Below, one piece after another: positions 1-64,000 of a stretch of DNA of 64,000 bases. Positions within the stretch are counted from its first letter, which is position 1, and the number at the start of each line of letters is the position of its first letter. The DNA comes from Gluconobacter oxydans. Lineage in GTDB: Bacteria > Pseudomonadota > Alphaproteobacteria > Acetobacterales > Acetobacteraceae. Below the pieces are notes generated by a model that had not been told where the DNA came from, did no database searches, and worked only from the letters and a program-made list of their open reading frames with translations. Made by a program: the position numbers and the translations under genes. Location: assembly GCF_006539685.1 (NCBI RefSeq), contig NZ_BJNM01000005.1, forward strand, positions 1 through 64,000. The letters run 5' to 3'.

Positions 1-40
1 CCCATCAAACCCCGGGACCAAACACCTAGAAATTTTTATT

Positions 41-1106
41 ATGACCAAGGACAAGCATACAATGAATTATGCAGATATTCTCCCGGGGGTCCCCTATATT
101 GACTCGCCGTTTTTTGATGAAATTACTGTCGAAAAAAATTTCGATGCACAAACCAGGGAAATCGCTTCCTCATTAAGAGAAAATGGCTACGCCATCATAG
201 ATTTTCCTGACGCGGATTTTGCGCAAAAAGCAAACAGAATTAGGAATGATCTGTCCGAAAGTTTCGATTTCGGATACTGGCGCGACAACCTATGGAAAAA
301 AATCAGGGTCTGAGAATTCAGGATGCCTGGGTTTCGAATGAAGACGTAAAATCCATAGCTGCAAATCAGACGATCCTAGACATTCTCTCGAGAGTTTATG
401 GAAAAAAGGCCTTCCCTTTCCAGAGCCTGAATTTTCCGGTTGGAACCCAGCAGCACATGCATTCCGACCATGCCCATTTCTCTTCTGTTCCCGAACGGTT
501 TATGTGCGGTGTCTGGGTCGCCCTGGAAGATGTTGATGAAGACAACGGAACTCTGGAATACTGGCCCAAGAGCCATAAAATTCCCTCTTATATCAATGAG
601 AATCTCGGAGAATTATCTATCACCAACAATTCTCCAATCGAGCACTACAAGAACTATGAGTCTTTGTGGAAAATACTCATGGACAAGCTCGACATCAAAA
701 GAGAAATTCTGACAATAAAAAAGGACAGGCCCTCATCTGGGCATCCAATTTGATACATGGCGGGACGTTACACAAGGATCCCAACAGGACGAGATGGAGT
801 CAGGTTACACATTATTTTTTTGATGAATGCGTTTATTATACACCTATGCTGTCTGACCCGATTTTTGGATCAATTCATTACAGGGAACCAATGGACATCG
901 GTACAGGCGAAGTAAAAGAAAACAAATATTCAAAACACTTTGTATCAAAAGATATTATGTCCAGAGAAAAGCAGATGGAAAGAATTCTTCCTTCCGATTT
1001 CAATGGCAATGATTACCTGAGCAAAAACCCGGACGTGCACAGAGCCGGAATTAATCCGATCAAGCATTACCTGATGCATGGTATCAAAGAGGGACGAGAA
1101 TGGTGA
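41..1106 (+). pseudogene. Phytanoyl-CoA dioxygenase-like gene, split over three frames
   Basis: Three consecutive open segments in different frames (about 41-300, 300-720 and 720-1106) together read as one protein of the phytanoyl-CoA dioxygenase (PhyH) superfamily of Fe(II)/2-oxoglutarate oxygenases. The middle segment carries the metal-binding H-x-D (MHSDHAHF), and the last carries the LIHGG-type distal histidine. The first junction is an A7 run at 296-302, the second an A6 run at 717-722. Adding one A to each restores a continuous product of about 355 residues. The C-terminus ends in a short NPDV...HYL..G..EGR module also known from some glycosyltransferase and surface proteins. The first frame has no stop between the window edge and the ATG at 41, so the gene could start further upstream. 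Base composition is clearly more AT-rich than the neighbours, suggesting transfer. It may be a real pseudogene, two homopolymer sequencing errors, or slippage-dependent expression. The substrate is unknown. Confidence 0.72.
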
Positions 1107-1162
1107 TCTAATTCTCATAACTCACACCAGTTGATCTCTCGCGATAAGTCATCGTTTTTATG

Positions 1163-1192
1163 TTCTTTCCTCTCGCCCCCATGAGGAAAGAA
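1163..1192. terminator. Perfect 10-bp hairpin downstream of the dioxygenase gene
   Basis: TTCTTTCCTC at 1163-1172 pairs exactly with GAGGAAAGAA at 1183-1192 across a 10-nt loop. It lies 57 bp after the stop of the broken dioxygenase gene. There is no T-run, so it is a terminator-like or RNA-stabilising stem rather than a classic intrinsic terminator. Confidence 0.4.
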
Positions 1193-1322
1193 GAGGCTAT
1201 GGGTTGATTTTCTGCGCTGGCATGACCGCGTTTTGGAATACCTGCCAGAATGCGTCCAGGATCTGACCGAATATCAACTCATAGCCACGTTGCAGAGGCT
1301 ACGGAAACAGCCAAGCAACTTC
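1185..1322 (+). other. Short open stretch with no ATG, unassigned
   Basis: After a stop at 1182-1184 one plus-strand frame stays open through the intergenic region. It encodes peptides such as VDFLRWHDRVLEYLPE, then runs without meaning into the ndk terminator. A TTG at 1233 is the only plausible start. The charged and aromatic composition looks more like a gene remnant (transposase or phage-type) than random intergenic DNA, but I do not recognise it and claim no function. The rest of 1107-1338 holds only the hairpin at 1163-1192. Confidence 0.2.
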
Positions 1323-1338
1323 CATAATTCTACATTAC

Positions 1339-1369
1339 AAAAAAGGCGCGGACCGAAGCCCGCGCCTTT
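1339..1369 (-). terminator. Intrinsic terminator of ndk
   Basis: On the minus strand GGCGCGG (1360-1366) pairs with CCGCGCC (1345-1351) around an 8-nt loop and is followed by six T. It lies about 30 bp after the ndk stop codon. Confidence 0.85.
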
Positions 1370-1398
1370 CCTTCAGGACAGAAAGTCCCAGCCGCAGA

Positions 1399-1821
1399 TT
1401 ACGGCAGGATTTCTGTCTCGGCGAAGAAGAAGGAGATCTCGTTCTTCGCGTTCTCAAGGCTGTCCGAACCATGCACGGAGTTGGCTTCGATGCTCTCGGC
1501 GAACAGCTTGCGGACGGTGCCTTCAGCAGCGTCGGCCGGGTTCGTCGCACCCATGACTTCGCGGTTCTTCGCAACGGCGTTCTCGCCCTGAAGAACCTGA
1601 ACGACAACCGGCTCGGCAATCATGGAGGACACGAGGCTGCCGTAGAACGGACGCTCCTTGTGAACCGCATAGAAAGCGCCAGCCTGCTTCTCGGTCAGCT
1701 GGATGCGCTTCTGGGCAACGATACGCAGGCCAGCGCCTTCGAACACGGCATTGATCTTGCCGGTCAGGTTACGCTTGGTTGCGTCGGGCTTGATGATGGA
1801 AAGCGTGCGCTCGAGAGCCAT
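1399..1821 (-). CDS. ndk: Nucleoside diphosphate kinase
   Basis: Transfers the gamma phosphate of ATP to nucleoside diphosphates through a phospho-histidine and balances cytoplasmic (d)NTP pools. The 140-residue length is that of the bacterial family. It begins [13 protein letters not shown] and contains the NSVHGSDS active-site motif, placing the phosphorylated histidine at residue 117, with the downstream FFF..EI terminal region intact. It is monocistronic, transcribed away from the ABC-F gene, with its own terminator at 1339-1369. A 146-bp divergent region (1822-1967) must carry both promoters. Nothing is odd in the coding sequence. Confidence 0.97.
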
Positions 1822-1967
1822 CTTTCTTCTCCTGGTTAGGACCGGTCCCTTCCGGGACCAGCGGGTAAATACCGCCGTTCCACTAGAGCAAATTCATCGT
1901 TCCTGATAGGTCTGTCGCAGTATTTTAACGTCCCCTGTTTCTTTTCTTCCGACTGATCGAGGCGCCC

Positions 1968-3875
1968 GTGAGCCTGCTCACCATCACCGACCTGACCCTC
2001 CGCATCGCGGGCCGCACCCTGCTAGACAATGCGTCCCTCAGCGTGGATCCGGGACGCAAGATCGGTCTGATCGGCAAGAACGGCGCTGGAAAATCTACCC
2101 TTCTGGCCGCAATCGCCGGTGATTTCGCCCCCGATGGCGGCACCATCACCCTCGCCGCCCGCGCCACGATGGGCCGCGTCAAACAGGAAACGCCCTCAGG
2201 CAGCACCTCCATCCTCGATACGGTCCTCGAAGGCGATCTCGAACGCACGCGCCTGCTTGCGGAAGCCGAAACCGCGACCGATCCGGTCCGCATCGCCGAC
2301 GTCCACGAACGCCTCATCGCCATCGACGCCTATACGGCCCCCGCTCGCGCGGGTGCCATCCTCTCCGGCCTCGGCTTCGATCAGGACGCCCAGAACCGCG
2401 CCGTCTCGGACTTCTCGGGCGGCTGGCGGATGCGCGTGTCGCTTGCCACGGCGCTGTTCCTGAACCCCGATCTGCTGCTGCTCGACGAACCGACCAACCA
2501 TCTCGACATCGAAGCCACGCTCTGGCTGGAATCCTGGCTCGCGAAGTTCTCCGGTGCCGCGATCATCGTCAGCCATGACCGCTCCCTGCTCGACAACACA
2601 GTCGACGCCATTGCCCATCTCGATCACCAAAAAATCAGCGTCACACCCGGCGGTTACGACAATTTCGTCCGCATCCGCACGGAACAGGCCCTCCAGCAGA
2701 ACCGCGCCGCCGAACGCATCGCCGCCCAGCGCGCCCATATGCAGTCCTTCGTGGACCGCTTCCGCGCCAAGGCCACGAAAGCCAAGCAGGCTCAGGCCCG
2801 CCTGAAAGCCCTCGAACGCCTGCCCCAGATCGACAGCGTCGTGGAAGACACTCCCACCCGCTTCTCCTTCCCCGAGCCGCAGCCCCTGCCCCCGCCAATG
2901 CTGAGCCTGAACAATGTCAGTCTCGGCTATGACGGGCGCGTCGTGCTCAAGGGCCTGAACCAGCGTCTGGACATGGAAGACCGGATTGCCCTGCTCGGAC
3001 AGAACGGCCGCGGCAAATCCACCTTCGCCAAGCTGCTGGCCGGTCGGCTGGAGCCCATGTCGGGCACCTACATCCATTCTCCCAAGCTGAAGATCGGCTA
3101 TTTCGCCCAGCACCAGAGCGACGAACTCGTCCTGACCGATACGCCTATCGACCATATGAGCCGCGCCATGCCGGACGCGCTTCCCGCCGCTGTCCGAGCC
3201 CAGCTCGCCCGGTTCGGCCTCGATGAAAATCGCGCGGAAACCAAGGTCGGAGAACTTTCAGGCGGCGAAAAGGCCCGTCTGCTTCTCGCCCTGTCCACCC
3301 GCGAAGCCCCGCACCTGCTGATCCTCGATGAGCCAACCAACCATCTAGATCTCGATGCACGTGACGCCCTGATCCGCGCCCTGTCAGAGTTCGAGGGCGC
3401 GGTCGTCCTCATCAGTCATGACAGCCATCTCGTGGAATCGGTCGCCGACCGCTTCTGGCTGGTCGAAGACGGCACGATCGCTCCCTTCGAGGGTGACATG
3501 GCCGAATACCGCGCCTGGCTCCTCGAACGCGCCCGCAAAGCCCGTGCTGAAATGGCCGAACGCAACAAGGCCGCCACGACATCAGAAAACAGCGGCTCCT
3601 CGTCGGCCCAGAAGCGGATCGACCGCAAGGAACAGACCCGCGCCCTCGCGCCCCTGCGCCGCAAAATCCGCGACGCGGAGAGCAAAATGGCCCAGCTCAC
3701 CGGCGAGAAGACGAAAATCGAGGCCAGACTCGCCAATCCGGCCCTCTATCAGTCCGGCGATGCCGCGGAAGTGACGTCCCTGAACGTCCATCTCGCCGCG
3801 CTCAACGCCACCCTGGAAACCGTTGAGGAAAGCTGGCTCGAGGCCCAGGCAGAGCTTGAAAATGCCACCGGCTGA
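1968..3875 (+). CDS. ABC-F family ATPase (YheS/Uup type)
   Basis: Soluble tandem ATPase of the ABC-F class, which acts on ribosomes rather than transporting solutes. It has two complete ATP-binding cassettes: Walker A GKNGAGKST at 36-44, signature FSGGW and Walker B LLLLDEPTNHLD in the first; GQNGRGKST, LSGGE and LILDEPTNHLD in the second. An Arg/Lys-rich linker with RFRAKATKAKQAQ separates them. The C-terminal about 70 residues form a charged helical hairpin ending in a WLEAQ..LE stretch, which resembles E. coli YheS more than EttA. There are no membrane segments. The start is GTG at 1968; no earlier start fits. It stands alone between ndk and the Hint-domain gene. The exact ABC-F subgroup is inferred. 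Confidence 0.92.
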   Translation: MSLLTITDLTLRIAGRTLLDNASLSVDPGRKIGLIGKNGAGKSTLLAAIAGDFAPDGGTITLAARATMGRVKQETPSGSTSILDTVLEGDLERTRLLAEAETATDPVRIADVHERLIAIDAYTAPARAGAILSGLGFDQDAQNRAVSDFSGGWRMRVSLATALFLNPDLLLLDEPTNHLDIEATLWLESWLAKFSGAAIIVSHDRSLLDNTVDAIAHLDHQKISVTPGGYDNFVRIRTEQALQQNRAAERIAAQRAHMQSFVDRFRAKATKAKQAQARLKALERLPQIDSVVEDTPTRFSFPEPQPLPPPMLSLNNVSLGYDGRVVLKGLNQRLDMEDRIALLGQNGRGKSTFAKLLAGRLEPMSGTYIHSPKLKIGYFAQHQSDELVLTDTPIDHMSRAMPDALPAAVRAQLARFGLDENRAETKVGELSGGEKARLLLALSTREAPHLLILDEPTNHLDLDARDALIRALSEFEGAVVLISHDSHLVESVADRFWLVEDGTIAPFEGDMAEYRAWLLERARKARAEMAERNKAATTSENSGSSSAQKRIDRKEQTRALAPLRRKIRDAESKMAQLTGEKTKIEARLANPALYQSGDAAEVTSLNVHLAALNATLETVEESWLEAQAELENATG

Positions 3876-3904
3876 GGCCCTGAGATTTCCTTGACAGGAA
3901 ACTC

Positions 3905-3932
3905 TTAACAAAAATGATTTGTTATTTGTTAA
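3905..3932. promoter_or_regulatory. AT-rich inverted repeat upstream of the Hint-domain gene
   Basis: TTAACAAA (3905-3912) and TTTGTTAA (3925-3932) form a perfect 8-bp dyad with a 12-bp spacer. A nested AACAAA/TTTGTT pairing lies inside. The patch is strongly AT-rich within GC-rich DNA and lies about 185 bp before the ATG at 4116. It is a candidate operator or promoter-upstream element. Confidence 0.35.
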
Positions 3933-4115
3933 CTACTATGGGAGATATAGGGTCTCCAGGGGGTTAACATCCTGTTTCGGTCCTGACCGGCAACAGCTGC
4001 AGGGTGTTCCTGACCTGTCACTACAATCAGGCACTCTTTCCAATCCGACATGCGGGTCTCGGAATGGAAGGAACCTCCAGCTCTAAAAACCTGCCGTTAT
4101 ACAGGAACTCAGCAC

Positions 4116-5894
4116 ATGACCCGCGAATATCACGCTCCATCCGACTGCTATTACGGCCGTCCCTTCCATTCTCCCTCCTACGACGCGAACGGCTGCTCCT
4201 ACAGTCCGCATCACGCCCAGTCTGCTTCCGGCCTGACGGTCAGCGGCTGTGGCCGGGTTCTGTATGTCCTCAATGGCGATTCCATCACGAAGACATCCAT
4301 TGTGAATGGCGGCACCGTCGTTGTCGGATATGGCGGGTCATCCAGCTACGCCACGATCAGCCGTGACAGCCTTCAGGCCATCATTTCGGGCGGCACGTCC
4401 TCCGACACGACGGTCGGAAGCGGCGGCATCGAAGCCGTTTACACCAACGGCAGCACGACGCAGACCGTCCTCAACGGCGGCGATCAGGTCGTGTTCGGCG
4501 GCACCGCCACCAACACGACAGTCGGCAAGGGCAGCACGCAGTACGTGCTGACAGGCCAGGCAAACGGCACGACCATCGGCGCCGGCGGCACGCTTGCCGT
4601 CTCGAGCTGGGGCACCGTCAGCAACGCCTCGGTTCTGAACGGTGGCACGCTGGTCGTGAATTTCGGCTCCGTCGTCCAGAACACGAAGCTCTACACGGGC
4701 AGCACGCTCGACCTGAACTTCCTGCGCTACAACAGCAGCACGACGGCCACGATCAGCAACGACTATCTGGTCATCACCAGCGATCACGGGAAGATTTCCT
4801 TCAAGCTGGCTGACAATTACAGCGGCTACGCAGGGCAGACCGTGACCCTGTCGCGCGACAGCGACGGCAGCACGCTCGTCCATCTCCAGGAAGTCTGCTT
4901 CCTGCCGGGCACCCTGATCGCCACACCCGATGGCGAGCGCGCCGTCGAGACGTTCGAGATCGGCGACAGCGTCGTCACCCCGGACGGCCAGACCCGCACC
5001 CTGACCTGGGTTGGCCGCGCCCATGCCCGCGTCCGCGCCGGTCTCCCCGACGACCAGGCCGGCTATCCAGTCCGCATCCGCGCCAATGCGATCGCCGATG
5101 GTGTTCCGCATACCGACCTTCTGGTCACCGGCGAGCACTGCCTGTTCCTCGATGGCGGCTTCATTCCAGCCCGCATGCTGGTCAACGGTGCTTCCATCGT
5201 CTGGGATTACGCCATCACGGCCTACGACTACCTGCATGTCGAGACGGACGGCCATTCCGTCATTCTCGCCAACGGCCTGGCAACGGAATCGTATCTCGAC
5301 ACCGGCAACCGTCGCAGCTTCACGCAGACCGGCCGCGTCGTTGCCTTCGGTGGCGCCCCCGCAAGCTGGGAACACGATGCCGCTGCAGAACTGGTGACCG
5401 ATCGCGCCCGCGTCGAGCCGGTCTGGACGGCCATCGCAGCCCGCAGCAACGTGACCGCCGCTCCCGCAGCGACGACCACGGATGCCGAACTACGCCTGCA
5501 GTTGCCCTGCGGAACGCTGCTCGCCCCGAGCCGCATCGCCAATGACCGTGCCGTCTTCAGCCTGCCGGACGGTGTCAGCGATGTCCGCATCCTGTCCCGC
5601 ACCAGCCGTCCCTGTGACGTGGTCGGACCGTTCCTCGACGACCGCCGCGACCTCGGCGTTCTGATCGGTGACGTGACGCTGTTCGAAAGCGCCTCCACCC
5701 GTCAGGTCACCACGCACCTCACGACGGACGCGGATGGATGGCATGGCCGTGAAGCCGCCCCCATGCGCTGGACGGCCGACAACGCCACGCTGAGCCTCGA
5801 CACCATGACAGCAGCGGTCCTGACCCTGCAGATCGTGGCAGCCGGCCCCTACACCGTCGAAGACACCACCGCTCCGGTCGCCCGGCTCGCCTGA
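4116..5894 (+). CDS. AIDA-like repeat protein with C-terminal Hint domain
   Basis: A 592-residue protein in two parts. Residues about 45-240 are low-complexity Gly/Thr/Ser/Asn repeats (NGGTVVVG, SGG..SDTTVGSGG, NGGTLVVN) typical of the strand-loop-strand beta-helix passenger repeats of AIDA-type adhesins. A Hint-type domain follows, starting at Cys261 (CFLPGTLIATPDG), with the conserved LLVTGEHCLF and a later LATESYLDTGN segment. This matches the Hint_2 group common in alphaproteobacteria. Hint domains self-process at the residue before the cysteine. There is no Sec signal peptide, beta-barrel translocator or TPS domain, so export, if any, needs another route. ATG 4116 is chosen because AGGAA lies 8 nt upstream; an in-frame ATG at 4050 has no such site. 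The last about 180 residues are unassigned. Confidence 0.85.
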   Translation: MTREYHAPSDCYYGRPFHSPSYDANGCSYSPHHAQSASGLTVSGCGRVLYVLNGDSITKTSIVNGGTVVVGYGGSSSYATISRDSLQAIISGGTSSDTTVGSGGIEAVYTNGSTTQTVLNGGDQVVFGGTATNTTVGKGSTQYVLTGQANGTTIGAGGTLAVSSWGTVSNASVLNGGTLVVNFGSVVQNTKLYTGSTLDLNFLRYNSSTTATISNDYLVITSDHGKISFKLADNYSGYAGQTVTLSRDSDGSTLVHLQEVCFLPGTLIATPDGERAVETFEIGDSVVTPDGQTRTLTWVGRAHARVRAGLPDDQAGYPVRIRANAIADGVPHTDLLVTGEHCLFLDGGFIPARMLVNGASIVWDYAITAYDYLHVETDGHSVILANGLATESYLDTGNRRSFTQTGRVVAFGGAPASWEHDAAAELVTDRARVEPVWTAIAARSNVTAAPAATTTDAELRLQLPCGTLLAPSRIANDRAVFSLPDGVSDVRILSRTSRPCDVVGPFLDDRRDLGVLIGDVTLFESASTRQVTTHLTTDADGWHGREAAPMRWTADNATLSLDTMTAAVLTLQIVAAGPYTVEDTTAPVARLA

Positions 5895-5918
5895 GACCAG
5901 ACAGGGACCAGCCCGGGT

Positions 5919-5991
5919 CCCGGACAGTCCGTCCGGGCCCGGCAATGTCGGCGCACAGCCGGCAAAAGAAGGGGGACCATTGACCCCCCTT
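5919..5991 (+). terminator. Two GC hairpins after the Hint-domain gene
   Basis: CCCGGAC (5919-5925) pairs with GTCCGGG (5931-5937), and AAGGGGG (5969-5975) pairs with CCCCCTT (5985-5991). Neither has a T-run. They probably separate the Hint-domain gene from the permease that starts at 6044, but termination efficiency cannot be judged. Confidence 0.35.
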
Positions 5992-6043
5992 CCCTCTGCC
6001 CATAAGCCAGTCGGCAACGACTGACCAAGGACAGACCTTCCCC

Positions 6044-7189
6044 ATGCCCATCTCCTTTTCCGATCCGGCAGAACGTAGCGAGACGGAACCTCGCGCGCGG
6101 GAACTGTCCAGAATCGCCGGTCTGCTGCGCATCGCACTGACCCTCACACTGGGCCTGCTGGCGATCTGGCTGATCGGCGACGTCCTGGCCGTAATCTTCG
6201 CCTCAGCCCTCGTGGCGATCGTCCTGCATGGACTTGCGCGCATGCTCCGGCGTCATGTTTCCGTCATCCCGTATCAGGGAGCGGTCGCCCTGGTCACTGT
6301 CGTGATCCTCGTGGCCCTGTTCGGTCTGGGCTGGTACAGCGGCCCGGCCATCAGCGACCAGTTCATCCGCCTCAAACAGGCCCTCATCACCCAGTCCGGT
6401 GAACTGCGCACCCATCTCTCCGGCTCAACGCTCGGCCAGATGGTCCTCGATCACCTGCCCTCGTCGCTGGGCGGCAATGCTGCGAGCACCGCGAGCCTCG
6501 GCTCACTGGGCTCAGGCCTCGCAGGCTCGGTCACGGGACTGCTCAGCTCCGTGTTCGGCATCCTCGGAACCCTTCTGGTGGTCCTGATCGCGGGGCTGTA
6601 TTTCGCACTGAGCCCGGCCGTCTATATCGATGGCATGCTGCGCCTCGTCCCCACGCAGCACCGTCCTGCCGCCCGGGAACTGATGCTGACCGCCGGCTCC
6701 ACCCTCCGGGCCTGGACCGCCGGACAGGCGCTGGACATGCTGGTGGTTGGAATGCTGTCGGGGATCGGCCTCTCGCTGATCGGGATCCCGCTGGCCCTGG
6801 CGCTCGGCGTCGTGGCGGGCCTGTGCAACTTCATTCCCTATATCGGAGCCATTCTCGGCGCAGTCCCCGCCGTCCTGCTGGGCCTGTCCCTCGGCACCCA
6901 CGAAGCCCTGTTTGTCGGCATCCTGTACTGCGTGATCCAGTTCTTCGAGGGCAATGTCCTCGCCCCGCTGATCCAGCGCCGCGCGGTTCACATGCCCCCC
7001 GCCCTCGCCATCCTCTCGCAGACGGTCTTCGGCTCCATCCTCGGCGCGCCCGGCCTGATCCTGGCGTCCCCCATCACGGCCGCCCTGCTGGCCATGGGCG
7101 ACAAGGCCACGGCCCCGCTTGAAGACGAAAACCAGACCCGCCGCGCCGTCGGCGAAGTCACGGAACAGGAAGAAAAACAGCAGAAGTAA
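6044..7189 (+). CDS. AI-2E family transporter (PerM/TqsA-like permease)
   Basis: A 381-residue polytopic inner-membrane protein. Two hydrophobic segments near the N-terminus and a third around 75-100 precede a Ser/Gly-rich loop. A cluster of segments in the second half carries the family signature: GLYFALSP, then LCNFIPYIGAILGAVPA, then QFFEGNVLAPLIQ. Members were named after E. coli TqsA, but most have no tested role in autoinducer export, so the substrate is open. The C-terminus is a charged Glu/Lys tail. The ATG at 6044 follows a 149-bp gap. The gene is bounded downstream by a bidirectional terminator, so it is probably transcribed alone. Confidence 0.9.
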   Translation: MPISFSDPAERSETEPRARELSRIAGLLRIALTLTLGLLAIWLIGDVLAVIFASALVAIVLHGLARMLRRHVSVIPYQGAVALVTVVILVALFGLGWYSGPAISDQFIRLKQALITQSGELRTHLSGSTLGQMVLDHLPSSLGGNAASTASLGSLGSGLAGSVTGLLSSVFGILGTLLVVLIAGLYFALSPAVYIDGMLRLVPTQHRPAARELMLTAGSTLRAWTAGQALDMLVVGMLSGIGLSLIGIPLALALGVVAGLCNFIPYIGAILGAVPAVLLGLSLGTHEALFVGILYCVIQFFEGNVLAPLIQRRAVHMPPALAILSQTVFGSILGAPGLILASPITAALLAMGDKATAPLEDENQTRRAVGEVTEQEEKQQK

Positions 7190-7206
7190 GTCCTCTCCAT
7201 AAGGAC

Positions 7207-7245
7207 AAAAAAAGACCGGCACTCCCAAAGGAGGCCGGTCTTTTT
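7207..7245. terminator. Bidirectional terminator
   Basis: AGACCGGC (7213-7220) pairs with GCCGGTCT (7234-7241). The stem is flanked by seven A on the left and five T on the right, so it can stop both the plus-strand permease transcript and the minus-strand capsule/O-antigen-type operon. Confidence 0.85.
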
Positions 7246-7269
7246 CATGCCTGAACCGTTCTCGGCTTC

Positions 7270-7698
7270 TTACTTCGCAGGCTGCTGCGCACCATCCGGC
7301 TGAAGCGCCATGACCTGCGCATCCGGAAAGGCATTCATCCGGTACGGGCCGTTCTTTTCAAGCTGAACACCGATAATGTCGTCCTGCTTCTTGTGCTTCC
7401 AGATGGACACGATGACCGGCTGCCCCTGCGCCGTAGTCATTTCCAGAATGACCTGACCCGGTGCAGGCGGACGCTCACCCGACGGTCCCCATGCCGTCTC
7501 ATGCGACTGCAGCCACAGATTGACCTTCTGAACCTCATCCGCCGTGAGTTCACGACTGACGGGCGCGCTCAGCTGCCCCGCCGTCACTTCCGGAAATTTC
7601 CAGGGATGCAGCAGCGGCCAGGTCACGAACCAGATGATGCCCACCGGAATGAGAACAAGGGCCGCAAAAACCAGCAGAAGTTTCTGTTCACGTCTCAC
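7270..7698 (-). CDS. Small membrane-anchored protein of unknown function
   Basis: 142 residues. One strong hydrophobic segment at about 7-30 (LLLVFAALVLIPVGIIWFV) suggests an N-terminal signal anchor with the rest in the periplasm. The soluble part contains PGQVILEMTTAQGQP and VSIWKHKKQDD, and I recognise no family. It starts at GTG 7698; the GTGA overlaps the stop of the aminotransferase gene by 4 bp, so it is the last, translationally coupled member of a three-gene operon. Context suggests a role near sugar-nucleotide or polysaccharide assembly, but the sequence does not show it. Confidence 0.75.
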   Translation of the reverse strand: MRREQKLLLVFAALVLIPVGIIWFVTWPLLHPWKFPEVTAGQLSAPVSRELTADEVQKVNLWLQSHETAWGPSGERPPAPGQVILEMTTAQGQPVIVSIWKHKKQDDIIGVQLEKNGPYRMNAFPDAQVMALQPDGAQQPAK

Positions 7699-8837
7699 GC
7701 CTGTTCTCCTGCCCAGCGGTTAAGGGCTGCAATGATGTAGCTGACGTCATCGTCCGTCAGTTCGGGATGAATGGGAAGGGCCAGAACCCGCGCACCGAGC
7801 CCTTCGGCCACCGGCAGCGAGGCACCATCATGATGCGGCGCATAGGCCGGCTGACGATGAAGCGGCTTGGGATAATAAATGGCCGTCGGAACACCCGCAT
7901 CTTTCAGGAACGCCTGAAGCGAATCCCGCTTGCCCGCATCCGACAACAGGATCGTATAAATCGCCCAGGCACTCTCGCTGTTGGCAACGCGCACAGGCGG
8001 AACAATGCCTTCCGGCATGGCAGCATCATAGGCCGAAGCAATCGCATCCCGACGCTTCAGCTCGTCCCCGAACACATCGAGCTTCGCCAGAAGCACCGCA
8101 GCCTGAAGCGTATCCAGACGCCCGTTGATGCCGATCCGCTCGACTTCATAACGTGTGCGGCCTTCCCCATGCGTGCGCAGGGAATGATACAGCGCCGCCA
8201 GGTCGTCATCATCCGTCAGGATCGCACCGCCATCCCCGTAACCGCCCAGCGGCTTCGACGGGAAGAAGGACAGCGTCGTTGCCGTCGCCTCATGCCCCAG
8301 ACGGCGGCCATGATAGGTCGCACCAAAAGACTGCGCGCAATCGGCCACCAGTGTCAGATCTTGCTGCGCCGTCCAGGCTTTCAGTTCGTCCCAGGGCGCG
8401 GGCTGACCAAACAGATCCACCCCGATCACGACCCGCGGCTCCAGCTCCCCGGCCTGACGCACGGCCTCAAGCCGCTCCTTCAGCGACTCAAGACTGATCT
8501 GAAAGGTCTGCGGATCTACATCCACAAAAACCGGCGTGCCGCCCAGAAGCAGTACGACTTCCGCCGTTGCCGTATAGGTGAAGGCCGGCAGGAACACTGC
8601 GTCTCCCGGACCGATTTCCTCACCCATCAGCACCATCAGCAGCGCATCCGTCCCGGACGACACGCCGATTGCATGTTTCGCACCGCCGAACTCCGCCAGA
8701 CGCTGCTCCAGTTCCTGCACTTCAGGACCAAGCACGAAACGGCAATGCGCCATGACGGCGTCCACACGTTTCTGGATGCTGCCCTTCAGCCGCGCCTGCT
8801 GGGCGGGAAGGTCGAGAAAAGCAATCTGCCTTGTCAT
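7695..8837 (-). CDS. DegT/DnrJ/EryC1/StrS sugar aminotransferase
   Basis: PLP-dependent aminotransferase of 380 residues that converts keto-sugar nucleotides to amino sugars. Visible features are GVSSGTDAL at 58-66 (phosphate binding), PAFTYTAT at 84-91, Asp166 in VADCAQSFG, and the Schiff-base Lys195 in SFFPSKPLGGYGDGG. The C-terminal half carries the GINGRLDTLQAA motif of the family. It overlaps the upstream dehydratase gene by 4 bp (ATGA at 8834-8837), making its likely substrate the 4-keto-6-deoxy-HexNAc nucleotide made by that enzyme. WbpE/PglE-like roles are the closest analogy. The exact sugar is inferred. Confidence 0.93.
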   Translation of the reverse strand: MTRQIAFLDLPAQQARLKGSIQKRVDAVMAHCRFVLGPEVQELEQRLAEFGGAKHAIGVSSGTDALLMVLMGEEIGPGDAVFLPAFTYTATAEVVLLLGGTPVFVDVDPQTFQISLESLKERLEAVRQAGELEPRVVIGVDLFGQPAPWDELKAWTAQQDLTLVADCAQSFGATYHGRRLGHEATATTLSFFPSKPLGGYGDGGAILTDDDDLAALYHSLRTHGEGRTRYEVERIGINGRLDTLQAAVLLAKLDVFGDELKRRDAIASAYDAAMPEGIVPPVRVANSESAWAIYTILLSDAGKRDSLQAFLKDAGVPTAIYYPKPLHRQPAYAPHHDGASLPVAEGLGARVLALPIHPELTDDDVSYIIAALNRWAGEQA

Positions 8838-10834
8838 GGCGTTATCATCTCCGGATCGGGATGGGACATTGCAACCGGCATTCCGCCGTCGCGGTTATGA
8901 AGGAATTCGGGCACCAGCCTGTACAGGATGCTCATGATGGCGCCCAGATCACTCGCGTGACAGGCCGCCTCCAGCTCATCCATCGCAGCACGCGCCACCT
9001 TGAAATCGACCGTGCGCGGAGACGCCATCCGCAGGCCCGGCGCATCGGTCGGAACCGGCGCCTCACGGCCGTGAAACAGCTCTTCAAACAGCTTTTCGCC
9101 CGGCCGCAGCCCGGTAAAGCGGATCTCGATATCGGTCTCCGGCCGCAAGCCGGCCAGACGGATCATCTGAAACGCCAGATCCATGATCCGCACCGGATCA
9201 CCCATATCGAGCACGAAAATACCACCCTGCCTGAGCCGCTGGTCCGTCGCATCGTTCTGCGCGCGCTCATGCGTCCCACGCACAGCCGCCTGCAACACCA
9301 GCCCCACGGCCTCGGGCACTGTCATGAAATAGCGCGTCATGTCCGGATGCGTGACCGTCAGCGGCCCACCATGCTCAAGCTGCCGCCGGAACAGCGGCAC
9401 GACCGATCCCGTGGAACCCAGCACGTTGCCAAACCGCACGGTCACGCAGCGCATACCGCCCTGCCCGGCCCGCGCCCGCATATCAAGCGCCTGCCCGTAC
9501 ACTTCGGCACAGCGTTTGCTCGCCCCCATCAGACTGGACGGATTGACCGCCTTGTCCGTGGAAATCATGACCATCGCCTGCGCCCCGGCCCGCTCGGCCT
9601 CATCCGCGACGATCCGCGTGCCGATCACATTGGTCAGCACACCCTCAACCGGATTGTCCTCCACGATCGGGACATGCTTGAGCGCGGCTGCATGAAAAAC
9701 GAGATGCGGCCGGTACAGTCCGAACACTTCAGCAATACGCCGCCGGTCACGCACATCCGCAATGATCTGCTGGCGCTTTACGTCTGCAAAACGCTCGGAA
9801 ATATCCAGATTGATCTGCCACAGCGCATATTCGCTGCTCTCGATCAGCAGCAGCATGGCCGGCTGGAAAGACGCAATCTGCCGCGCCAGTTCGGAGCCAA
9901 TGCTCCCCCCGGCCCCCGTCACGGCAATGACGCGCCCACAGATCAGCCGCGCCATCCCCTGCGAATCGAGCGCCACAGGCGGCCGGTTCAGCAGATCCTC
10001 GATCGCGATCGGCCGCAGCTCCACCCGGTCCGCCGGCTGCAATGCCGTGAGCGACGGCGTGCGCTGCACATCGATATCATAAGCCCGCGCGGCTTCAAGG
10101 ATCTGGGCCAGCTCCCGGCCTTTGATTTCCCCCGCCGTAATGACAAGTGCATCCGGCAGTTTCCCGGCTGCGAAAAGCCGCTCCAGAATGGCAGGCGTCT
10201 CACTGATCGTCCCCAGGATCGGGCAGTCATGAATTCGCCGTCCGGCCTGCTGCGCGCCCCCGGTCAGCAGCCCCACCACACGACGGTTATTCCCGCTGTC
10301 CCGCTCCATCGCCCGGATGAACAGATCGGCTTCATGATCCGCTCCGAGCAGCAGAATGCGCTCGCCATCCAGAGCCAGACTTCTGCGCCGCGCCGCCAGA
10401 CGCCACATCATGCGGATGGCTCCCAGAAACACGAGCAGGACCAGCGCATGAATGATTGGGAAAGTCGGCGTCGGCAGCGGATAGCCCGCCACATGCAGCA
10501 GTTCCGCAAACAGCAGCGCACTCAGAACCGACGCACAGGCGATATTGAACAGGTCCGCCACACCCGAAAACCGCCAGTACTGCTGCGGAATACGGAACGG
10601 CAGCCCCCCCACCAGCAGCGTGATCCCGCCCCCGGCAATGAACCACAGCGGATGAAGCCACCCCCCTGCCGGATCAGCCAGCCAGCGCGCCACCGGCGCC
10701 GCAGCCGCGGACACGACTCCATCCAGCACCACATTGAGAGCGATGCGCCGCGCCGGCATCGAAGAGCGCGGGGCCGGACCTGAAGGGGGCATTGAGGCCT
10801 GGGATGTGGGCCCTGTAGGATGAACGGATGTCAC
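8834..10834 (-). CDS. FlaA1/CapD/WbpM-type UDP-sugar 4,6-dehydratase, membrane-bound
   Basis: Long-form nucleoside-diphosphate-sugar dehydratase. The N-terminal about 150 residues hold several transmembrane segments. A first nucleotide-binding-like region (ERILLLGADHEADLF) follows, then the catalytic SDR domain with TGAGGSIGSEL, and SLMGASKR in place of the usual YxxxK, as in WbpM/FlaA1, where Met replaces Tyr. It probably converts UDP-GlcNAc to the 4-keto-6-deoxy sugar on the inner membrane. The open frame extends to 11098 but would run into the divergent transferase gene. GTG 10834, after AAGGGG, is the best start; ATG 10793 and ATG 10760 are alternatives. It is the first gene of an operon with the aminotransferase and the small membrane protein. 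Confidence 0.9.
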   Translation of the reverse strand: MTSVHPTGPTSQASMPPSGPAPRSSMPARRIALNVVLDGVVSAAAAPVARWLADPAGGWLHPLWFIAGGGITLLVGGLPFRIPQQYWRFSGVADLFNIACASVLSALLFAELLHVAGYPLPTPTFPIIHALVLLVFLGAIRMMWRLAARRRSLALDGERILLLGADHEADLFIRAMERDSGNNRRVVGLLTGGAQQAGRRIHDCPILGTISETPAILERLFAAGKLPDALVITAGEIKGRELAQILEAARAYDIDVQRTPSLTALQPADRVELRPIAIEDLLNRPPVALDSQGMARLICGRVIAVTGAGGSIGSELARQIASFQPAMLLLIESSEYALWQINLDISERFADVKRQQIIADVRDRRRIAEVFGLYRPHLVFHAAALKHVPIVEDNPVEGVLTNVIGTRIVADEAERAGAQAMVMISTDKAVNPSSLMGASKRCAEVYGQALDMRARAGQGGMRCVTVRFGNVLGSTGSVVPLFRRQLEHGGPLTVTHPDMTRYFMTVPEAVGLVLQAAVRGTHERAQNDATDQRLRQGGIFVLDMGDPVRIMDLAFQMIRLAGLRPETDIEIRFTGLRPGEKLFEELFHGREAPVPTDAPGLRMASPRTVDFKVARAAMDELEAACHASDLGAIMSILYRLVPEFLHNRDGGMPVAMSHPDPEMITP

Positions 10835-10879
10835 GCGCCCCTTATAGCGCCAAAAGCCTCCCTCCCATAAAGTCGTCCC

Positions 10880-11851
10880 ATGCCCTTTTCTTTCCAGAAC
10901 CTGACCAGCGGCGTCACGCTCGCCTGCATCGCCGCCGTTGTCCTGTGCAATCTCCTGATCCTGCTCATGATCCGCGCGGGCGTTCTGGACCATCCCGTCG
11001 CCCGCAGTTCCCATACGCGCCCGACGCCCAAAGGCGGCGGGATCGGCATCGTCGGCGCCTTCATCCTGTGCCTGTCCCCCGCCCTGTACGAGGCCCACGC
11101 GTCAATGCGCATCGTCCCTGCCATCACGGGGCTGCTGGTCGGCATGATCCTGCTCGGCACGGTCTCATGGCTCGATGACGTCCGCCCTTTCCCCGCGCGC
11201 TACAAACTCGCGGCCCAGTTCGTGGCGGCAATCGCCGCGGCCATCGGAACAGGCGCAACCCTGCCCGAACTGATCCCCTTCGTGCTGGCTGCCGTCTTCA
11301 TCACGAACGCCCTCAATTTCATCGATGGCATCAACGGACTGGCTTCGGGCGTCATGGCCATTTCCGCCCTGGTTCTCGCCAGCACGGGCCTCATGCCCGT
11401 CGCCTTCGTCCTGCTCGCCGTCTGCCTGCTGAGCTTCCTGCCCTATAATTTCCCGAAAGCGCGGATTTTCATGGGTGATGTCGGCAGCCAGCCAATTGGC
11501 CTCGCCATCGCCTGGGGCGGCATGACCGGCTTTGGCACAGGCAGCGACGTGCTCGTCATCGCCCTGCTCTCGGGCGTGCTGTGGGATGTGACCTTCACGC
11601 TCGTACGCCGGGCACGCGCCGGTGACAGGCTCGCCCAGGCCCATCGCGGCCATCTCTATCAACTGGCCGTCCGCTCAGGACTGCCCGTCCCGCTCGTCAC
11701 ATGTCTCTATTGGGGATTTGCCCTCTGGGGCGCTGCGGCTTTCGCCACAGGTCAGATCATCACGATGGTTCTGATGATCGTCCTGCCACAGCTTGCGTGG
11801 ACAGGATATGTCTGCACGCGGGCCAGAACCCGCGTGCAGGACCGCTGGTAA
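10880..11851 (+). CDS. MraY/WecA/WbpL-like polyprenyl-phosphate sugar-1-phosphate transferase
   Basis: A 323-residue polytopic membrane enzyme of glycosyltransferase family 4. It attaches a HexNAc-1-phosphate to undecaprenyl phosphate, the first step of O-antigen or similar glycans. It shows the family aspartates: DDVRPF at 99-104, NFIDGINGL at 146-154, and FMGDVGSQ at 197-204, with a late His motif (HRGHLYQ). It is shorter than MraY and has no MraY-specific motifs, so WecA/WbpL is the better comparison. It is divergent from the dehydratase operon with only about 45 bp between starts. This is consistent with using the sugar made by those genes. Confidence 0.9.
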   Translation: MPFSFQNLTSGVTLACIAAVVLCNLLILLMIRAGVLDHPVARSSHTRPTPKGGGIGIVGAFILCLSPALYEAHASMRIVPAITGLLVGMILLGTVSWLDDVRPFPARYKLAAQFVAAIAAAIGTGATLPELIPFVLAAVFITNALNFIDGINGLASGVMAISALVLASTGLMPVAFVLLAVCLLSFLPYNFPKARIFMGDVGSQPIGLAIAWGGMTGFGTGSDVLVIALLSGVLWDVTFTLVRRARAGDRLAQAHRGHLYQLAVRSGLPVPLVTCLYWGFALWGAAAFATGQIITMVLMIVLPQLAWTGYVCTRARTRVQDRW

Positions 11852-11865
11852 CCCAGCGGCTTAAA

Positions 11866-12267
11866 TCAGCCAGCGCGACGGCTGCTCAGACGCTCGACAG
11901 AAGCCGAAGCGCGTTCCGTGCGCGTGGAGCGCGTGCCGGAAGCTTCCGCCATGACGGCGCGCATTTCACGCAGGAAGGTGGAGCCCTTCAGCGTGCGCTG
12001 CACCAGCACCGAACGGCGATCCAGCGGATCGACCTTGCGGCGTGCCAGATCCAGCTCGCCCAGACGGTCGAGCGCGCGGGTGATGGCCGGCTTGGACACC
12101 TTGAGTTCCAGCGCCAGGCCACGAACCGTGTGAGCCCCGTCCCGCAGGTAGCAGGTCAGGAAGACGGCAAGCTGGCGGGCCGAAAGGTCGGGTCCGTCAC
12201 GGCGGACCATGGAAACGATGGTGTCGCACAGAAGGTTGAGCATCTGATCATTGGTAGCCTGGGGCAT
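11866..12267 (-). CDS. MarR-like winged-helix transcriptional regulator
   Basis: 133 residues. The core (LSARQLAVFL, then HTVRGLALELKVSKPAITRALDRLGELDLA) is a helix-turn-helix plus wing with DPLDRRS in the wing, as in MarR-type regulators. The tail is Arg/Ser-rich. ATG 12267 is chosen because TAGGAGAG lies just upstream. The frame is open to 12438, but the added N-terminus is not protein-like. It converges on the WecA-like gene with a 14-bp gap. The ligand and targets are unknown. A repeated motif upstream at 12409-12425 could be its own operator. Confidence 0.82.
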   Translation of the reverse strand: MPQATNDQMLNLLCDTIVSMVRRDGPDLSARQLAVFLTCYLRDGAHTVRGLALELKVSKPAITRALDRLGELDLARRKVDPLDRRSVLVQRTLKGSTFLREMRAVMAEASGTRSTRTERASASVERLSSRRAG

Positions 12268-12570
12268 GATCTCTCTCCTAAGCAGTCCCTCCCTCATCTG
12301 TTGTCCGATCCCATAACAGGAGCCGACGGGATGAGGGTCGACGTGAAATTGTCTCTGCCTCTCCATGTCCGGAGAGACCGTAGTGGCATTCAAGTGGTGA
12401 TTCGAAACGCATACGCAAGCATACGGGTTCCAAAACAATCCAGTGGACGATGACTCTGCATCGAAACGATAAAAGGGCGTATGCCTGATTGAAGCGCGTT
12501 TGACACCCTAATCTTTCAACACTCCGTCGCTCGGCCACACTGTTCGCCGAGTGAAACGCTTTATGGAAGC
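12268..12570. other. 303-bp non-coding stretch upstream of the MarR gene
   Basis: It lies between the marR-type start and the 3' end of the aminopeptidase gene. It contains the direct repeat at 12409-12425 and an inverted copy of the same heptamer at 12478-12484. No credible ORF, tRNA or terminator was seen. Confidence 0.5.
12409..12425. promoter_or_regulatory. Direct repeat GCATACG-CAA-GCATACG
   Basis: Two exact heptamers with a 10-bp start-to-start spacing, i.e. the same face of the helix, lie about 142-158 bp upstream of the MarR start. A third copy in inverse orientation lies at 12478-12484. This is a candidate operator for an autoregulated MarR protein. Confidence 0.35.
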
Positions 12571-13962
12571 TCAGGAATTATTATGAATTCGTGACAAACT
12601 CTCCAGAATTGCCCGAAGACCAAGCACTTCTCCGCCCTCGGGACGGCCCGGCCGGGCACCGTCATTCCACGCATAAGTGTCGATATGCGCCCATTTCTGG
12701 CCGTCCGGAACGAATTTCTGAAGATAGAGCGCGGCCGTAATCGCCCCCGCCATCGGCTTTGAGGTCACATTTCCGAAATCAGCCACTTTACTATCCAGCC
12801 ATGCATCATAGCCATGCCAGAGCGGCATTCTCCACATTACATCGGCGGTCGTTTTTCCCGATTCGAGAATGAGTGATGCCAGTTCATCGTCATTGCTGAA
12901 CAGTGCCGGCACATCCGGACCGAGTGCAACGCGCGCGGCACCCGTCAAAGTTGCAGCATCCAGAATGGCATCCGGACGGCTCTCAGACGCTTCCGTTATC
13001 AGATCACACAACACCAGACGCCCTTCCGCATCCGTATTGCCGATTTCGACCGTCTTGCCACTCCGCGTCCGCAGCACATCCCCCGGCCGCATGGCATGAC
13101 CCGAAACACTGTTCTCGACGCAGCCCAGACGCAGTTCCAGATCCACATCCAGCCCCAGATCGATCGCAGCACACATGACGGCCAGCATCAGCGCCGCGCC
13201 ACCCATGTCCTTCTTCATGCGCAACATGCCCGCAGCGCTCTTAAGATCGTACCCGCCCGTATCGAAACACACGCCCTTGCCGATCAGCGAAATCCGCGGT
13301 GCACCCTCACGGGCCTTCCACCGCGCCACGACCACAACCGGCTTGCGCTCCGACCCCTCGCCCACTTCCGCCAGACACGGATACGCACTCCGCAGATCAT
13401 CACCTTCGACAATGCTGACAGTAGCCCCGCGATGCACCAGCGCCGCCCCGGCCATATCTGCCAGTTCACGCGGCCCCAGCAGATTGGCGGGCATGTTGAT
13501 AAGGTCACGCCCGAACCAGACCGCCTTCGACAGCGCCACCAGCCGCTTCGCATCATCCGGCACGACCATCCGCGTCTTCAGAGGCTTGGTCTCACCAAGG
13601 CTGAACCGGTACGTTCCCATGCAGAACCCGAGCAGCGCACTCTCCAGCGCCGCTTCCCCGAGCCCGTGCAAGACAACCGTCCAGTCCCCGTCCGGCAGAG
13701 CGGCTCCGAGCGTTCCAAAAGCGGCCGGATCATTCACCCGCGCGGATGCCACACACAGAATCGCAGCGCCAACGCCGTCCTCACCCGGCAGCAGCGTGAA
13801 GGCGCCGTCTTTCGCGGAAAAACCCTGCCCTTCAAGAAAAGCCGCATGATCGCCCAGCAGCCCGGCAATCGCAGCACTGTCCTCACAGGCCACGAGATGC
13901 ACCAGACGGGCCGACGGCGCTTCGGCAGAGGTCACGAACGGAAGCTGGGGATGCGGATTCAT
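12571..13962 (-). CDS. M17 family leucyl aminopeptidase
   Basis: Cytoplasmic two-metal aminopeptidase of 463 residues that removes N-terminal residues from peptides. It carries the metal and catalytic motifs GKGVCFDTGGYDLK (Lys and Asp ligands), KDMGGAA and NTDAEGRLVL, plus the C-terminal HIDTYAW region. The N-terminal domain is of the shorter PepB-like type. ATG 13962 is chosen from the GAGGAAG just upstream. The frame is open to 14073, but that would overlap the divergent helicase gene and adds sequence unlike the family. It appears to be monocistronic. Confidence 0.93.
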   Translation of the reverse strand: MNPHPQLPFVTSAEAPSARLVHLVACEDSAAIAGLLGDHAAFLEGQGFSAKDGAFTLLPGEDGVGAAILCVASARVNDPAAFGTLGAALPDGDWTVVLHGLGEAALESALLGFCMGTYRFSLGETKPLKTRMVVPDDAKRLVALSKAVWFGRDLINMPANLLGPRELADMAGAALVHRGATVSIVEGDDLRSAYPCLAEVGEGSERKPVVVVARWKAREGAPRISLIGKGVCFDTGGYDLKSAAGMLRMKKDMGGAALMLAVMCAAIDLGLDVDLELRLGCVENSVSGHAMRPGDVLRTRSGKTVEIGNTDAEGRLVLCDLITEASESRPDAILDAATLTGAARVALGPDVPALFSNDDELASLILESGKTTADVMWRMPLWHGYDAWLDSKVADFGNVTSKPMAGAITAALYLQKFVPDGQKWAHIDTYAWNDGARPGRPEGGEVLGLRAILESLSRIHNNS

Positions 13963-14060
13963 ATGACTTTCTTCCTCAAATACCGGCCCGACCCGATAAA
14001 GATCACCCGGATGGGCTTCAGATGCTTGCTTTTGCCCCGCAGGCACCCGACCATTCAGAC

Positions 14061-16619
14061 ATGAAGGGTGCATTCCACGGAACCTCGTCCAGCTATCATA
14101 CCATGCCAGCCAGCATCCGTGCTGCCCTCGGCCCCACCAATACCGGCAAGACCCATTATGCCTTAACGCGCATGATGGCCCATGCGTCCGGCATCATCGG
14201 CTTCCCCCTGCGCCTGCTGGCCCGGGAGAACTACGAGCGCCTGGTGAAGATCAAGGGCGAGCGCAGCGTCGCCCTTATCACGGGCGAGGAAAAGATCGTC
14301 CCGCCCGGAGCCCGCTGGTTCTCCTGCACCGTCGAAGCCATGCCGCTGGACCGCAAGGCCGAGTTCGTCGCCATCGACGAAATCCAGCTCGCCTCGGATC
14401 CGGATCGTGGGCACATCTTCACGGACCGCCTGCTTCACGCGAGAGGCACGGTCGAAACGCTTTTCCTCGGCGCCGAAACCATCCGCCCCCTGCTCCAGAA
14501 ACTCGTCCCGGGCATCGAGATCGACATTCGCACCCGCCTCTCCAGCCTCGCCAGCACAGGACACACCAAGCTCTCCCGCCTGCCGCCCCGTTCGGCCATC
14601 GTCGCCTTCTCCATGAGCGAGGTTTACGCACTGGCCGAAGTCATCCGCAGACGTCGCGGCGGCTGTGCGGTCATCATGGGTCAGCTCAGCCCCCGCACCC
14701 GCAATGCCCAGGTCGAGCTCTACCAGAACCGCGAAGTCGATTATCTCGTCGCCACCGACGCCATCGGCATGGGCCTGAACATGGACGTCGATCACGTCGC
14801 CCTGGCCCAGCTCAGCAAGTTCGACGGCACGGTCCCCCGCCCCCTGTTCCCGCAGGAAATCGCCCAGATCGCCGGACGCGCCGGACGCGGCATGAAAGAC
14901 GGCACCTTCGGCACCACAGCCGACTGCCCGCCCATGTCCAGCGCCCTCGTCGAAGCCGTTGAGCAGCACCGCTTCGACCCGATCCAGCGCCTTTACTGGC
15001 GCAACCACGAACTGGACTTCACCAACCCCGCAAACCTGCTCAAAAGCCTGACCCGGCCGCCCCCGCTGCGTGGCCTGACCGCAGGCCGCGTGGCCTCGGA
15101 CGTCACCACACTCGAATCCCTGATGCTCGATCCGGACATCCGCGAGAGCGCCCGCGGAAAACGCGCCACCGCTTTGCTCTGGGACGTCTGCCAGATCCCC
15201 GATTTCCGAAAACTCGGCGACGACAGCCACACCCGCCTCTGCGCGCGTCTTTACATGCATCTGCTCAAGGAAGGCGCTGTCCCCGCCAACTGGATGGAAG
15301 GCCATATCCGTGGCCTGGCCAAAACCGAAGGCGATATCGACACGCTGATGCACCGCCTCACCGGCGTGCGCGTCTGCTCCTACGTCGCCGCTCGCACCGA
15401 ATGGAGCCGCCACTCCACGATGTGGCAGGAACGGGCCCGCGAAGTCGAAGACCTGCTCTCCGACGCCCTGCACGAACGCCTCACCGCCCGCTTCGTGGAC
15501 CGCCGCGCCACAACGCTCCTTCGCCGCCTCGACAGTGACAGCGACCGCAGCCTGCTTTCCGCCGTCAAACCGGACGGAGAAGTCCTCGTCGAAGGCCACA
15601 GTATCGGCCGCATCCGTGGCTTTACACTGGAAACGGATGTCGCCGCAGGCCCCGACCGCCAGATCATCCTGCGCGCCGGCCGCAAGGCCCTGCTGCACGA
15701 AATCCCGCGTCGTATCCGCCTGCTGCAGGACGCACCCGACACATCCCTCAGACTGGACGCCACGAACGGCGAACTCTTCTGGGAAGACACGCGCCTCGGC
15801 CGCCTCGCTGCAGGCCCCTCCCTGCTCCGCCCCGCCATCCAGCTTTTCCCGGCCGAGTTCACCGACACCGTCCAGAAAACCCATGTCGAAACGCGCCTGC
15901 TGGACTTTGTGGCACAGCTCATCCAGCGGGATCTCAAGCCTCTCTACCGCAGTCAGGCCCTCGCCGAACGCGAACCCCAGCTCCGCGCGATCCTGCACCG
16001 CCTCATGGAAGACGGTGGCATCACCGAAACCCTCCCCGAAGACCACGCACTTTCCTCGGCCCTGAAAAGCAGACTGCGCAAGGGAGGCGTCGAGGTCGGA
16101 CGTTTCTCGATCTACTGTCCCGCCCTCTTCCGGACCCGTCCGCTCGCGCTTCTGGGCCTTCTCCATGCCCTGCACAACAAGACCCCGATCCGCCCGACCG
16201 CTCCCGGCCGCGTTTCGCTGCCCTGGAGCGAGATCCACGGTCAATTCGGCTGGATCCGCGCAGGCGACACCGGCCTGCGCCTCGATATCGCGGAACGCTG
16301 TATCGCGGAAATGCACCAGCTCGCCGTCCGCCACGACCACGCCGCCCCAGTCAGCCTGGCCTCCAGACTGGGCGTGAAAGCCGACATGCTCCCCTCCATT
16401 CTCAAAGGCCTCGGCATCGCACACCAGCCGGCCGAAGCCCCCTCATCCGCCCATGCAGGGCCGCCCCGTCCGCTCATGATCCTGAACGACCGCAAGACCC
16501 GGGCATCACGTCGGCGCAGATCCGCACCGCACCACGCGCCGCCCAGACGTCCGGCCCCTCCCCGAACCGACAGCCCCTTCGCAGCCCTCGCAGCTCTCAG
16601 GGAAAAAATCCGTCCATGA
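14061..16619 (+). CDS. Suv3-like superfamily 2 RNA helicase
   Basis: About 850 residues. Motif I GPTNTGKT is close to the N-terminus, followed by motif II DEIQ, SAIVAFS and, in the C-terminal helicase lobe, the QIAGRAGRG motif VI. This is the arrangement of the Suv3 helicases, known as mitochondrial RNA-degradosome components and conserved in alphaproteobacteria. The tail is a basic, Pro/Arg-rich segment (RASRRRRSAPHHAPPRR) that could bind RNA. The start could be ATG 14061 or ATG 14103; both leave motif I intact. The last codons overlap the S4-protein gene by 4 bp (ATGA). A role in RNA turnover or remodelling is inferred from the family. Confidence 0.88.
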   Translation: MKGAFHGTSSSYHTMPASIRAALGPTNTGKTHYALTRMMAHASGIIGFPLRLLARENYERLVKIKGERSVALITGEEKIVPPGARWFSCTVEAMPLDRKAEFVAIDEIQLASDPDRGHIFTDRLLHARGTVETLFLGAETIRPLLQKLVPGIEIDIRTRLSSLASTGHTKLSRLPPRSAIVAFSMSEVYALAEVIRRRRGGCAVIMGQLSPRTRNAQVELYQNREVDYLVATDAIGMGLNMDVDHVALAQLSKFDGTVPRPLFPQEIAQIAGRAGRGMKDGTFGTTADCPPMSSALVEAVEQHRFDPIQRLYWRNHELDFTNPANLLKSLTRPPPLRGLTAGRVASDVTTLESLMLDPDIRESARGKRATALLWDVCQIPDFRKLGDDSHTRLCARLYMHLLKEGAVPANWMEGHIRGLAKTEGDIDTLMHRLTGVRVCSYVAARTEWSRHSTMWQERAREVEDLLSDALHERLTARFVDRRATTLLRRLDSDSDRSLLSAVKPDGEVLVEGHSIGRIRGFTLETDVAAGPDRQIILRAGRKALLHEIPRRIRLLQDAPDTSLRLDATNGELFWEDTRLGRLAAGPSLLRPAIQLFPAEFTDTVQKTHVETRLLDFVAQLIQRDLKPLYRSQALAEREPQLRAILHRLMEDGGITETLPEDHALSSALKSRLRKGGVEVGRFSIYCPALFRTRPLALLGLLHALHNKTPIRPTAPGRVSLPWSEIHGQFGWIRAGDTGLRLDIAERCIAEMHQLAVRHDHAAPVSLASRLGVKADMLPSILKGLGIAHQPAEAPSSAHAGPPRPLMILNDRKTRASRRRRSAPHHAPPRRPAPPRTDSPFAALAALREKIRP

Positions 16620-16894
16620 GCGAAGACTACCAGCGGCTGGACCAGTGGCTGTATTACGCCCGCGTCGCCAAGACGCGCCCCCTCTGCGCCGCCATCGTCA
16701 GCAAAGGCCGCATCCGCATCAACCGCCAGCCGACCAGCAAGCCCCATGCCAAACTTCACGTTGGCGACATATTGACTTTTCCGGCCGTTTCTGGCGGAGA
16801 AGTGCGCGTGTGGCGCGTCTTGGATCTTGGTGAACGCCGCGGTCCGGCAAAAGAAGCCGCACTTCTTTATGAAGCCATCACAGAAGACGGCTGA
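16616..16894 (+). CDS. S4-domain RNA-binding protein (HslR-like)
   Basis: 92 residues. The N-terminal S4 fold is seen in QRLDQWLYYARVAKTR and SKGRIRINRQP, followed by VGDILTF, as in HslR (Hsp15), which binds free 50S subunits carrying nascent chains. It is coupled by an ATGA overlap to the Suv3-like helicase, so the pair is probably co-translated. Function on stalled ribosomes is inferred from the family. Confidence 0.9.
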   Translation: MSEDYQRLDQWLYYARVAKTRPLCAAIVSKGRIRINRQPTSKPHAKLHVGDILTFPAVSGGEVRVWRVLDLGERRGPAKEAALLYEAITEDG

Positions 16895-16986
16895 CGATGC
16901 TTGCGTCTGAGGCCAAACCTTCGCATATCATCCCGCTCGGATGAAACCGGCCGGATGCCGGACCAGCAAGACGATCGGAGACGTCA

Positions 16987-17319
16987 ATGACCTATGTGGT
17001 CACCGAAAACTGCATTCGCTGCAAGTTCACGGATTGCGTGGAAGTCTGCCCCGTAGACTGCTTCTACGCCGGTGAGAATTTCCTCGTCATCAATCCTGAC
17101 GAATGCATCGACTGCGGCGTGTGTGAGCCGGAATGCCCGGCAGAGGCCATCTTCCCGGACAGCGACAACCGCGCCGCTCCGTGGATCGAGATCAACGCGA
17201 AATATTCGACTCAGTGGCCGAACATGACCCGCAAGATCGACGCCATGCCGGACGCCGAAGAATGGAAAGACAAGCCGGGCAAGGCCGCCATGCTGTCCGA
17301 GGCGCCCCACAAGGACTGA
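16987..17319 (+). CDS. fdxA: Ferredoxin, 7Fe type (3Fe-4S/4Fe-4S)
   Basis: A 110-residue electron carrier. The N-terminal half holds [18 protein letters not shown] and [13 protein letters not shown], the cysteine pattern of FdxA/FdI-type ferredoxins with one 3Fe-4S and one 4Fe-4S cluster. The C-terminal half is the usual FdxA extension (YSTQWPNMT and DKPGK). It has its own RBS (GGAGACG) and a strong terminator at 17348-17377. The redox partner is not evident nearby. Confidence 0.95.
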
Positions 17320-17347
17320 CCCCGCTTTTCTTTGGCGGCATCTTTCA

Positions 17348-17377
17348 CCCGGTCTCCCAGGAGACCGGGTTTTTTTT
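17348..17377 (+). terminator. Intrinsic terminator of fdxA
   Basis: CCCGGTCTCC (17348-17357) pairs with GGAGACCGGG (17360-17369), with a two-base gap as written so the tip opens to form the loop. Eight T follow. Confidence 0.88.
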
Positions 17378-17435
17378 ATGCCCGATCGCCAGCTCAGCGC
17401 CCTTAGCGGACTGAAGCACAAAGGAAAGCGGGCAC

Positions 17436-17470
17436 AAAAAAAGGGCTGGCAGGATTTCTCCCGCCAGCCC
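17436..17470 (-). terminator. Intrinsic terminator of cyoABCD
   Basis: On the minus strand GGGCTGGC (17463-17470) pairs with GCCAGCCC (17443-17450), followed by seven T. It lies about 25 bp after the cyoD stop. Confidence 0.88.
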
Positions 17471-17494
17471 TTCCCTCAGGTTTCGAAAGAAACC

Positions 17495-17830
17495 TTAGCG
17501 GGACATCATGTTGATGGCCGTGTCGTGCATGATGAAGATCGTACCGCCGATGATGACGATCACCGATGCCGCAGCAAAGATGAAGCACATCAGGTTCCAG
17601 CTCTGCTCGGTGCTGGTGTTCATGTGGAGGAAGAACACCAGGTGGACGACGATCTGCACGACGGCGAGAACCGTCAGTGCTGCCATCGTCATCCCCGGGG
17701 AGAGGGCGTGGGTCATGACAGCGGCAAAGGATGCCACCGTCAGGATCACGGCCAGAACGAAGCCGATCAGATAGGACGGATAAGAGCCGTGGCTGTCACC
17801 CGTCATCGTGGTGGTAGGAGCCTGGGTCAT
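17495..17830 (-). CDS. cyoD: Cytochrome bo3 ubiquinol oxidase subunit IV
   Basis: 111 residues with three hydrophobic helices (LIGFVLAVILTVASF, MAALTVLAVVQIVVHLVFFLHM and FAAASVIVIIGGTIFI). The HLVFFLHM motif is characteristic of CyoD. It is a small accessory subunit that helps assembly of the oxidase in the inner membrane. Its ATG overlaps the cyoC stop by one base (TAATG), the tightest coupling of the operon. A terminator follows. Confidence 0.95.
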   Translation of the reverse strand: MTQAPTTTMTGDSHGSYPSYLIGFVLAVILTVASFAAVMTHALSPGMTMAALTVLAVVQIVVHLVFFLHMNTSTEQSWNLMCFIFAAASVIVIIGGTIFIMHDTAINMMSR

Positions 17831-18447
17831 TACATCACACCTGCGAGATAGACGAACGAGAAGACACAGATCCAGACGATGTCAAGAAAGTGCCAGAACA
17901 GGCTGAGGCAAGCCAGCTTGTTCATCATACGCTCGGACAGATCCTGCGGACCCATCATCTGCACCATCAGAACGACCATCCAGATCAGGCCGCAGGTGAC
18001 GTGCAGACCGTGCGTTCCAACCAGCGTGAAGAACGCGGAGAGGAATGCGGAGCGGTCAGGACCATTGCCTTCTGCGATCATGGAGCTGAACTCGTTCAGC
18101 TCCAGACCGACGAAGGAAACGCCCAGCACGAACGTAACGGCCAGCCAGAGCAGGACCATCTTCTTGTTCTTCGCCAGCGCGTTCAGCGAGGCGAAGCCGT
18201 ACGTGATGGACGAGAACAGCAGGATAGCCGTCTCGATCCCCACGTTCGTCAGGTCGAACAGTTCCTTGCCCGACGGGCCACCGGCAAACTGGTTCCGGAG
18301 GACCGCGAAGGCAGCGAAGATCGACCCGAACAGGACGCAGTCCGTCATCAGGTAGAGCCAGAAGCCGAACACGTTGGGGGACTCGTGGTGTTCCCCGTGG
18401 TGGTCGTCAGCGTGTGCCAGAGGCGACATTGTTGCTTCGTGAGCCAT
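17830..18447 (-). CDS. cyoC: Cytochrome bo3 ubiquinol oxidase subunit III
   Basis: 205 residues with five predicted membrane helices, as in CyoC. The N-terminus is a His/Asp/Glu-rich cytoplasmic tail (HADDHHGEHHE), then FGFWLYLMTDCVLFGS, the subunit III motif. No redox cofactor is expected. It lies between cyoB and cyoD with the order conserved across proteobacteria. Confidence 0.96.
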   Translation of the reverse strand: MAHEATMSPLAHADDHHGEHHESPNVFGFWLYLMTDCVLFGSIFAAFAVLRNQFAGGPSGKELFDLTNVGIETAILLFSSITYGFASLNALAKNKKMVLLWLAVTFVLGVSFVGLELNEFSSMIAEGNGPDRSAFLSAFFTLVGTHGLHVTCGLIWMVVLMVQMMGPQDLSERMMNKLACLSLFWHFLDIVWICVFSFVYLAGVM

Positions 18448-18465
18448 AAGTCTTATGCGCCCCTC

Positions 18466-20454
18466 TTACTCTGCTGCCTGCGCAGCAGCGATACGACGAG
18501 AATAGACTTCCTCGTTGTGCTCGATTTCGCTCACCGGGACATAGTAGTCGACGTCGCGGTTGGCGCTGCGCAGGATCATGGTTGCAACGATACCGATCAG
18601 GCCGATGGCAGCGAGCCACCAGATGTACCAGATCGAAGCGAAACCGAGGATGAAGCTGAACAGACCGATGAAGACACCAGCAGATGTGTTCTTCGGCATG
18701 TGGATCGGAGCCAGCGGCTTGCCGTGAGCCTTCAGACCCAGCTGCTTCTCGGTGTGGAACGTGTCGAGACCATGAATGTCAGGAATGACCGCGAAGTTAT
18801 AAGCCGGCGGCGGAGAGGAAATGGACCACTCCAGCGTACGGCCGTTCCACGGATCACCCGTCAGATCAAGGTTCTCGGGCAGGTTACGGTCACGGATGGA
18901 AACGTAGAGCTGCGTGAGCTGGCAGACGATACCGAGAGCGATAACGATTGCACCAACTTCAGCAACGAGCATCCACGGATACCAGTCGGGGTTGTCATAG
19001 TGGTTCATACGACGCGTCATGCCTTCGAGGCCGAGGACATAAAGCGGAATGAAGGCCAGGTAGAAACCGACGAACCAGCACCAGAAAGCGCGCTTGCCCC
19101 AGGCTTCGTTCAGCTTGAAGCCGAAAGCCTTCGGGAACCAGAAACCCATGCCTGCGATGTAGCCGAAGTACACACCGCCGATGATGACGTTGTGGAAGTG
19201 GGCAATCAGGAACAGGGAGTTATGCAGGATCCAGTCAGCGGCCGGCATGGCCAGCATGACACCGGTCATACCGCCGATGGAGAAGGTGATCATGAAGCCG
19301 AGCGTCCAGTGCATCGGAGCCGTGAATTCCACGCGGCCCTTATACATCGTGAACAGCCAGTTGAAGATCTTCACACCCGTCGGAACGGCGATGATCATCG
19401 TCATGATACCGAAGAAGGTATTGACGTTGGCACCGGCACCCATGGTGAAGAAGTGATGCACCCACACGACGAAGGAGAGCACCATGATGGAGCACGTGGC
19501 GTACACCATCGTCTTGTAGCCGAAGAGCGGCTTCTGGGAGAACGTTGCAGTGACCTCGGAGAAAACACCGAACGCCGGGATGACGAGGATGTAAACTTCC
19601 GGATGGCCCCAGGTCCAGATCATGCTGAGGTAAAGCATGACGTTGCCGCCGGCATCGTTCGTGAAGAAGTGCATGCCGAGGTAACGGTCAAGGCTGAGCA
19701 GAGCCAGCGTCACCGTCAGAACCGGGAAGGACACCATGATCAGAACGGTCGTGCAGAACGCGGTCCAGGTGAAGACCGGCATCTGCATCCAGCCCATGCC
19801 AGGCGCACGCATCTTGACGATGGTCGTGAAGAAGTTCACGCCCGTCAGCAGCGTACCGACACCGGAGATCTGAACGGCCCAGATATAGTAGTCAACGCCG
19901 ACACCCGGGCTGAACTGCATTTCGGACAGAGGCGGGTAAACCAGCCAGCCGCACTGAGCGAACTCACCGATGAACAGCGAGATGTTGATCAGCAGGGCAC
20001 CGACCAGCGTCATATAGAAGCTGAGCGAGTTCAGGAACGGGAACGCAACGTCGCGGGCACCGATCTGAAGGGGAACAACCAGGTTCATCAGGCCCGTCAT
20101 GAACGCCATCGCCATGAAGAAGATCATGATGGTGCCGTGAGCGGAGAAGATCTGGTCGTAGTGATGAGGCGGCAGGTAACCGGGATTACCCTTGTAAGCC
20201 AGCGCGAGCTGGGTACGCATCATGATGGCGTCCGCAAAACCGCGGAACAGCATGACGATCGCCAGGATGATGTACATTACGGCAAGACGCTTGTGGTCGA
20301 CAGTCGTCAGCCAGTCACGCCAGAGATAGCCCCATTTGCCATAATAGGTGACAGCACCCAGTACGGCGAGACCGATGACAGCAACACCAATGAACGTACC
20401 GACAAGAATCGGCACATCCAATGGTATGGCTGATAAGGAGAGTTTTCCGAGCAT
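18466..20454 (-). CDS. cyoB: Cytochrome bo3 ubiquinol oxidase subunit I
   Basis: The catalytic subunit, 662 residues. It oxidises ubiquinol, reduces O2 at a haem-copper centre and pumps protons across the inner membrane. All ligand motifs are present: the haem b His in [21 protein letters not shown] with CuB His, the channel Glu and the cross-linked Tyr, VWVHHFFT with two CuB His, and [10 protein letters not shown] with the high- and low-spin haem ligands. The length matches CyoB of E. coli. It is third from the end of a cyoABCD operon, with 7 bp between cyoA and cyoB. In acetic acid bacteria this is a main terminal oxidase. Confidence 0.98.
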
Positions 20455-20461
20455 CTGTCGG

Positions 20462-21400
20462 TTATTCCTTCATGCCAGTGTCGGACGGTGCAGCGTTGGA
20501 AGCAGACTGCATGTGCATGACCTTGCCCGTCTTCTTGTCCACCATCATGCCGTTGTTGTACTTGGCAACGATGCCGTCGAAGAGATCCGGCTGGACATGC
20601 GCGAAATACTGTACCGGTGCAGCTTCCTGCGGTGCAGCATATTTCGGGTATGTGGTGTCGTCGAGATTTTCGCTTCCGCTCTTCACCTTCTCAACCCAGT
20701 CGTTGAACTGAGCCGGATCCATGGCGAGGGTACGGAACTTCATATCCGAGAAACCACGGCCGCTGAACTGTGAAGCCTCACCCAGGTAATCCCCGGATTC
20801 ACTTGCAAGCAGATGCAGCTGGGTCTGTTCACCCGGCATGGCGTAGATCATCGAACCCAGACGGGGAATGAAGAACGACGTCATGACGGAATCAGACGTG
20901 ATCTGGAAGTTCAGCGGCGTGTTCGTCGGAACATCCAGCTGGTTGATCGTTGCGATCCCCAGGTCCGGATAGATGAACATCCACTTCCAGTCGAGAGAGA
21001 CCACCTGGACATTCAGGGGCTTGACGTTGTCAGCCGTCTGAAGCGGGCGGTACGGGTCATAAGCATGCGTGCTCCACCAGCTGATGGCACCCAGAAGGGC
21101 GATCAGGATGGCGGGAACGCCCCAGATGACATATTCGATTGCGGTCGAATGATCCCAGGTCGGGAGGTATTCGACCTCTTTGTTGGAAGCACGATACTTC
21201 CACGCAAAATAAAGCGTCGCGGCGCAGGTGGGAACCACGACCAGCATCATGATGACGAATTCCGCCACCATGACATCGCGGTTCATTTCTGCGACCGGGC
21301 CGCGCGGCTGAAGCAGATCAACCGTACAACCCGATAGCATCAGCGCCGGCAACGCTGGGAGATATCGCCAGAGTTTTTTCATCGGTCCTGCTTTCATCAT
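20462..21400 (-). CDS. cyoA: Cytochrome bo3 ubiquinol oxidase subunit II
   Basis: 312 residues. A lipoprotein signal ends at LSGC, followed by two membrane helices and a periplasmic cupredoxin domain. The segment [15 protein letters not shown] shows the quinol-oxidase version: the CuA cysteine/histidine ligands of cytochrome c oxidases are absent. The first gene of cyoABCD. The start may be ATG 21400, which overlaps the stop of a 26-codon upstream ORF, or ATG 21382 just before the [11 protein letters not shown] signal region. The Cys of the lipobox is a likely lipidation site. Confidence 0.96.
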
Positions 21401-21477
21401 CCGTTCCGGCTTGCAGTAGTCGCCGGGAAACGGTTTGACACGATAAGGTCCGCATCAGTGCCGCCGAACGCTGCCAT
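21397..21477 (-). CDS. Possible 26-residue leader ORF of cyoABCD
   Basis: An ATG at 21477 opens a 26-codon frame (MAAFGGTDADLIVSNRF...) with AAAGG 9 nt upstream. It ends in TGA at 21397-21399, and that stop overlaps the cyoA ATG at 21400 as ATGA. The arrangement would couple cyoA translation to the leader. It may still be chance, since a frame this short is weak evidence alone. Confidence 0.35.
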   Translation of the reverse strand: MAAFGGTDADLIVSNRFPATTASRNG

Positions 21478-21502
21478 AGTCTGCTACCTTTCTCGTTCGT
21501 AT

Positions 21503-21531
21503 CCTGACGTCAGGAACCGGATCAAAGATCC
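21503..21531. promoter_or_regulatory. Two adjacent palindromes upstream of cyoA
   Basis: CCTGACGTCAGG (21503-21514) is a perfect 12-bp palindrome. GGATC-AAA-GATCC (21519-21531) is a 5-bp inverted repeat five bases further on. They lie about 100-130 bp before cyoA and are candidate operator sites for oxygen- or redox-responsive control. The factor is unknown. Confidence 0.4.
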
Positions 21532-21784
21532 GACCCTGAAATTCATTCAGCATGGGACACGGCTGTCCCGGTTCCTCAGGTTTTTTCCGCCTGAATCGCC
21601 TCAAAGACAAGGCTTATCACGGATTTCGTGAGCACTCCCCCAAAATGGACGTCAGAGTGAAATGGCTGTTTTTCGCCACATTTGATCTAATTACGACTTT
21701 CATTAAGCCTGGACATTACCGATTTTTAATGTAAACTCGTTTAGAATTCGCGGAAATAATTCAAGACTTTTTTGGTCCAAAAAG

Positions 21785-21816
21785 CAGAAAGGGGCGGCAT
21801 CAACTGCCGCCCCTTT
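21785..21816 (-). terminator. Terminator of the Bax-inhibitor-1 gene
   Basis: AAAGGGGCGGCA (21788-21799) pairs with TGCCGCCCCTTT (21805-21816) over a 5-nt loop. On the minus strand the stem is followed by a pyrimidine-rich stretch ending in TTTTT. Confidence 0.75.
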
Positions 21817-21847
21817 CAGGATCTCCAATATCGCGCAGATAGTAATC

Positions 21848-22618
21848 TCAGTCCTTGTTATCTGAGCGAACCCCCATGAACTGGATCAGGAACTGAAACA
21901 GGTTCACGAAATTGAGATACATCGTCAGCGCATCATAGACACTCAGCTTCGCAACCTCTTCTGGACCAGCATAAGCCATGTACTGCTGGTACGTGATCTT
22001 GATGCGCTGCGTGTCATACGCTGCCAGTAGGGTGAAAAGCCCCACACCTATTATGGAAACCAGCATGGCAAGCGGCGAACTGTGGAGGAAAATGTTCACC
22101 ACGGACGCCAGAATGATCCCGATCAGCCCCATGAACAGGAAGGAACCGAGTCGAGCGAGATTGGCGCCGGTCGTGTATCCCCACAGCGACATTCCGGCGA
22201 ATGTAATGGCCGTCACGAAGAAGGTGCGGGCCACGGAAACGCCGGTATAGCTCAGCAGAAGGCTGGCCATGCTCGCCCCCATCGCCGCACTGAACAGCAG
22301 GAAAATCCCCTGCACGGCCGGCCGGGACAGACGGTTGACCCCGAAGGACAGGACCATCACGAACACAAGCGGCGCAAAGATGCTGATCCCACCCAGCAGG
22401 GTCGGACGCAGGACGATGGCACCGTTCGGCATCTCTGCCAGATGGAAGAAGAGAGCGCGCAGGGATGTCTGCGCCACGCCATAGGCGACCAGTCCCGTGA
22501 TCACCAGACCAAGCGCCATCCAGTTGAAGACCCGGCACATATAAGCACGAAGCCCGGCATCGAGACTGCCGGCTCCGGCCTGCACACCGGTTCTGCTGAA
22601 GTTGGTATTGAAAGCCAT
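21848..22618 (-). CDS. Bax inhibitor-1/YccA family membrane protein
   Basis: 256 residues, about seven hydrophobic helices. The N-terminal MAFNTNFSRTG and the C-terminal TYQQYMAY and LSVYDALTMYLNFVNLFQFLIQFMG are characteristic of the family. Members form pH-sensitive ion leaks (BsYetJ) or interact with FtsH (YccA); the role here is unknown. ATG 22618 is chosen because GGAAAAGG lies upstream; the frame is open to 22840 but the extension is not protein-like. It has a terminator of its own. Confidence 0.92.
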   Translation of the reverse strand: MAFNTNFSRTGVQAGAGSLDAGLRAYMCRVFNWMALGLVITGLVAYGVAQTSLRALFFHLAEMPNGAIVLRPTLLGGISIFAPLVFVMVLSFGVNRLSRPAVQGIFLLFSAAMGASMASLLLSYTGVSVARTFFVTAITFAGMSLWGYTTGANLARLGSFLFMGLIGIILASVVNIFLHSSPLAMLVSIIGVGLFTLLAAYDTQRIKITYQQYMAYAGPEEVAKLSVYDALTMYLNFVNLFQFLIQFMGVRSDNKD

Positions 22619-22769
22619 GACACCTTTTCCAATGAGATGCCCTTCTGAAAAGGGCGCTTGACGAACCCGGGAGGGCCGTCCGTACACTCGGACTGAATGT
22701 GGGGTTTTTGCCGGAAGGGTCAAGAATACTCCGCCGCCCCTTACTTCTTTTTCATGGGAAACGCGCCTC

Positions 22770-23333
22770 TTGAGACTTTTTGTCGCACTCGACCTTCCTG
22801 CCGATGTCCGGGAAACGCTTGCGCTGATGCGCGGTTCCATGCCCGGCGTGCAATGGGTTCCGGCCGAAAACCATCACATCACCCTCCGCTTTATCGGAGA
22901 GATCACGGACCGGCACCGGCTGGAGGAAATCGACCTCGCCCTCTCCCGCCTCGCCTGGCAGCCTTTCGAACTTTCCCTTGCTCAGGCCGACATCCGTGAA
23001 GGTCTCACGGCGGACAGTCTCCTGATCGGGGTCGAGCGTACCCGCCAGTTGGATGCGCTGCAGTCACAGGTCGAAAGCGCTCTTCGCCGCGCCGGTTGCC
23101 CACCAGCAAAGCGCCGCTTCCAACCCGCCATCACCCTGGGGCATTTTTTCCCGAACCAGCGGGCTGACGCCATCAAATGGGTCCAGCGGCACAATCTCTT
23201 CCGCAGCAAACCCATGTCCGTAGAGCACGTTACAGTCTTCGAGAGCATGCGGAGCCTAGGCGAACACGTCTATGTTCCCCGCGAAGAATATGCCTGGCAG
23301 CCGGAAATGCCGCTGATCCCCGAGGAAGAATGA
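22770..23333 (+). CDS. thpR: ThpR/LigT-like RNA 2',3'-cyclic phosphodiesterase, second HxTx motif altered
   Basis: 187 residues, the size of ThpR, with the RLFVALDLP N-terminus. The family acts through two HxTx motifs. The first is intact (HITL, 36-39). The second should read FxPHxTLG but here reads FQPAITLG, so the catalytic His is Ala120. The codon is gcc in clean sequence. The enzyme may have lost cyclic phosphodiesterase activity while keeping RNA binding, or use another base. The start is TTG 22770 with GGGAA upstream. The stop overlaps the next gene as ATGA. Confidence 0.85.
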   Translation: MRLFVALDLPADVRETLALMRGSMPGVQWVPAENHHITLRFIGEITDRHRLEEIDLALSRLAWQPFELSLAQADIREGLTADSLLIGVERTRQLDALQSQVESALRRAGCPPAKRRFQPAITLGHFFPNQRADAIKWVQRHNLFRSKPMSVEHVTVFESMRSLGEHVYVPREEYAWQPEMPLIPEEE

Positions 23334-23935
23334 CCCTGTCCGTTCCGTCACCCGAGGAGCGCCTCGAGGCGCTCCTCACGGAAGTCCGGGCCTGCCGTGT
23401 CTGCGAGGCCCATCTCCCGCTCGGCGCCCGACCTCTGATCCACGCTTCCGCCACATCAAGGATCCTGATCGCCAGCCAGGCCCCTGGCACAAAGGCCCAT
23501 ATCGCCGGAAAATCCTTCTACGATCCCTCCGGAAACCGCCTGCGCGACTGGCTCGGCATTTCAGAAGACATATTTTACGACACGCGCCAGATCGCCATTT
23601 TCCCGATGGGCCTGTGTTATCCCGGACGCCTGCCCAAAGGCGGTGACAACCCGCCCCGCCCGGAATGCGCCCCTCTCTGGCGCCGTCGCGTCCTTTCCCT
23701 CATGCCGGATATCCGCCTGACGCTGCTCGTCGGAAGCTATTCCCAGAACCATGTTCTGGGACGCGGCTCAGTCACGGAACGCGTCCGGAATTTCCGGGAC
23801 TATCTGCCCGACTACTTTCCCCTGCCCCACCCCTCATGGCGTACGGGCGTGTGGGAAAGAAAAGCGCCATGGTTTCAGGAAGAGGTCATTCCCGCCCTGC
23901 GCGAGCGCGTTCACACGATACTGGCAGAGCGCTGA
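23330..23935 (+). CDS. Uracil-DNA glycosylase superfamily protein, Fe-S (family 4-like)
   Basis: 201 residues. Cys22, Cys25, Cys96 and Cys113 (CRVC; LCYPG; PECAPLW) reproduce the four-cysteine Fe-S pattern of family 4 uracil-DNA glycosylases. The motif A region is SQAPGTKAH at 49-57, where family 4 usually has GEAPG. The phosphate/uracil loop HPSWR is near the C-terminus. It is probably a base-excision DNA repair enzyme, but the Glu-to-Gln change leaves substrate and activity open. ATG 23330 overlaps the thpR stop by 4 bp. The frame is open upstream to 23177, inside thpR. It ends directly against the convergent marC gene with no gap. Confidence 0.85.
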   Translation: MTLSVPSPEERLEALLTEVRACRVCEAHLPLGARPLIHASATSRILIASQAPGTKAHIAGKSFYDPSGNRLRDWLGISEDIFYDTRQIAIFPMGLCYPGRLPKGGDNPPRPECAPLWRRRVLSLMPDIRLTLLVGSYSQNHVLGRGSVTERVRNFRDYLPDYFPLPHPSWRTGVWERKAPWFQEEVIPALRERVHTILAER

Positions 23936-24637
23936 TCAGGCGGCCTTGGCCTGCTTCAACGCCTCGACAAGGAACCCTTCCACGCCCGACGCCAGGATCT
24001 GCACCCCGATCGCCAGCAGGATCAGCGCCGCAAGCCGGCTGACAATCCGCGTTCCCGTCACACCCAGCATCGCAACAACCCGCTCCGCATAGGCGTAAAC
24101 AACCGCCACCACGATCGCCATGGTCGTCGCGGCAGCCGATACGCCGACATAATAGTCCGCGGTCGGCATGTTCGGCGGCGTGGATGAACTGAGCGCGATG
24201 GCTACGGAAATGCTGCCCGGCCCCACCGTAAACGGCATGGCCAGCGGAAAGAACGCCGTCTCCCGCAGGTCCGGCGTCGTCACCGTCCGGCCACCCTGCA
24301 GCGCCTGCTTTTCCTTACGCGCCTCGGACGTCTCGGGCTGCAACAGCATCAGCCAGGCACGCGACGCCACAACCAGTCCCCCCGTAATCCGCAGCGCATT
24401 GATCGAAATTCCAAAGAACCCGAGGATCCAGCTCCCGAACCAGATGGACACCAGCATGATGCCCAGCGAATTCAGCGCAACCTGACGCGCCAGTTCGACA
24501 ACCTCGCGGCGATCGCGCCCTTCCGTCGCCTGAGCGAAGATCAGTGACGCTCCAAGCGGATTGATGATCGAGAAGAGCGCCGGAAAGGCAATCAACCAGC
24601 TGCTGAGCGTATTCCCCAGCCCGGGTGCCAGGCTCAT
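23936..24637 (-). CDS. MarC family integral membrane protein
   Basis: 233 residues with about six hydrophobic helices. It shows the family pattern: FSIINPLGASLIF at the start, FFGISINALRITGG, and FFPLAMPFTVGPGSISVAIAL. MarC proteins were once linked to multiple antibiotic resistance, but a transport function is not established. Its ATG overlaps the stop of the mprF-like gene (ATGA at 24634-24637), so it is the third member of the lysS operon. It converges on the glycosylase gene with no gap. Confidence 0.9.
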   Translation of the reverse strand: MSLAPGLGNTLSSWLIAFPALFSIINPLGASLIFAQATEGRDRREVVELARQVALNSLGIMLVSIWFGSWILGFFGISINALRITGGLVVASRAWLMLLQPETSEARKEKQALQGGRTVTTPDLRETAFFPLAMPFTVGPGSISVAIALSSSTPPNMPTADYYVGVSAAATTMAIVVAVVYAYAERVVAMLGVTGTRIVSRLAALILLAIGVQILASGVEGFLVEALKQAKAA

Positions 24638-26766
24638 GAACCGGTCAGACCTGACGCAGCCTGTGGCTGGCGCTTGCGTGCCAGCCGTTCCTCACCCTTC
24701 AGAAAAGCCCGCAGCATCCGATAATCCTCGGAAAAACAGCACACCGTCCCAGCCGTCCTGTCCGGACAGACCGTCAGTCCCAGATCGTTATAGACGGCCA
24801 TCAGCGACTGGCCAACCTGTATGAAGGCGAGCTTGCACCCTTCCTGCAACGCCAGATCCCGCAAGCGCCAGATCGCCGCAACGCAGTTCCGTTCAGACCC
24901 GGCCGGATCGCCCAGCCCGATAATGAACTGCCCCGTCCGCAGGAACGGAATGGCCGCACGCCCGGCCTCATCCAGCAACAGCCCGGTCGGACGACGCGCA
25001 CCCAACTGCGGCAGTGCATGGGCCAGACTGTGATAGCGATGGGCATTCTCGGCAGTCCAGGCCTCGAACCGGATCCGCGTCCTCCGCATCCCGCGCCACA
25101 GGACATAGAACCCGCACAGTGCCGAAAATCCCAGAAACCAGCGCCCGACGGCCGTATGGGCGTCATAGATCATCGACCGCCACCAGATCGGCCCGAGATG
25201 CCGTTGCACGGCAACCCAGCCCACCCCCATAAGCCCAAGCCCCCAGAGCGAGAGCGGCGCCAGCATCGACGGTGTCAGCGGTGCGGCCAGAAGATGCGCC
25301 CGGCGATAATAGCAGTTCCGGAACGGCAGCAGCAGCAGCATCACGAGGATGATGACCACCGGCCCTTCCCACGGCGCATGACGCAGCATCAGCAGCAGAG
25401 CCGCCGAACCCAGCATCCCGAGGGAAAACTTCCAAGCCAGCGCCACACGCTGCGACAGCCCCCAGGACAGCGCCACCAACCCGACACCTGCCACCGTCAG
25501 CAGCAGATCCGCGATCTGTGACACAGCCGCCCCAAGGGAGGTCTGAAGCGGCGGCAGATCCGCCACAAGAGCGTAAAGCACAAGCAGAATGCCCACGACG
25601 GCCTGAACACTCGTCGCCACGGCCACGGAAAAATCCGCTTCCGACTCACGGATGACCTGACTGGGCCGCACCCGTCGCGGCGTCTGTCCCGCCGAAACCA
25701 GAGCCTGCTCGCCGCGCAGGAACAGTTCATGCCCCGCGAACATCAACCCGGCGAGAAGCAGCGGAATGATGTAATAGAAAAGTCTGAAAACAAGGATGGC
25801 GCCCATGATCTGCGACGCCGGCAGATAAGCCTGCAACGCCAGCAGCATGGCCCCGTCAAAAACGCCCAGGCCACCCGGCACACTGGCCATGAGCCCGGCC
25901 GTATAGGACGCCAGATAGATCGCAAGGAACGTCCCGAACCCGAAATGCGCCTCGGGCGGAAGCGGAGGCAGCACGCAATATGCAATCAGCGCCGTCGCCG
26001 CCATATCCGCCGCACTGACCGCGATCTGCGCAATCGCAATACCCGGCCCCGGAAGCTCGATCTCGTATTTCCAGATCCGCACATGCCGCCGCACACGCGC
26101 CACCAGCACATAGGCCAACAGCACACCCCACAGCGCCAGCCCCGCCAGACGGAGCATAAACTCCGGCAGATGGGACAGAACCGGCACGGCATGCGGCTCA
26201 AGGATCAGGATGCCGCCAATCAGCGCCATCGTCCCCAGCAGATAGGTCGCCGAGCAGAACGCAATAATCTGCGCAATCGCCCCCGGCGCCACGCCCCAGC
26301 TCCGATAGAGCCGAAAACGTACCGCCGCCCCGGAAATCGCCGCACATCCCAGATTATGGGACAACACGTAGGAGCAGAACGCCGCAAACGCCGAGCGCTG
26401 GTAGGACACCTTCGCCCGGACATGCAGACAGGCCAGCCGGTCATAGAAAGACAGGATGAAATACGACAGGACCGTCGCCGCACCACCCGCCAGCAGTGCG
26501 GAATCCGGAATGGCGCTCAGGCTCGTGGTGATGTCATGCAGCGACAGATGCCGCAGTTCCCGCCAGATGACGACGACCGCCGCCACCAGCAGGACCAGCC
26601 CCACGAGAGCAGGCGCACGGGACATGAACACCTGCCACCGCCGCTTCCGCTGCCCGGTCTCCGCACATGCCCCGTCAGCCGCCCCTACATCCACAGACAG
26701 GCTCTGCTCTTCCATCACGGAAGACACCTGAACATCCTGCGGCCTGTTATCCCCGGGCATGCCCAC
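24634..26766 (-). CDS. mprF: MprF-like aminoacyl-phosphatidylglycerol flippase/synthase, C-terminally short
   Basis: 710 residues. The first part is a multi-helix flippase-type domain (IYLASYTAGLMASVPGGLGVFDGAMLLALQA is seen in two pieces, the SVPGGLGVFD motif being diagnostic). More helices follow, then the start of the DUF2156 transferase domain (LLLDEAGRAAIPFL, IIGLGDPAGS and AFIQVGQSL). Full-length MprF proteins are about 840-870 residues; here the domain ends about 60 residues after GLGDPAG, so the distal half, which binds aminoacyl-tRNA and phosphatidylglycerol, is absent. The missing part is not downstream, because marC begins at once. GTG 26766 follows AGGA at 7 nt and lies 3 bp after the lysS stop. 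Lysinylation of lipids is therefore doubtful; flipping is possible. Confidence 0.85.
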   Translation of the reverse strand: MGMPGDNRPQDVQVSSVMEEQSLSVDVGAADGACAETGQRKRRWQVFMSRAPALVGLVLLVAAVVVIWRELRHLSLHDITTSLSAIPDSALLAGGAATVLSYFILSFYDRLACLHVRAKVSYQRSAFAAFCSYVLSHNLGCAAISGAAVRFRLYRSWGVAPGAIAQIIAFCSATYLLGTMALIGGILILEPHAVPVLSHLPEFMLRLAGLALWGVLLAYVLVARVRRHVRIWKYEIELPGPGIAIAQIAVSAADMAATALIAYCVLPPLPPEAHFGFGTFLAIYLASYTAGLMASVPGGLGVFDGAMLLALQAYLPASQIMGAILVFRLFYYIIPLLLAGLMFAGHELFLRGEQALVSAGQTPRRVRPSQVIRESEADFSVAVATSVQAVVGILLVLYALVADLPPLQTSLGAAVSQIADLLLTVAGVGLVALSWGLSQRVALAWKFSLGMLGSAALLLMLRHAPWEGPVVIILVMLLLLPFRNCYYRRAHLLAAPLTPSMLAPLSLWGLGLMGVGWVAVQRHLGPIWWRSMIYDAHTAVGRWFLGFSALCGFYVLWRGMRRTRIRFEAWTAENAHRYHSLAHALPQLGARRPTGLLLDEAGRAAIPFLRTGQFIIGLGDPAGSERNCVAAIWRLRDLALQEGCKLAFIQVGQSLMAVYNDLGLTVCPDRTAGTVCCFSEDYRMLRAFLKGEERLARKRQPQAASGLTGS

Positions 26767-26769
26767 GGC

Positions 26770-28401
26770 TCAGTCCTGCACAGGCTCTTCGACAGGCCGC
26801 GCGAGGGCATCCCGGATCAGGCCGACCGTCTCCGGCAGTCCAAACAGGGAAGCGAAAATCCCGAAACGCGGCCCTTCGGTCTGTCCGAGCAGCACTTCAT
26901 ACAGGCTCCCGAACCAGGACCGCAGTTCCGGCTTGGCGAAATAGCGCTTGCCAACCTCGAACACGACATCCTGCACATCGCCCGGTGCCGTATCCGGCGC
27001 GAGCTTCGCCAGTTCGTCCGCCAGATCCTCAAGCCCCTTGCGCTCGGTCTCCGTCGGCGCACGATAGGTCTTGTTGGGGTACACCTGCTCCTTGAAATAG
27101 GTCAGCGCACAGTGCACGAGCCGGTCCACATACGGATGCGTCTCGGGCGACAGCGTCGGATCATAGCGCCGCAGGAACTTCCACAGCGTCTCCGGCTTGT
27201 CGGCATTGGCCACGTTCGCAAGGTTCAGCAGCGCCGTATAAGACACCGGGCTGGTGTCTTCCGGACGGATCGTTCCGCCATGAATGAACCACACCGGATT
27301 GGCCATCAGCTCCGGCCCTTCCTGCGTCTCGGCCTTCTGCACGAGTGTCAGGTAATCATCCGTCGCACGCGGAATCACGTCAAAGAACAGACGCTTCGCC
27401 CGCGTCGGCTGCTGGAACATGTACTGCGCCAGGCTCTCCGGCGTGCCGTAACGCAGCCATTCCTCAACCGACAGGCCATTGCCCTTGGATTTGCTGATCT
27501 TCTGCCCCTGCGCATCGAGGAACAGCTCATAGGTCAGACCCGCAGGCGGCTCCTTGCCCAGAATACGGCAGATCTTCGAGGACAGCTTCACACTGTCGAT
27601 CAGATCCTTGCCGGACATTTCATAATCCACGCCCAGTGCATACCAGCGCATGGCCCAGTCGGCCTTCCACTGCATCTTGGCATGACCGCCCAGAACAGAC
27701 GTCTCGAACGTCTTGCCGGCCTCGTCCTTCCAGACCACCGTCCCAGCATCCGGATCGACCTTGATGATCGGCACCTGCATGACCTGCCCGGTCTCGGGAT
27801 GGATCGGCAGAACCGGCGAATAGGTCGCCCGGCGCTCCGGACCAAGCGTCGGAATAATGGTCGCCACGACTTCGTCATGGACTTCAAGCATACGGCGCAG
27901 AGCCGCATCGAACGTGCCGTTGGTGTAATACTGCGTGGCGGAGGCGAATTCGTAGTCGAAACCGAAACTGTCGAGGAACTGGCGAAGGCGCGCATTATTA
28001 TGCGCGGCAAAGCTGTCATATTCGCCAAACGGATCAGGCACCCGCGTCAGCGGCAGCCCCAGATGCTTCGCGAGCATCTCCTGCTCCGGCACATTGGTCG
28101 GCACCTTGCGCAGCGCATCCATGTCATCGGAGAACGCAAGCAGACGCGTCGGACGGCCCGTCAGCGCCTCATAGGCCTGACGCACCCAGGTCGTCCGCGC
28201 CACTTCGCCGAACGTGCCGATATGCGGCAGACCCGACGGACCATAGCCTGTTTCCAGAAGGGCCGGAGCCTGCTCCGAAGCATCAGATGCGCGCGCGTCC
28301 ATGCGCGCGGTGATTTTTCGTGCCTCTTCGAACGGCCATGCTTTCGGAAGCGGCGCGTCAGGAGAGAGGGACGGGGCGATAGGTGTCTTGGTTTTCTGCA
28401 T
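26770..28401 (-). CDS. lysS: Class I lysyl-tRNA synthetase
   Basis: 543 residues. This is the archaeal-type class I enzyme, not the common class II LysRS: it carries PSGLPHIGT (HIGH motif, His60) and KISKSKGN (KMSKS motif) of a Rossmann-fold synthetase, with the alphaproteobacterial-type C-terminal anticodon-binding region. It charges tRNA-Lys with lysine for translation. Only 3 bp separate it from the mprF-like gene, whose family uses Lys-tRNA as donor, so the two form an operon with marC. The ATG at 28401 gives the normal length; 210 bp separate it from the divergent helicase. Confidence 0.96.
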   Translation of the reverse strand: MQKTKTPIAPSLSPDAPLPKAWPFEEARKITARMDARASDASEQAPALLETGYGPSGLPHIGTFGEVARTTWVRQAYEALTGRPTRLLAFSDDMDALRKVPTNVPEQEMLAKHLGLPLTRVPDPFGEYDSFAAHNNARLRQFLDSFGFDYEFASATQYYTNGTFDAALRRMLEVHDEVVATIIPTLGPERRATYSPVLPIHPETGQVMQVPIIKVDPDAGTVVWKDEAGKTFETSVLGGHAKMQWKADWAMRWYALGVDYEMSGKDLIDSVKLSSKICRILGKEPPAGLTYELFLDAQGQKISKSKGNGLSVEEWLRYGTPESLAQYMFQQPTRAKRLFFDVIPRATDDYLTLVQKAETQEGPELMANPVWFIHGGTIRPEDTSPVSYTALLNLANVANADKPETLWKFLRRYDPTLSPETHPYVDRLVHCALTYFKEQVYPNKTYRAPTETERKGLEDLADELAKLAPDTAPGDVQDVVFEVGKRYFAKPELRSWFGSLYEVLLGQTEGPRFGIFASLFGLPETVGLIRDALARPVEEPVQD

Positions 28402-28611
28402 GATTACCGGAAAAGGTAGGGAGACACCTCTCCCCGGTCAAGCAATACGACACATTGCGGTTTCAACCAGACACATCCATGTGGTTACGAAATATTTCAG
28501 GGACTTTTCCGCACTTCCCAAGCCCTTGCAGACAGCCAGCTTTCACGTTCCGTTCGCAAAACCCGCAAAACATCCTCGCCGGATTTTCCCCTACCCGCTA
28601 CACTGGCGACA

Positions 28612-31533
28612 ATGCCCCGCGCCCCCACCTTTCTCTCGCCATTCGACGCTCCGGCCCTCGTCGCCCGTCGCGGCCTGTCCTCGCTTCTCACCCCGGATGG
28701 CGAACTGCTGGACCTGACGGCAGAGGAAACCCGCGAGCGCCTCACCCAACTCCCCCCGCCGCTTCTGGTGCACGGTCCCGCCGCCCTGCGCGCGCTGGAT
28801 CTCTCTCCGCTGTCCCAGCCTGTCCCATGGTTCGACCTGCTGGACCTCTTCCTGTTGGTCCGCCCCGCCACGACCGTCGCCCCCACCCCACGCGGACTGG
28901 CCCTCGCCCTCGGCATCGAACCGCCCGAAACCATCGGCGCGGACCTCCTGCCCGTCCTGTGCGAAACCCTGCTCGACGAACTGCGCCACAAGGCCGAAAC
29001 ACCCGAAGGCACCCGCCTGCGCGCCCTGATGGTTCCCCTGACCCGCGCCGGCTGGGCCTGGAGCGGCGAAGTCACGGACGTTCTCGGCACCCCACGAGAC
29101 ACCACGGGCGCCCATCCCTACGAAGCCATCCGTATCTGGAAACGCCTGCCCCGCTGGGAAGAAACTGCCCCACGTCCCGCCCCCGGAAGCCAACCCGTCT
29201 CCCCGAACGCCGCCCGCCAGCGCCTGCGCGATATCCTCGGAGAAAACGCCGAAATCCGCCCCGGTCAGGCCGATTTCGCCTCCGTCGCCACGGCCGCTTT
29301 CGAGCCACGCGAAAGCATCGGCTCCCCCAATGTCGTCCTCGCCGAAGCCGGAACCGGCACAGGCAAGACACTCGGCTACATCGCCCCCGCCAGCCTCTGG
29401 GCCGAACAGAATGACGGCGCCGTCTGGGTCAGCACCTACACCCGCCACCTCCAGCGCCAGATCGAGCAGGAACTCCGCCGCCTCTACCCGGACGAAACGA
29501 CCCTGCGGGAGAAGGTCGTCGTCCGCAAAGGCCGCGAGAACTATCTGTGCCTGCTGAACATGGAAGACCTGCTCAACGTCGCCACCTCCCGCGGCCCTGA
29601 CGGTTACGCTGCCCTGCTCCCGATGGCCCTGCTCGCCCGCTGGGCCGAAGCCAGCCGCGACGGCGATCTCATGGGCGGTGACCTCCCGGGCTGGTTCGGC
29701 GAACTCTTCGGCCACGGCACATTGTTCGGCGTCGCCGACCGGCGCGGCGAGTGCATCCACGCCGCCTGCCCGCATTACCAGACCTGCTTCGTCGAACACG
29801 GCATCCGCCGTGCCCGTCAGGCCGATCTGGTCGTCGCCAATCACGCCCTCGTCCTCTCGCAGGCCGCCTGGGCCGCCCTCGCCCCACCCGGCCTGCCCGA
29901 CGAAGACACCACCCCCACGCGCTACGTTTTCGACGAAGGCCATCACATCCCCGACGCCGCAGACAGCGCCTTCGCCACAGCCCTGTCCGGCCTCGAAGCA
30001 GCCGAACTCCGCCGCTGGCTGCTCGGCGCCGAAGGCAGCCGATCCCGCGCCCGGGGCCTGCAACGCCGGCTGGACGATCTGGTCGAACGCCTGCCGATGA
30101 TCGACACGCCGCTTCAGGCTGCACTTCAGGCCGCCCGCGCCCTGCCCGCCCCCGGCTGGAGCACGCGTCTGCGCCCGCAGGCCGAGCCCGAACAGGACCC
30201 GGACCTTCCCCCGCTGCCTGGCGAAACATCCTTGCTGATCCCCGAAGAACCCGCGCCGGAAAACCCGTCCGAGGCCTTCCTGCGCGCCCTGGACCACCAG
30301 CTCCGCGCTCGGCAGACCAAGGACAGCCGCGACGGCTATATTTCGGCGGAATGTGACCTGCATCCCGTCAATGAAGACGTCGCCAGCGCCGCCGAAACTC
30401 TCAGCCGTGCCCTGACCCGCCTGCGCGATCCCATCAGAATGCTGGCCGACCGCCTCGCCGCACAGGTCGAGGATGATGCGGAAATGGACGCCCCGACCCG
30501 CCAGCGCATTGAGGCCATGATCCGCACCCTGCACCGCCGCGCCATCAGCCGCCTGTCCGGTTGGATCGGCATGCTGGACGCGCTTCAGACGCCCCCCGAA
30601 CCGGACGTCACCCCCACCTTCGTGGACTTCATCCGCACCGAACGACTGCCCCGCACCCGCGCGACACAGGGCGACCACGACATCGGCCTGTACCGGCACT
30701 GGCTGGACCCGACCATTCCCTTCGTCTCAACGATCCAGACACCGGCCCACGGCCTGCTCATGACGTCCGCCACCCTGCGCGACCAGACCGGCCACGGAGA
30801 TGCCCAGAACGAGGCCAGCTGGCACGCGGCCGAACTGCGTCTGGGCGCCACGCATTTCCTCAAGCCGCCAATCCGCGCTTCGGTCATGAGCCCGTTCGAC
30901 TACGCCACGCAGACGCGCGCCTATGTCATCACGGACGTCTCGGGCGAAATCCCGTCCCTCGCCCACGCCTTCCGTGCCCTGTTCGAAACCGCAGGCGGCG
31001 GCGCGCTCGGCCTGTTCACGGCTATCCGCCGCCTGCGAGAAGTCCACCGCCGCATCCACGAACCACTGGAAACACAGGGCTTCCCGCTCTACGCACAGCA
31101 TGTCGATGCCATGGACAACGCAACCCTGGTGGACGTTTTCCGTACCGAAACCCATAGCTGCCTGCTGGGCACGGACGCCATGCGCGATGGCGTGGACGTC
31201 CCCGGCGAAGCCCTGCGCATGGTCGTGTTTGAAAAAACGCCCTGGCCCCGCCCCGACATCCTGCACCGCGAACGCCGCCGCCTGCTCTCCGAAGGCCGCC
31301 CCGGCGATTACGACGATCGCATCACCAGAATGCGCCTCAGACAGGCTTTCGGGCGTCTTATCCGCCGAGGAGACGACAGAGGCGTTTTCGTCATGCTGGA
31401 CCGCCGCATGCCCTCACGCCTGCTCTCGGCTTTTCCCGACGGGGTCGAGGTCCGGCGCCTCAGCCTCGCTGAGACATTGAAGGATATTGAGGAGTTTCTG
31501 AGCTCCCTGTCCCAGAAACTCCCTGAGGTCTGA
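28612..31533 (+). CDS. DinG-like ATP-dependent DNA helicase with Fe-S site
   Basis: 973 residues. Motif I is AEAGTGTGKT, followed by WVSTYTRHLQRQ, a cysteine cluster (YLCLLNMED, then CIHAACPHYQTC) fitting the four-Cys Fe-S domain of XPD/DinG helicases, and motif II FDEGHH, a variant of DEAH. The C-terminal lobe carries LLMTSATL, GTDAMRDGVDVPG and QAFGRLIRR. Such helicases unwind 5'-3' and resolve R-loops or D-loops. The N-terminal about 200 residues are an extra domain without recognisable motif. ATG 28612 is the first good start after a 210-bp divergent gap with lysS. Confidence 0.9.
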   Translation: MPRAPTFLSPFDAPALVARRGLSSLLTPDGELLDLTAEETRERLTQLPPPLLVHGPAALRALDLSPLSQPVPWFDLLDLFLLVRPATTVAPTPRGLALALGIEPPETIGADLLPVLCETLLDELRHKAETPEGTRLRALMVPLTRAGWAWSGEVTDVLGTPRDTTGAHPYEAIRIWKRLPRWEETAPRPAPGSQPVSPNAARQRLRDILGENAEIRPGQADFASVATAAFEPRESIGSPNVVLAEAGTGTGKTLGYIAPASLWAEQNDGAVWVSTYTRHLQRQIEQELRRLYPDETTLREKVVVRKGRENYLCLLNMEDLLNVATSRGPDGYAALLPMALLARWAEASRDGDLMGGDLPGWFGELFGHGTLFGVADRRGECIHAACPHYQTCFVEHGIRRARQADLVVANHALVLSQAAWAALAPPGLPDEDTTPTRYVFDEGHHIPDAADSAFATALSGLEAAELRRWLLGAEGSRSRARGLQRRLDDLVERLPMIDTPLQAALQAARALPAPGWSTRLRPQAEPEQDPDLPPLPGETSLLIPEEPAPENPSEAFLRALDHQLRARQTKDSRDGYISAECDLHPVNEDVASAAETLSRALTRLRDPIRMLADRLAAQVEDDAEMDAPTRQRIEAMIRTLHRRAISRLSGWIGMLDALQTPPEPDVTPTFVDFIRTERLPRTRATQGDHDIGLYRHWLDPTIPFVSTIQTPAHGLLMTSATLRDQTGHGDAQNEASWHAAELRLGATHFLKPPIRASVMSPFDYATQTRAYVITDVSGEIPSLAHAFRALFETAGGGALGLFTAIRRLREVHRRIHEPLETQGFPLYAQHVDAMDNATLVDVFRTETHSCLLGTDAMRDGVDVPGEALRMVVFEKTPWPRPDILHRERRRLLSEGRPGDYDDRITRMRLRQAFGRLIRRGDDRGVFVMLDRRMPSRLLSAFPDGVEVRRLSLAETLKDIEEFLSSLSQKLPEV

Positions 31534-31590
31534 AGAAACTTTGCTTTTCGCGTCTGGCACATCAATGGACGCCGCATTGTAAATACAAAA

Positions 31591-31629
31591 AGAGCCCGCA
31601 ACTCCCTAAGGTGCTGCGGGCTCTTTTTT
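31591..31629. terminator. Terminator between helicase and TonB-dependent receptor
   Basis: AGAGCCCGCA (31591-31600) pairs with TGCGGGCTCT (31614-31623). Six T follow on the plus strand, and a run of A precedes on the left, so it can also act on the minus-strand receptor transcript. Confidence 0.85.
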
Positions 31630-31650
31630 CATTGCGTCAGAAAGCGGGAC

Positions 31651-34572
31651 TTAGAAGTCTTTGCTGATCTGCAACCAGAAGTTACGCCCAACAACGAACG
31701 ACGAATAAGTCGACGCATCAGTATTCGTTGCACCATCCGGGAAGAACGGCGGAGCCTTGTCCGTAATGTTGTTGATACCCCCCGTGAAGTTCCAAGAATT
31801 GTAGCGGTAACCGAGGGCAATATCCTGCTGTACCATTGCAGGCGCCTTTACGCGGCCATATCCATCAGACAGCTGCATGAACGACGAGCCGTCATTATAA
31901 TGCAGGCCGCCGGTGTAGTTTGCCATATAGGTAAACGAGAACCGGCCGTGCTGCCACGTCGCAGTAGCATAATCACGCCAGCGCGGATTGGACGTGCCAT
32001 TCGGGTAATAGATGGCGTTTGTGTAGTGATAATACTGTCCGCCTGGAGTCTGCTGCTGAGAAAAATTGACCAGGTTCTGCAAATTGTTGCTGATCGTAAT
32101 GGAATCCATGCTTGTCAGACGGATACGATAGTCAAAATCCCAGTCAATACCACTTGTATTCATGGTGCCAAGGTTTTGGTTTATGGCCATGACCTGAGAA
32201 ACCTGTCCGTTAGCTGAACGAGTTACCAAGTCGCAGAGCGCCGTATTAGAGCCGTCGTAGCAATTATTCAGAATATAATTCGTTGAAAGCGAACCAACTG
32301 TCGAACTGACATTATAGTGCCAGAACGTCACCGAGGTAGACAGGCCCGGGATCCAGCGCGGCGTTACAACTGCACCGAATGTATAGGTCCGACCTGCTTC
32401 GGGGCGCAGTTTGGTGTTTCCGCCCATAATCGTCGCTACCTGACCAGCACCCTGCTGGGCGAACGTGGCGGGGTTTGCAACTCCCGCTTTCATGCAGCTT
32501 GCGACAACAACCGGATTGGATGCCCCAGCGCAAGGATCAAGTGCAGTTTCGTAGCTCAGGGACTGCGCACCATAAAGCTCATTAACATTTGGCTGACGGA
32601 ACGATGTTCCAATTGTACCGCGGAAACGGACGTCACGCGTCGGAGCCCAGTCGATAGAAGCTTTCCAGTTCTTGACGCTTCCGAACGTGTTGTAGGACGA
32701 ATAGCGACCCTGCGCGTCGATGGTCAGATCTTTGGCGAGGAAGGCATTCTTGAGAAGCTGGGCCTTTCCTTCGAGGTAACCTTCCGTCACGTTGAAACCG
32801 CCTGACGTCACGCCTTGCGGGTTCGTCAGCGCCGTCCCTGCCTGGATTGCCGGGTCCGGCGTGTAGGTCAGTTGCTCTCCACGATGCTCCATACCCAATG
32901 CGATACCGATATCGCCACCATTAGCCCACGGCATTTTGACGACATGATCATTATGGATACGCAGGTTCAGGTCACGAAGCTGGTAATGACCATGCGATAT
33001 GGTGTTGAGATTGGAGTACTGTGCAGCAGCAGGGGAAAGTGTTGAAAACGGGCTTCCCGCCACACAATTTGGCGTCGACGCGCACAGACCGGGATTATAT
33101 GCCATGCTAGAATCCGGGTCGCCGAAGTTTGTCGGCTCCAGACCATAGCTATTCAGCAGGGCCGGGTAGCTGCCCATGTTGCTCTGCTGGTAGGTATACA
33201 TATTTGAACCATACGTATACGAAATGTCGTATTTCCAGCCTTTGTAGATCACGCCCTGCGCGCCAACCTTGGCCGTTAGCGTGTCACTGGCCGTCTGCGT
33301 CTCACGAGGACCCCACTCATTATAGCGGCGAATCATCTGCAGATCCTCGCCTGTCGTGTTCCCCGGATAGTTCGCCGGGATAGTGATGCCCGTCGGGTAA
33401 GGCCCGGTCGCAGACAATCCACCCTGCACAGACTCGGCCGCCATGTTGGTCATGGAGTTCGAATGTGAATACATTACATTCGAATAGATCGAGAGATGTT
33501 CGTTGACGTCGTAATGCGCGTCACCATTCAGGCTTGCATCCTGAAGCTGGTTTGTCAGGGACGTGTCTTGCGCGAAATTATAGCGCTTCGTTCCTGGAAC
33601 CAGATTACCGTTCAGATCGCTCCGATAGGAATTTTCAGCCCCAAAGAACGAGCCATATGGCGAGTAGCTTGACCCGAAAATGTTCTGGGCCGGGTTAGCA
33701 TAATCTCCAATCTGGATATTATTCCGTGACCAGGAGCGGTTGCCCTGGCGCACCCCACCCTGCGTCATGTACTGGCCGAACAGACTAACGTTGCCCTTGC
33801 CGTGATCGAAATTGAAACCCTTGAACGCAGAGAGGATACCCTGCGGGGCATCACCATGTCCGGTAATGCCACCGCGAATAGTAATGTTGCCGGTATCCAG
33901 ATCGTGACGCAGCTTAATGTTAATGACACCTGAAACAGCATCTGCGCCATACAGCTCAGAGCCACCATCCTTCAGGATTTCAACGCTTGCCACCTGCTGG
34001 ATGGGAACGGCGTTCATGTCAAAGCAGGAGCTGCCACTGTTCAGCGCAGCACGCTTTCCGTCGACCAGCACAAGAACGCGGTTCGTGCCAAGGTTACGGA
34101 TATCCGTGCAGTTCACACCACCACCACCGTTGGTGTCAGTGTTCTGCTGGCTGCTTGACCCTACCGACGGCAGACGCTGGAAAAAGTCAGAAAGCGTAGT
34201 TGCTCCGGTCTGCTGGATCTGCTTCGCGGTAACAATCTGAACAGGGTTCGCATTGGTGTTGTTAGACGTTCCCAGTGCGGAACCCGTGACAACGATGCTT
34301 TCCTGCGTTCCGGAATCTATGGAACGAACTGCGCGAGACTTGTTGACCGCTACAGGTGCGGAAAACTGCGGAGCTGCTACCGGACGAGCCGCCGAGACCG
34401 GAGTTGTTTTTGCAGGCGTCGCAGCAGAACGCACCGGACCATGAGTCACAGTCTTGTGGCGCACATGTGAGGACGTGTGAGTGCTTTCGGTTGCAGCATG
34501 AGCAACGCTAGAAAGCGCTCCCATCCCCAGCACTGATGCGCAAAGTAACGTATTGCGACGCGATACGATCAT
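31651..34572 (-). CDS. TonB-dependent outer-membrane receptor
   Basis: 973 residues. A signal peptide ends near VAHAATES, followed by an Ala/Pro/Thr-rich stretch of about 60 residues. A plug domain has the TonB-box-like ESIVVTGSA, RNLGTNRVLVLVDGKR, and a Cys pair (VNCTDIR and SSCFDMN). A long Asn/Tyr/Ser-rich beta-barrel ends in the terminal Phe expected for outer-membrane insertion. The group resembles RagA/peptide- or carbohydrate-type receptors with the DVVN-like GVINI plug end more than siderophore receptors, but the ligand cannot be told. Base composition is lower in GC than flanking genes. No Fur box was seen. Confidence 0.93.
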   Translation of the reverse strand: MIVSRRNTLLCASVLGMGALSSVAHAATESTHTSSHVRHKTVTHGPVRSAATPAKTTPVSAARPVAAPQFSAPVAVNKSRAVRSIDSGTQESIVVTGSALGTSNNTNANPVQIVTAKQIQQTGATTLSDFFQRLPSVGSSSQQNTDTNGGGGVNCTDIRNLGTNRVLVLVDGKRAALNSGSSCFDMNAVPIQQVASVEILKDGGSELYGADAVSGVINIKLRHDLDTGNITIRGGITGHGDAPQGILSAFKGFNFDHGKGNVSLFGQYMTQGGVRQGNRSWSRNNIQIGDYANPAQNIFGSSYSPYGSFFGAENSYRSDLNGNLVPGTKRYNFAQDTSLTNQLQDASLNGDAHYDVNEHLSIYSNVMYSHSNSMTNMAAESVQGGLSATGPYPTGITIPANYPGNTTGEDLQMIRRYNEWGPRETQTASDTLTAKVGAQGVIYKGWKYDISYTYGSNMYTYQQSNMGSYPALLNSYGLEPTNFGDPDSSMAYNPGLCASTPNCVAGSPFSTLSPAAAQYSNLNTISHGHYQLRDLNLRIHNDHVVKMPWANGGDIGIALGMEHRGEQLTYTPDPAIQAGTALTNPQGVTSGGFNVTEGYLEGKAQLLKNAFLAKDLTIDAQGRYSSYNTFGSVKNWKASIDWAPTRDVRFRGTIGTSFRQPNVNELYGAQSLSYETALDPCAGASNPVVVASCMKAGVANPATFAQQGAGQVATIMGGNTKLRPEAGRTYTFGAVVTPRWIPGLSTSVTFWHYNVSSTVGSLSTNYILNNCYDGSNTALCDLVTRSANGQVSQVMAINQNLGTMNTSGIDWDFDYRIRLTSMDSITISNNLQNLVNFSQQQTPGGQYYHYTNAIYYPNGTSNPRWRDYATATWQHGRFSFTYMANYTGGLHYNDGSSFMQLSDGYGRVKAPAMVQQDIALGYRYNSWNFTGGINNITDKAPPFFPDGATNTDASTYSSFVVGRNFWLQISKDF

Positions 34573-34589
34573 ATTGGAACGAAATCCTA

Positions 34590-34612
34590 CTAAAGGCGGT
34601 GGAGTCCTTTAG
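34590..34612 (-). promoter_or_regulatory. Hairpin in the leader of the TonB-dependent receptor
   Basis: CTAAAGG and CCTTTAG form a perfect 7-bp stem with a 9-nt loop, ending 17 nt before the receptor start. An AGGA at the loop-proximal edge on the minus strand may be the ribosome-binding site. It is a possible translation or stability element. Confidence 0.35.
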
Positions 34613-34720
34613 GCAGATCCTTACGGTCATGTCACCCCAAGCTACCATGGTTACGGTCGTTATATGATAGTTGCGTGACAGGCGTTGCATAAGGGTCACA
34701 TATGCACCTTGCACATATCA

Positions 34721-34758
34721 AAAAAAGGCCGCTCCACCTGCGCGGAACGGCCTTTTTT
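34721..34758 (-). terminator. Intrinsic terminator of groESL
   Basis: AAAAAAGGCCG (34721-34731) pairs with CGGCCTTTTTT (34748-34758). On the minus strand the stem is followed by T, about 60 bp after the groL stop. Confidence 0.85.
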
Positions 34759-34816
34759 GCAATCTTTCGACGCAATTTCCGGCTTTGAAACGAGCCGGAA
34801 ATCAGATTCGACCGGA

Positions 34817-36481
<1,665 letters not shown>

Positions 36482-36507
36482 TTACGAGAGGAAACGGGGA
36501 CGGCTGA

Positions 36508-36798
36508 TCAGCCGATCACACCCATGATGTCGCTCTCTTTCATGATCAGCAGCTCTTCGCCGTCGATCTTGACCTCGGTGCCGGACCACTTGCCGAACAG
36601 CACCTTGTCACCAGCCTTGACGTCCAGAGCCACAACCTGGCCCTGCTCGTTGCGGGCACCCGGGCCGACAGAAACGACTTCGCCTTCGGTCGGCTTGTCC
36701 TTGGCGGTGTCAGGAATGATGATGCCGCCGGCGGTCTTCTCTTCGCCCGTCAGGCGACGGACCACCACGCGGTCATGAAGGGGACGAAACTTCGTCAT
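36508..36798 (-). CDS. groES: Co-chaperonin GroES (10 kDa)
   Basis: 96 residues. Caps the GroEL chamber. [13 protein letters not shown] at the N-terminus, then the mobile loop [14 protein letters not shown] that docks on GroEL. ATG 36798 is chosen from the GGAG upstream; the in-frame extension to 36810 is unneeded. First gene of the groES-groL operon, controlled by the CIRCE at 36876-36902. Confidence 0.98.
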
Positions 36799-36875
36799 GG
36801 ATCGCTCCATTTATGGCCACACCCTTGTACAAAGCAGCGTGACCGGGTTGCTGCACTCAATAACTGCAGTGCATT

Positions 36876-36902
36876 TTGGCACTCTCACATGGAGAGTGCC
36901 AA
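36876..36902 (-). promoter_or_regulatory. CIRCE operator (HrcA site) of groESL
   Basis: TTGGCACTC-N9-GAGTGCCAA matches the CIRCE consensus TTAGCACTC-N9-GAGTGCTAA, with both half sites carrying one G/C change that keeps the dyad perfect. It lies between the promoter and the groES RBS. HrcA repression, relieved on heat shock, is the known mechanism. The hrcA gene is not in the window. Confidence 0.95.
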
Positions 36903-36903
36903 A

Positions 36904-36932
36904 GACATAGTCGCCCCCACCTTCTGCGTCAA
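36904..36932 (-). promoter_or_regulatory. Promoter of groESL
   Basis: On the minus strand TTGACG (36927-36932) and TATGTC (36904-36909) are separated by 17 bp, a vegetative-type -35/-10 pair. The start site would fall in the CIRCE element, as in other CIRCE-controlled groE operons. The -35 overlaps the stop codon of the DUF4169 gene. Confidence 0.7.
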
Positions 36933-37135
36933 GGATTCTCGCTTTCGTCCGAAGGTGCTCCGGAAGAAAGTCTGCGCCCGTCCAGAAGCGCCTGCATCCG
37001 CTGTTTCTCAAGCGTTTCAGCCAGTTTCTGCCCTTTGGTCCGGCCGTGCAGAAGGCGGTTCGCATCGGCGACCTTCGCATCCTCTACGCTCTTGCGGCGT
37101 TTGCGTTCCCGACGGAGATTGATGACGTCGCTCAT
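36929..37135 (-). CDS. DUF4169 family small protein
   Basis: 68 residues. The basic, Arg/Lys-rich VINLRRERKRRKSVED start and the ANRLLHGRTKGQK centre match the DUF4169 family of alphaproteobacteria. No function is known. Its stop codon lies inside the -35 region of the groESL promoter, in the same direction, so read-through could add to groES transcription. Confidence 0.8.
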   Translation of the reverse strand: MSDVINLRRERKRRKSVEDAKVADANRLLHGRTKGQKLAETLEKQRMQALLDGRRLSSGAPSDESENP

Positions 37136-37177
37136 GGCTCATGGCCTTCCGGGCATTACAAGACTGGACACACAGAC

Positions 37178-37903
37178 ATGAAACACAGCCCCTCGGACAA
37201 CAAAACCCCTGCTTCCAGCGCGGACGGTCGCATGATCAGCCTGACCGCATCCGATGGCCACAGCTTCAAGGCCTGGGAAGCCGGCTCCGCGGAGTCGCCC
37301 CTCGCCGTCATCGTCGTGCAGGAAATTTTCGGCCTCACCACCCATATCCGCAATGTCTGCAACGACTTCGCGGCCGACGGCTTCCACGTCCTCGCCCCGG
37401 CCGTCTTCGACCGCGTCAAACCCGACGTCATTCTGGAATACACACAGGCCGGCGTGACCGAAGGCCTCGAACTCCGCAGCAAGATCCCGTCCGAAAAGAC
37501 CCTCGCTGACATCGCCGCCTGCGCAAAAGCCCTGCGCGAGGCTGGCCACAAGAAAGTCGGCATCATCGGCTTCTGCTGGGGCGGTCTCCTCGCCTGGCTC
37601 ACCGCCACCCGCACGCATGACGTGGACGCAGCCGTGAGCTGGTATGGCGGCAGCATCGGCAACCATGTCGAAACTGCGCCGCACTGCCCGGTCGAACTGC
37701 ATTTCGGCGGCGAGGATTCCTCCATCCCCCATACCGAAATCCAGAAGATCCGCGACGCCCGCCCCGAGGTCGAGGAATACGTCTATGACGACGCAGGCCA
37801 CGGCTTCGGCTGCCCCGAGCGCCCGAGCTTCAACCGCGATGCCCGTGACCTCGCCTGGTCCCGCAGCGTCGATTTCCTGAAGTCTCATCTCGAACAGAAG
37901 TGA
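37178..37903 (+). CDS. Dienelactone hydrolase family protein
   Basis: 241 residues, alpha/beta hydrolase. The nucleophile elbow is GFCWGG (Cys), the catalytic His is in DDAGHGF, and a Glu pocket residue lies in VVQEIFG, the pattern of DLH-type carboxymethylenebutenolidases. The substrate is probably a small lactone or ester; a chloro-aromatic pathway is not implied. ATG 37178 is the first start of a family-like N-terminus; MISLTASDG a little downstream is an alternative. The stop overlaps or abuts the SDR gene. Confidence 0.92.
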   Translation: MKHSPSDNKTPASSADGRMISLTASDGHSFKAWEAGSAESPLAVIVVQEIFGLTTHIRNVCNDFAADGFHVLAPAVFDRVKPDVILEYTQAGVTEGLELRSKIPSEKTLADIAACAKALREAGHKKVGIIGFCWGGLLAWLTATRTHDVDAAVSWYGGSIGNHVETAPHCPVELHFGGEDSSIPHTEIQKIRDARPEVEEYVYDDAGHGFGCPERPSFNRDARDLAWSRSVDFLKSHLEQK

Positions 37904-37911
37904 GCCCCACC

Positions 37912-38658
37912 ATGACCACGGACAACATCGCCGGAAAGGTCGTCCTCATCACAGGCGGCAGCTCCGGACTCGGCGAAGCCACAGCCCGTTACCTCGCAGC
38001 CCAGGGCGCAAAGATAGCCATCGCCGCCCGCCGCCGTGACCGGCTGGACGAAATCGTCTCCGAACTCACGGCACAGGGCCAGACCGCCCGCGCCTACACA
38101 CTCGACGTCACGAAACGCTCCGAGGTCGAAGAGACCGTCGCCGCCGTCACCCGCGATTTCGGCCGTCTGGACGTTCTGGTGAACAATGCTGGCCTCATGG
38201 CCATCGCCCCCATCCGGAAGCTGATGGTCGATGAATGGGACCGGATGATCGACATCAACATCAAGGGCGTGCTCTACGGCGTCGCCGCCGCCCTGCCGGT
38301 GTTCGAAAAACAGAAATCCGGACACGTCATCAACCTGTCCTCCGTCGCTGGCCTGAAGGTCTTTGCTCCGGGTGGCACGGTCTATTCCGGCACGAAATTC
38401 GCCGTCCGCGCCATCAGCGAAGGCCTGCGGCAGGAAGCCGGCAACACCTTCCGCGTCACCTCCATCGAGCCCGGCGCGGTCCAGAGCGAACTCAAGTCCG
38501 GAAGCGGTGACACAGACAGTCGCAAAACCGTGGAAGAGTTCTATAAGATGGCGATCCCGGCGGACTCAGTGGCCCGTGCCATCGCCTTCGCCATTTCACA
38601 GCCTGACGACGTGGACATCAACGAGATCGTCCTGCGCCCGACCAGACAGGAGTTTTAA
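37912..38658 (+). CDS. Short-chain dehydrogenase/reductase (SDR)
   Basis: 248 residues. NAD(P)-binding TGGSSGLGEA, NNAG, the catalytic SSVAG Ser and YSGTK Tyr-x-x-x-Lys are all present. An Arg pair (AARRRDR) after the second strand suggests NADP(H). The classical SDR length and the VYSGTKFAVRAISEGLR stretch are typical of YdfG-like enzymes, but the substrate is unknown. ATG 37912 with an AAGTGAG site is preferred to GTG 37900, which would overlap the previous stop. It follows the dienelactone hydrolase, and both probably share a transcript with the next gene. Confidence 0.93.
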   Translation: MTTDNIAGKVVLITGGSSGLGEATARYLAAQGAKIAIAARRRDRLDEIVSELTAQGQTARAYTLDVTKRSEVEETVAAVTRDFGRLDVLVNNAGLMAIAPIRKLMVDEWDRMIDINIKGVLYGVAAALPVFEKQKSGHVINLSSVAGLKVFAPGGTVYSGTKFAVRAISEGLRQEAGNTFRVTSIEPGAVQSELKSGSGDTDSRKTVEEFYKMAIPADSVARAIAFAISQPDDVDINEIVLRPTRQEF

Positions 38659-38659
38659 G

Positions 38660-38923
38660 ATGAGCAGCAATCCGCTCAAAGACGACCCCAAGCGCGACGC
38701 CGCAATCCGCCACGAAGCGCGCCTCCTGTGGGAAGCCGACGGCAAGCCGGCCTGCGGTCCTGAAGGCTATATCGAAAAGGCCACAGACCTGATTGCCATC
38801 AAGGGTGTCCCGCAGGGCACCCCGGTCAAGGACCTGCCGCCGCCGGAACTCGACGGCGTGGAAATCGACGATGCCCGTGCAGGCATCAATGTCGACGCAG
38901 ACCCGAACCACAATTTCGACTGA
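38660..38923 (+). CDS. DUF2934 family small protein
   Basis: 87 residues. The N-terminal IRHEARLLWEADGKP and the following EGYIEKA match the DUF2934 family; the C-terminus is acidic (DGVEIDDARAG). No function is known. It starts directly after the SDR stop with CAGGAG upstream, so it is likely the third gene of that operon. Confidence 0.82.
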   Translation: MSSNPLKDDPKRDAAIRHEARLLWEADGKPACGPEGYIEKATDLIAIKGVPQGTPVKDLPPPELDGVEIDDARAGINVDADPNHNFD

Positions 38924-38986
38924 TCCCGTCAGCCGATCACGGTTCCAGCCGCGCCCGCATCACGCAGGCGCGGCATCCGCAGGGCC

Positions 38987-39877
38987 TCAGCCCTGCTTCA
39001 GAACACGCCCTGCAACGGCATCGAGCTTGGCCACCAGCTTCGGATCACGAGCGGCAGGGGCCGTAATGATCGCATGATCCAGTGCCCGCTCGGCGCTCGC
39101 ATCCACCGGACGCTTCTTCCCCAGCACCGGAATAACCGCCTTCACCAGGCGACGCGCATTATCCGCATTCCCCTTCATGACCTTCACGACAGCCTCGACC
39201 GTCACGCTGTCATGGTCGGAGTGCCAGCAGTCAAAATCCGTGACCATCGCCACGGTCGCATAGTTCATCTCTGCTTCACGTGCGAGCTTGGCTTCCGGCA
39301 TGTTCGTCATGCCCACGACCGAACAGCCCCAGGACCGGTACAACTCGCTCTCCGCACGCGTTGAGAACTGCGGGCCTTCCATCACCAGATACGTCCCGCC
39401 CCGCGTGAATGGAATTCCGAGCGAAGCCGCCTCGCCCTGCACCACATCGAGCACACGTGCCGAAACCGGGTCCGCCATGCCGACATGCGCCACACAGCCC
39501 GTGTCGAAGAAGCTCTTCTCACGCGCAAAGCTGCGATCAATGAACTGGTCCACCAGCACGAAATGCCCCGGCGGCAGCTCTTCCTTGAGCGAGCCCACAG
39601 CCGAAAGCGACAGGATATCCGTCACACCGGCCCGCTTGAGCGCATCGATATTGGCGCGGAAGTTCAGACGCGACGGCGGAATGGGATGCCCTCTCCCGTG
39701 ACGCGGCAGGAACACGCACTGCACGCCTTCAAACGTGCCGAACAGCAGTTCGTCCGAAGGCTCGCCCCAGGGCGTTTCCACCCGACGCCATTCCTTGTTC
39801 TCGAGTCCGTCAATGTCATACAGCCCCGAGCCACCGATCACACCGATGACGGGCTGGATTTCCTGTTCCGAAGACAT
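38987..39877 (-). CDS. mtnP: S-methyl-5'-thioadenosine phosphorylase
   Basis: 296 residues. Splits methylthioadenosine, a by-product of polyamine synthesis, to adenine and methylthioribose-1-phosphate for methionine salvage. It shows GVIGGSGLYD, LPRHGRGH, and the GPQFSTRAES and GMTNMPEAKLAREAE segments of the family, and DCWHSDHD. ATG 39877 is chosen from AGGAAC upstream and the typical N-terminus; the frame stays open to 40036 but is not protein-like. It is monocistronic; the rest of the salvage genes are not here. Confidence 0.95.
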   Translation of the reverse strand: MSSEQEIQPVIGVIGGSGLYDIDGLENKEWRRVETPWGEPSDELLFGTFEGVQCVFLPRHGRGHPIPPSRLNFRANIDALKRAGVTDILSLSAVGSLKEELPPGHFVLVDQFIDRSFAREKSFFDTGCVAHVGMADPVSARVLDVVQGEAASLGIPFTRGGTYLVMEGPQFSTRAESELYRSWGCSVVGMTNMPEAKLAREAEMNYATVAMVTDFDCWHSDHDSVTVEAVVKVMKGNADNARRLVKAVIPVLGKKRPVDASAERALDHAIITAPAARDPKLVAKLDAVAGRVLKQG

Positions 39878-40164
39878 GTCTGTTCCTGATTTCTGGTTGA
39901 TCCGCTCGCCCGTTCTGGACCACGAGACGGCCCGACACGCAAGCCTTGCGGCCCGCAGGCAGCGCGTTGCAGCGGTCAGAGAAACTTTTTCACAAAACGC
40001 TGCCGTTTTTACGAAATGAAAACGTCTTTGCGCCATCGTCCCGCCACGGATGCCCGCGACGAATGAACGTCAGACATGCATCAGCCAACTGTTCGGCGAC
40101 GGCGCGATTTGCTAGGACACTGCGCGTAACGAAGTTTTGTCCTGTATAGACGGGGGAAGAAAAC

Positions 40165-41082
40165 ATGGACCAGATCAGCCCCGGTTTCGCCGAAACCGTT
40201 CGTCCAGACGTGCCTCACGACGCCCTCAAGCAGGACGCCAAAGCCTGGTTCGAAACCCTCCGCGACCGCATCTGCGCGTCCTACGAAAAACTCGAAGACG
40301 AAGCAGCCGAAGGCGGTTCGCAGGTCCTGCGTGACCGCACGGCCCCGGGCCGTTTCGAACGCACCGCCTGGAGCCGCCCCGAAGGCGGTTCCGGCGTCAT
40401 GTCCGTCATGCGCGGCCGCGTCTTCGAGAAGGTCGGCGTCAACGTCTCGACCGTCTGGGGCGAGTTCTCCCCCGAATTCCGCAAGAACATCCCCGGCGCT
40501 GACGAAGACCCGCGCTTTTTCGCAACCGGCGTCTCCCTCGTCGCCCATCCGTGCAACCCGCATGTGAGCGCTGCGCATTTCAACACGCGCATGATCATCA
40601 CGACGAAGGGCTGGTTCGGCGGCGGCGGCGACATCACCCCGATGTTCCCCGAAAGCGCGGAAGCCCAGTCGGACGCTGCCTATTTCCACAAATCCTTCGA
40701 AGACGCCTGCAACCGCCATGACCCGGAGCATTATCCCCGCTTCAAGGAATGGTGTGACCGCTACTTCCACCTGCACCACCGCAACGAACCGCGCGGTCTC
40801 GGCGGCATCTTCTATGACCAGTTCTATACCGGTGACGTCGATCTGGACTTCGCTTTCACCAAAGACGTGGGAATGGCCTTCCACGACGCCTACCCGGCCG
40901 TCGTCCGCCGCCGCATGTTCACCCCCTGGACCGAAGCCGACCGCGACGCCCAGCTCATCCGCCGCGGCCGCTACGTCGAGTTCAACCTGCTGCACGACCG
41001 TGGAACGCTGTTCGGCCTGAAGACGGGCGGCAACACCGAAGCCATCCTCATGAGCATGCCGCCGGAAGTCCGCTGGCCGTGA
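40165..41082 (+). CDS. hemF: Oxygen-dependent coproporphyrinogen III oxidase
   Basis: 305 residues. Oxidatively decarboxylates coproporphyrinogen III to protoporphyrinogen IX using O2, in haem synthesis. It shows [43 protein letters not shown] and the C-terminal [17 protein letters not shown], all HemF signatures, and the standard length. It supports the cyo oxidase, which needs haem in air. The stop overlaps the following gene as GTGA, so the two are translationally coupled. Confidence 0.97.
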
Positions 41083-42161
41083 GACTGACCCGACGTGCAG
41101 CCCTGAAGGGGCTGGCGGCTCTGACCGGAGCCGCTCCCTTCCTGAATATCCCGGCCCGGGCCGGCACCCTGACGGATGTCCAGCTCCTTCTGGGCGGCAC
41201 GCTCGCCTCCACCCCGGGCCAGTTCGCAGAACTCGCGACGGGCCCCCTGTCCCACGCCCTGGGGCTGGAGACACCTCTCGAACTGACCCCCGACATCGGA
41301 CAGGACGGCGTCCGCGCCGCCAACCTGTTCGACGCCAACAGCGCGCCTGACGGCAACACCGCCCTGGCCCTGCCCGGCGCCACGCTGCTGGCATCACTGA
41401 CCGGCGATTCCCGCGTCCATTACGATTTCGGTCGCTGGATTCCCGTCCTCGTGGCTTCAACAACAACCGTCGTCATCGCGCGCGCGGAGCTGCATAAGAC
41501 CCTGCGCAGCCGCCTGACAGGTTTCTTCCATGACCACCCCGTCCGCCTCGCGGTCTCGCATATCGGCGGCCCGGAACTGAACGCCCTGATGGGTCTGTCA
41601 CTTCTCGGCCTGCGCCCCATTCCCGTGCCCGGCTATGTCGACTCATCAAACGCCCTGACCGCCCTGCATGAGGGCACGGTCGATGCGGTCCAGATTTCCC
41701 CCTACACGCTCGACCGCCCGCTCGATGACGTCCTCGCCAACCTGCCGGAAGGTACGGGCGCGATCTATTACGCCGGCGATCTGACCGACACGCATGCGAC
41801 GACCATTCCCATTTTCATGGAAGCCTATCAGCAGGCCCGACACCGCCCGCCCGAGGGCCCGTTCTATCATGCCTGGCAGGCCGTTTCCGCCGCCGCCGAT
41901 ACAGCCATGGCCGTCGCCCTGCCCATGCTGACCCCACCCGAAATCGTCACACAGTGGAGCCACGCCTGCTCTGCGGTCGGGGCGGATTCCGGTATCCGGC
42001 GCTGGGCCGACCTGCATCATTTCAAACTGGCAACCGGCGAAAATGCCGCCCCGTTCCTGTCACGGACGGTCCCGGATCTCGGTGCCACGCTGGCCCTGCG
42101 CCGCTGGCTCGCCGTCAACATTCCGCGCTGGCGCGAGGGGCAGGAAACCCGCCACCTCTGA
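41079..42161 (+). CDS. Tat-exported protein resembling a TctC/Bug solute-binding protein
   Basis: 360 residues. A twin-arginine signal (TRRAALKG, then a hydrophobic stretch and an AxA cleavage site near IPARAG) indicates folded export to the periplasm. The following VQLLLGG and the [19 protein letters not shown] and [25 protein letters not shown] stretches resemble the TctC/Bug family of periplasmic binding proteins, but similarity is weak by eye. It starts at GTG 41079, overlapping the hemF stop, so it is linked to haem synthesis only by location. The ligand is unknown. It could instead be a stand-alone binding protein unrelated to transport. Confidence 0.6.
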
Positions 42162-42166
42162 CAGGA

Positions 42167-42730
42167 TCAGCGGCGGCGCGTCTTCAGCAGAATGCGGACC
42201 GATCCGTGATTGGCGGCATGGGGATGCACCACGGCCAGAACCATGGACCGCAGATCCCCCCGCTGAAGCCACATCGGCAGCTCGCGCCGGATCAGCCCGC
42301 TGGTCTGCCCGCTCCCCAGCCCCGTCACAACCTCGACACAGCGCCAGTTCCGTACCCGTGCCCGCTGCATAAAGTCATAAAGCCGCTCAAACGCTTCCTG
42401 CACGACATAGCCATGCAGATCGAGCCGCGCATCGATCTTCATCTGCCCGCGTGACAGACGCTTCCAGCTCGTATCATCCAGCCCCGGTGCGCGAACGCCA
42501 ACGGCAAGCTCTGCCGGACGTGACACAGGCTTTTTCGGCTGGACCGGAACAAAGGAACGCCGGGAGACCACGGGGGCCGAGCGCGCAACCTCCGGCATAA
42601 GCGCAGGCGGCTCGGCCTTCGCCACAGGCATCATACGACGCGGCGCACGCGGAGAGCGCAACGGCTTGATGTCACGGACAACCATCCGCCACAACGTCGC
42701 CTCGTCCTCCCTCAGATCCCGCTTCGCCAC
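42167..42730 (-). CDS. Smr-domain protein
   Basis: 187 residues. The C-terminal Smr domain shows DLHGYVVQEAF, VVTGLGSG and the VHPHAANHGSVRILLK end, as in MutS2-type and stand-alone Smr nucleases or ribosome-collision proteins. The N-terminal half is Pro/Arg-rich linker. GTG 42730 is the start because GAGGAT lies 5 nt before it and the next residues (AKRDLREDEATLW) match the family; the ORF opens to 42838 without start support. It converges on the Tat-exported protein with 5 bp between stops. The biochemical role is unknown. Confidence 0.85.
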   Translation of the reverse strand: MAKRDLREDEATLWRMVVRDIKPLRSPRAPRRMMPVAKAEPPALMPEVARSAPVVSRRSFVPVQPKKPVSRPAELAVGVRAPGLDDTSWKRLSRGQMKIDARLDLHGYVVQEAFERLYDFMQRARVRNWRCVEVVTGLGSGQTSGLIRRELPMWLQRGDLRSMVLAVVHPHAANHGSVRILLKTRRR

Positions 42731-42892
42731 ACCATCCTCGCTTGCTGTCCCACCCGCATTGCCCGGTCGGGAATTCAGGTCCCGAGCATGTAACGGGTTC
42801 CAGCGCCATTGAACAATGTTCTTTCGGGATTTCGGCACTTACACCGCACTGATACGTTTACTTTCAGGTTCCATTTCCGAGAGAGCAGACCC

Positions 42893-43102
42893 ATGAGCCA
42901 TCTCACCCAGGAAGAACGCGACAGCCTCCCCGACAGCGCCTTCGGCCTCCCCGAAAAACGCGCCTACCCGATCGACACCCGCGCCCGCGCCAGCAACGCC
43001 AAGGCCCGCGCCACGCAGGAATACGAGCGAGGCCTCCTTACGGCCGAAGAGCGTGACCGGATCGACAAGGCGGCCGACCGCCGCCTCGCCCAGGACGACT
43101 AA
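42893..43102 (+). CDS. Small DUF6582-like protein
   Basis: 69 residues. ERDSLPDSAFGLPEKRAYPIDT resembles the DUF6582 domain, a short module often attached to or near phage capsid-maturation proteins. It stands alone here with no phage gene beside it. The function is unknown, and the family call rests on one motif. Confidence 0.55.
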   Translation: MSHLTQEERDSLPDSAFGLPEKRAYPIDTRARASNAKARATQEYERGLLTAEERDRIDKAADRRLAQDD

Positions 43103-43213
43103 AACTCCCCGCAATCGCAAATTCACTTGACGTTAAGGGACATGCCGTCAGTCTCGCTTGCACGTGGTGTTACATGCGCTGGCTTTCGAAGCGAGACTGA
43201 CAAAGGATTTTTC

Positions 43214-44413
43214 ATGCCCCTGCCTTTCCTGCGCAAGATCCTGCCCCTTCTTGCGAGCACGGCCCTCTGCGTCTCTGGCGTCGCCAACGCTCCCGCAGCA
43301 CATGCCGCAGCCCCGGCCGCTGTCCAGAAGCCAGGAACCATCACCGCTTCGGCCCCTCTTGCTGACGTCCTCAGCCTTCCGGACGCCGGACGCGCCCTGC
43401 GCATCACCTATCTTTCGACCAATGGCATCACCGGCAAGGGCCTCGTTCCCGTCACCGCCGAGATCATCCTGCCCGCAGGCCCTGCTCCCCAGGGCGGCTG
43501 GCCAATCGTCGCCTGGGCCCACGGCACCGTCGGCGTGGATGACAGCTGCGCCCCGTCCCTCAACCCTGTCAGCGACCGCAACCGCACCTATCTGTCCGCC
43601 TGGATGAAGCGCGGTTTCGCGATCGTCGCCACCGACTATCAGGGCCTCGGCACACCCGGCACCCATCCCTATCTGGACACCCGCGTCGAAGCCTACAGCG
43701 TCCTCGACAGCGTCCGTGCTGCCCTCGCCAATGTCCCGGACCTGAAAAACCGGATCATGATCGTCGGTCAGTCGCAGGGAGGCGGCGCAGCCGTCGCCAC
43801 CGCGTCCTACGCACCAATCTACGCACCCGAACTGGACATCCGCGGCACCGTCGCCACCGGCGCGCCTTATGTGACGCCCGAACTGCTCGGCGGCCTGCTC
43901 AAAGCAGCTTCACAGCCCGGCATCGGTTACAGTCCGCTGATCAATTACGTCTTCTACCTCGCCGCCGGACTGGAAGGACACGATCCGCACTTCCGTCCCG
44001 AACAGGCCTTCACCCCCAAAGCGCTGCCCATCTATCGCAATGCCGCCCATGAATACCTGACCTCCCTGTCCCATCAGACGCAGGAAGCCGGCCTAAACCT
44101 GCAGAACAGCCTCCAGCCGACTTTCCTCAAGGCCATGAGCCCGGCCCTGAAAGCCATGGCGTTCCCAACGCTCAAGCTGGCCCAGCCCCTCTTCACCGGC
44201 ACCGGAACAGAAGACCGCGACGTGCCCCCCGCCCTTCAGCTTGGTCTGGTCAAAGCCGCCTGCGCAGCAGACTCCACGGTCCAGGCCCATCTCTACAAGG
44301 GACTGGACCACAGCCAGGTCGTAAACGGCTCCCTTCCGGACTCCGCCGCCTTCACAACAACCGTCATGACCGGCCAGCCCATCACCCCGCAGTGCAATCC
44401 CGTGCCGGAATAA
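43214..44413 (+). CDS. Secreted lipase-like serine hydrolase
   Basis: 399 residues. A Sec signal peptide ends near AAHAAAP. The alpha/beta-hydrolase core has a nucleophile elbow GQSQGGG (Ser), a conserved AHGTVG, DYQGLGTPG and a late GLDHSQV His region. The overall layout resembles the secretory lipase (LIP) family. It is probably an exported esterase or lipase; the substrate is not known. ATG 43214 is chosen because AAAGGA lies 7 nt upstream. The frame is open from 43127, but the extra residues lack a signal. Confidence 0.85.
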   Translation: MPLPFLRKILPLLASTALCVSGVANAPAAHAAAPAAVQKPGTITASAPLADVLSLPDAGRALRITYLSTNGITGKGLVPVTAEIILPAGPAPQGGWPIVAWAHGTVGVDDSCAPSLNPVSDRNRTYLSAWMKRGFAIVATDYQGLGTPGTHPYLDTRVEAYSVLDSVRAALANVPDLKNRIMIVGQSQGGGAAVATASYAPIYAPELDIRGTVATGAPYVTPELLGGLLKAASQPGIGYSPLINYVFYLAAGLEGHDPHFRPEQAFTPKALPIYRNAAHEYLTSLSHQTQEAGLNLQNSLQPTFLKAMSPALKAMAFPTLKLAQPLFTGTGTEDRDVPPALQLGLVKAACAADSTVQAHLYKGLDHSQVVNGSLPDSAAFTTTVMTGQPITPQCNPVPE

Positions 44414-44419
44414 GCGGAA

Positions 44420-44491
44420 GGGAGATAAAGCTTCTCCCTAATCTCCAGCAGGCAGCACGATTGTCAGCAGAGAAAACTCTACTGACAATCG
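44420..44491. terminator. Two hairpins between the lipase and glycosyltransferase genes
   Basis: GGGAGA (44420-44425) pairs with TCTCCC (44433-44438). A longer stem at 44458-44491 pairs CGATTGTCAG with CTGACAATCG and has an inner AGAG/CTCT. The second stem overlaps the last codons of the glycosyltransferase gene. There is no T-run; these are likely end-of-transcript structures for the convergent pair. Confidence 0.4.
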
Positions 44492-45927
44492 GAGCCTTCA
44501 AACCGCTGGAGCGCATTCTCAAGACAGGGCGCAATCGCCAGACACCCGGAGAAATCCGGATAGTCCACAGGCTTTAGTCGGAACAGCTCCCAGTCATTGA
44601 CATGCTCCGCATCACAATGAAGATTCTTCTTAAATTCAGGGGGAAGTGCTTTCAGCCATTTACCATTTACCGGATTGCGGAATCCGATACCATTTTCTTC
44701 ATCGAATTTCAGATATGAGATGACTCTTGTCTCGATCAATTCTTTTTCTATGAAAAAGGGTGGCAAAGAGGAATGATTTGCAAAAATAAATGACTTGTTA
44801 CCCACTGTGGCTACAAGAACGTCATAATCCCCAGCTTCCTTCGCGTCTCTCGAAAGAAGAATATTTTCATGACCTACAAAGAAAATATTCCCTCTGTTTT
44901 TCCGCTCCAGGAATCCCAGTCCCAATTTTTCTATTATTGTTTTCCAATACGCACTTGACCCGGCAGCATTCACCAGAACTTCCGCAAGCGTGGAAGGATC
45001 TACCTTATCCTCGCTGTATACATAGCGTATCTCGGCATCATGCGCCGCATCCATCAATTCGTATGAACGCGCAATAGGCCGCTCTTCCGGACAGATGGCT
45101 ATGCCTTTCGGCGCCTCCGCAAAAATCGACGTATGAAAAGCCGAGCCAATAGGCCCTATGACAATATTCTCGTTAAATATCTTGATCTGATCGGCAACAG
45201 ACAGGTCTTCAGGCCGAACGACCTTTACTCCACGTCCCGAAAGTTCGGCACAGAGATCCTCTTCGTTACAGGGTAGCCGACTATTGTAGAGAGGGCTGAC
45301 TCTCGAGAGATATACCATCCCTTTGAAATCAAAGCTGCTTTCCTGAACCGCCTTCAGTGACAGCGCTTTCAGATATTCTGCATAGCCCGTGTAAACAAAA
45401 CCATCTTCAGAAAAAGCCTGCCCGGGTACGGTAATGGAATCAAATCTTAATGGCACACGGGGAATAATAATCTGTTCTTTTCGGACCCCTGCATAACGAA
45501 GCAGATCGACCATCCAGGGTCTGGAAAAAATCTCTTCAACGGTCATGTCACTATGGAAAAGCACCAGCGTTTCCGGTGAACATTCCTTTGAAAAATACCA
45601 GAGTGTGTTCAGACATTCCGTGATGAAATGGCCGTAATGGTCGCCAATACACCCCCCATACACGACAGGCCGCCCTTGGTAAGAGGCTGTCTCCCCATTT
45701 TTCTGTGTCGTCAGAGCCTGTGTTTTCAATACAGGCGGGTAACTTGAAAAAAGAGCATTTCCGAAGATCTGTCGTCCTGTTTCATCAAATAATCCAAAGT
45801 CCTTATCCAGGCCGCCCTCTCGTCGTGGAACGTAGAGAACATTACGCCGTTCAAAAACTTCCGGAAAACCCTCTATAACAGAACCAGAAATATCATATTT
45901 GATGCAATCCTTGATATAATCACTCAT
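44479..45927 (-). CDS. DUF563/GT61-type glycosyltransferase
   Basis: 482 residues. Motifs are GGCIGDHYGHFITECLN, then VYLSRVS, and the C-terminal ENIVIGPIGSAFHTSIFAE, the pattern of the GT61 family which adds sugars such as xylose or to capsules. No signal or membrane segment was seen, so it acts in the cytoplasm or at the membrane face. Base composition is far more AT-rich than neighbours, with AAA/AAT-type codons, so it was probably acquired. It is not next to other polysaccharide genes. The sugar is unknown. The C-terminal about 120 residues are outside the motif region. Confidence 0.8.
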   Translation of the reverse strand: MSDYIKDCIKYDISGSVIEGFPEVFERRNVLYVPRREGGLDKDFGLFDETGRQIFGNALFSSYPPVLKTQALTTQKNGETASYQGRPVVYGGCIGDHYGHFITECLNTLWYFSKECSPETLVLFHSDMTVEEIFSRPWMVDLLRYAGVRKEQIIIPRVPLRFDSITVPGQAFSEDGFVYTGYAEYLKALSLKAVQESSFDFKGMVYLSRVSPLYNSRLPCNEEDLCAELSGRGVKVVRPEDLSVADQIKIFNENIVIGPIGSAFHTSIFAEAPKGIAICPEERPIARSYELMDAAHDAEIRYVYSEDKVDPSTLAEVLVNAAGSSAYWKTIIEKLGLGFLERKNRGNIFFVGHENILLSRDAKEAGDYDVLVATVGNKSFIFANHSSLPPFFIEKELIETRVISYLKFDEENGIGFRNPVNGKWLKALPPEFKKNLHCDAEHVNDWELFRLKPVDYPDFSGCLAIAPCLENALQRFEGSDCQ

Positions 45928-46090
45928 ATCACATCCTGTTCTGAAATAGTTCTATTTCAAATCGATAGCGAAGCTGTTCTCCGCTGTCCATATCACTTAC
46001 TAAAACTCATCAAGCCGTAAACACACGATTTCACTCGCAAGAAGAACCGCTTGATAGAAGGCAATCCATATTAACGGTTCTGCATATATA

Positions 46091-46125
46091 AAAAAACCGG
46101 AGAGGTTTCCCTTCTCCGGTTTTTT
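46091..46125. terminator. Bidirectional-looking terminator of the peroxidase gene
   Basis: ACCGGAGA (46096-46103) pairs with TCTCCGGT (46113-46120) with A5/T5 flanks. On the minus strand it ends the peroxidase transcript. Confidence 0.85.
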
Positions 46126-46144
46126 ACTGGAAAATACTCAAACG

Positions 46145-47641
46145 TCAGTTCGAGGAACCAGAACCCGACACAGGAGCCTGCAGCGGCTGGTCAGCCGGCA
46201 CATCCTTCAGCGGAATGCCCTCATACTTGCCCGTCAGCGTCTTGAGGAACGCCACGATGTCCGTGACATCCTGATCGGCAATGTCATGATCCGGCGTCTC
46301 ATAACGTGCCATCTCCCGCACGACCTGCTCCAGCGTGGTGGCCGAGCCATCATGCAGCCACGGCCCCGTCAGCTCGACATTACGCAGGTTCGGAACCTTG
46401 AACCGCTCACGATCACCTTCCTTATGCGTAACAGCCATGCGGCCTTCATCGGCATCCGTCAGCTTCGTGTGACGGTTCTCGAAATACGGCCCTTCCAGAC
46501 CAAGGATTTCATAAGCGTCTCCTCCCACGGCAAGACCGCTATGGCACCCCGAGCAGCCGATCTCCTTGAAGCGCTCGTAACCGCGCTTTTCCGGCGCCGT
46601 GATCGCCTTCGCATCGCCTTTCAGATACAGGTCAAAGCGGCTGTCCGGAGTGATCAGCGTCTTTTCATATTCCGCAATCGCCGCCGTGATCGTGTCCTTG
46701 TCGATCTGCTCAGAACCGAACGCCGCCGTAAACTGCTCGGCATAACCCGGCGTGCTGCGGACATGATCGGCTACGGTGTTCCAGTCATGCGAACCCATTT
46801 CCAGCGGGTTCATGACCGGACCTGCCGCCTGCTCCGCCAGATCCTTCGCACGGCCATTCCAGAACTGCGCCATGCTGAACACGGCGTTATAGACGGTCGG
46901 TACATTGATCGGCCCCTTCTGGCCGCCGATCCCCGTCGCCGTCGTCAGGTTGTCCACGCCACCCTTGTTCAGACCGTGGCAGCTTGCACAGTTGAGCGTG
47001 CCATCACCAGACAGTCCCTTGTCGAAGAACAGCGCCCGGCCCAGCTCGGCCTTCTTCCAGTTCACATCCACGCTTTCGGGGATCGGCTGGATCGGCTCAC
47101 CACGGAACTGCGCTGCCACACCCGGCGTCGCATAGTAACGCTCACGCTGCTCACGCACCCATTTCAGAATGTCCGCGCGCTGCTTTTCATCCAGATGCGC
47201 ATGCGGATGCATCAGCAGATAGGCTGACGGCGGCATCCGGTTCTGCGTGATGACTTCCTCGATGCGCGAAAGCTGCTCGACGGAAGGCGGCTTGCCGTCC
47301 TGCAGGGCCGTCAGAACCGGCGCATATTCGAAATGACGCTGCCCCTGCACCAGATCACGCTTCATGATCTGATTGGCCAGCGGCAGCTTGAAATAGAACG
47401 GCAGTTCGACATTCTGCGTATGGCAGTAATCGCAGCGCACTTCCCGAAGGGCCGCAAACGCCGCCATCGCCGTCGGATCCTGACGCGTCGGGCTGCTGGC
47501 AGGCAACTGCGGTGCTCCAGCATGATCAAAATGCTCAAGATAAGTGACGGTCCCGCCCCAGGCGACAACGCCCAGCGCCACCAGACCGGCAATTCCCTTT
47601 GTAATCGTGCTGGAACGCACCACTTTTCTCCTCATACTCAT
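46145..47641 (-). CDS. Three-heme cytochrome c peroxidase (quinol peroxidase type)
   Basis: 498 residues. One N-terminal membrane anchor is followed by three CxxCH motifs: CDYCH at 70-74, CASCH at 218-222 and CSGCH at 363-367. The last two belong to the di-heme peroxidase domain (LGRALFFDKGLSGDGT; NVPTVYN; FKVPNLRNVELTGPWLHDG). The extra N-terminal heme domain is the arrangement of E. coli YhjA and of quinol peroxidases, so it probably reduces H2O2 in the periplasm with electrons from ubiquinol. ATG 47641 is preferred; starts at 47680 and 47635 are alternatives. It is monocistronic. Confidence 0.9.
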   Translation of the reverse strand: MSMRRKVVRSSTITKGIAGLVALGVVAWGGTVTYLEHFDHAGAPQLPASSPTRQDPTAMAAFAALREVRCDYCHTQNVELPFYFKLPLANQIMKRDLVQGQRHFEYAPVLTALQDGKPPSVEQLSRIEEVITQNRMPPSAYLLMHPHAHLDEKQRADILKWVREQRERYYATPGVAAQFRGEPIQPIPESVDVNWKKAELGRALFFDKGLSGDGTLNCASCHGLNKGGVDNLTTATGIGGQKGPINVPTVYNAVFSMAQFWNGRAKDLAEQAAGPVMNPLEMGSHDWNTVADHVRSTPGYAEQFTAAFGSEQIDKDTITAAIAEYEKTLITPDSRFDLYLKGDAKAITAPEKRGYERFKEIGCSGCHSGLAVGGDAYEILGLEGPYFENRHTKLTDADEGRMAVTHKEGDRERFKVPNLRNVELTGPWLHDGSATTLEQVVREMARYETPDHDIADQDVTDIVAFLKTLTGKYEGIPLKDVPADQPLQAPVSGSGSSN

Positions 47642-47716
47642 GGTGTCGTGATAATGCGGAAAAGTGACACACAAAGTCAAAGTGATTGAACCTGTCAGAA
47701 AAACAGGTACTGTCGA

Positions 47717-48535
47717 TTAATCCTCGTCCTCATGATCGATCGCCGCCCGCACCCGCTTACGCGCCACGTTCACATAGGACGTATCGGTATCAATCCCGAT
47801 CCCCACACACCCCATCCGCTCTGCCGCCACCAGTGTCGTACCCGACCCCATGAACGGATCCAGCAGCACGCCTCCCGGTCGCAGCCCGTGCAACCGGATG
47901 CAAGCCTCGGGAAGTGCCACCGGGAACGTCCCCGGATGGCTGAACTTCTCCTTGCGGCTGCGCACGGTCTCGTAGGGAATAAACCATGTATCGCCCCGGC
48001 AGCGACGGTCCGTGATGTGCTGCCGCCGCACGATATTGCTCTTGTCCGTAAACGGCACACCCGCATCCAGCCGCTGCACCGGCACGTTCCCCGTCTTGGT
48101 CAGATGGAACACATGCTCATGATTGCGATTGACGAAACGCGCCGAGTTCAGCGGCTTGAAATGCCCGTAAGTGATCTCACCCACCGAAATCGACTTGATC
48201 CAGGTGATGTGGTTCTGCAGCACGAACAGCTTGCGCAGTCGCGTCATCAGTTCAAACGGCATCCAAGGCTGTGAGGATGACCCGGCGATATTCAGAAAAA
48301 ACGACCCGTCATCCTTCATCACCCGGCACAGACTGGTGCAGACATCCTCCAGCCAGTCCAGATACGCGTCCTCGGGCAGGCGGTCCTGATACGTCCGGTA
48401 CGGCACCCCCAGATTATACGGCGGAGACGTCACCACAACGTCCACACTCTGCGACGGCATCCGTCTGAGAACCGTCGTGCAGTCCCCCCGGATCAGCGTA
48501 TGGACACCGAGCTTCTCCCGGCGACTGCGGATCAT
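47717..48535 (-). CDS. Orphan DNA methyltransferase, beta-type, TSPPY class
   Basis: 272 residues. The catalytic motif TSPPYNLG is at 36-43, and the SAM-binding DPFMGSGTT with GIDTD is near the C-terminus, giving the beta order (IV before I). The TSPPY motif is compatible with N4-cytosine or N6-adenine methylation. ATG 48535 overlaps the mltA stop (ATGA), and no restriction enzyme is nearby, so it is a solitary methylase. The frame is open to 48751, inside mltA. The recognition sequence cannot be read from the gene. Confidence 0.88.
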   Translation of the reverse strand: MIRSRREKLGVHTLIRGDCTTVLRRMPSQSVDVVVTSPPYNLGVPYRTYQDRLPEDAYLDWLEDVCTSLCRVMKDDGSFFLNIAGSSSQPWMPFELMTRLRKLFVLQNHITWIKSISVGEITYGHFKPLNSARFVNRNHEHVFHLTKTGNVPVQRLDAGVPFTDKSNIVRRQHITDRRCRGDTWFIPYETVRSRKEKFSHPGTFPVALPEACIRLHGLRPGGVLLDPFMGSGTTLVAAERMGCVGIGIDTDTSYVNVARKRVRAAIDHEDED

Positions 48536-49674
48536 TGCGCCGCAGAATCCGCAGGAGGCCGCGGCAGGAACAGCACCATCCGGCCATGCGCATGCAAATT
48601 CCCCGCCACGGACTGCGCGGTCGCCCCCCAGCCCGTGAACAGATCGGCCCGGCCGGCGCCCTTGATGTCCGTCCCGATATCCTGAGCAAACACCAGATGA
48701 TCCCAGGTCACAGGCTGACCCGCCCCATAAGGCAGCTTCGTCTCGACCCACAACGGCATCGCAAACGGCACCACGGACCGATCGACCGCCACGGAGCGCC
48801 CGGCCGTCAGCGGCATCCCGAACGCCCCTTTCGGCCCCTGCGCCAGATTGCCGTCATCGCGACGGAAGAAGACGTAATTCGGATTACGCTCCATGACGGA
48901 CATCATCCGGTCCGGATGCGCCTCAAGCCAGTTGCGGATGCTGTCCATGCTGACACCATCCGCCGGCAGTTCGCCGTCCTGCACCAGAAGCCGCCCGAGC
49001 GGCACATAAGCCTGCCCGTTGCGCCCGTCATAGCTGACACGCACCTGTCCACCATCCGGCAGGATCAGCCGCCCGGAACCCTGGATCTGAAGGAAAAACA
49101 GATCCACCGGGCTTTTCAGCCAGGCAATCTCAAGCCCCTGCCCGGCCAGCGCCCCGCCATCAATCGCGGCACGGTCATAATACGGCGCGAACTGCCCGTT
49201 GACCCAGCGCCCGCTGACCATCTGGCCATTGGTCGCCTTCGCCCGCACCAGATCGCGCGGCCGACCGTAGACCGGCGTCTGATACGCCCCGCCCCGCGTC
49301 AGGGACGCCGGGATCTGCGGCTCGAAATAGCCGGTATAGAACGCCTCCGTCCCCGCCTCGTAAGGCTGGAACCACGTCTCCAGATAGGTTCGCGCATCCG
49401 AAGCCGTCGCCAGCGCCGCACAGGCATTGCTCCAGTCGGCAGCATGACGCCCATAGGTAATGGCCTCGCTCCCGCCGAGCACCGTCTCGGGCGGCAACTG
49501 CGACAGACGATGACACTCATCCCGCAGCAACGGCATCAAGGACGTGAAATCCTCCTGCTCCCACCCGGCAAGCGAGTCATATCCGACAGGAGAGAGCGAA
49601 AGCGACGAGGGCGCATTCTGGGGCATGCATCCGCACAGCGCGCCAAGCGTCAGCAGGGTCAGCAGTTTCTTCAT
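48532..49674 (-). CDS. mltA: Membrane-bound lytic murein transglycosylase A
   Basis: 380 residues. A lipoprotein signal ends at LCGC, so it is outer-membrane anchored. The MltA domain shows FYTGYFEP, ETWFQPYEAG and FFLQIQGSG; the 3D domain near the end has TWDHLVFAQDIGTDIKGAGRADLF with the catalytic Asp, then FTGWG. It cleaves peptidoglycan to 1,6-anhydroMurNAc products. ATG 49674 is just after the Tim44-domain gene (12 bp), and the stop is shared with the methyltransferase start, so the three form an operon. Confidence 0.95.
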   Translation of the reverse strand: MKKLLTLLTLGALCGCMPQNAPSSLSLSPVGYDSLAGWEQEDFTSLMPLLRDECHRLSQLPPETVLGGSEAITYGRHAADWSNACAALATASDARTYLETWFQPYEAGTEAFYTGYFEPQIPASLTRGGAYQTPVYGRPRDLVRAKATNGQMVSGRWVNGQFAPYYDRAAIDGGALAGQGLEIAWLKSPVDLFFLQIQGSGRLILPDGGQVRVSYDGRNGQAYVPLGRLLVQDGELPADGVSMDSIRNWLEAHPDRMMSVMERNPNYVFFRRDDGNLAQGPKGAFGMPLTAGRSVAVDRSVVPFAMPLWVETKLPYGAGQPVTWDHLVFAQDIGTDIKGAGRADLFTGWGATAQSVAGNLHAHGRMVLFLPRPPADSAAQ

Positions 49675-49686
49675 CGGAGAACGCGA

Positions 49687-50484
49687 TCAGGCCGGACGCG
49701 ATGCCGCCAGACGCCACCGCGCGTCGGACTGCCCCGCCACACGCTCGAAGAGCCACAGATCGTGGAACTCGGTCACAGCCTCGGTTCCGACCACCGGCTC
49801 ACCCTCACGATCCGTGAGGATATTCACCTGACGCGACACGATCTTCACTTCGATTCGGCCGACCCGCGTCCCGTCTTCCGCAGACACAAGCATCGCATCC
49901 AGAATGGACAGGCTCTCGATCCCGCGCAAATCACTCCGCTGCGTCTCCCCCGCCTGCACCCGGGCATCAATCGCCGCGGAAAAAGAGTCCATGGAGGCCG
50001 GCGTCAGCAGCTTTTCCAGCGCCGTACGGTCGCCGACCGCAAAAGCCGGAACCACCTGACGGAACGTCCCTTCGGCTTCCTTCAGGAAACCATCGGGCGA
50101 AAATCCCGGGAAAACAGACCCGATCTCACCCAGAACCGTCCCGACCCGCGTGGCCGGAGCAGGAATTTCATACGCCACATCCGGCACCGCCTGATCGAAC
50201 ACCCCGGGAGCAGCCCCCGGTTTCCCCGCAACCTGCCCTGGCAGCGGCGGCGGAATGCTCGGACGTGCGGCATCCGGAGCCGCCCCCTTCTGCGCGCCCG
50301 GACCAAACCCGGCCCCCGGACGCTCCTGCCGCACCCCCTGCATCCCGACACGCCGGCCAAGAACACGGTACAGCCTCACCCCCAGCGCCACGGCGAGCAC
50401 GAACAGGACCACGAGGTCCCAGGGAAAATAATGACCCGCGTGAGCCATGAGGCCAGCGGGGAGATGGATGTCGTCAGAAGACAT
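49687..50484 (-). CDS. Tim44/TimA-like domain protein
   Basis: 265 residues. A short periplasmic or extracytoplasmic N-terminus leads to one membrane helix (LVVLFVLAVALGVRLY), then a Pro/Gly/Ala-rich linker of about 70 residues and a C-terminal Tim44-like domain (FLKEAEGTFRQVVPAFAVGDRTALEKLLT; VTEFHDLWLFER). Alphaproteobacterial homologues are related to mitochondrial Tim44 and may act on membrane-protein quality. It is upstream of mltA and divergent from secB, the export chaperone, which hints at a protein-export role. Confidence 0.85.
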   Translation of the reverse strand: MSSDDIHLPAGLMAHAGHYFPWDLVVLFVLAVALGVRLYRVLGRRVGMQGVRQERPGAGFGPGAQKGAAPDAARPSIPPPLPGQVAGKPGAAPGVFDQAVPDVAYEIPAPATRVGTVLGEIGSVFPGFSPDGFLKEAEGTFRQVVPAFAVGDRTALEKLLTPASMDSFSAAIDARVQAGETQRSDLRGIESLSILDAMLVSAEDGTRVGRIEVKIVSRQVNILTDREGEPVVGTEAVTEFHDLWLFERVAGQSDARWRLAASRPA

Positions 50485-50564
50485 GAAGGCCTGTGTTTCG
50501 CAGTGTTCGATTAAAGATCCGTTGACCTACAGATAGGGTGCAATCCGTCCGATCTCAACCATCT

Positions 50565-50646
50565 GTCCGCCAGAACCGTGTCTTGGCGGACAGCGGACAT
50601 CATGCTACCGCCGAGGGATCGCAATCGTTCCAATCGATGTCCGCCA
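50565..50646. promoter_or_regulatory. Repeated GTCCGCCA/TGGCGGAC motif upstream of secB
   Basis: GTCCGCCA occurs at 50565-50572 and 50639-50646, and its complement TGGCGGAC at 50584-50591. The first two form an inverted repeat with an 11-nt spacer. They lie between the divergent Tim44-domain gene and secB (start 50678). Confidence 0.4.
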
Positions 50647-50677
50647 AGGGCCCAGCCCCTGCGGAACCGGAGACTGT

Positions 50678-51199
50678 ATGTCAGAGAACACCACCGACAA
50701 CGCTGCCCTGGGCCAGGAAAACGTGCCGGCCATGCCGCTGGCCATCAACCTGCAGTACACGAAGGACCTCTCCTTCGAAGTACCAGCCGGCGCTTCCATT
50801 TTCGCAACACTGCGCTCTGCTCCGCAGATTTCCGTCAACATCGACGTCCAGGCCAACCGTCTGGAAGAAGACCAGGCTGTCTACGAAGTCGCCCTGGCCG
50901 TCCGCGCCGAGGCCGCCGAGCCGCCGGCACAGGAAGGTGGCCAGGCCGGTCGTACGGTGTTCATCGCCGAGCTGACCTACGCCGCCGTCGTGACGCTGAA
51001 CAACCCGCCGCAGGAACTCATCGAGCCGATCCTGCTGGTTGAAGTTCCGCGCCTGATCTTCCCGTATGTCCGCTCCATCGTCAGCGACGTCACGCGTGAC
51101 GGTGGCTTCCCGCCCGTCGTGCTGCAGCCGATCGACTTCGTTGCCCTGTGGCAGGCCAAGCGCGCCCAGCAGTTCCCGGAACCCGCCGGCGAAGCCTGA
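50678..51199 (+). CDS. secB: Protein-export chaperone SecB
   Basis: 173 residues. Holds preproteins unfolded and hands them to SecA for Sec export. The N-terminal NLQYTKDLSFEVP and the central EETYLAEL-like FIAELTYAAVV, then PRLIFPYVRSIVSDVTRDGGFPPVVLQPIDF near the end (seen in short pieces) are the SecB signature. Acidic, as expected. It lies divergent from the Tim44-domain operon and directly abuts hemD at its end. Confidence 0.97.
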   Translation: MSENTTDNAALGQENVPAMPLAINLQYTKDLSFEVPAGASIFATLRSAPQISVNIDVQANRLEEDQAVYEVALAVRAEAAEPPAQEGGQAGRTVFIAELTYAAVVTLNNPPQELIEPILLVEVPRLIFPYVRSIVSDVTRDGGFPPVVLQPIDFVALWQAKRAQQFPEPAGEA

Positions 51200-51847
51200 T
51201 CAGACGACTGGCCCGAGCTGCTCCAGCGGATCGGGCCACATCACCGCGCGCCATTCCTGCGGGTCCAGGCGCGCGGCAATGGCCTCTGACAGACAGAGCG
51301 CCCGCACGGCAGACAGCGCCGTGACCTCTTCGGCCCCCAGCGCTTCCCTGAATGCTTCCGCCGTTTTCCCCGAATACAGCAGCACGGAATCGACTCGCCC
51401 GCCCCGCAGGGCCTCAGCCGCATCACCCGGCAGGGCTTCCCGCTTGCAGGCCGCATAAACCTCGACCCGCTGCACGCCCAGATCCCGCGCCAGATCCACG
51501 CCGTAGCCGTCGCCACTGGCCAGCAGCACATCCGAGCCCAGAATGCCCCGCGCCCGGCAGAACGCCGCCAGAGCCCGCGCATCCCCGTCCGCCGCCTCGA
51601 CATTCACGAACCCGGCCTTGCGCGCCCGAGCCGCCGTCCGCGCACCGACTGCCACAACAAGCCGGTCCCGAGGCCAGTCCCGCAACGCAGGCAGCGCATT
51701 CGCACTCGTCACCAGCACGGCCCGGAAGGCGCCCGGCGCAACAGACTCAAATGTCGTGATGTCCAGCATCGGACATGCCACAGCCTCCCAGCCAAGCGCC
51801 CGGACCTCCGCCATCGTAGCGGACAGTCCGGGCTCCGGCCGGGTCAC
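51200..51847 (-). CDS. hemD: Uroporphyrinogen III synthase
   Basis: 215 residues. Closes the linear tetrapyrrole from hemC to uroporphyrinogen III. TRPEPGLSAT at the start and the VLVTSANA and LLYSGKTAEAF segments are the family pattern. Sequence identity in this family is low, but the position after hemC is decisive. The start is odd: GTG 51847 begins inside the expected first beta strand, and the upstream frame back to a TGA has no ATG, GTG or TTG. A CTG start a few codons upstream would add the LTRPEPGRAVLV strand. Its stop abuts secB convergently. Confidence 0.88.
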   Translation of the reverse strand: MTRPEPGLSATMAEVRALGWEAVACPMLDITTFESVAPGAFRAVLVTSANALPALRDWPRDRLVVAVGARTAARARKAGFVNVEAADGDARALAAFCRARGILGSDVLLASGDGYGVDLARDLGVQRVEVYAACKREALPGDAAEALRGGRVDSVLLYSGKTAEAFREALGAEEVTALSAVRALCLSEAIAARLDPQEWRAVMWPDPLEQLGPVV

Positions 51848-51882
51848 CAGAACAGCACGTCCCGGTTCAGGACGGGTAAGCG

Positions 51883-52956
51883 TCAGGGACGCCTCATTTC
51901 ATCAAAAATATGGGCCGGCGTGTCACGGCGAAGCTCATCCGCAAGCTCGGTGCCCAGACGGGCCGCCTCAAGCGGCGCGCCCTCGATTTCACGACGGAGC
52001 AGGAAGGTCCCGTCCTCGCTCGCAATCATGCCGCTCAGCTTGAGAACACCGTTCTCGATCCGGGCATAACCGCCAATCGGTGTCCGGCACGAGCCGTCCA
52101 GTTCCGCCAGAAGCGCGCGCTCGGCCGTCGAAACCGCCCGTGCCTCCGGATCCTCGATCGCAGAGAGCAGTTCGCGCAGTTCCAGATCGCTCTCACGAAC
52201 CGTCACGCCCACAATGCCCTGCCCCGAAGCCGGCAGCATCTGATCCGGCTCCAGCACGACATCCACACGGTCTTCCATGCCCAGACGCCGCAGCCCAGCC
52301 AGCGCCAGAAGCGTCGCCTCGCAGGCTCCAGCCCGCAGCTTGTCCAGTCGCGTCTGCACATTGCCGCGCAGCAGGCAGAACCGCAGATCCGGCCGCACAT
52401 GCAGCATCTGCGCCTGACGACGCACCGACGCACAGCCGATCAGCGCCCCTTCCGGCAGACAGTCATAAGGACGCTGCGGATCAACCTTTACATCCCGGTC
52501 CCGCAGGATCAGCGCATCGCGCGCATCCTCGCGCTTGAGCGTACAGGCCAGCACCAGACCCGGCGGCAGATTGGTTTCCAGATCCTTGAGGCTGTGGACC
52601 GCGAAATCGATCCGCCCGGCAGCCAGCGCCTCATGGATTTCCTTGGCAAAGAGACCCTTACCGCCGATTTCCGCCAGACGCTGCACCAGATTGCGGTCGC
52701 CCTCGGTGCTGATCTGGTATTCCTGAAACGCTCCCATATCCCGCAGAACGGGGCAGAACCGCGTCAGGCGCGTGAGAAAGTTCCGCGTCTGGACCAGCGC
52801 CAGCGGAGACGCCCGCGACCCGACACGAAGAGGGAGCTTGCGGCCGGTAGGCGGCTCAGCGGCATGGGAGCGGCGGACGGCTTCCGCGGCGACTCTCTGG
52901 AGCGCCTCGGAAGGCAGGACGGGAGCATTCATGAACGGCAGCTTTAGCCCATTCAC
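51883..52956 (-). CDS. hemC: Porphobilinogen deaminase (hydroxymethylbilane synthase)
   Basis: 357 residues. Joins four porphobilinogens into hydroxymethylbilane on a covalent dipyrromethane cofactor. The catalytic LRVGSRASPLALVQT, HSLKDLET, the Cys of the cofactor site in LDGSCRTPIGGYA and LLRGNVQTRLDKL are all present. It has an N-terminal extension compared with E. coli. ATG 52956 or ATG 52928 are both possible. It is upstream of hemD on the same strand and divergent from tsaD. Confidence 0.96.
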   Translation of the reverse strand: MNGLKLPFMNAPVLPSEALQRVAAEAVRRSHAAEPPTGRKLPLRVGSRASPLALVQTRNFLTRLTRFCPVLRDMGAFQEYQISTEGDRNLVQRLAEIGGKGLFAKEIHEALAAGRIDFAVHSLKDLETNLPPGLVLACTLKREDARDALILRDRDVKVDPQRPYDCLPEGALIGCASVRRQAQMLHVRPDLRFCLLRGNVQTRLDKLRAGACEATLLALAGLRRLGMEDRVDVVLEPDQMLPASGQGIVGVTVRESDLELRELLSAIEDPEARAVSTAERALLAELDGSCRTPIGGYARIENGVLKLSGMIASEDGTFLLRREIEGAPLEAARLGTELADELRRDTPAHIFDEMRRP

Positions 52957-52999
52957 ACGGGACTGTCATGATATGACAGACTCGGCCATAATAAGCCCC

Positions 53000-54097
53000 A
53001 TGTCAGCCCCCGCCACTTCTCCATCCGCACCCACGCGCCCCCTTCTGGCCATCGAAACCTCCTGCGACGACACGGCCTGCGCCATCCTCGCCTGGGACGG
53101 CACGATCCTGGCCGAAGGCGTCCTGTCCCAGACCGACCACGCCATTCTCGGCGGCGTCGTCCCGGAAATCGCGGCCCGCGCCCATCTGGACGCCCTGCCC
53201 GCACTGGTGGCGGAAGTCCTGAAAAAAGCCTCCCTGACGCTGGCCGACATCGACACTTTTGCCGGCACAACCGGCCCCGGCCTGATCGGCGGCCTGATCG
53301 TCGGCAGTTCCTACGCCAAGGGACTGGCCATGGCGCTGCACCGTCCCTTCGTGGCCGTAAACCACATCGAAGCCCACATTCTCACCCCGCGCCTTCCCAG
53401 CCTGGGTGCTGACCTGCACTTCCCCTACCTGACGATGCTGGTCTCGGGCGGCCACTGCCAGTGCGTCTCGGTCGAGGAAACCGGCCGTTATGTCCGCCTC
53501 GGCGGCACGATCGACGACGCTGCTGGCGAGGCCTTCGACAAGGTCGCCAAAATGCTCGGCCTCAGCTGGCCCGGCGGCCCCGCTCTGGAAAAACTCGCCA
53601 CCGAAGGCCGCGACGACGCCTATCCGCTGCCCCGCCCCCTCAAGGGCCGCGAAGGCTGCGATTTCTCATTCTCTGGCCTCAAAACTGCCGTCAGCCGCCT
53701 GATCGACACACAGGACCCGACCGGCAGCCGCGACGCCCTGCCGCGCCAGTTCGCCGCAGACGTCGCAGCCTCCTTCCAGCGCGCCGTTGCGGATGTGATG
53801 GCCGACCGCGCCGAACACGCCCTGGCCCTCAGCCCGAACGCCACGGCCCTGGTCGTCGCAGGCGGGGTGGCCGCCAACAAAACCCTGCGCCACGCCCTCG
53901 AACAGGTCGCCGCCAACCACGGCATCCCCTTCTTCGCCCCGCCCCTGCGCCTGTGCACGGACAACGCGGTCATGGTCGCCTGGGCCGCGCTCGAACGCCT
54001 CCACGCGGGCGAAACCCCCAACGAAATCGACACCGCTGCCCGCCCCCGCTGGCCCCTGTCTGAACGCACTCCCGCCACCCCGGAACACGTCTCTTGA
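53000..54097 (+). CDS. tsaD: tRNA N6-adenosine threonylcarbamoyltransferase
   Basis: 365 residues from ATG 53000; ATG 52973 would add nine. It transfers the threonylcarbamoyl group to A37 of ANN-decoding tRNAs with TsaB/E. The LLAIETSCDDTA start, the metal histidines in HIEAHI, LVSGGHCQ, the FSFSGLKTAV segment and the TDNAVM end are the family signature. It is the first gene of tsaD-rlmJ-gpsA; its stop overlaps the rlmJ TTG start. Confidence 0.95.
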   Translation: MSAPATSPSAPTRPLLAIETSCDDTACAILAWDGTILAEGVLSQTDHAILGGVVPEIAARAHLDALPALVAEVLKKASLTLADIDTFAGTTGPGLIGGLIVGSSYAKGLAMALHRPFVAVNHIEAHILTPRLPSLGADLHFPYLTMLVSGGHCQCVSVEETGRYVRLGGTIDDAAGEAFDKVAKMLGLSWPGGPALEKLATEGRDDAYPLPRPLKGREGCDFSFSGLKTAVSRLIDTQDPTGSRDALPRQFAADVAASFQRAVADVMADRAEHALALSPNATALVVAGGVAANKTLRHALEQVAANHGIPFFAPPLRLCTDNAVMVAWAALERLHAGETPNEIDTAARPRWPLSERTPATPEHVS

Positions 54098-54933
54098 ACT
54101 ACCGTCACATCTACCACGCCGGAAACTTCGCCGACTGCATGAAGCACGCTTTGCTTCTCGCACTCATCAAGGCACTGAAGCGCAAACCCGCAGGCTTCGT
54201 CGTCCTCGACACCCATGCCGGATGCGGCCGCTACGACCTGACCTCCGAGGAAGCCGAAAAGACCGGCGAATGGCGCACTGGCATCGGCCAGCTCCTTAAC
54301 CACCCGGCCGCCGCCCCGCTTGCGGACTATCTCGACGCCGTCCGCCCCAACGTGCAGGACCGGCACCGCTACCCCGGCTCTCCCGCCTTCGCCCGCGCCG
54401 AACTCCGCCCGCAGGATCAGCTCATCGCCTGCGAACTGCACCCCGAAGACGTCCGCCCCCTGCGCCGCCTCTTCCACGCCGACCCGCAGGCTGCCGTCCA
54501 TCACCGTGACGGTTACGAAGCCCTGCGCGCGCTGCTTCCGCCCAAGGATCTCAAGCGCGGCCTCGTCCTCATCGACCCGCCCTTCGAAAAACCGGACGAT
54601 TTCGCCCGCTGCGCCGACGCCATCGCCCTGATCCGCACCCGCTTCCGCGCCGGGATCGTCGCGGTCTGGTATCCGATCAAACACCGCACACCCGTCCGCG
54701 CCTTCTACACGGCGCTTCAGGACGCCGGCATCCGGGACATGCTGGCCTGCGAATTCCTGCTCCGCCCGCCTGTCGATCCTTCCCGTCTGAATGGCTGCGG
54801 CCTGCTGGTCGTCAACGCCCCCTTCGGCTTTGAAGACGAGGCCCGCAATATTCTCGAAGCCCTCGCCACCGGCCTGCGTTCTCCCGAGGCCGAAGACATC
54901 CAGATCAACATCGAACGACTGGCAGAAGAATAA
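54094..54933 (+). CDS. rlmJ: 23S rRNA (adenine(2030)-N6)-methyltransferase
   Basis: 279 residues. The YRHIYHAGNFADCMKH start, LDTHAGCGRYDL SAM-binding loop, and the LIDPPFEK (DPPF) catalytic motif identify RlmJ, which methylates A2030 of 23S rRNA. It starts at TTG 54094; TTGA overlaps the tsaD stop, so it is coupled. gpsA follows after 2 bp. Confidence 0.95.
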   Translation: MNYRHIYHAGNFADCMKHALLLALIKALKRKPAGFVVLDTHAGCGRYDLTSEEAEKTGEWRTGIGQLLNHPAAAPLADYLDAVRPNVQDRHRYPGSPAFARAELRPQDQLIACELHPEDVRPLRRLFHADPQAAVHHRDGYEALRALLPPKDLKRGLVLIDPPFEKPDDFARCADAIALIRTRFRAGIVAVWYPIKHRTPVRAFYTALQDAGIRDMLACEFLLRPPVDPSRLNGCGLLVVNAPFGFEDEARNILEALATGLRSPEAEDIQINIERLAEE

Positions 54934-54935
54934 CC

Positions 54936-55910
54936 ATGACCACACGTCCGCACATCGCCGTCATCGGCGCCGGAGCCTGGGGCACGGCGCTGGCCTGCGC
55001 CACAGCAGCGACAGGCGCGGACGTGACACTCTGGATGCGCAACCCGGTCCCACCCCGAACCCGTACCCTCCCGCGTCTGCCGGACATAACCCTGCCTGAA
55101 AACGTCACCATCACCGGTGATTTCCCCCGCACCGCAAACGTCGTCCTGCTCGTCACCCCGGTCCAGACCGCCCGTGACGTCTCCACGCGCCTTCAGACCG
55201 TCCTCGATCCCGCAGTTCCCGTCGTGACCTGCTGCAAGGGGCTGGAACAGGCCACATCCCTCCTGCCGCTCGATGTTCTGGCGGAAACCATGCCCGGCCG
55301 CCCGACCGGCGTCCTCTCCGGCCCCAACTTCGCCATCGAAGTCGCAAAAGGCCTCCCCGCCGCCGCAACGCTGGCCTGCGCAGACCTCGCTCTCGCGCAG
55401 AAACTTACGGCGCTTCTCAACACGTCCAGCTTCCGCCTCTATGCCAGCGATGACGCTGCCGGTGTCCAGCTTGCAGGCGCTGCCAAGAACGTCATCGCCA
55501 TCGGCGCAGGCATCACCATCGGCGCGGGCCTGGGCGAAAATGCCCGCGCCGCCCTCATCACCCGCGCCGTCGCCGAAATCGGCCGTCTCGCCGAAGCCAC
55601 GGGCGGCCGCGCCAGCACGCTCGCAGGCCTCGCAGGCATGGGCGACCTCATCCTGACCTGCACGGGACGCGGCTCGCGCAATTACAGCGTCGGTCTGGAA
55701 CTCGGCGAAGGCCGCCCGCTCGCAGACATCCTCGCCTCACGCACCACAGTCGCAGAAGGCGTGCTGACGGCACCGGCCATGCTCGCCCTGGCCCGGAAGC
55801 ACAACGTACGGGTGCCGATCATCGAAACCGTCACCCGCCTCCTCAATGACGGCGTCTCGATCGAGGAAGCGCGCCACCTTCTGCTGGACCGCCCCCCGAC
55901 CCGGGAATAA
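54936..55910 (+). CDS. gpsA: Glycerol-3-phosphate dehydrogenase [NAD(P)+]
   Basis: 324 residues. Makes sn-glycerol-3-phosphate from dihydroxyacetone phosphate for phospholipids. IAVIGAGAWGTALA for NAD(P) binding, CCKGLE, LSGPNFAIEVA, AGAAKNVIAIGAG with the catalytic Lys, and GLAGMGDLILTC, GRGSRNYSVGLELG at the C-terminal domain are visible. Third gene of the tsaD operon, two bases after rlmJ; it ends 9 bp before the convergent sodC. Confidence 0.97.
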   Translation: MTTRPHIAVIGAGAWGTALACATAATGADVTLWMRNPVPPRTRTLPRLPDITLPENVTITGDFPRTANVVLLVTPVQTARDVSTRLQTVLDPAVPVVTCCKGLEQATSLLPLDVLAETMPGRPTGVLSGPNFAIEVAKGLPAAATLACADLALAQKLTALLNTSSFRLYASDDAAGVQLAGAAKNVIAIGAGITIGAGLGENARAALITRAVAEIGRLAEATGGRASTLAGLAGMGDLILTCTGRGSRNYSVGLELGEGRPLADILASRTTVAEGVLTAPAMLALARKHNVRVPIIETVTRLLNDGVSIEEARHLLLDRPPTRE

Positions 55911-55919
55911 AAGCGTGAC

Positions 55920-56444
55920 TCAGTGCAGAACGGCGCAGGCCACCCGGTCTCCCGAACCGCCAATGGGCTGGGTCTGATAATCATCCGGCTTTGCATGAAT
56001 GACCACGGACGCCCCGTCCGCATCCATCAGCGCCGGCAGCCCATTGCCGCCCTTCAGCGAAACGAGCGTCGAATAAAGCTCCACCGTCGCCGTCCCGTCC
56101 GCCGCGACATACAGGTTCGGCAGATCCCCGGCGTCATTCGCATCCGCCCTCAGCAGACCATGCGCAACCGGCGTCACCGCATGCACATGCGCACCCGCAC
56201 TGGTGAATTTCGGAGCCGCGCAACTTCCCTTTTCATGGAAGTGAATTCCATGCCAACCCGGCGTCAGCCCCTGAACCTGAAGGCGCAGCAGAACCCCCTT
56301 GGGCGCTCCCGTCACGTCCACGATCCCGTGCGTGGCCCCATCCGTCCCCTTCAGCTCCCCGCTCACATGCTCCGCCGCAGACGCCAGAGCAGGAACAGCC
56401 ATCACAGAGGCCAGAAGAAGGGTCAGGAATCCGGAACGGCGCAT
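55920..56444 (-). CDS. sodC: Cu/Zn superoxide dismutase, periplasmic
   Basis: 174 residues. A Sec signal peptide ends near ALASAAE. Copper ligands His68 and His70 (IHFHEKGSC), bridging His86 (AGAHVHAV), and the late His in VVIHAK are in place, as are the Cys pair of the disulfide (Cys75 and ACAVLH). Of the zinc ligands, His95 (AHGLL) and Asp107 (AGDLPN) are present, but the usual His three residues before that Asp is Asp104. ATG 56444 is chosen because it gives a proper signal; the frame is open further. It detoxifies periplasmic superoxide. Confidence 0.92.
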   Translation of the reverse strand: MRRSGFLTLLLASVMAVPALASAAEHVSGELKGTDGATHGIVDVTGAPKGVLLRLQVQGLTPGWHGIHFHEKGSCAAPKFTSAGAHVHAVTPVAHGLLRADANDAGDLPNLYVAADGTATVELYSTLVSLKGGNGLPALMDADGASVVIHAKPDDYQTQPIGGSGDRVACAVLH

Positions 56445-56544
56445 GGAGAAACTCACAGTCTGATCAGAGGAAGATGATAACTGTTCGCATCCTACCCGGA
56501 TCCAGCCATCCCATGGATCAGAGATTCGTGAACGCCCCTGCGGC

Positions 56545-57750
56545 TCACACGAATAGCCCCGCAATCACCGCACTCATCGCATTGGACAGCGTCCCCGCCG
56601 CCACGGCCCGCACCGCCAGCGACGCCACATCCGTCCGCCGGCGCGGCTCCGCACTCCCGAATGCCCCGATCAGAATCCCGATCGTCGAGATGTTCGCAAA
56701 CCCGCACAGCGCAAAGGACAGGATCGTAATCGTCCGCTGCGACAGCGCATGCGCATGGATCAGCGGCGACAGGTTCACATAAGCCACGAACTCGTTGAAC
56801 GCGATCTTCTGCCCAAGCAGTCCGCCCGCCACGATACATTCGCTCCACGGCACCCCGAGCAGCCAGGCAAACGGCGCAAACACCGTCCCCAGGATGCGCG
56901 CCAGAGACAGCCCGACCGCCCCCAGAATCCCGTTCGCCAGCGCAATCAGCCCCACGAACGCAATCAACACAGACCCCACAGCCACCGCGATTTTCGCGCC
57001 ATTCATAGCGCCATCCGCAATCGCCTCGAACATGCTGTGATGCCCGTGATCCGCCCCGGCAATCTGCGCATCGGACCGGCGCGGCCCCGGAAACAGAATG
57101 CGCGAGAACAGCAGCCCCCCCGGGATCGCCATGAAAGACGCCGCCAGCAGGTTCTCCATCGGCACACCGAGCGACGCATATCCCGCCAGCACGGACCCCG
57201 CGATGGAAGACGTCCCGCTGCACAGAACCGTCGCCAACTCCCCTTCCGACATCTCCGCCAGACAGGTCTGAAGCGCGATCGGCATCTCGCTCTGTCCCAG
57301 AAAAATCGTCAGCACCGCCGAGAACGATTCGAGCCCCGTCGTCCCCAGCACGCGCGACAGCGCCCCGCCAATCAGCTTCGAGAGGAACTGCAACACGCCC
57401 CAGTGCTGCAACAGCCCCAGAAGGGCTGCGACATAAACGATCTCCGGCAGAACCTTGAGCGCGAAGACGAAACTGTCATTGCCAAACAGCCCGTTCATCT
57501 TCGGCCCCACCAGCCCGCCGAAAAGGAATGCACTGCCCACATCCCCGTAAGACAGGACCTTCGTCACCGCATCGGACATCAGATGCAGCCCATGCGCACC
57601 CGCCGGCACCCACAGAACGACCGCCGCAATCAGCACCTGCAACAGCAGCGCCCGTCCTACGAAAGGCCAGTCAATGGCCCGGCGGTTGGTGGACAAAAGC
57701 GCACCCAGAATCAGAAGACCGGCCATGCCGACAAGGACGCGCAGGATCAC
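56545..57750 (-). CDS. Concentrative nucleoside transporter (NupC/CNT family)
   Basis: 401 residues, about ten hydrophobic helices. GQSEMPIAL, the KIAFNEFVAY motif and CGFANISTIGI are the CNT signature, so it takes up nucleosides with H+ or Na+. GTG 57750 is chosen because GAGGAG lies 9 nt before it; the TTG 57771 upstream is not supported. It is monocistronic, with the 100-bp gap to sodC and about 157 bp to the glutathione peroxidase. Confidence 0.9.
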   Translation of the reverse strand: MILRVLVGMAGLLILGALLSTNRRAIDWPFVGRALLLQVLIAAVVLWVPAGAHGLHLMSDAVTKVLSYGDVGSAFLFGGLVGPKMNGLFGNDSFVFALKVLPEIVYVAALLGLLQHWGVLQFLSKLIGGALSRVLGTTGLESFSAVLTIFLGQSEMPIALQTCLAEMSEGELATVLCSGTSSIAGSVLAGYASLGVPMENLLAASFMAIPGGLLFSRILFPGPRRSDAQIAGADHGHHSMFEAIADGAMNGAKIAVAVGSVLIAFVGLIALANGILGAVGLSLARILGTVFAPFAWLLGVPWSECIVAGGLLGQKIAFNEFVAYVNLSPLIHAHALSQRTITILSFALCGFANISTIGILIGAFGSAEPRRRTDVASLAVRAVAAGTLSNAMSAVIAGLFV

Positions 57751-57907
57751 GCAGGCAAACTCCTCACCCAAAAACAGAACGACGCACCCGGAACTGAACC
57801 TGAAACGACCTGAACCTGTCCGTCATGTCACGTCCTGTCCACCCCTCCTCTCTCGCCTGCACGCCCCCGAACCGCTAGGATGCCGCCGACTGATAGGGAG
57901 AAGCCCC

Positions 57908-58402
57908 ATGACCTGTGCCTATGATTTCAGCCTTCCCGGCCTGTCCGGCGACACGATCGACCTCTCGGCCTATCGCGGACGACCGCTGCTGATCGTCAAC
58001 ACGGCATCAAAATGCGGCTTCACTCCCCAGTACGAAGACCTCCAGCACCTCTGGTCCCGCTATGGCCGCGACTACCCCGAAGGCCTGATGATCATCGGCG
58101 TGCCGTCAAACGATTTCGGCCAGCAGGAACCCGGCTCGTCGGAAGACATCAAGAATTTCTGCCACCGCAATTACGGCGTGAGCTTCCCCATGACCGCACG
58201 CCAGCATGTGCGCGGCCCCGAAACCACTCCGCTGTTCCGCTGGCTGGACAAACAGGGTGGCTTCCTCGCCCGCCCGCGCTGGAATTTCTACAAATACCTG
58301 ACCGACCGCGACGGCAATCTGGCCAACTGGTTCACGCCCCTGGCCAAGCCCGCCTCAAACCGCGTCGAGGAAGCCGTCCGCAAGGTCCTGCTGGATCACT
58401 GA
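57908..58402 (+). CDS. Glutathione peroxidase family protein
   Basis: 164 residues. The peroxidatic Cys is in ASKCGFTPQY, with the family Gln region (FGQQEPGS) and RWNFYKYL near the end, a WNF motif. It reduces H2O2 or organic peroxides with a thiol, more likely thioredoxin or glutathione than selenium. ATG 57908 is the first with a protein-like start. Its last 7 bp overlap the convergent DUF4112 gene. Confidence 0.94.
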   Translation: MTCAYDFSLPGLSGDTIDLSAYRGRPLLIVNTASKCGFTPQYEDLQHLWSRYGRDYPEGLMIIGVPSNDFGQQEPGSSEDIKNFCHRNYGVSFPMTARQHVRGPETTPLFRWLDKQGGFLARPRWNFYKYLTDRDGNLANWFTPLAKPASNRVEEAVRKVLLDH

Positions 58403-58785
58403 CCCCTGAGCCGCCCCGCAAGCGCGGCTTCGATCAGCGCAATATTCCGCAGATCGGCCTTGAAAACCGTATCAAACAGATCCCCCGCCAGCGGTACGAG
58501 ACCCACCACGGCCTCGATCGCCACATTGCCCAGCATCCGCTGCACGGTCTGGCGATCAACACCCATCCGGCGCCCTTCCCAGACAATATAAAGCGACAGC
58601 GCCGTCCCGATCAGCGCCCCGCCCCCCGGCAGAAGCCCGAGCAGCGTGTCCAGCCCCGCCCGCAGCCGCAGACCCGGAATCCGCGCGGCAGAGTTCAGAA
58701 GCCAGGCCAGACGCCGGATCCGATCCAGCCTCAGACGAAGCTCGGCGACACTCACAGGCGGCGAAATCGTTGAAAAATCGGTCAT
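58396..58785 (-). CDS. DUF4112 family membrane protein
   Basis: 129 residues. Contains LRLRAGLDTLLGLLPGGGALIGTALSLYIVW and VGLVPLAGDLFDTVFKADLRN in pieces, the DUF4112 pattern with two amphipathic membrane segments. No function is known. ATG 58785 is chosen over an extension to 58866 that is not protein-like. The end overlaps the glutathione peroxidase. Confidence 0.88.
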   Translation of the reverse strand: MTDFSTISPPVSVAELRLRLDRIRRLAWLLNSAARIPGLRLRAGLDTLLGLLPGGGALIGTALSLYIVWEGRRMGVDRQTVQRMLGNVAIEAVVGLVPLAGDLFDTVFKADLRNIALIEAALAGRLRGQ

Positions 58786-58891
58786 GGCACCCCCTATCAC
58801 GCAACATCGACAGGGAAGTTCGTCTTTTTTCCTTGAACAACCGTATCGAAAGCCGCCACAGTTCAAGTCAGAAATGTGACAGGAGACATTT

Positions 58892-59137
58892 ATGAAGGAC
58901 TCACCCCTCCGCCCGATCCTGCCCCTTCTGGTTGTCGCCGCCCTCGGCGCACTGACCCCGGCCGTGGCCCATCACGTCACGACCTTCCTCGGCCTGTCCG
59001 GCATCTTCTGGGCCAGCGCCATGCTGATGCTTGAAGTCACGCTGCTCTGCATCGGCCTTGCCGCGATCCGCCCCACGATCCAGCAGCCCGCCAGAGCCGA
59101 AACGCCCCTGCACAACCGCGAAACGGTTCTGCGCTGA
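58892..59137 (+). CDS. Small two-helix membrane protein, unassigned
   Basis: 81 residues. Two hydrophobic segments (LPLLVVAALGALTPAV; WASAMLMLEVTLLCIGLAAI) and a basic tail. A GGAG site lies just before ATG 58892, so translation is credible. I recognise no family. It lies upstream of murJ, in the same direction, but with a 76-bp gap. Confidence 0.65.
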   Translation: MKDSPLRPILPLLVVAALGALTPAVAHHVTTFLGLSGIFWASAMLMLEVTLLCIGLAAIRPTIQQPARAETPLHNRETVLR

Positions 59138-59213
59138 AGCCCATCCGTCACAGTGCGCTTTTCCTGTAACGGAGGATATGTCGCGGCGCTGAATGATCGG
59201 CTAGGATCGGGAA

Positions 59214-60770
59214 ATGCTTCGCAATTTCCTGACAGTCGGCAGCTGGACCATGCTTTCGCGTGTCCTCGGCCTCGTTCGTGACCAGCTTCTCGCCGCGTTC
59301 CTTGGTGCCGGCCCCGTTCAGGATGCCTACCTGATCGCGCTTCGGCTGCCCAACATGTTCCGGCGCCTCTTCGGCGAAGGCGCGTTCAACGCCGCCTTCG
59401 TTCCGATGTTCACCGAACGCTACGAAACAAAGGGCCACCAGTCCGCCCTGCGCTTCGCGGGACAGGCCCTGTCCGGACTGATGCTCTGGCTCGCTTTGCT
59501 GACCATCCTGGCTGAAATCTTCATGCCGCTGGTCGTGAGTTTCATCGGCTCGGGCCTCACCGGCACCCGTTTCGAAACCGCGGTGCACCTGTCGCGAATC
59601 ACGTTCCCCTACATGCTGCTGATCTGCGGCGCAGCGCTCGTCTCCGGCGTGCTGAACGGCCTCGGCAAGTTCACCGCAGCGGCCGCCGCCTATGTCACCT
59701 TCAACATCATCGGCATCGCCGCCATCCTCCTCGGCGCACTGGTCTGGCACAATACCGCCGTCGTCAGTGCCTGGGGCGTGACGCTCTCTGGCGTCGTCCA
59801 GCTCGGCGCCCTGTACTGGGCCGCCCGACGCGCCGGCATGGCTCCTCACCTGACATGGCCCAGCCTGTCGCCCGACATGCGCGCCCTCCTGCGCCGCATG
59901 GGCCCCGGCCTCGTCGGCTCCGGCGTCACCCAGATCAACCTGACCGTCGACACCATCATTGCCACGCACCTACCCGTCGGCACACCCTCGATCCTGTATT
60001 TCGCCGACCGCATCAACCAGCTCCCGCTTGGCGTGCTGGGCTCGGCGGCGGGCACGGCGCTGCTGCCACTCCTGACGCGCCACATCGCCAATAACGACCG
60101 CGCTGCCGTCCATTCGAGCCTCAACCGCGCCATCGACTACACGCTGCTCCTGACGCTCCCCGCCATGATCGGCATGATCGTTTTGGCCTCCCCCATCATG
60201 GCCGCCCTGTTCGGCTACGGCCATTTCACCGTCAGCGACGCCATCCTCTCCGGACAATGCCTTCAGGCCTACGCGCTCGGCCTGCCCGCCTTTGTCCTCA
60301 TCAAGGTCCTCTCCCCGGCCTTCTTCGCGGAAGGCGACACCGTCACCCCCGTCCGCATCGGCTTCTTCACACTGGCGCTGAACCTCGTCCTCAACCTTCT
60401 GCTCTATCGCCCGCTCGGCCATATCGGCCCGCCGCTGGCCAGCACGATCGCCGCTTTCGTCAACTGCACACTGCTCGCCGTCATCCTGCACCGACGCGGC
60501 CTCTTCATCGCAGACCCGCTCCTGAAAGGCCGCGCCCTGCGCATTGCCGGTGCCGGCATCATGATGGCCCTGTGGGTCGCGGCCGCCGAAAAGCTCGTTG
60601 CCCCCGGCCTGCCCGCCTGGCACGGCGTGTGGCGTCTGGGCATGCTCACGGCGCTGATAATCTTCGGCGTGCTCGTCTACGCCGTGATGCTCGACGCCCT
60701 GAAAGTGGTGCGCCTGCGTGACGCCACCGTGGCTTTCCAGTCACGCCTGAACCGCCGACGCGCCCGCTGA
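59214..60770 (+). CDS. murJ: Lipid II flippase MurJ (MviN)
   Basis: 518 residues, about 14 hydrophobic helices. LRNFLTVGSWTMLSRVLGLVRDQLLAAFLGAG and RLPNMFRRLFGEGAFNAAFVPMF (seen in pieces) are the MurJ signature; GPGLVGSGVTQINL and FFAEGDTVTPVRI follow. It flips lipid II from cytoplasm to periplasm for peptidoglycan synthesis. It precedes mutS by 95 bp, an order widespread in alphaproteobacteria. Confidence 0.96.
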   Translation: MLRNFLTVGSWTMLSRVLGLVRDQLLAAFLGAGPVQDAYLIALRLPNMFRRLFGEGAFNAAFVPMFTERYETKGHQSALRFAGQALSGLMLWLALLTILAEIFMPLVVSFIGSGLTGTRFETAVHLSRITFPYMLLICGAALVSGVLNGLGKFTAAAAAYVTFNIIGIAAILLGALVWHNTAVVSAWGVTLSGVVQLGALYWAARRAGMAPHLTWPSLSPDMRALLRRMGPGLVGSGVTQINLTVDTIIATHLPVGTPSILYFADRINQLPLGVLGSAAGTALLPLLTRHIANNDRAAVHSSLNRAIDYTLLLTLPAMIGMIVLASPIMAALFGYGHFTVSDAILSGQCLQAYALGLPAFVLIKVLSPAFFAEGDTVTPVRIGFFTLALNLVLNLLLYRPLGHIGPPLASTIAAFVNCTLLAVILHRRGLFIADPLLKGRALRIAGAGIMMALWVAAAEKLVAPGLPAWHGVWRLGMLTALIIFGVLVYAVMLDALKVVRLRDATVAFQSRLNRRRAR

Positions 60771-60865
60771 CCCCATCCCGCCGGTTCACACACCGGCGGA
60801 GAGACGTTATTTTCCCATCCCCTTCCCGAAATGACAGCCCGGAGACCGGACCCATCGGCACCTTC

Positions 60866-63517
60866 ATGCCCCTGCCTACCGCCGAAAACGCCAGCCCCGC
60901 GATGGCCCAGTGGTTCGACCTCAAACACCAGGAACCAGACGCCCTCCTGTTCTTCCGCATGGGCGATTTCTACGAACTGTTCTTCTCCGATGCGCAGGCC
61001 GCCGCCATGGCGCTGGATATCGCACTCACCGCCCGCGGCACCCATCAGGGCGAGCCGATCCCCATGTGCGGCGTCCCCGTCGCGGCCGCCCCGGCCTATC
61101 TGTCACGCCTGATCCGCCGCGGCTTCCGCGTCGCCGTCGCCGAACAGACACAGGCCCCGCCGAAAAAAGGCGAAAAGCCCCAGAAAGGCCCGCTCGCCCG
61201 CGCCATTGTCCGCGTCGTCACCCCCGGCACCCTGACCGAAGACGAACTGCTCGAAGCCGGGCGCGCCAACCTGCTCCTCGCCATCGCCCGCAGTCCGGAA
61301 AAGCGCGCAAAGATGATAGGTGCGGCGTGGATCGACATCTCCACGGGCGCCTTTGAAACCGCCTCGGTCCCCGAAAGCGCCCTGCCCGAACTGATGGCCC
61401 GGCTCGACGCCGCCGAGATCCTGTCCGAACCCGACCTGATCCCGCCGGATTACGCCTCCCGACTGGCCCCCGTCGCCGTCCCCCCCACGCTCGACAGCGC
61501 CCGCACCCTGGTCGCCCGCGCCTATGGCGTCGCCCAGATTGACGCCCTCGGAGACTTCCCGCCCGAACAGGCCATCGCCTGCACCATGGCCCTGAACTAC
61601 GTCCAGCGCAGTCAGGCCGGAGCACTCCCGCGCCTCTCCCGCCCCATCCCGCAGGGCACGGATGGCGTCCTTGGCATCGACCCCGCCACCCGAGCCAGCC
61701 TCGATATTCTCCGCACCCGCGACGGCGAGACGAAACACAGCCTCCTCGGCGCCGTCACCCGCACTGCCACGGCCGCAGGCTCCCGCCTGCTTGCCCAGTG
61801 GCTCGCCTCCCCCCTGACCGACGCCACCGCAATCACGGACCGCCAGAACGGCTGGCTCTGGCTGCAATCCATTCCCGGCCTGTCCGGCGCTCTCGGCGAC
61901 ATCCTGCGCCGCACGCCAGACCCCGCCCGCGCCTTGGGCCGCATCTCCGCCGGACGCGGCCAGCCGCGCGATCTCGCCGCCATCCGCGACACGCTGATCG
62001 CCGCCAACGACATCACCGCCCTGTTCCAGCCCGCCTGCGACCCCAACACGCCCACGCTGATCCGCACCCTCACCGCAGGCCTCTACGGCCGCGCCGACAC
62101 CCTGCTGGAGCAGCTTCAGGCCGCCGTCGCCGAAACCCTGCCCGCCCGCATTGAAGACGGCGACTTCATCGCCCCCGGCTACAACGCCGAGCTGGACCGC
62201 TATCGCGGCCTGCGTGACGAAAGCCGCCGCATCATCGCCGCCATGCAGGGCGAGCTGTCCGAAAAATTCGGCGTCTCAAACCTGAAGATCAAACACCACG
62301 CGCAGCTCGGCTACGTGATCGAAGTCCCGTCCGCCGCCGGCACGAAACTGCGCGACAATCCGGAACTGTCCTTCCGTCAGGGCACGGCCAGCCTCGCCCG
62401 CTTCTCAACGGAAGAACTCGCCGGTCTGGACCGCGCCATCCTCGAAGCCGCCGACAAGGCGTCTGCACTGGAACGCCGCATCTTCGCCGAGCTCTGCGCC
62501 CGCATCCTGCAAACCCCGGCCCTCGATGAAGTCGCGGAGTTCCTGGCCCTCGCCGACGTCCTGCGCTCCTGCGGCCTGCTCGCCGAAGGCGGCTCATGGT
62601 GCCGCCCCACCGTCACGGACAGCACCGAGTTCAATCTCGTCGCCTGCCGACATCCCGTCGTCGAAGCCGCACTGGCCGAGTCGGGAAGCGCGGACGCCCG
62701 TTTCATCCCCAATGACTGCGCCCTGCCGCCCGAACACCGCGCCATGCTGCTCACCGGCCCGAACATGGCGGGCAAATCCACCTTCCTGCGCCAGACCGCC
62801 CTGGCCGTCATCCTCGCGCAGGCCGGCCTGCCCGTTCCGGCGAAATCCGCACAGATCGGCGTGGTAGACCGCCTGTTCTCCCGCGTCGGCGGCGCGGACG
62901 ACCTCGCCCGCGGCCGCTCAACCTTCATGGTCGAAATGACCGAGACGGCGGCGATTCTCAATCAGGCCGGCCCCAAGTCCCTCGTCGTCGTGGACGAGAT
63001 CGGCCGCGGCACCGCAACCCTCGACGGATTGTCCATCGCCTGGGCAACGCTGGAAGCCCTGCACACCCAGCTCGGCTCGCGGACAATCTTTGCAACACAT
63101 TTCCATGAGCTCGGTGCCCTGACCGAATTCCTCCCCCGCCTCGCCCCCTACACGATGGCCGTAAAAGAGTGGCGCGGCGAGGTGATCTTCCAGCACGAGG
63201 TCCGCCCCGGTGCGGCCCGCAAAAGCTGGGGCCTGCATGTCGCAAAACTGGCGGGAATTCCCCAATCCGTCGTCAATCGCGCCAGCCGCCTCCTCACGCA
63301 GTTCGAGCGCGAACAGGCCGATTCCCGCTCCTCGCTGCCCCTTTTCGAAGCCGTGGCAGAGCCGGAAATCCCCCCCGCGCCCGAGCCCGCAGCGCCCCCC
63401 ATTCCCACCCCGCTGGAAGACGCCATCAGGGCCCTGAACCCCGATGATCTCTCTCCCCGGGACGCGCTGGATGCGCTATACGAACTGAAACGCCTCGCCT
63501 CAGGAAACGGCACTTGA
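60866..63517 (+). CDS. mutS: DNA mismatch repair protein MutS
   Basis: 883 residues. Mismatch-binding FFRMGDFYELF near residue 35, clamp domain, Walker A GPNMAGKSTFLRQ, Walker B VVVDEIGRGTATLDG, the FATHFHEL segment and the C-terminal dimerisation helix. It recognises mispaired bases and recruits MutL. The stop overlaps a TTG start of glnD (TTGA). Confidence 0.98.
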   Translation: MPLPTAENASPAMAQWFDLKHQEPDALLFFRMGDFYELFFSDAQAAAMALDIALTARGTHQGEPIPMCGVPVAAAPAYLSRLIRRGFRVAVAEQTQAPPKKGEKPQKGPLARAIVRVVTPGTLTEDELLEAGRANLLLAIARSPEKRAKMIGAAWIDISTGAFETASVPESALPELMARLDAAEILSEPDLIPPDYASRLAPVAVPPTLDSARTLVARAYGVAQIDALGDFPPEQAIACTMALNYVQRSQAGALPRLSRPIPQGTDGVLGIDPATRASLDILRTRDGETKHSLLGAVTRTATAAGSRLLAQWLASPLTDATAITDRQNGWLWLQSIPGLSGALGDILRRTPDPARALGRISAGRGQPRDLAAIRDTLIAANDITALFQPACDPNTPTLIRTLTAGLYGRADTLLEQLQAAVAETLPARIEDGDFIAPGYNAELDRYRGLRDESRRIIAAMQGELSEKFGVSNLKIKHHAQLGYVIEVPSAAGTKLRDNPELSFRQGTASLARFSTEELAGLDRAILEAADKASALERRIFAELCARILQTPALDEVAEFLALADVLRSCGLLAEGGSWCRPTVTDSTEFNLVACRHPVVEAALAESGSADARFIPNDCALPPEHRAMLLTGPNMAGKSTFLRQTALAVILAQAGLPVPAKSAQIGVVDRLFSRVGGADDLARGRSTFMVEMTETAAILNQAGPKSLVVVDEIGRGTATLDGLSIAWATLEALHTQLGSRTIFATHFHELGALTEFLPRLAPYTMAVKEWRGEVIFQHEVRPGAARKSWGLHVAKLAGIPQSVVNRASRLLTQFEREQADSRSSLPLFEAVAEPEIPPAPEPAAPPIPTPLEDAIRALNPDDLSPRDALDALYELKRLASGNGT

Positions 63518-64000
63518 AAGAAACCTCTTTCTGGGGCGAAACTCCCTCTCTTTCCTTCGCTGACGATACGGATAAGCCCCTGTCTGACCGAACCGCCTCC
63601 CCCCCGTGCGACCCGGCCTCCTCCCTGCAGACCGCTCTCGATACGGCTGCGGCACAGGGGCAGACGACCCGCGAGAACGTCCTCTCGATCCTACGGCGGC
63701 ATCTCGGCAGCGGTAACGCCACTGTCCGTCGCGAGTTCGAAAAGCGCAGGATGTCGGGAATCGACGCCGCCCGCGCCCTCGCCCGCCAGGCCGACGACAT
63801 GGTTTGCGCGCTGGCCGAACTCGCCGCACAGAAACACGAATCCCCCGGCGAAACCCTCTGCCTCTGCGCCACCGGCGGCTACGGCGCGGGACTTCTCGCC
63901 CCCTTCAGCGACATCGACATCCTCTTCCTGATCCCCGGTGACCCGACCCCGGCCATGACCGCCCGGATCGAGTTCATCCTCTATGCCCTGTGGGATCTCG
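63514..64000 (+). CDS. glnD: PII uridylyltransferase, 5' part (runs off the window)
   Basis: 162 codons are in the window. The TTG at 63514 overlaps the mutS stop (TTGA). After an N-terminal helical region the nucleotidyltransferase core appears as GGYGAGLLAPFSDIDILFL, with the D-x-D metal pair. Most GlnD proteins have GGYGRG at the start of this motif; here Arg is Ala. GlnD uridylylates PII to signal nitrogen status. The mutS-glnD link is common in alphaproteobacteria. Confidence 0.9.
   Translation, partial: MKETSFWGETPSLSFADDTDKPLSDRTASPPCDPASSLQTALDTAAAQGQTTRENVLSILRRHLGSGNATVRREFEKRRMSGIDAARALARQADDMVCALAELAAQKHESPGETLCLCATGGYGAGLLAPFSDIDILFLIPGDPTPAMTARIEFILYALWDL

Follow-up and report, generated by a model that had tools for sequence, protein, structure and literature searches.

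How might a protein built of AIDA-type repeats reach the cell surface if it carries neither an autotransporter barrel nor a signal peptide, and what is the role of the Hint domain that follows the repeats? The question is raised by a gene of Gluconobacter oxydans located in the window, that is, the whole stretch of 64,000 nucleotides analysed here. AIDA/TibA-type repeat proteins are displayed by E. coli via a built-in barrel, and O-heptosylation by AAH/TibC-type enzymes is a modification of barrel-bearing autotransporters. The components considered below, AIDA repeats, heptosyltransferases of this type (BAHT), Hint_2 and T1SS, are all already known singly. With moderate confidence, we favour a barrel-less surface protein whose beta-helix would be heptosylated, which a T1SS would export without a signal peptide, and which the Hint domain would cleave before Cys261.

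Gene and domain anatomy

The gene occupies positions 4116..5894 of the forward strand (start ATG 4116, stop 5892-5894), exactly as in the first-pass annotation, and encodes 592 aa. In the alignment, ATG 4116 is common to all five Gluconobacter orthologues (L093–L097), and 5' of it single-base gaps break the common frame in these five; for both reasons the longer ORF that opens at 4050 is an unlikely alternative. The orthologues keep the whole frame at 83–96% identity, and the closest named relative, Gluconobacter sp. P1C6_b, is 96% identical across the Hint domain and the module after it. The tetranucleotide AGGA at 4103..4106 (forward strand), 9 bases before ATG 4116, is by its position a possible ribosome-binding site. 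Further upstream, at 3891-3933, a block opening with TTGACA is largely conserved among the orthologues and is possibly a promoter or operator. Elsewhere in the window, three ORFs at 41-1106 together give, by eye, a dioxygenase-like reading of the phytanoyl-CoA type, reflecting either a pseudogene or sequence errors.

The protein, all of whose parts are given here on the forward strand, begins with a head of residues 1-32 (4116..4211) that has pLDDT below 50 and is not a signal peptide. The head contains Cys11 and Cys27 (window 4146-4196; DCYYG and GCSY in the window protein), both conserved in the five orthologues. An AIDA/TibA-type beta-helix of approximately residues 36-200 (4221..4715) follows, recognised by TIGR04415 and PF16168 repeats and by its fold, and then, in the predicted model, a beta-strand segment and linker (residues 201-260, 4716..4895) ahead of the predicted cleavage site. 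The Hint_2 domain (residues 260-396, 4893..5303) is followed by a conserved, beta-rich C-terminal module, hereinafter Cmod (approximately residues 403-578, 5322..5849), and by a variable tail (residues 579-592, 5850..5891). Both families exceed their curated cut-offs: TIGR04415 matches the 592-aa protein in 4 stretches with E 2.7e-14 (52.9 bits, cut-off 30), PF16168 yields 30.9 bits (cut-off 27), and PF13403 Hint_2, 130.4 bits (E 9.1e-38, cut-off 28.4). The joining of AIDA-type repeats to a Hint domain, initially read from the letters and translations, is thus borne out by curated profiles.

The AlphaFold2 model, built with 61 sequences, has a mean pLDDT of 80.6 and a pTM of 0.52, at which the arrangement of domains in the full-length model is unreliable. 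The beta-helix on which the first reading depended is present in it as a regular structure at approximately residues 36-200, with block-mean pLDDT of 91–97 at residues 51-170 and 68–84 at the ends, while residues 234-244 and 246-258 of the linker have pLDDT below 50; the Hint domain is modelled confidently. The top PDB match in Foldseek is 4q1q, a TibA fragment glycosylated by TibC (E 2.8e-7, 1.0 A, 165 columns, 38% identity), followed by the self-associating protein 4kh3, antigen 43 chains, and then BIL/intein domains matching the Hint part. The segment preceding the Hint domain was also compared with the natural C-terminus of the Hint-less relative L186, which is alike by eye; a small profile missed L186 and BLASTP scores were weak, and this candidate was rejected.

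No autotransporter barrel is found in the window ORF by Pfam and NCBIfam, and PF03797 has no match genome-wide, the same search being positive in E. coli and Caulobacter. A crude hydrophobicity score, applied as a rough screen to the window protein and those of 80 loci (81 in total) and not equal to a signal-peptide predictor, is 0.65 for the window protein, indicating no hydrophobic leader; among seven chosen exported controls, six score 1.95 or more and one scores 0.58. The score exceeds 1.9 in 6 of the 81 proteins, two proteins being without a score. As the orthologue alignment also reveals no signal peptide missed upstream, the absence of both barrel and signal peptide claimed in the first-pass annotation holds, and an autotransporter with either of them overlooked was rejected on the basis of the profile searches, the leader score and the orthologue start.

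Relatives and heptosyltransferases

The genome containing the window (G000; 2.7 Mb, 107 contigs) has nine Hint_2 matches, i.e., eight paralogues besides the window protein, with frames derived from profile-match positions. Six proteins (the window protein and L013–L017) share Cmod after the Hint domain, and three (L010–L012) constitute a second type; alignment A6 has three type 2 rows that were trimmed at approximate positions, for which reason the Cys column of A6 was not used. All 15 TIGR04415 matches of this genome lie within four Hint frames: eight in L014, three in the window gene, three in L012 and one in L010. The search for paralogues with the same pairing, proposed together with the first reading, has therefore succeeded in the own genome, and it did so in relatives as well. 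TIGR04415 matches 23 and PF16168 matches 21 (E<=0.01) of 80 scanned passengers (the window and 79 of 80 loci, L169 being too short); the repeat–Hint pairing is thus recurrent, while the majority of Hint passengers belong to other kinds.

Several type 2 genes show further features. A single 1750-aa ORF at L011:6781-12030 combines an ExeM/NucH-like nuclease region (146.9 bits vs a cut-off of 300), Hint_2 and a GT1 glycosyltransferase, and contains repeated GYxD...GWA segments (by eye). Glycosyltransferase genes lie downstream of the Hint genes L010 (7560-9245) and L012 (6480-8441), and a glycosyltransferase related to these two is fused to a Hint domain at L175:4026-7505.

In 60 Acetobacteraceae genomes, 45 TIGR04415 matches fall into 23 frames, of which none has a barrel and 16 have a Hint domain in the same frame. 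The seven Hint-less frames are heterogeneous: L187 overlaps a frame with a Hint domain approximately 1.9 kb further on, L179 ends in unknown bases, two are short (72 aa in G030:C7, and 122 aa), L185 is a HlyD-type-looking protein with two repeat-like units, and L184 and L186 have other architectures. The frame at L184:4034-6100, partly composed of unknown bases, has AIDA-like repeats without Hint or barrel and a C-terminus that is RTX-like by eye.

The genome also encodes two proteins of the heptosyltransferase family TIGR04414 (563.6 and 546.2 bits, cut-off 200). The one on contig C55 is similar to TibC with E 1e-119. The catalytic and iron-finger residues named in passages of PMC4358343, Asp110, Arg286, Trp305 and four Cys, are all matched in the C55 protein (aligned to TibC) and in the C17 protein (via the C55 alignment), and the spacing of the iron-finger Cys, 3-16-12, is the same as in TibC. 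The same passages report BAHT genes beside autotransporter genes, and no acetic acid bacterium is among the species that they name; for Acidiphilium sp. C61, a passage of PMC7142476 lists a single autotransporter gene together with two genes for autotransporter modification.

TIGR04414 is present in 15 of the 60 genomes and TIGR04415 (E<=1e-6) in 12: ten genomes have both, two have repeats alone, five have BAHT alone and 43 have neither (one-sided Fisher p 2e-6, a value that, like the other Fisher p value given below, overstates independence because the genomes are related). All 15 BAHT genomes have Hint_2, and all 15 have the T1SS ABC transporter. PF03797 barrels (E<=0.001) are found in nine of these 15 genomes vs 26 of the 45 others.

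We also observe proximity of the genes. At L176, which is the same locus as the named L137 (Acetobacter farinalis), a 1757-aa AIDA–Hint frame opens directly after the stop of the heptosyltransferase ORF on the same strand, and at L175 the heptosyltransferase gene is flanked by AIDA–Hint genes on both sides. At L178, two heptosyltransferase copies and two Hint genes are arranged divergently, and the passengers of the latter match the repeat model with scores under its cut-off. Of 24 heptosyltransferase matches, at least four have a Hint gene within 3 kb and at least six have one within 10 kb, these counts being lower bounds as a subset of neighbourhoods was fetched; 0.46–0.84 and 1.5–1.85, respectively, are expected (P 0.0013–0.011 and 0.0044–0.012, with neighbouring copies not independent), the ranges reflecting different ways of counting gene bodies. 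The 80 named loci, read with flanks of up to 8 kb, include a heptosyltransferase gene in five cases (L128, L137, L166, L167, L168), the passengers of which exceed the TIGR04415 cut-off in three cases and have no match in two. Over the stretches read in the own genome, neither heptosyltransferase gene has a Hint gene next to it.

Candidate export route

The first-pass annotation had proposed looking for T1SS or TPS genes in the vicinity; its idea of a self-cleaving, perhaps type I-exported surface protein is partly supported. No such gene is recognised among the called ORFs of the window, whose starts were inspected, and one HlyB/HlyD-like operon is present elsewhere in the genome. The operon, on contig C13 (L022:9199-18876), encodes an ABC transporter, HlyD, a Sel1-repeat protein, a 981-aa glycosyltransferase with two domains (GT2 plus GT1) and a 330-aa protein. 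The ABC protein has transmembrane and ATPase domains and no peptidase domain in Pfam, and is below the T1SS cut-offs (best HlyB, 517.8 vs 725.55 bits; LssB, 456.2 vs 693.1 bits), and HlyD exceeds that of TIGR01843 (317.6, cut-off 208.65). Apart from the own genome, 45 genomes bear this ABC; in the loci compared from 40 of them, some of which stop at contig ends, HlyD is beside ABC in all 40, Sel1 in 37, and the glycosyltransferase and the 330-aa gene in 29 each. This five-gene cluster, a T1SS-like operon with a glycosyltransferase, recurs across Acetobacteraceae, genomes without Hint_2 included.

Hint_2 (E<=1e-15) and the T1SS ABC (E<=1e-80) are each found in 46 of the 60 genomes; 39 genomes have both, seven ABC only, seven Hint only and seven neither (p 0.012, again in related genomes). 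The ABC matches in G015, G028 and G038 are only 40–41% identical, and G028 has eight Hint matches. ABC is present in 33 of the 35 genomes bearing Cmod at E<=1e-6, and in 24 of 24 at E<=1e-20. Shared ancestry of the genomes could yield such co-occurrence of Hint or Cmod with ABC. Physical linkage of T1SS and Hint genes, considered as a further line of evidence, was rejected: a Hint gene is near the operon in two of the 40 loci, with 1.05 expected (P 0.28), which is the chance level, and in the own genome no Hint gene adjoins the operon in the stretches read. No RTX family is among the Pfam or NCBIfam matches of the window protein up to E 1; RTX nonapeptide repeats are common in T1SS substrates and not universal.

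By elimination and co-occurrence, a T1SS is the best candidate for export. The same protein with the same processing might instead leave the cell by a route other than the HlyB/HlyD-like T1SS, e.g., via an unrecognised outer-membrane system, which we consider unlikely. The chance-level proximity, as well as the seven genomes with Hint and no ABC and the seven with the opposite pattern, agree with such a route, while the absence of a signal peptide from the protein and of a PF03797 barrel from the genome argues against it, as do the Hint matches, which average 5.52 in a genome with ABC vs 0.71 in one without.

Proposed Hint processing and comparison with known systems

The cleavage Cys proposed initially is the one that opens the Hint domain, residue 261 with the codon at 4896..4898 (forward strand), the predicted nucleophile and cleavage point. 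It is Cys in all 86 compared proteins, which comprise the best 80 of 568 confirmed related stretches, the window protein and five own paralogues. Hint block B, Thr338-x-x-His341 (5127..5138, forward strand), is followed by the invariant Cys342 (5139-5141), and in alignment A4 Cys261, Thr338, His341, Cys342, His374 and Glu391 are each conserved in 61 of 61 sequences; Thr338 and His341 belong to the search pattern that gathered the relatives, and the other invariant residues do not. The domain matches inteins and BIL domains by fold, and the BIL domain 2lwy is the sole PDB chain at E below 0.01 by sequence. The block F/G position reads ANGLATES in the window protein (by eye), without the C-terminal His-Asn, and Thr-Glu-Ser stands in place of the terminal His-Asn of splicing inteins in 58, 61 and 60 of 61 sequences of A4, respectively (placed by eye). 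B-type BIL domains are described in passages of PMC7765530 as lacking the C-terminal His-Asn and undergoing N-terminal cleavage without splicing, and a passage of PMC2362128 distinguishes a further bacterial Hint subgroup, some members of which have signal peptides. Given Thr-Glu-Ser instead of His-Asn, N-terminal cleavage without splicing is expected here by analogy, and the Hint domain is probably self-cleaving.

Cmod modelled alone has pLDDT 81.9 and pTM 0.70. NCBIfam gives no match for it at E<=0.1 and Pfam none in the region, and it has no clear fold relatives (best Foldseek E 6.5e-4 with TM 0.35, best VIA-align Z 5.9). Identity of Cmod to that of the window is 35–51% in the rows of alignment A5 besides the five orthologues, and the passengers are variable, with 10% mean column identity. 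The last residue is Ala in 80 of the 86 proteins; the tail, with pLDDT below 50 at residues 585-592, is a possible export signal. Cmod matches also occur in short frames of approximately 145–270 aa: L177:1-435, directly before a Hint gene; G030:C9:104-442 and 682-1101; and G030:C2:8619-9032, adjoining another full Cmod match. One more fragment is at G000:C11:87862-88128.

In the reading that we favour, the passenger (approximately residues 36-200) would be O-heptosylated in the cytosol by the AAH/TibC-type enzymes, and the protein would then be exported in one step, most likely via the conserved HlyB/HlyD-like T1SS; Cmod and the Ala-ending tail, at its C-terminal end, would direct this step. 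Outside the cell, it would fold, the Hint domain would form a thioester at Cys261, and cleavage would follow. Because Glu-Ser stands at the position of the splicing-intein His-Asn, the N-terminal bond alone would be cut, parting the glycosylated helix from the Hint domain and the export module, and the mature helix may then either be set free or be transferred to an acceptor at the surface.

The second outcome leads to a hedgehog-like transferase, in which the Cys261 thioester would be passed to a hydroxyl or amine of a surface sugar or lipid, anchoring the helix, with Cmod presenting the acceptor. Val before an intein Cys slows simple hydrolysis, and Val precedes the Hint Cys in 57 of the 86 proteins, consistent with transfer; type 2 Hint domains are tied to glycosyltransferases (the fusions in L011 and L175, the downstream genes at L010 and L012), and the weak structural matches of Cmod include beta domains of carbohydrate enzymes. 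The long conserved module after the Hint domain also resembles Hog proteins, in which, according to passages of PMC7765530, a sterol-recognition region follows the Hint part. Yet Cmod has no clear fold match, and no Hog chain is among the matches of the sequence profile; overall, this reading seems rather improbable to us. The combined scenario, in which a T1SS would export the heptosylated adhesin and the Hint thioester would both cut it and link it by a covalent bond to a sugar or lipid of the surface, as a bacterial counterpart of hedgehog-type anchoring, is more doubtful still.

Could the protein be a decayed or cytosolic autotransporter passenger, with Hint as a passive leftover? This is very improbable, as the whole frame is kept in five orthologues at 83–96% identity, Cys261, Thr338, His341 and Cys342 are retained in 61 of 61 sequences, and 568 related stretches have been confirmed. 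We give the least weight of all to a polymorphic-toxin-like protein whose Hint domain would free a C-terminal toxin, as in some MafB/CdiA proteins: intein-like or BIL domain wording is used for such systems in parts of the literature, but Cmod is conserved (35–51% identity) while the passengers vary (10%), it has no NCBIfam match, and the gap of 150 bases to the next called gene is too small for an immunity gene.

AIDA–Hint proteins, with a Hint domain replacing the barrel and, in some relatives, a heptosyltransferase gene adjoining, are not found in the open-access literature among the matches listed. The repeats and the enzyme family known from barrel-bearing autotransporters pair here with Hint, in a bacterial family where none of the 23 repeat frames has a barrel, and the adjoining heptosyltransferase genes of relatives hint at an undescribed way to make such adhesins. 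If the favoured reading is true, type V secretion is not required for making and displaying glycosylated beta-helix adhesins, and processing after export becomes a likely function for the many Hint_2 proteins that acetic acid bacteria have. What bacterial Hint domains do in proteins other than toxins could then be tested in harmless industrial bacteria.

Among known systems, T1SS-exported adhesins and enzymes likewise have no N-terminal signal, and the genome has ABC and HlyD; the window protein differs from them in having no RTX match and in that the Hint and transporter genes are unlinked. With Hog proteins it shares the layout of an N-terminal functional part, a Hint domain and a conserved C-terminal region, but for Cmod no Hog relationship was found. 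The Hint fold, Cys1, block B TxxH and the absence of the C-terminal His-Asn (the last read by eye) are common to type B BIL domains and the window protein, whose Hint domain, in contrast, belongs to Pfam Hint_2 and is followed by a fixed C-terminal module of approximately 190 aa. As in the pairing of AIDA-I, TibA and Ag43 with AAH/TibC, some relatives have a heptosyltransferase gene preceding or flanking the repeat gene. Finally, AIDA-type repeats and a predicted beta-helix passenger are shared with AIDA-I/TibA autotransporters (type Va), whereas in place of their signal peptide and C-terminal barrel, both absent here, the window protein carries a Hint domain and a conserved module.
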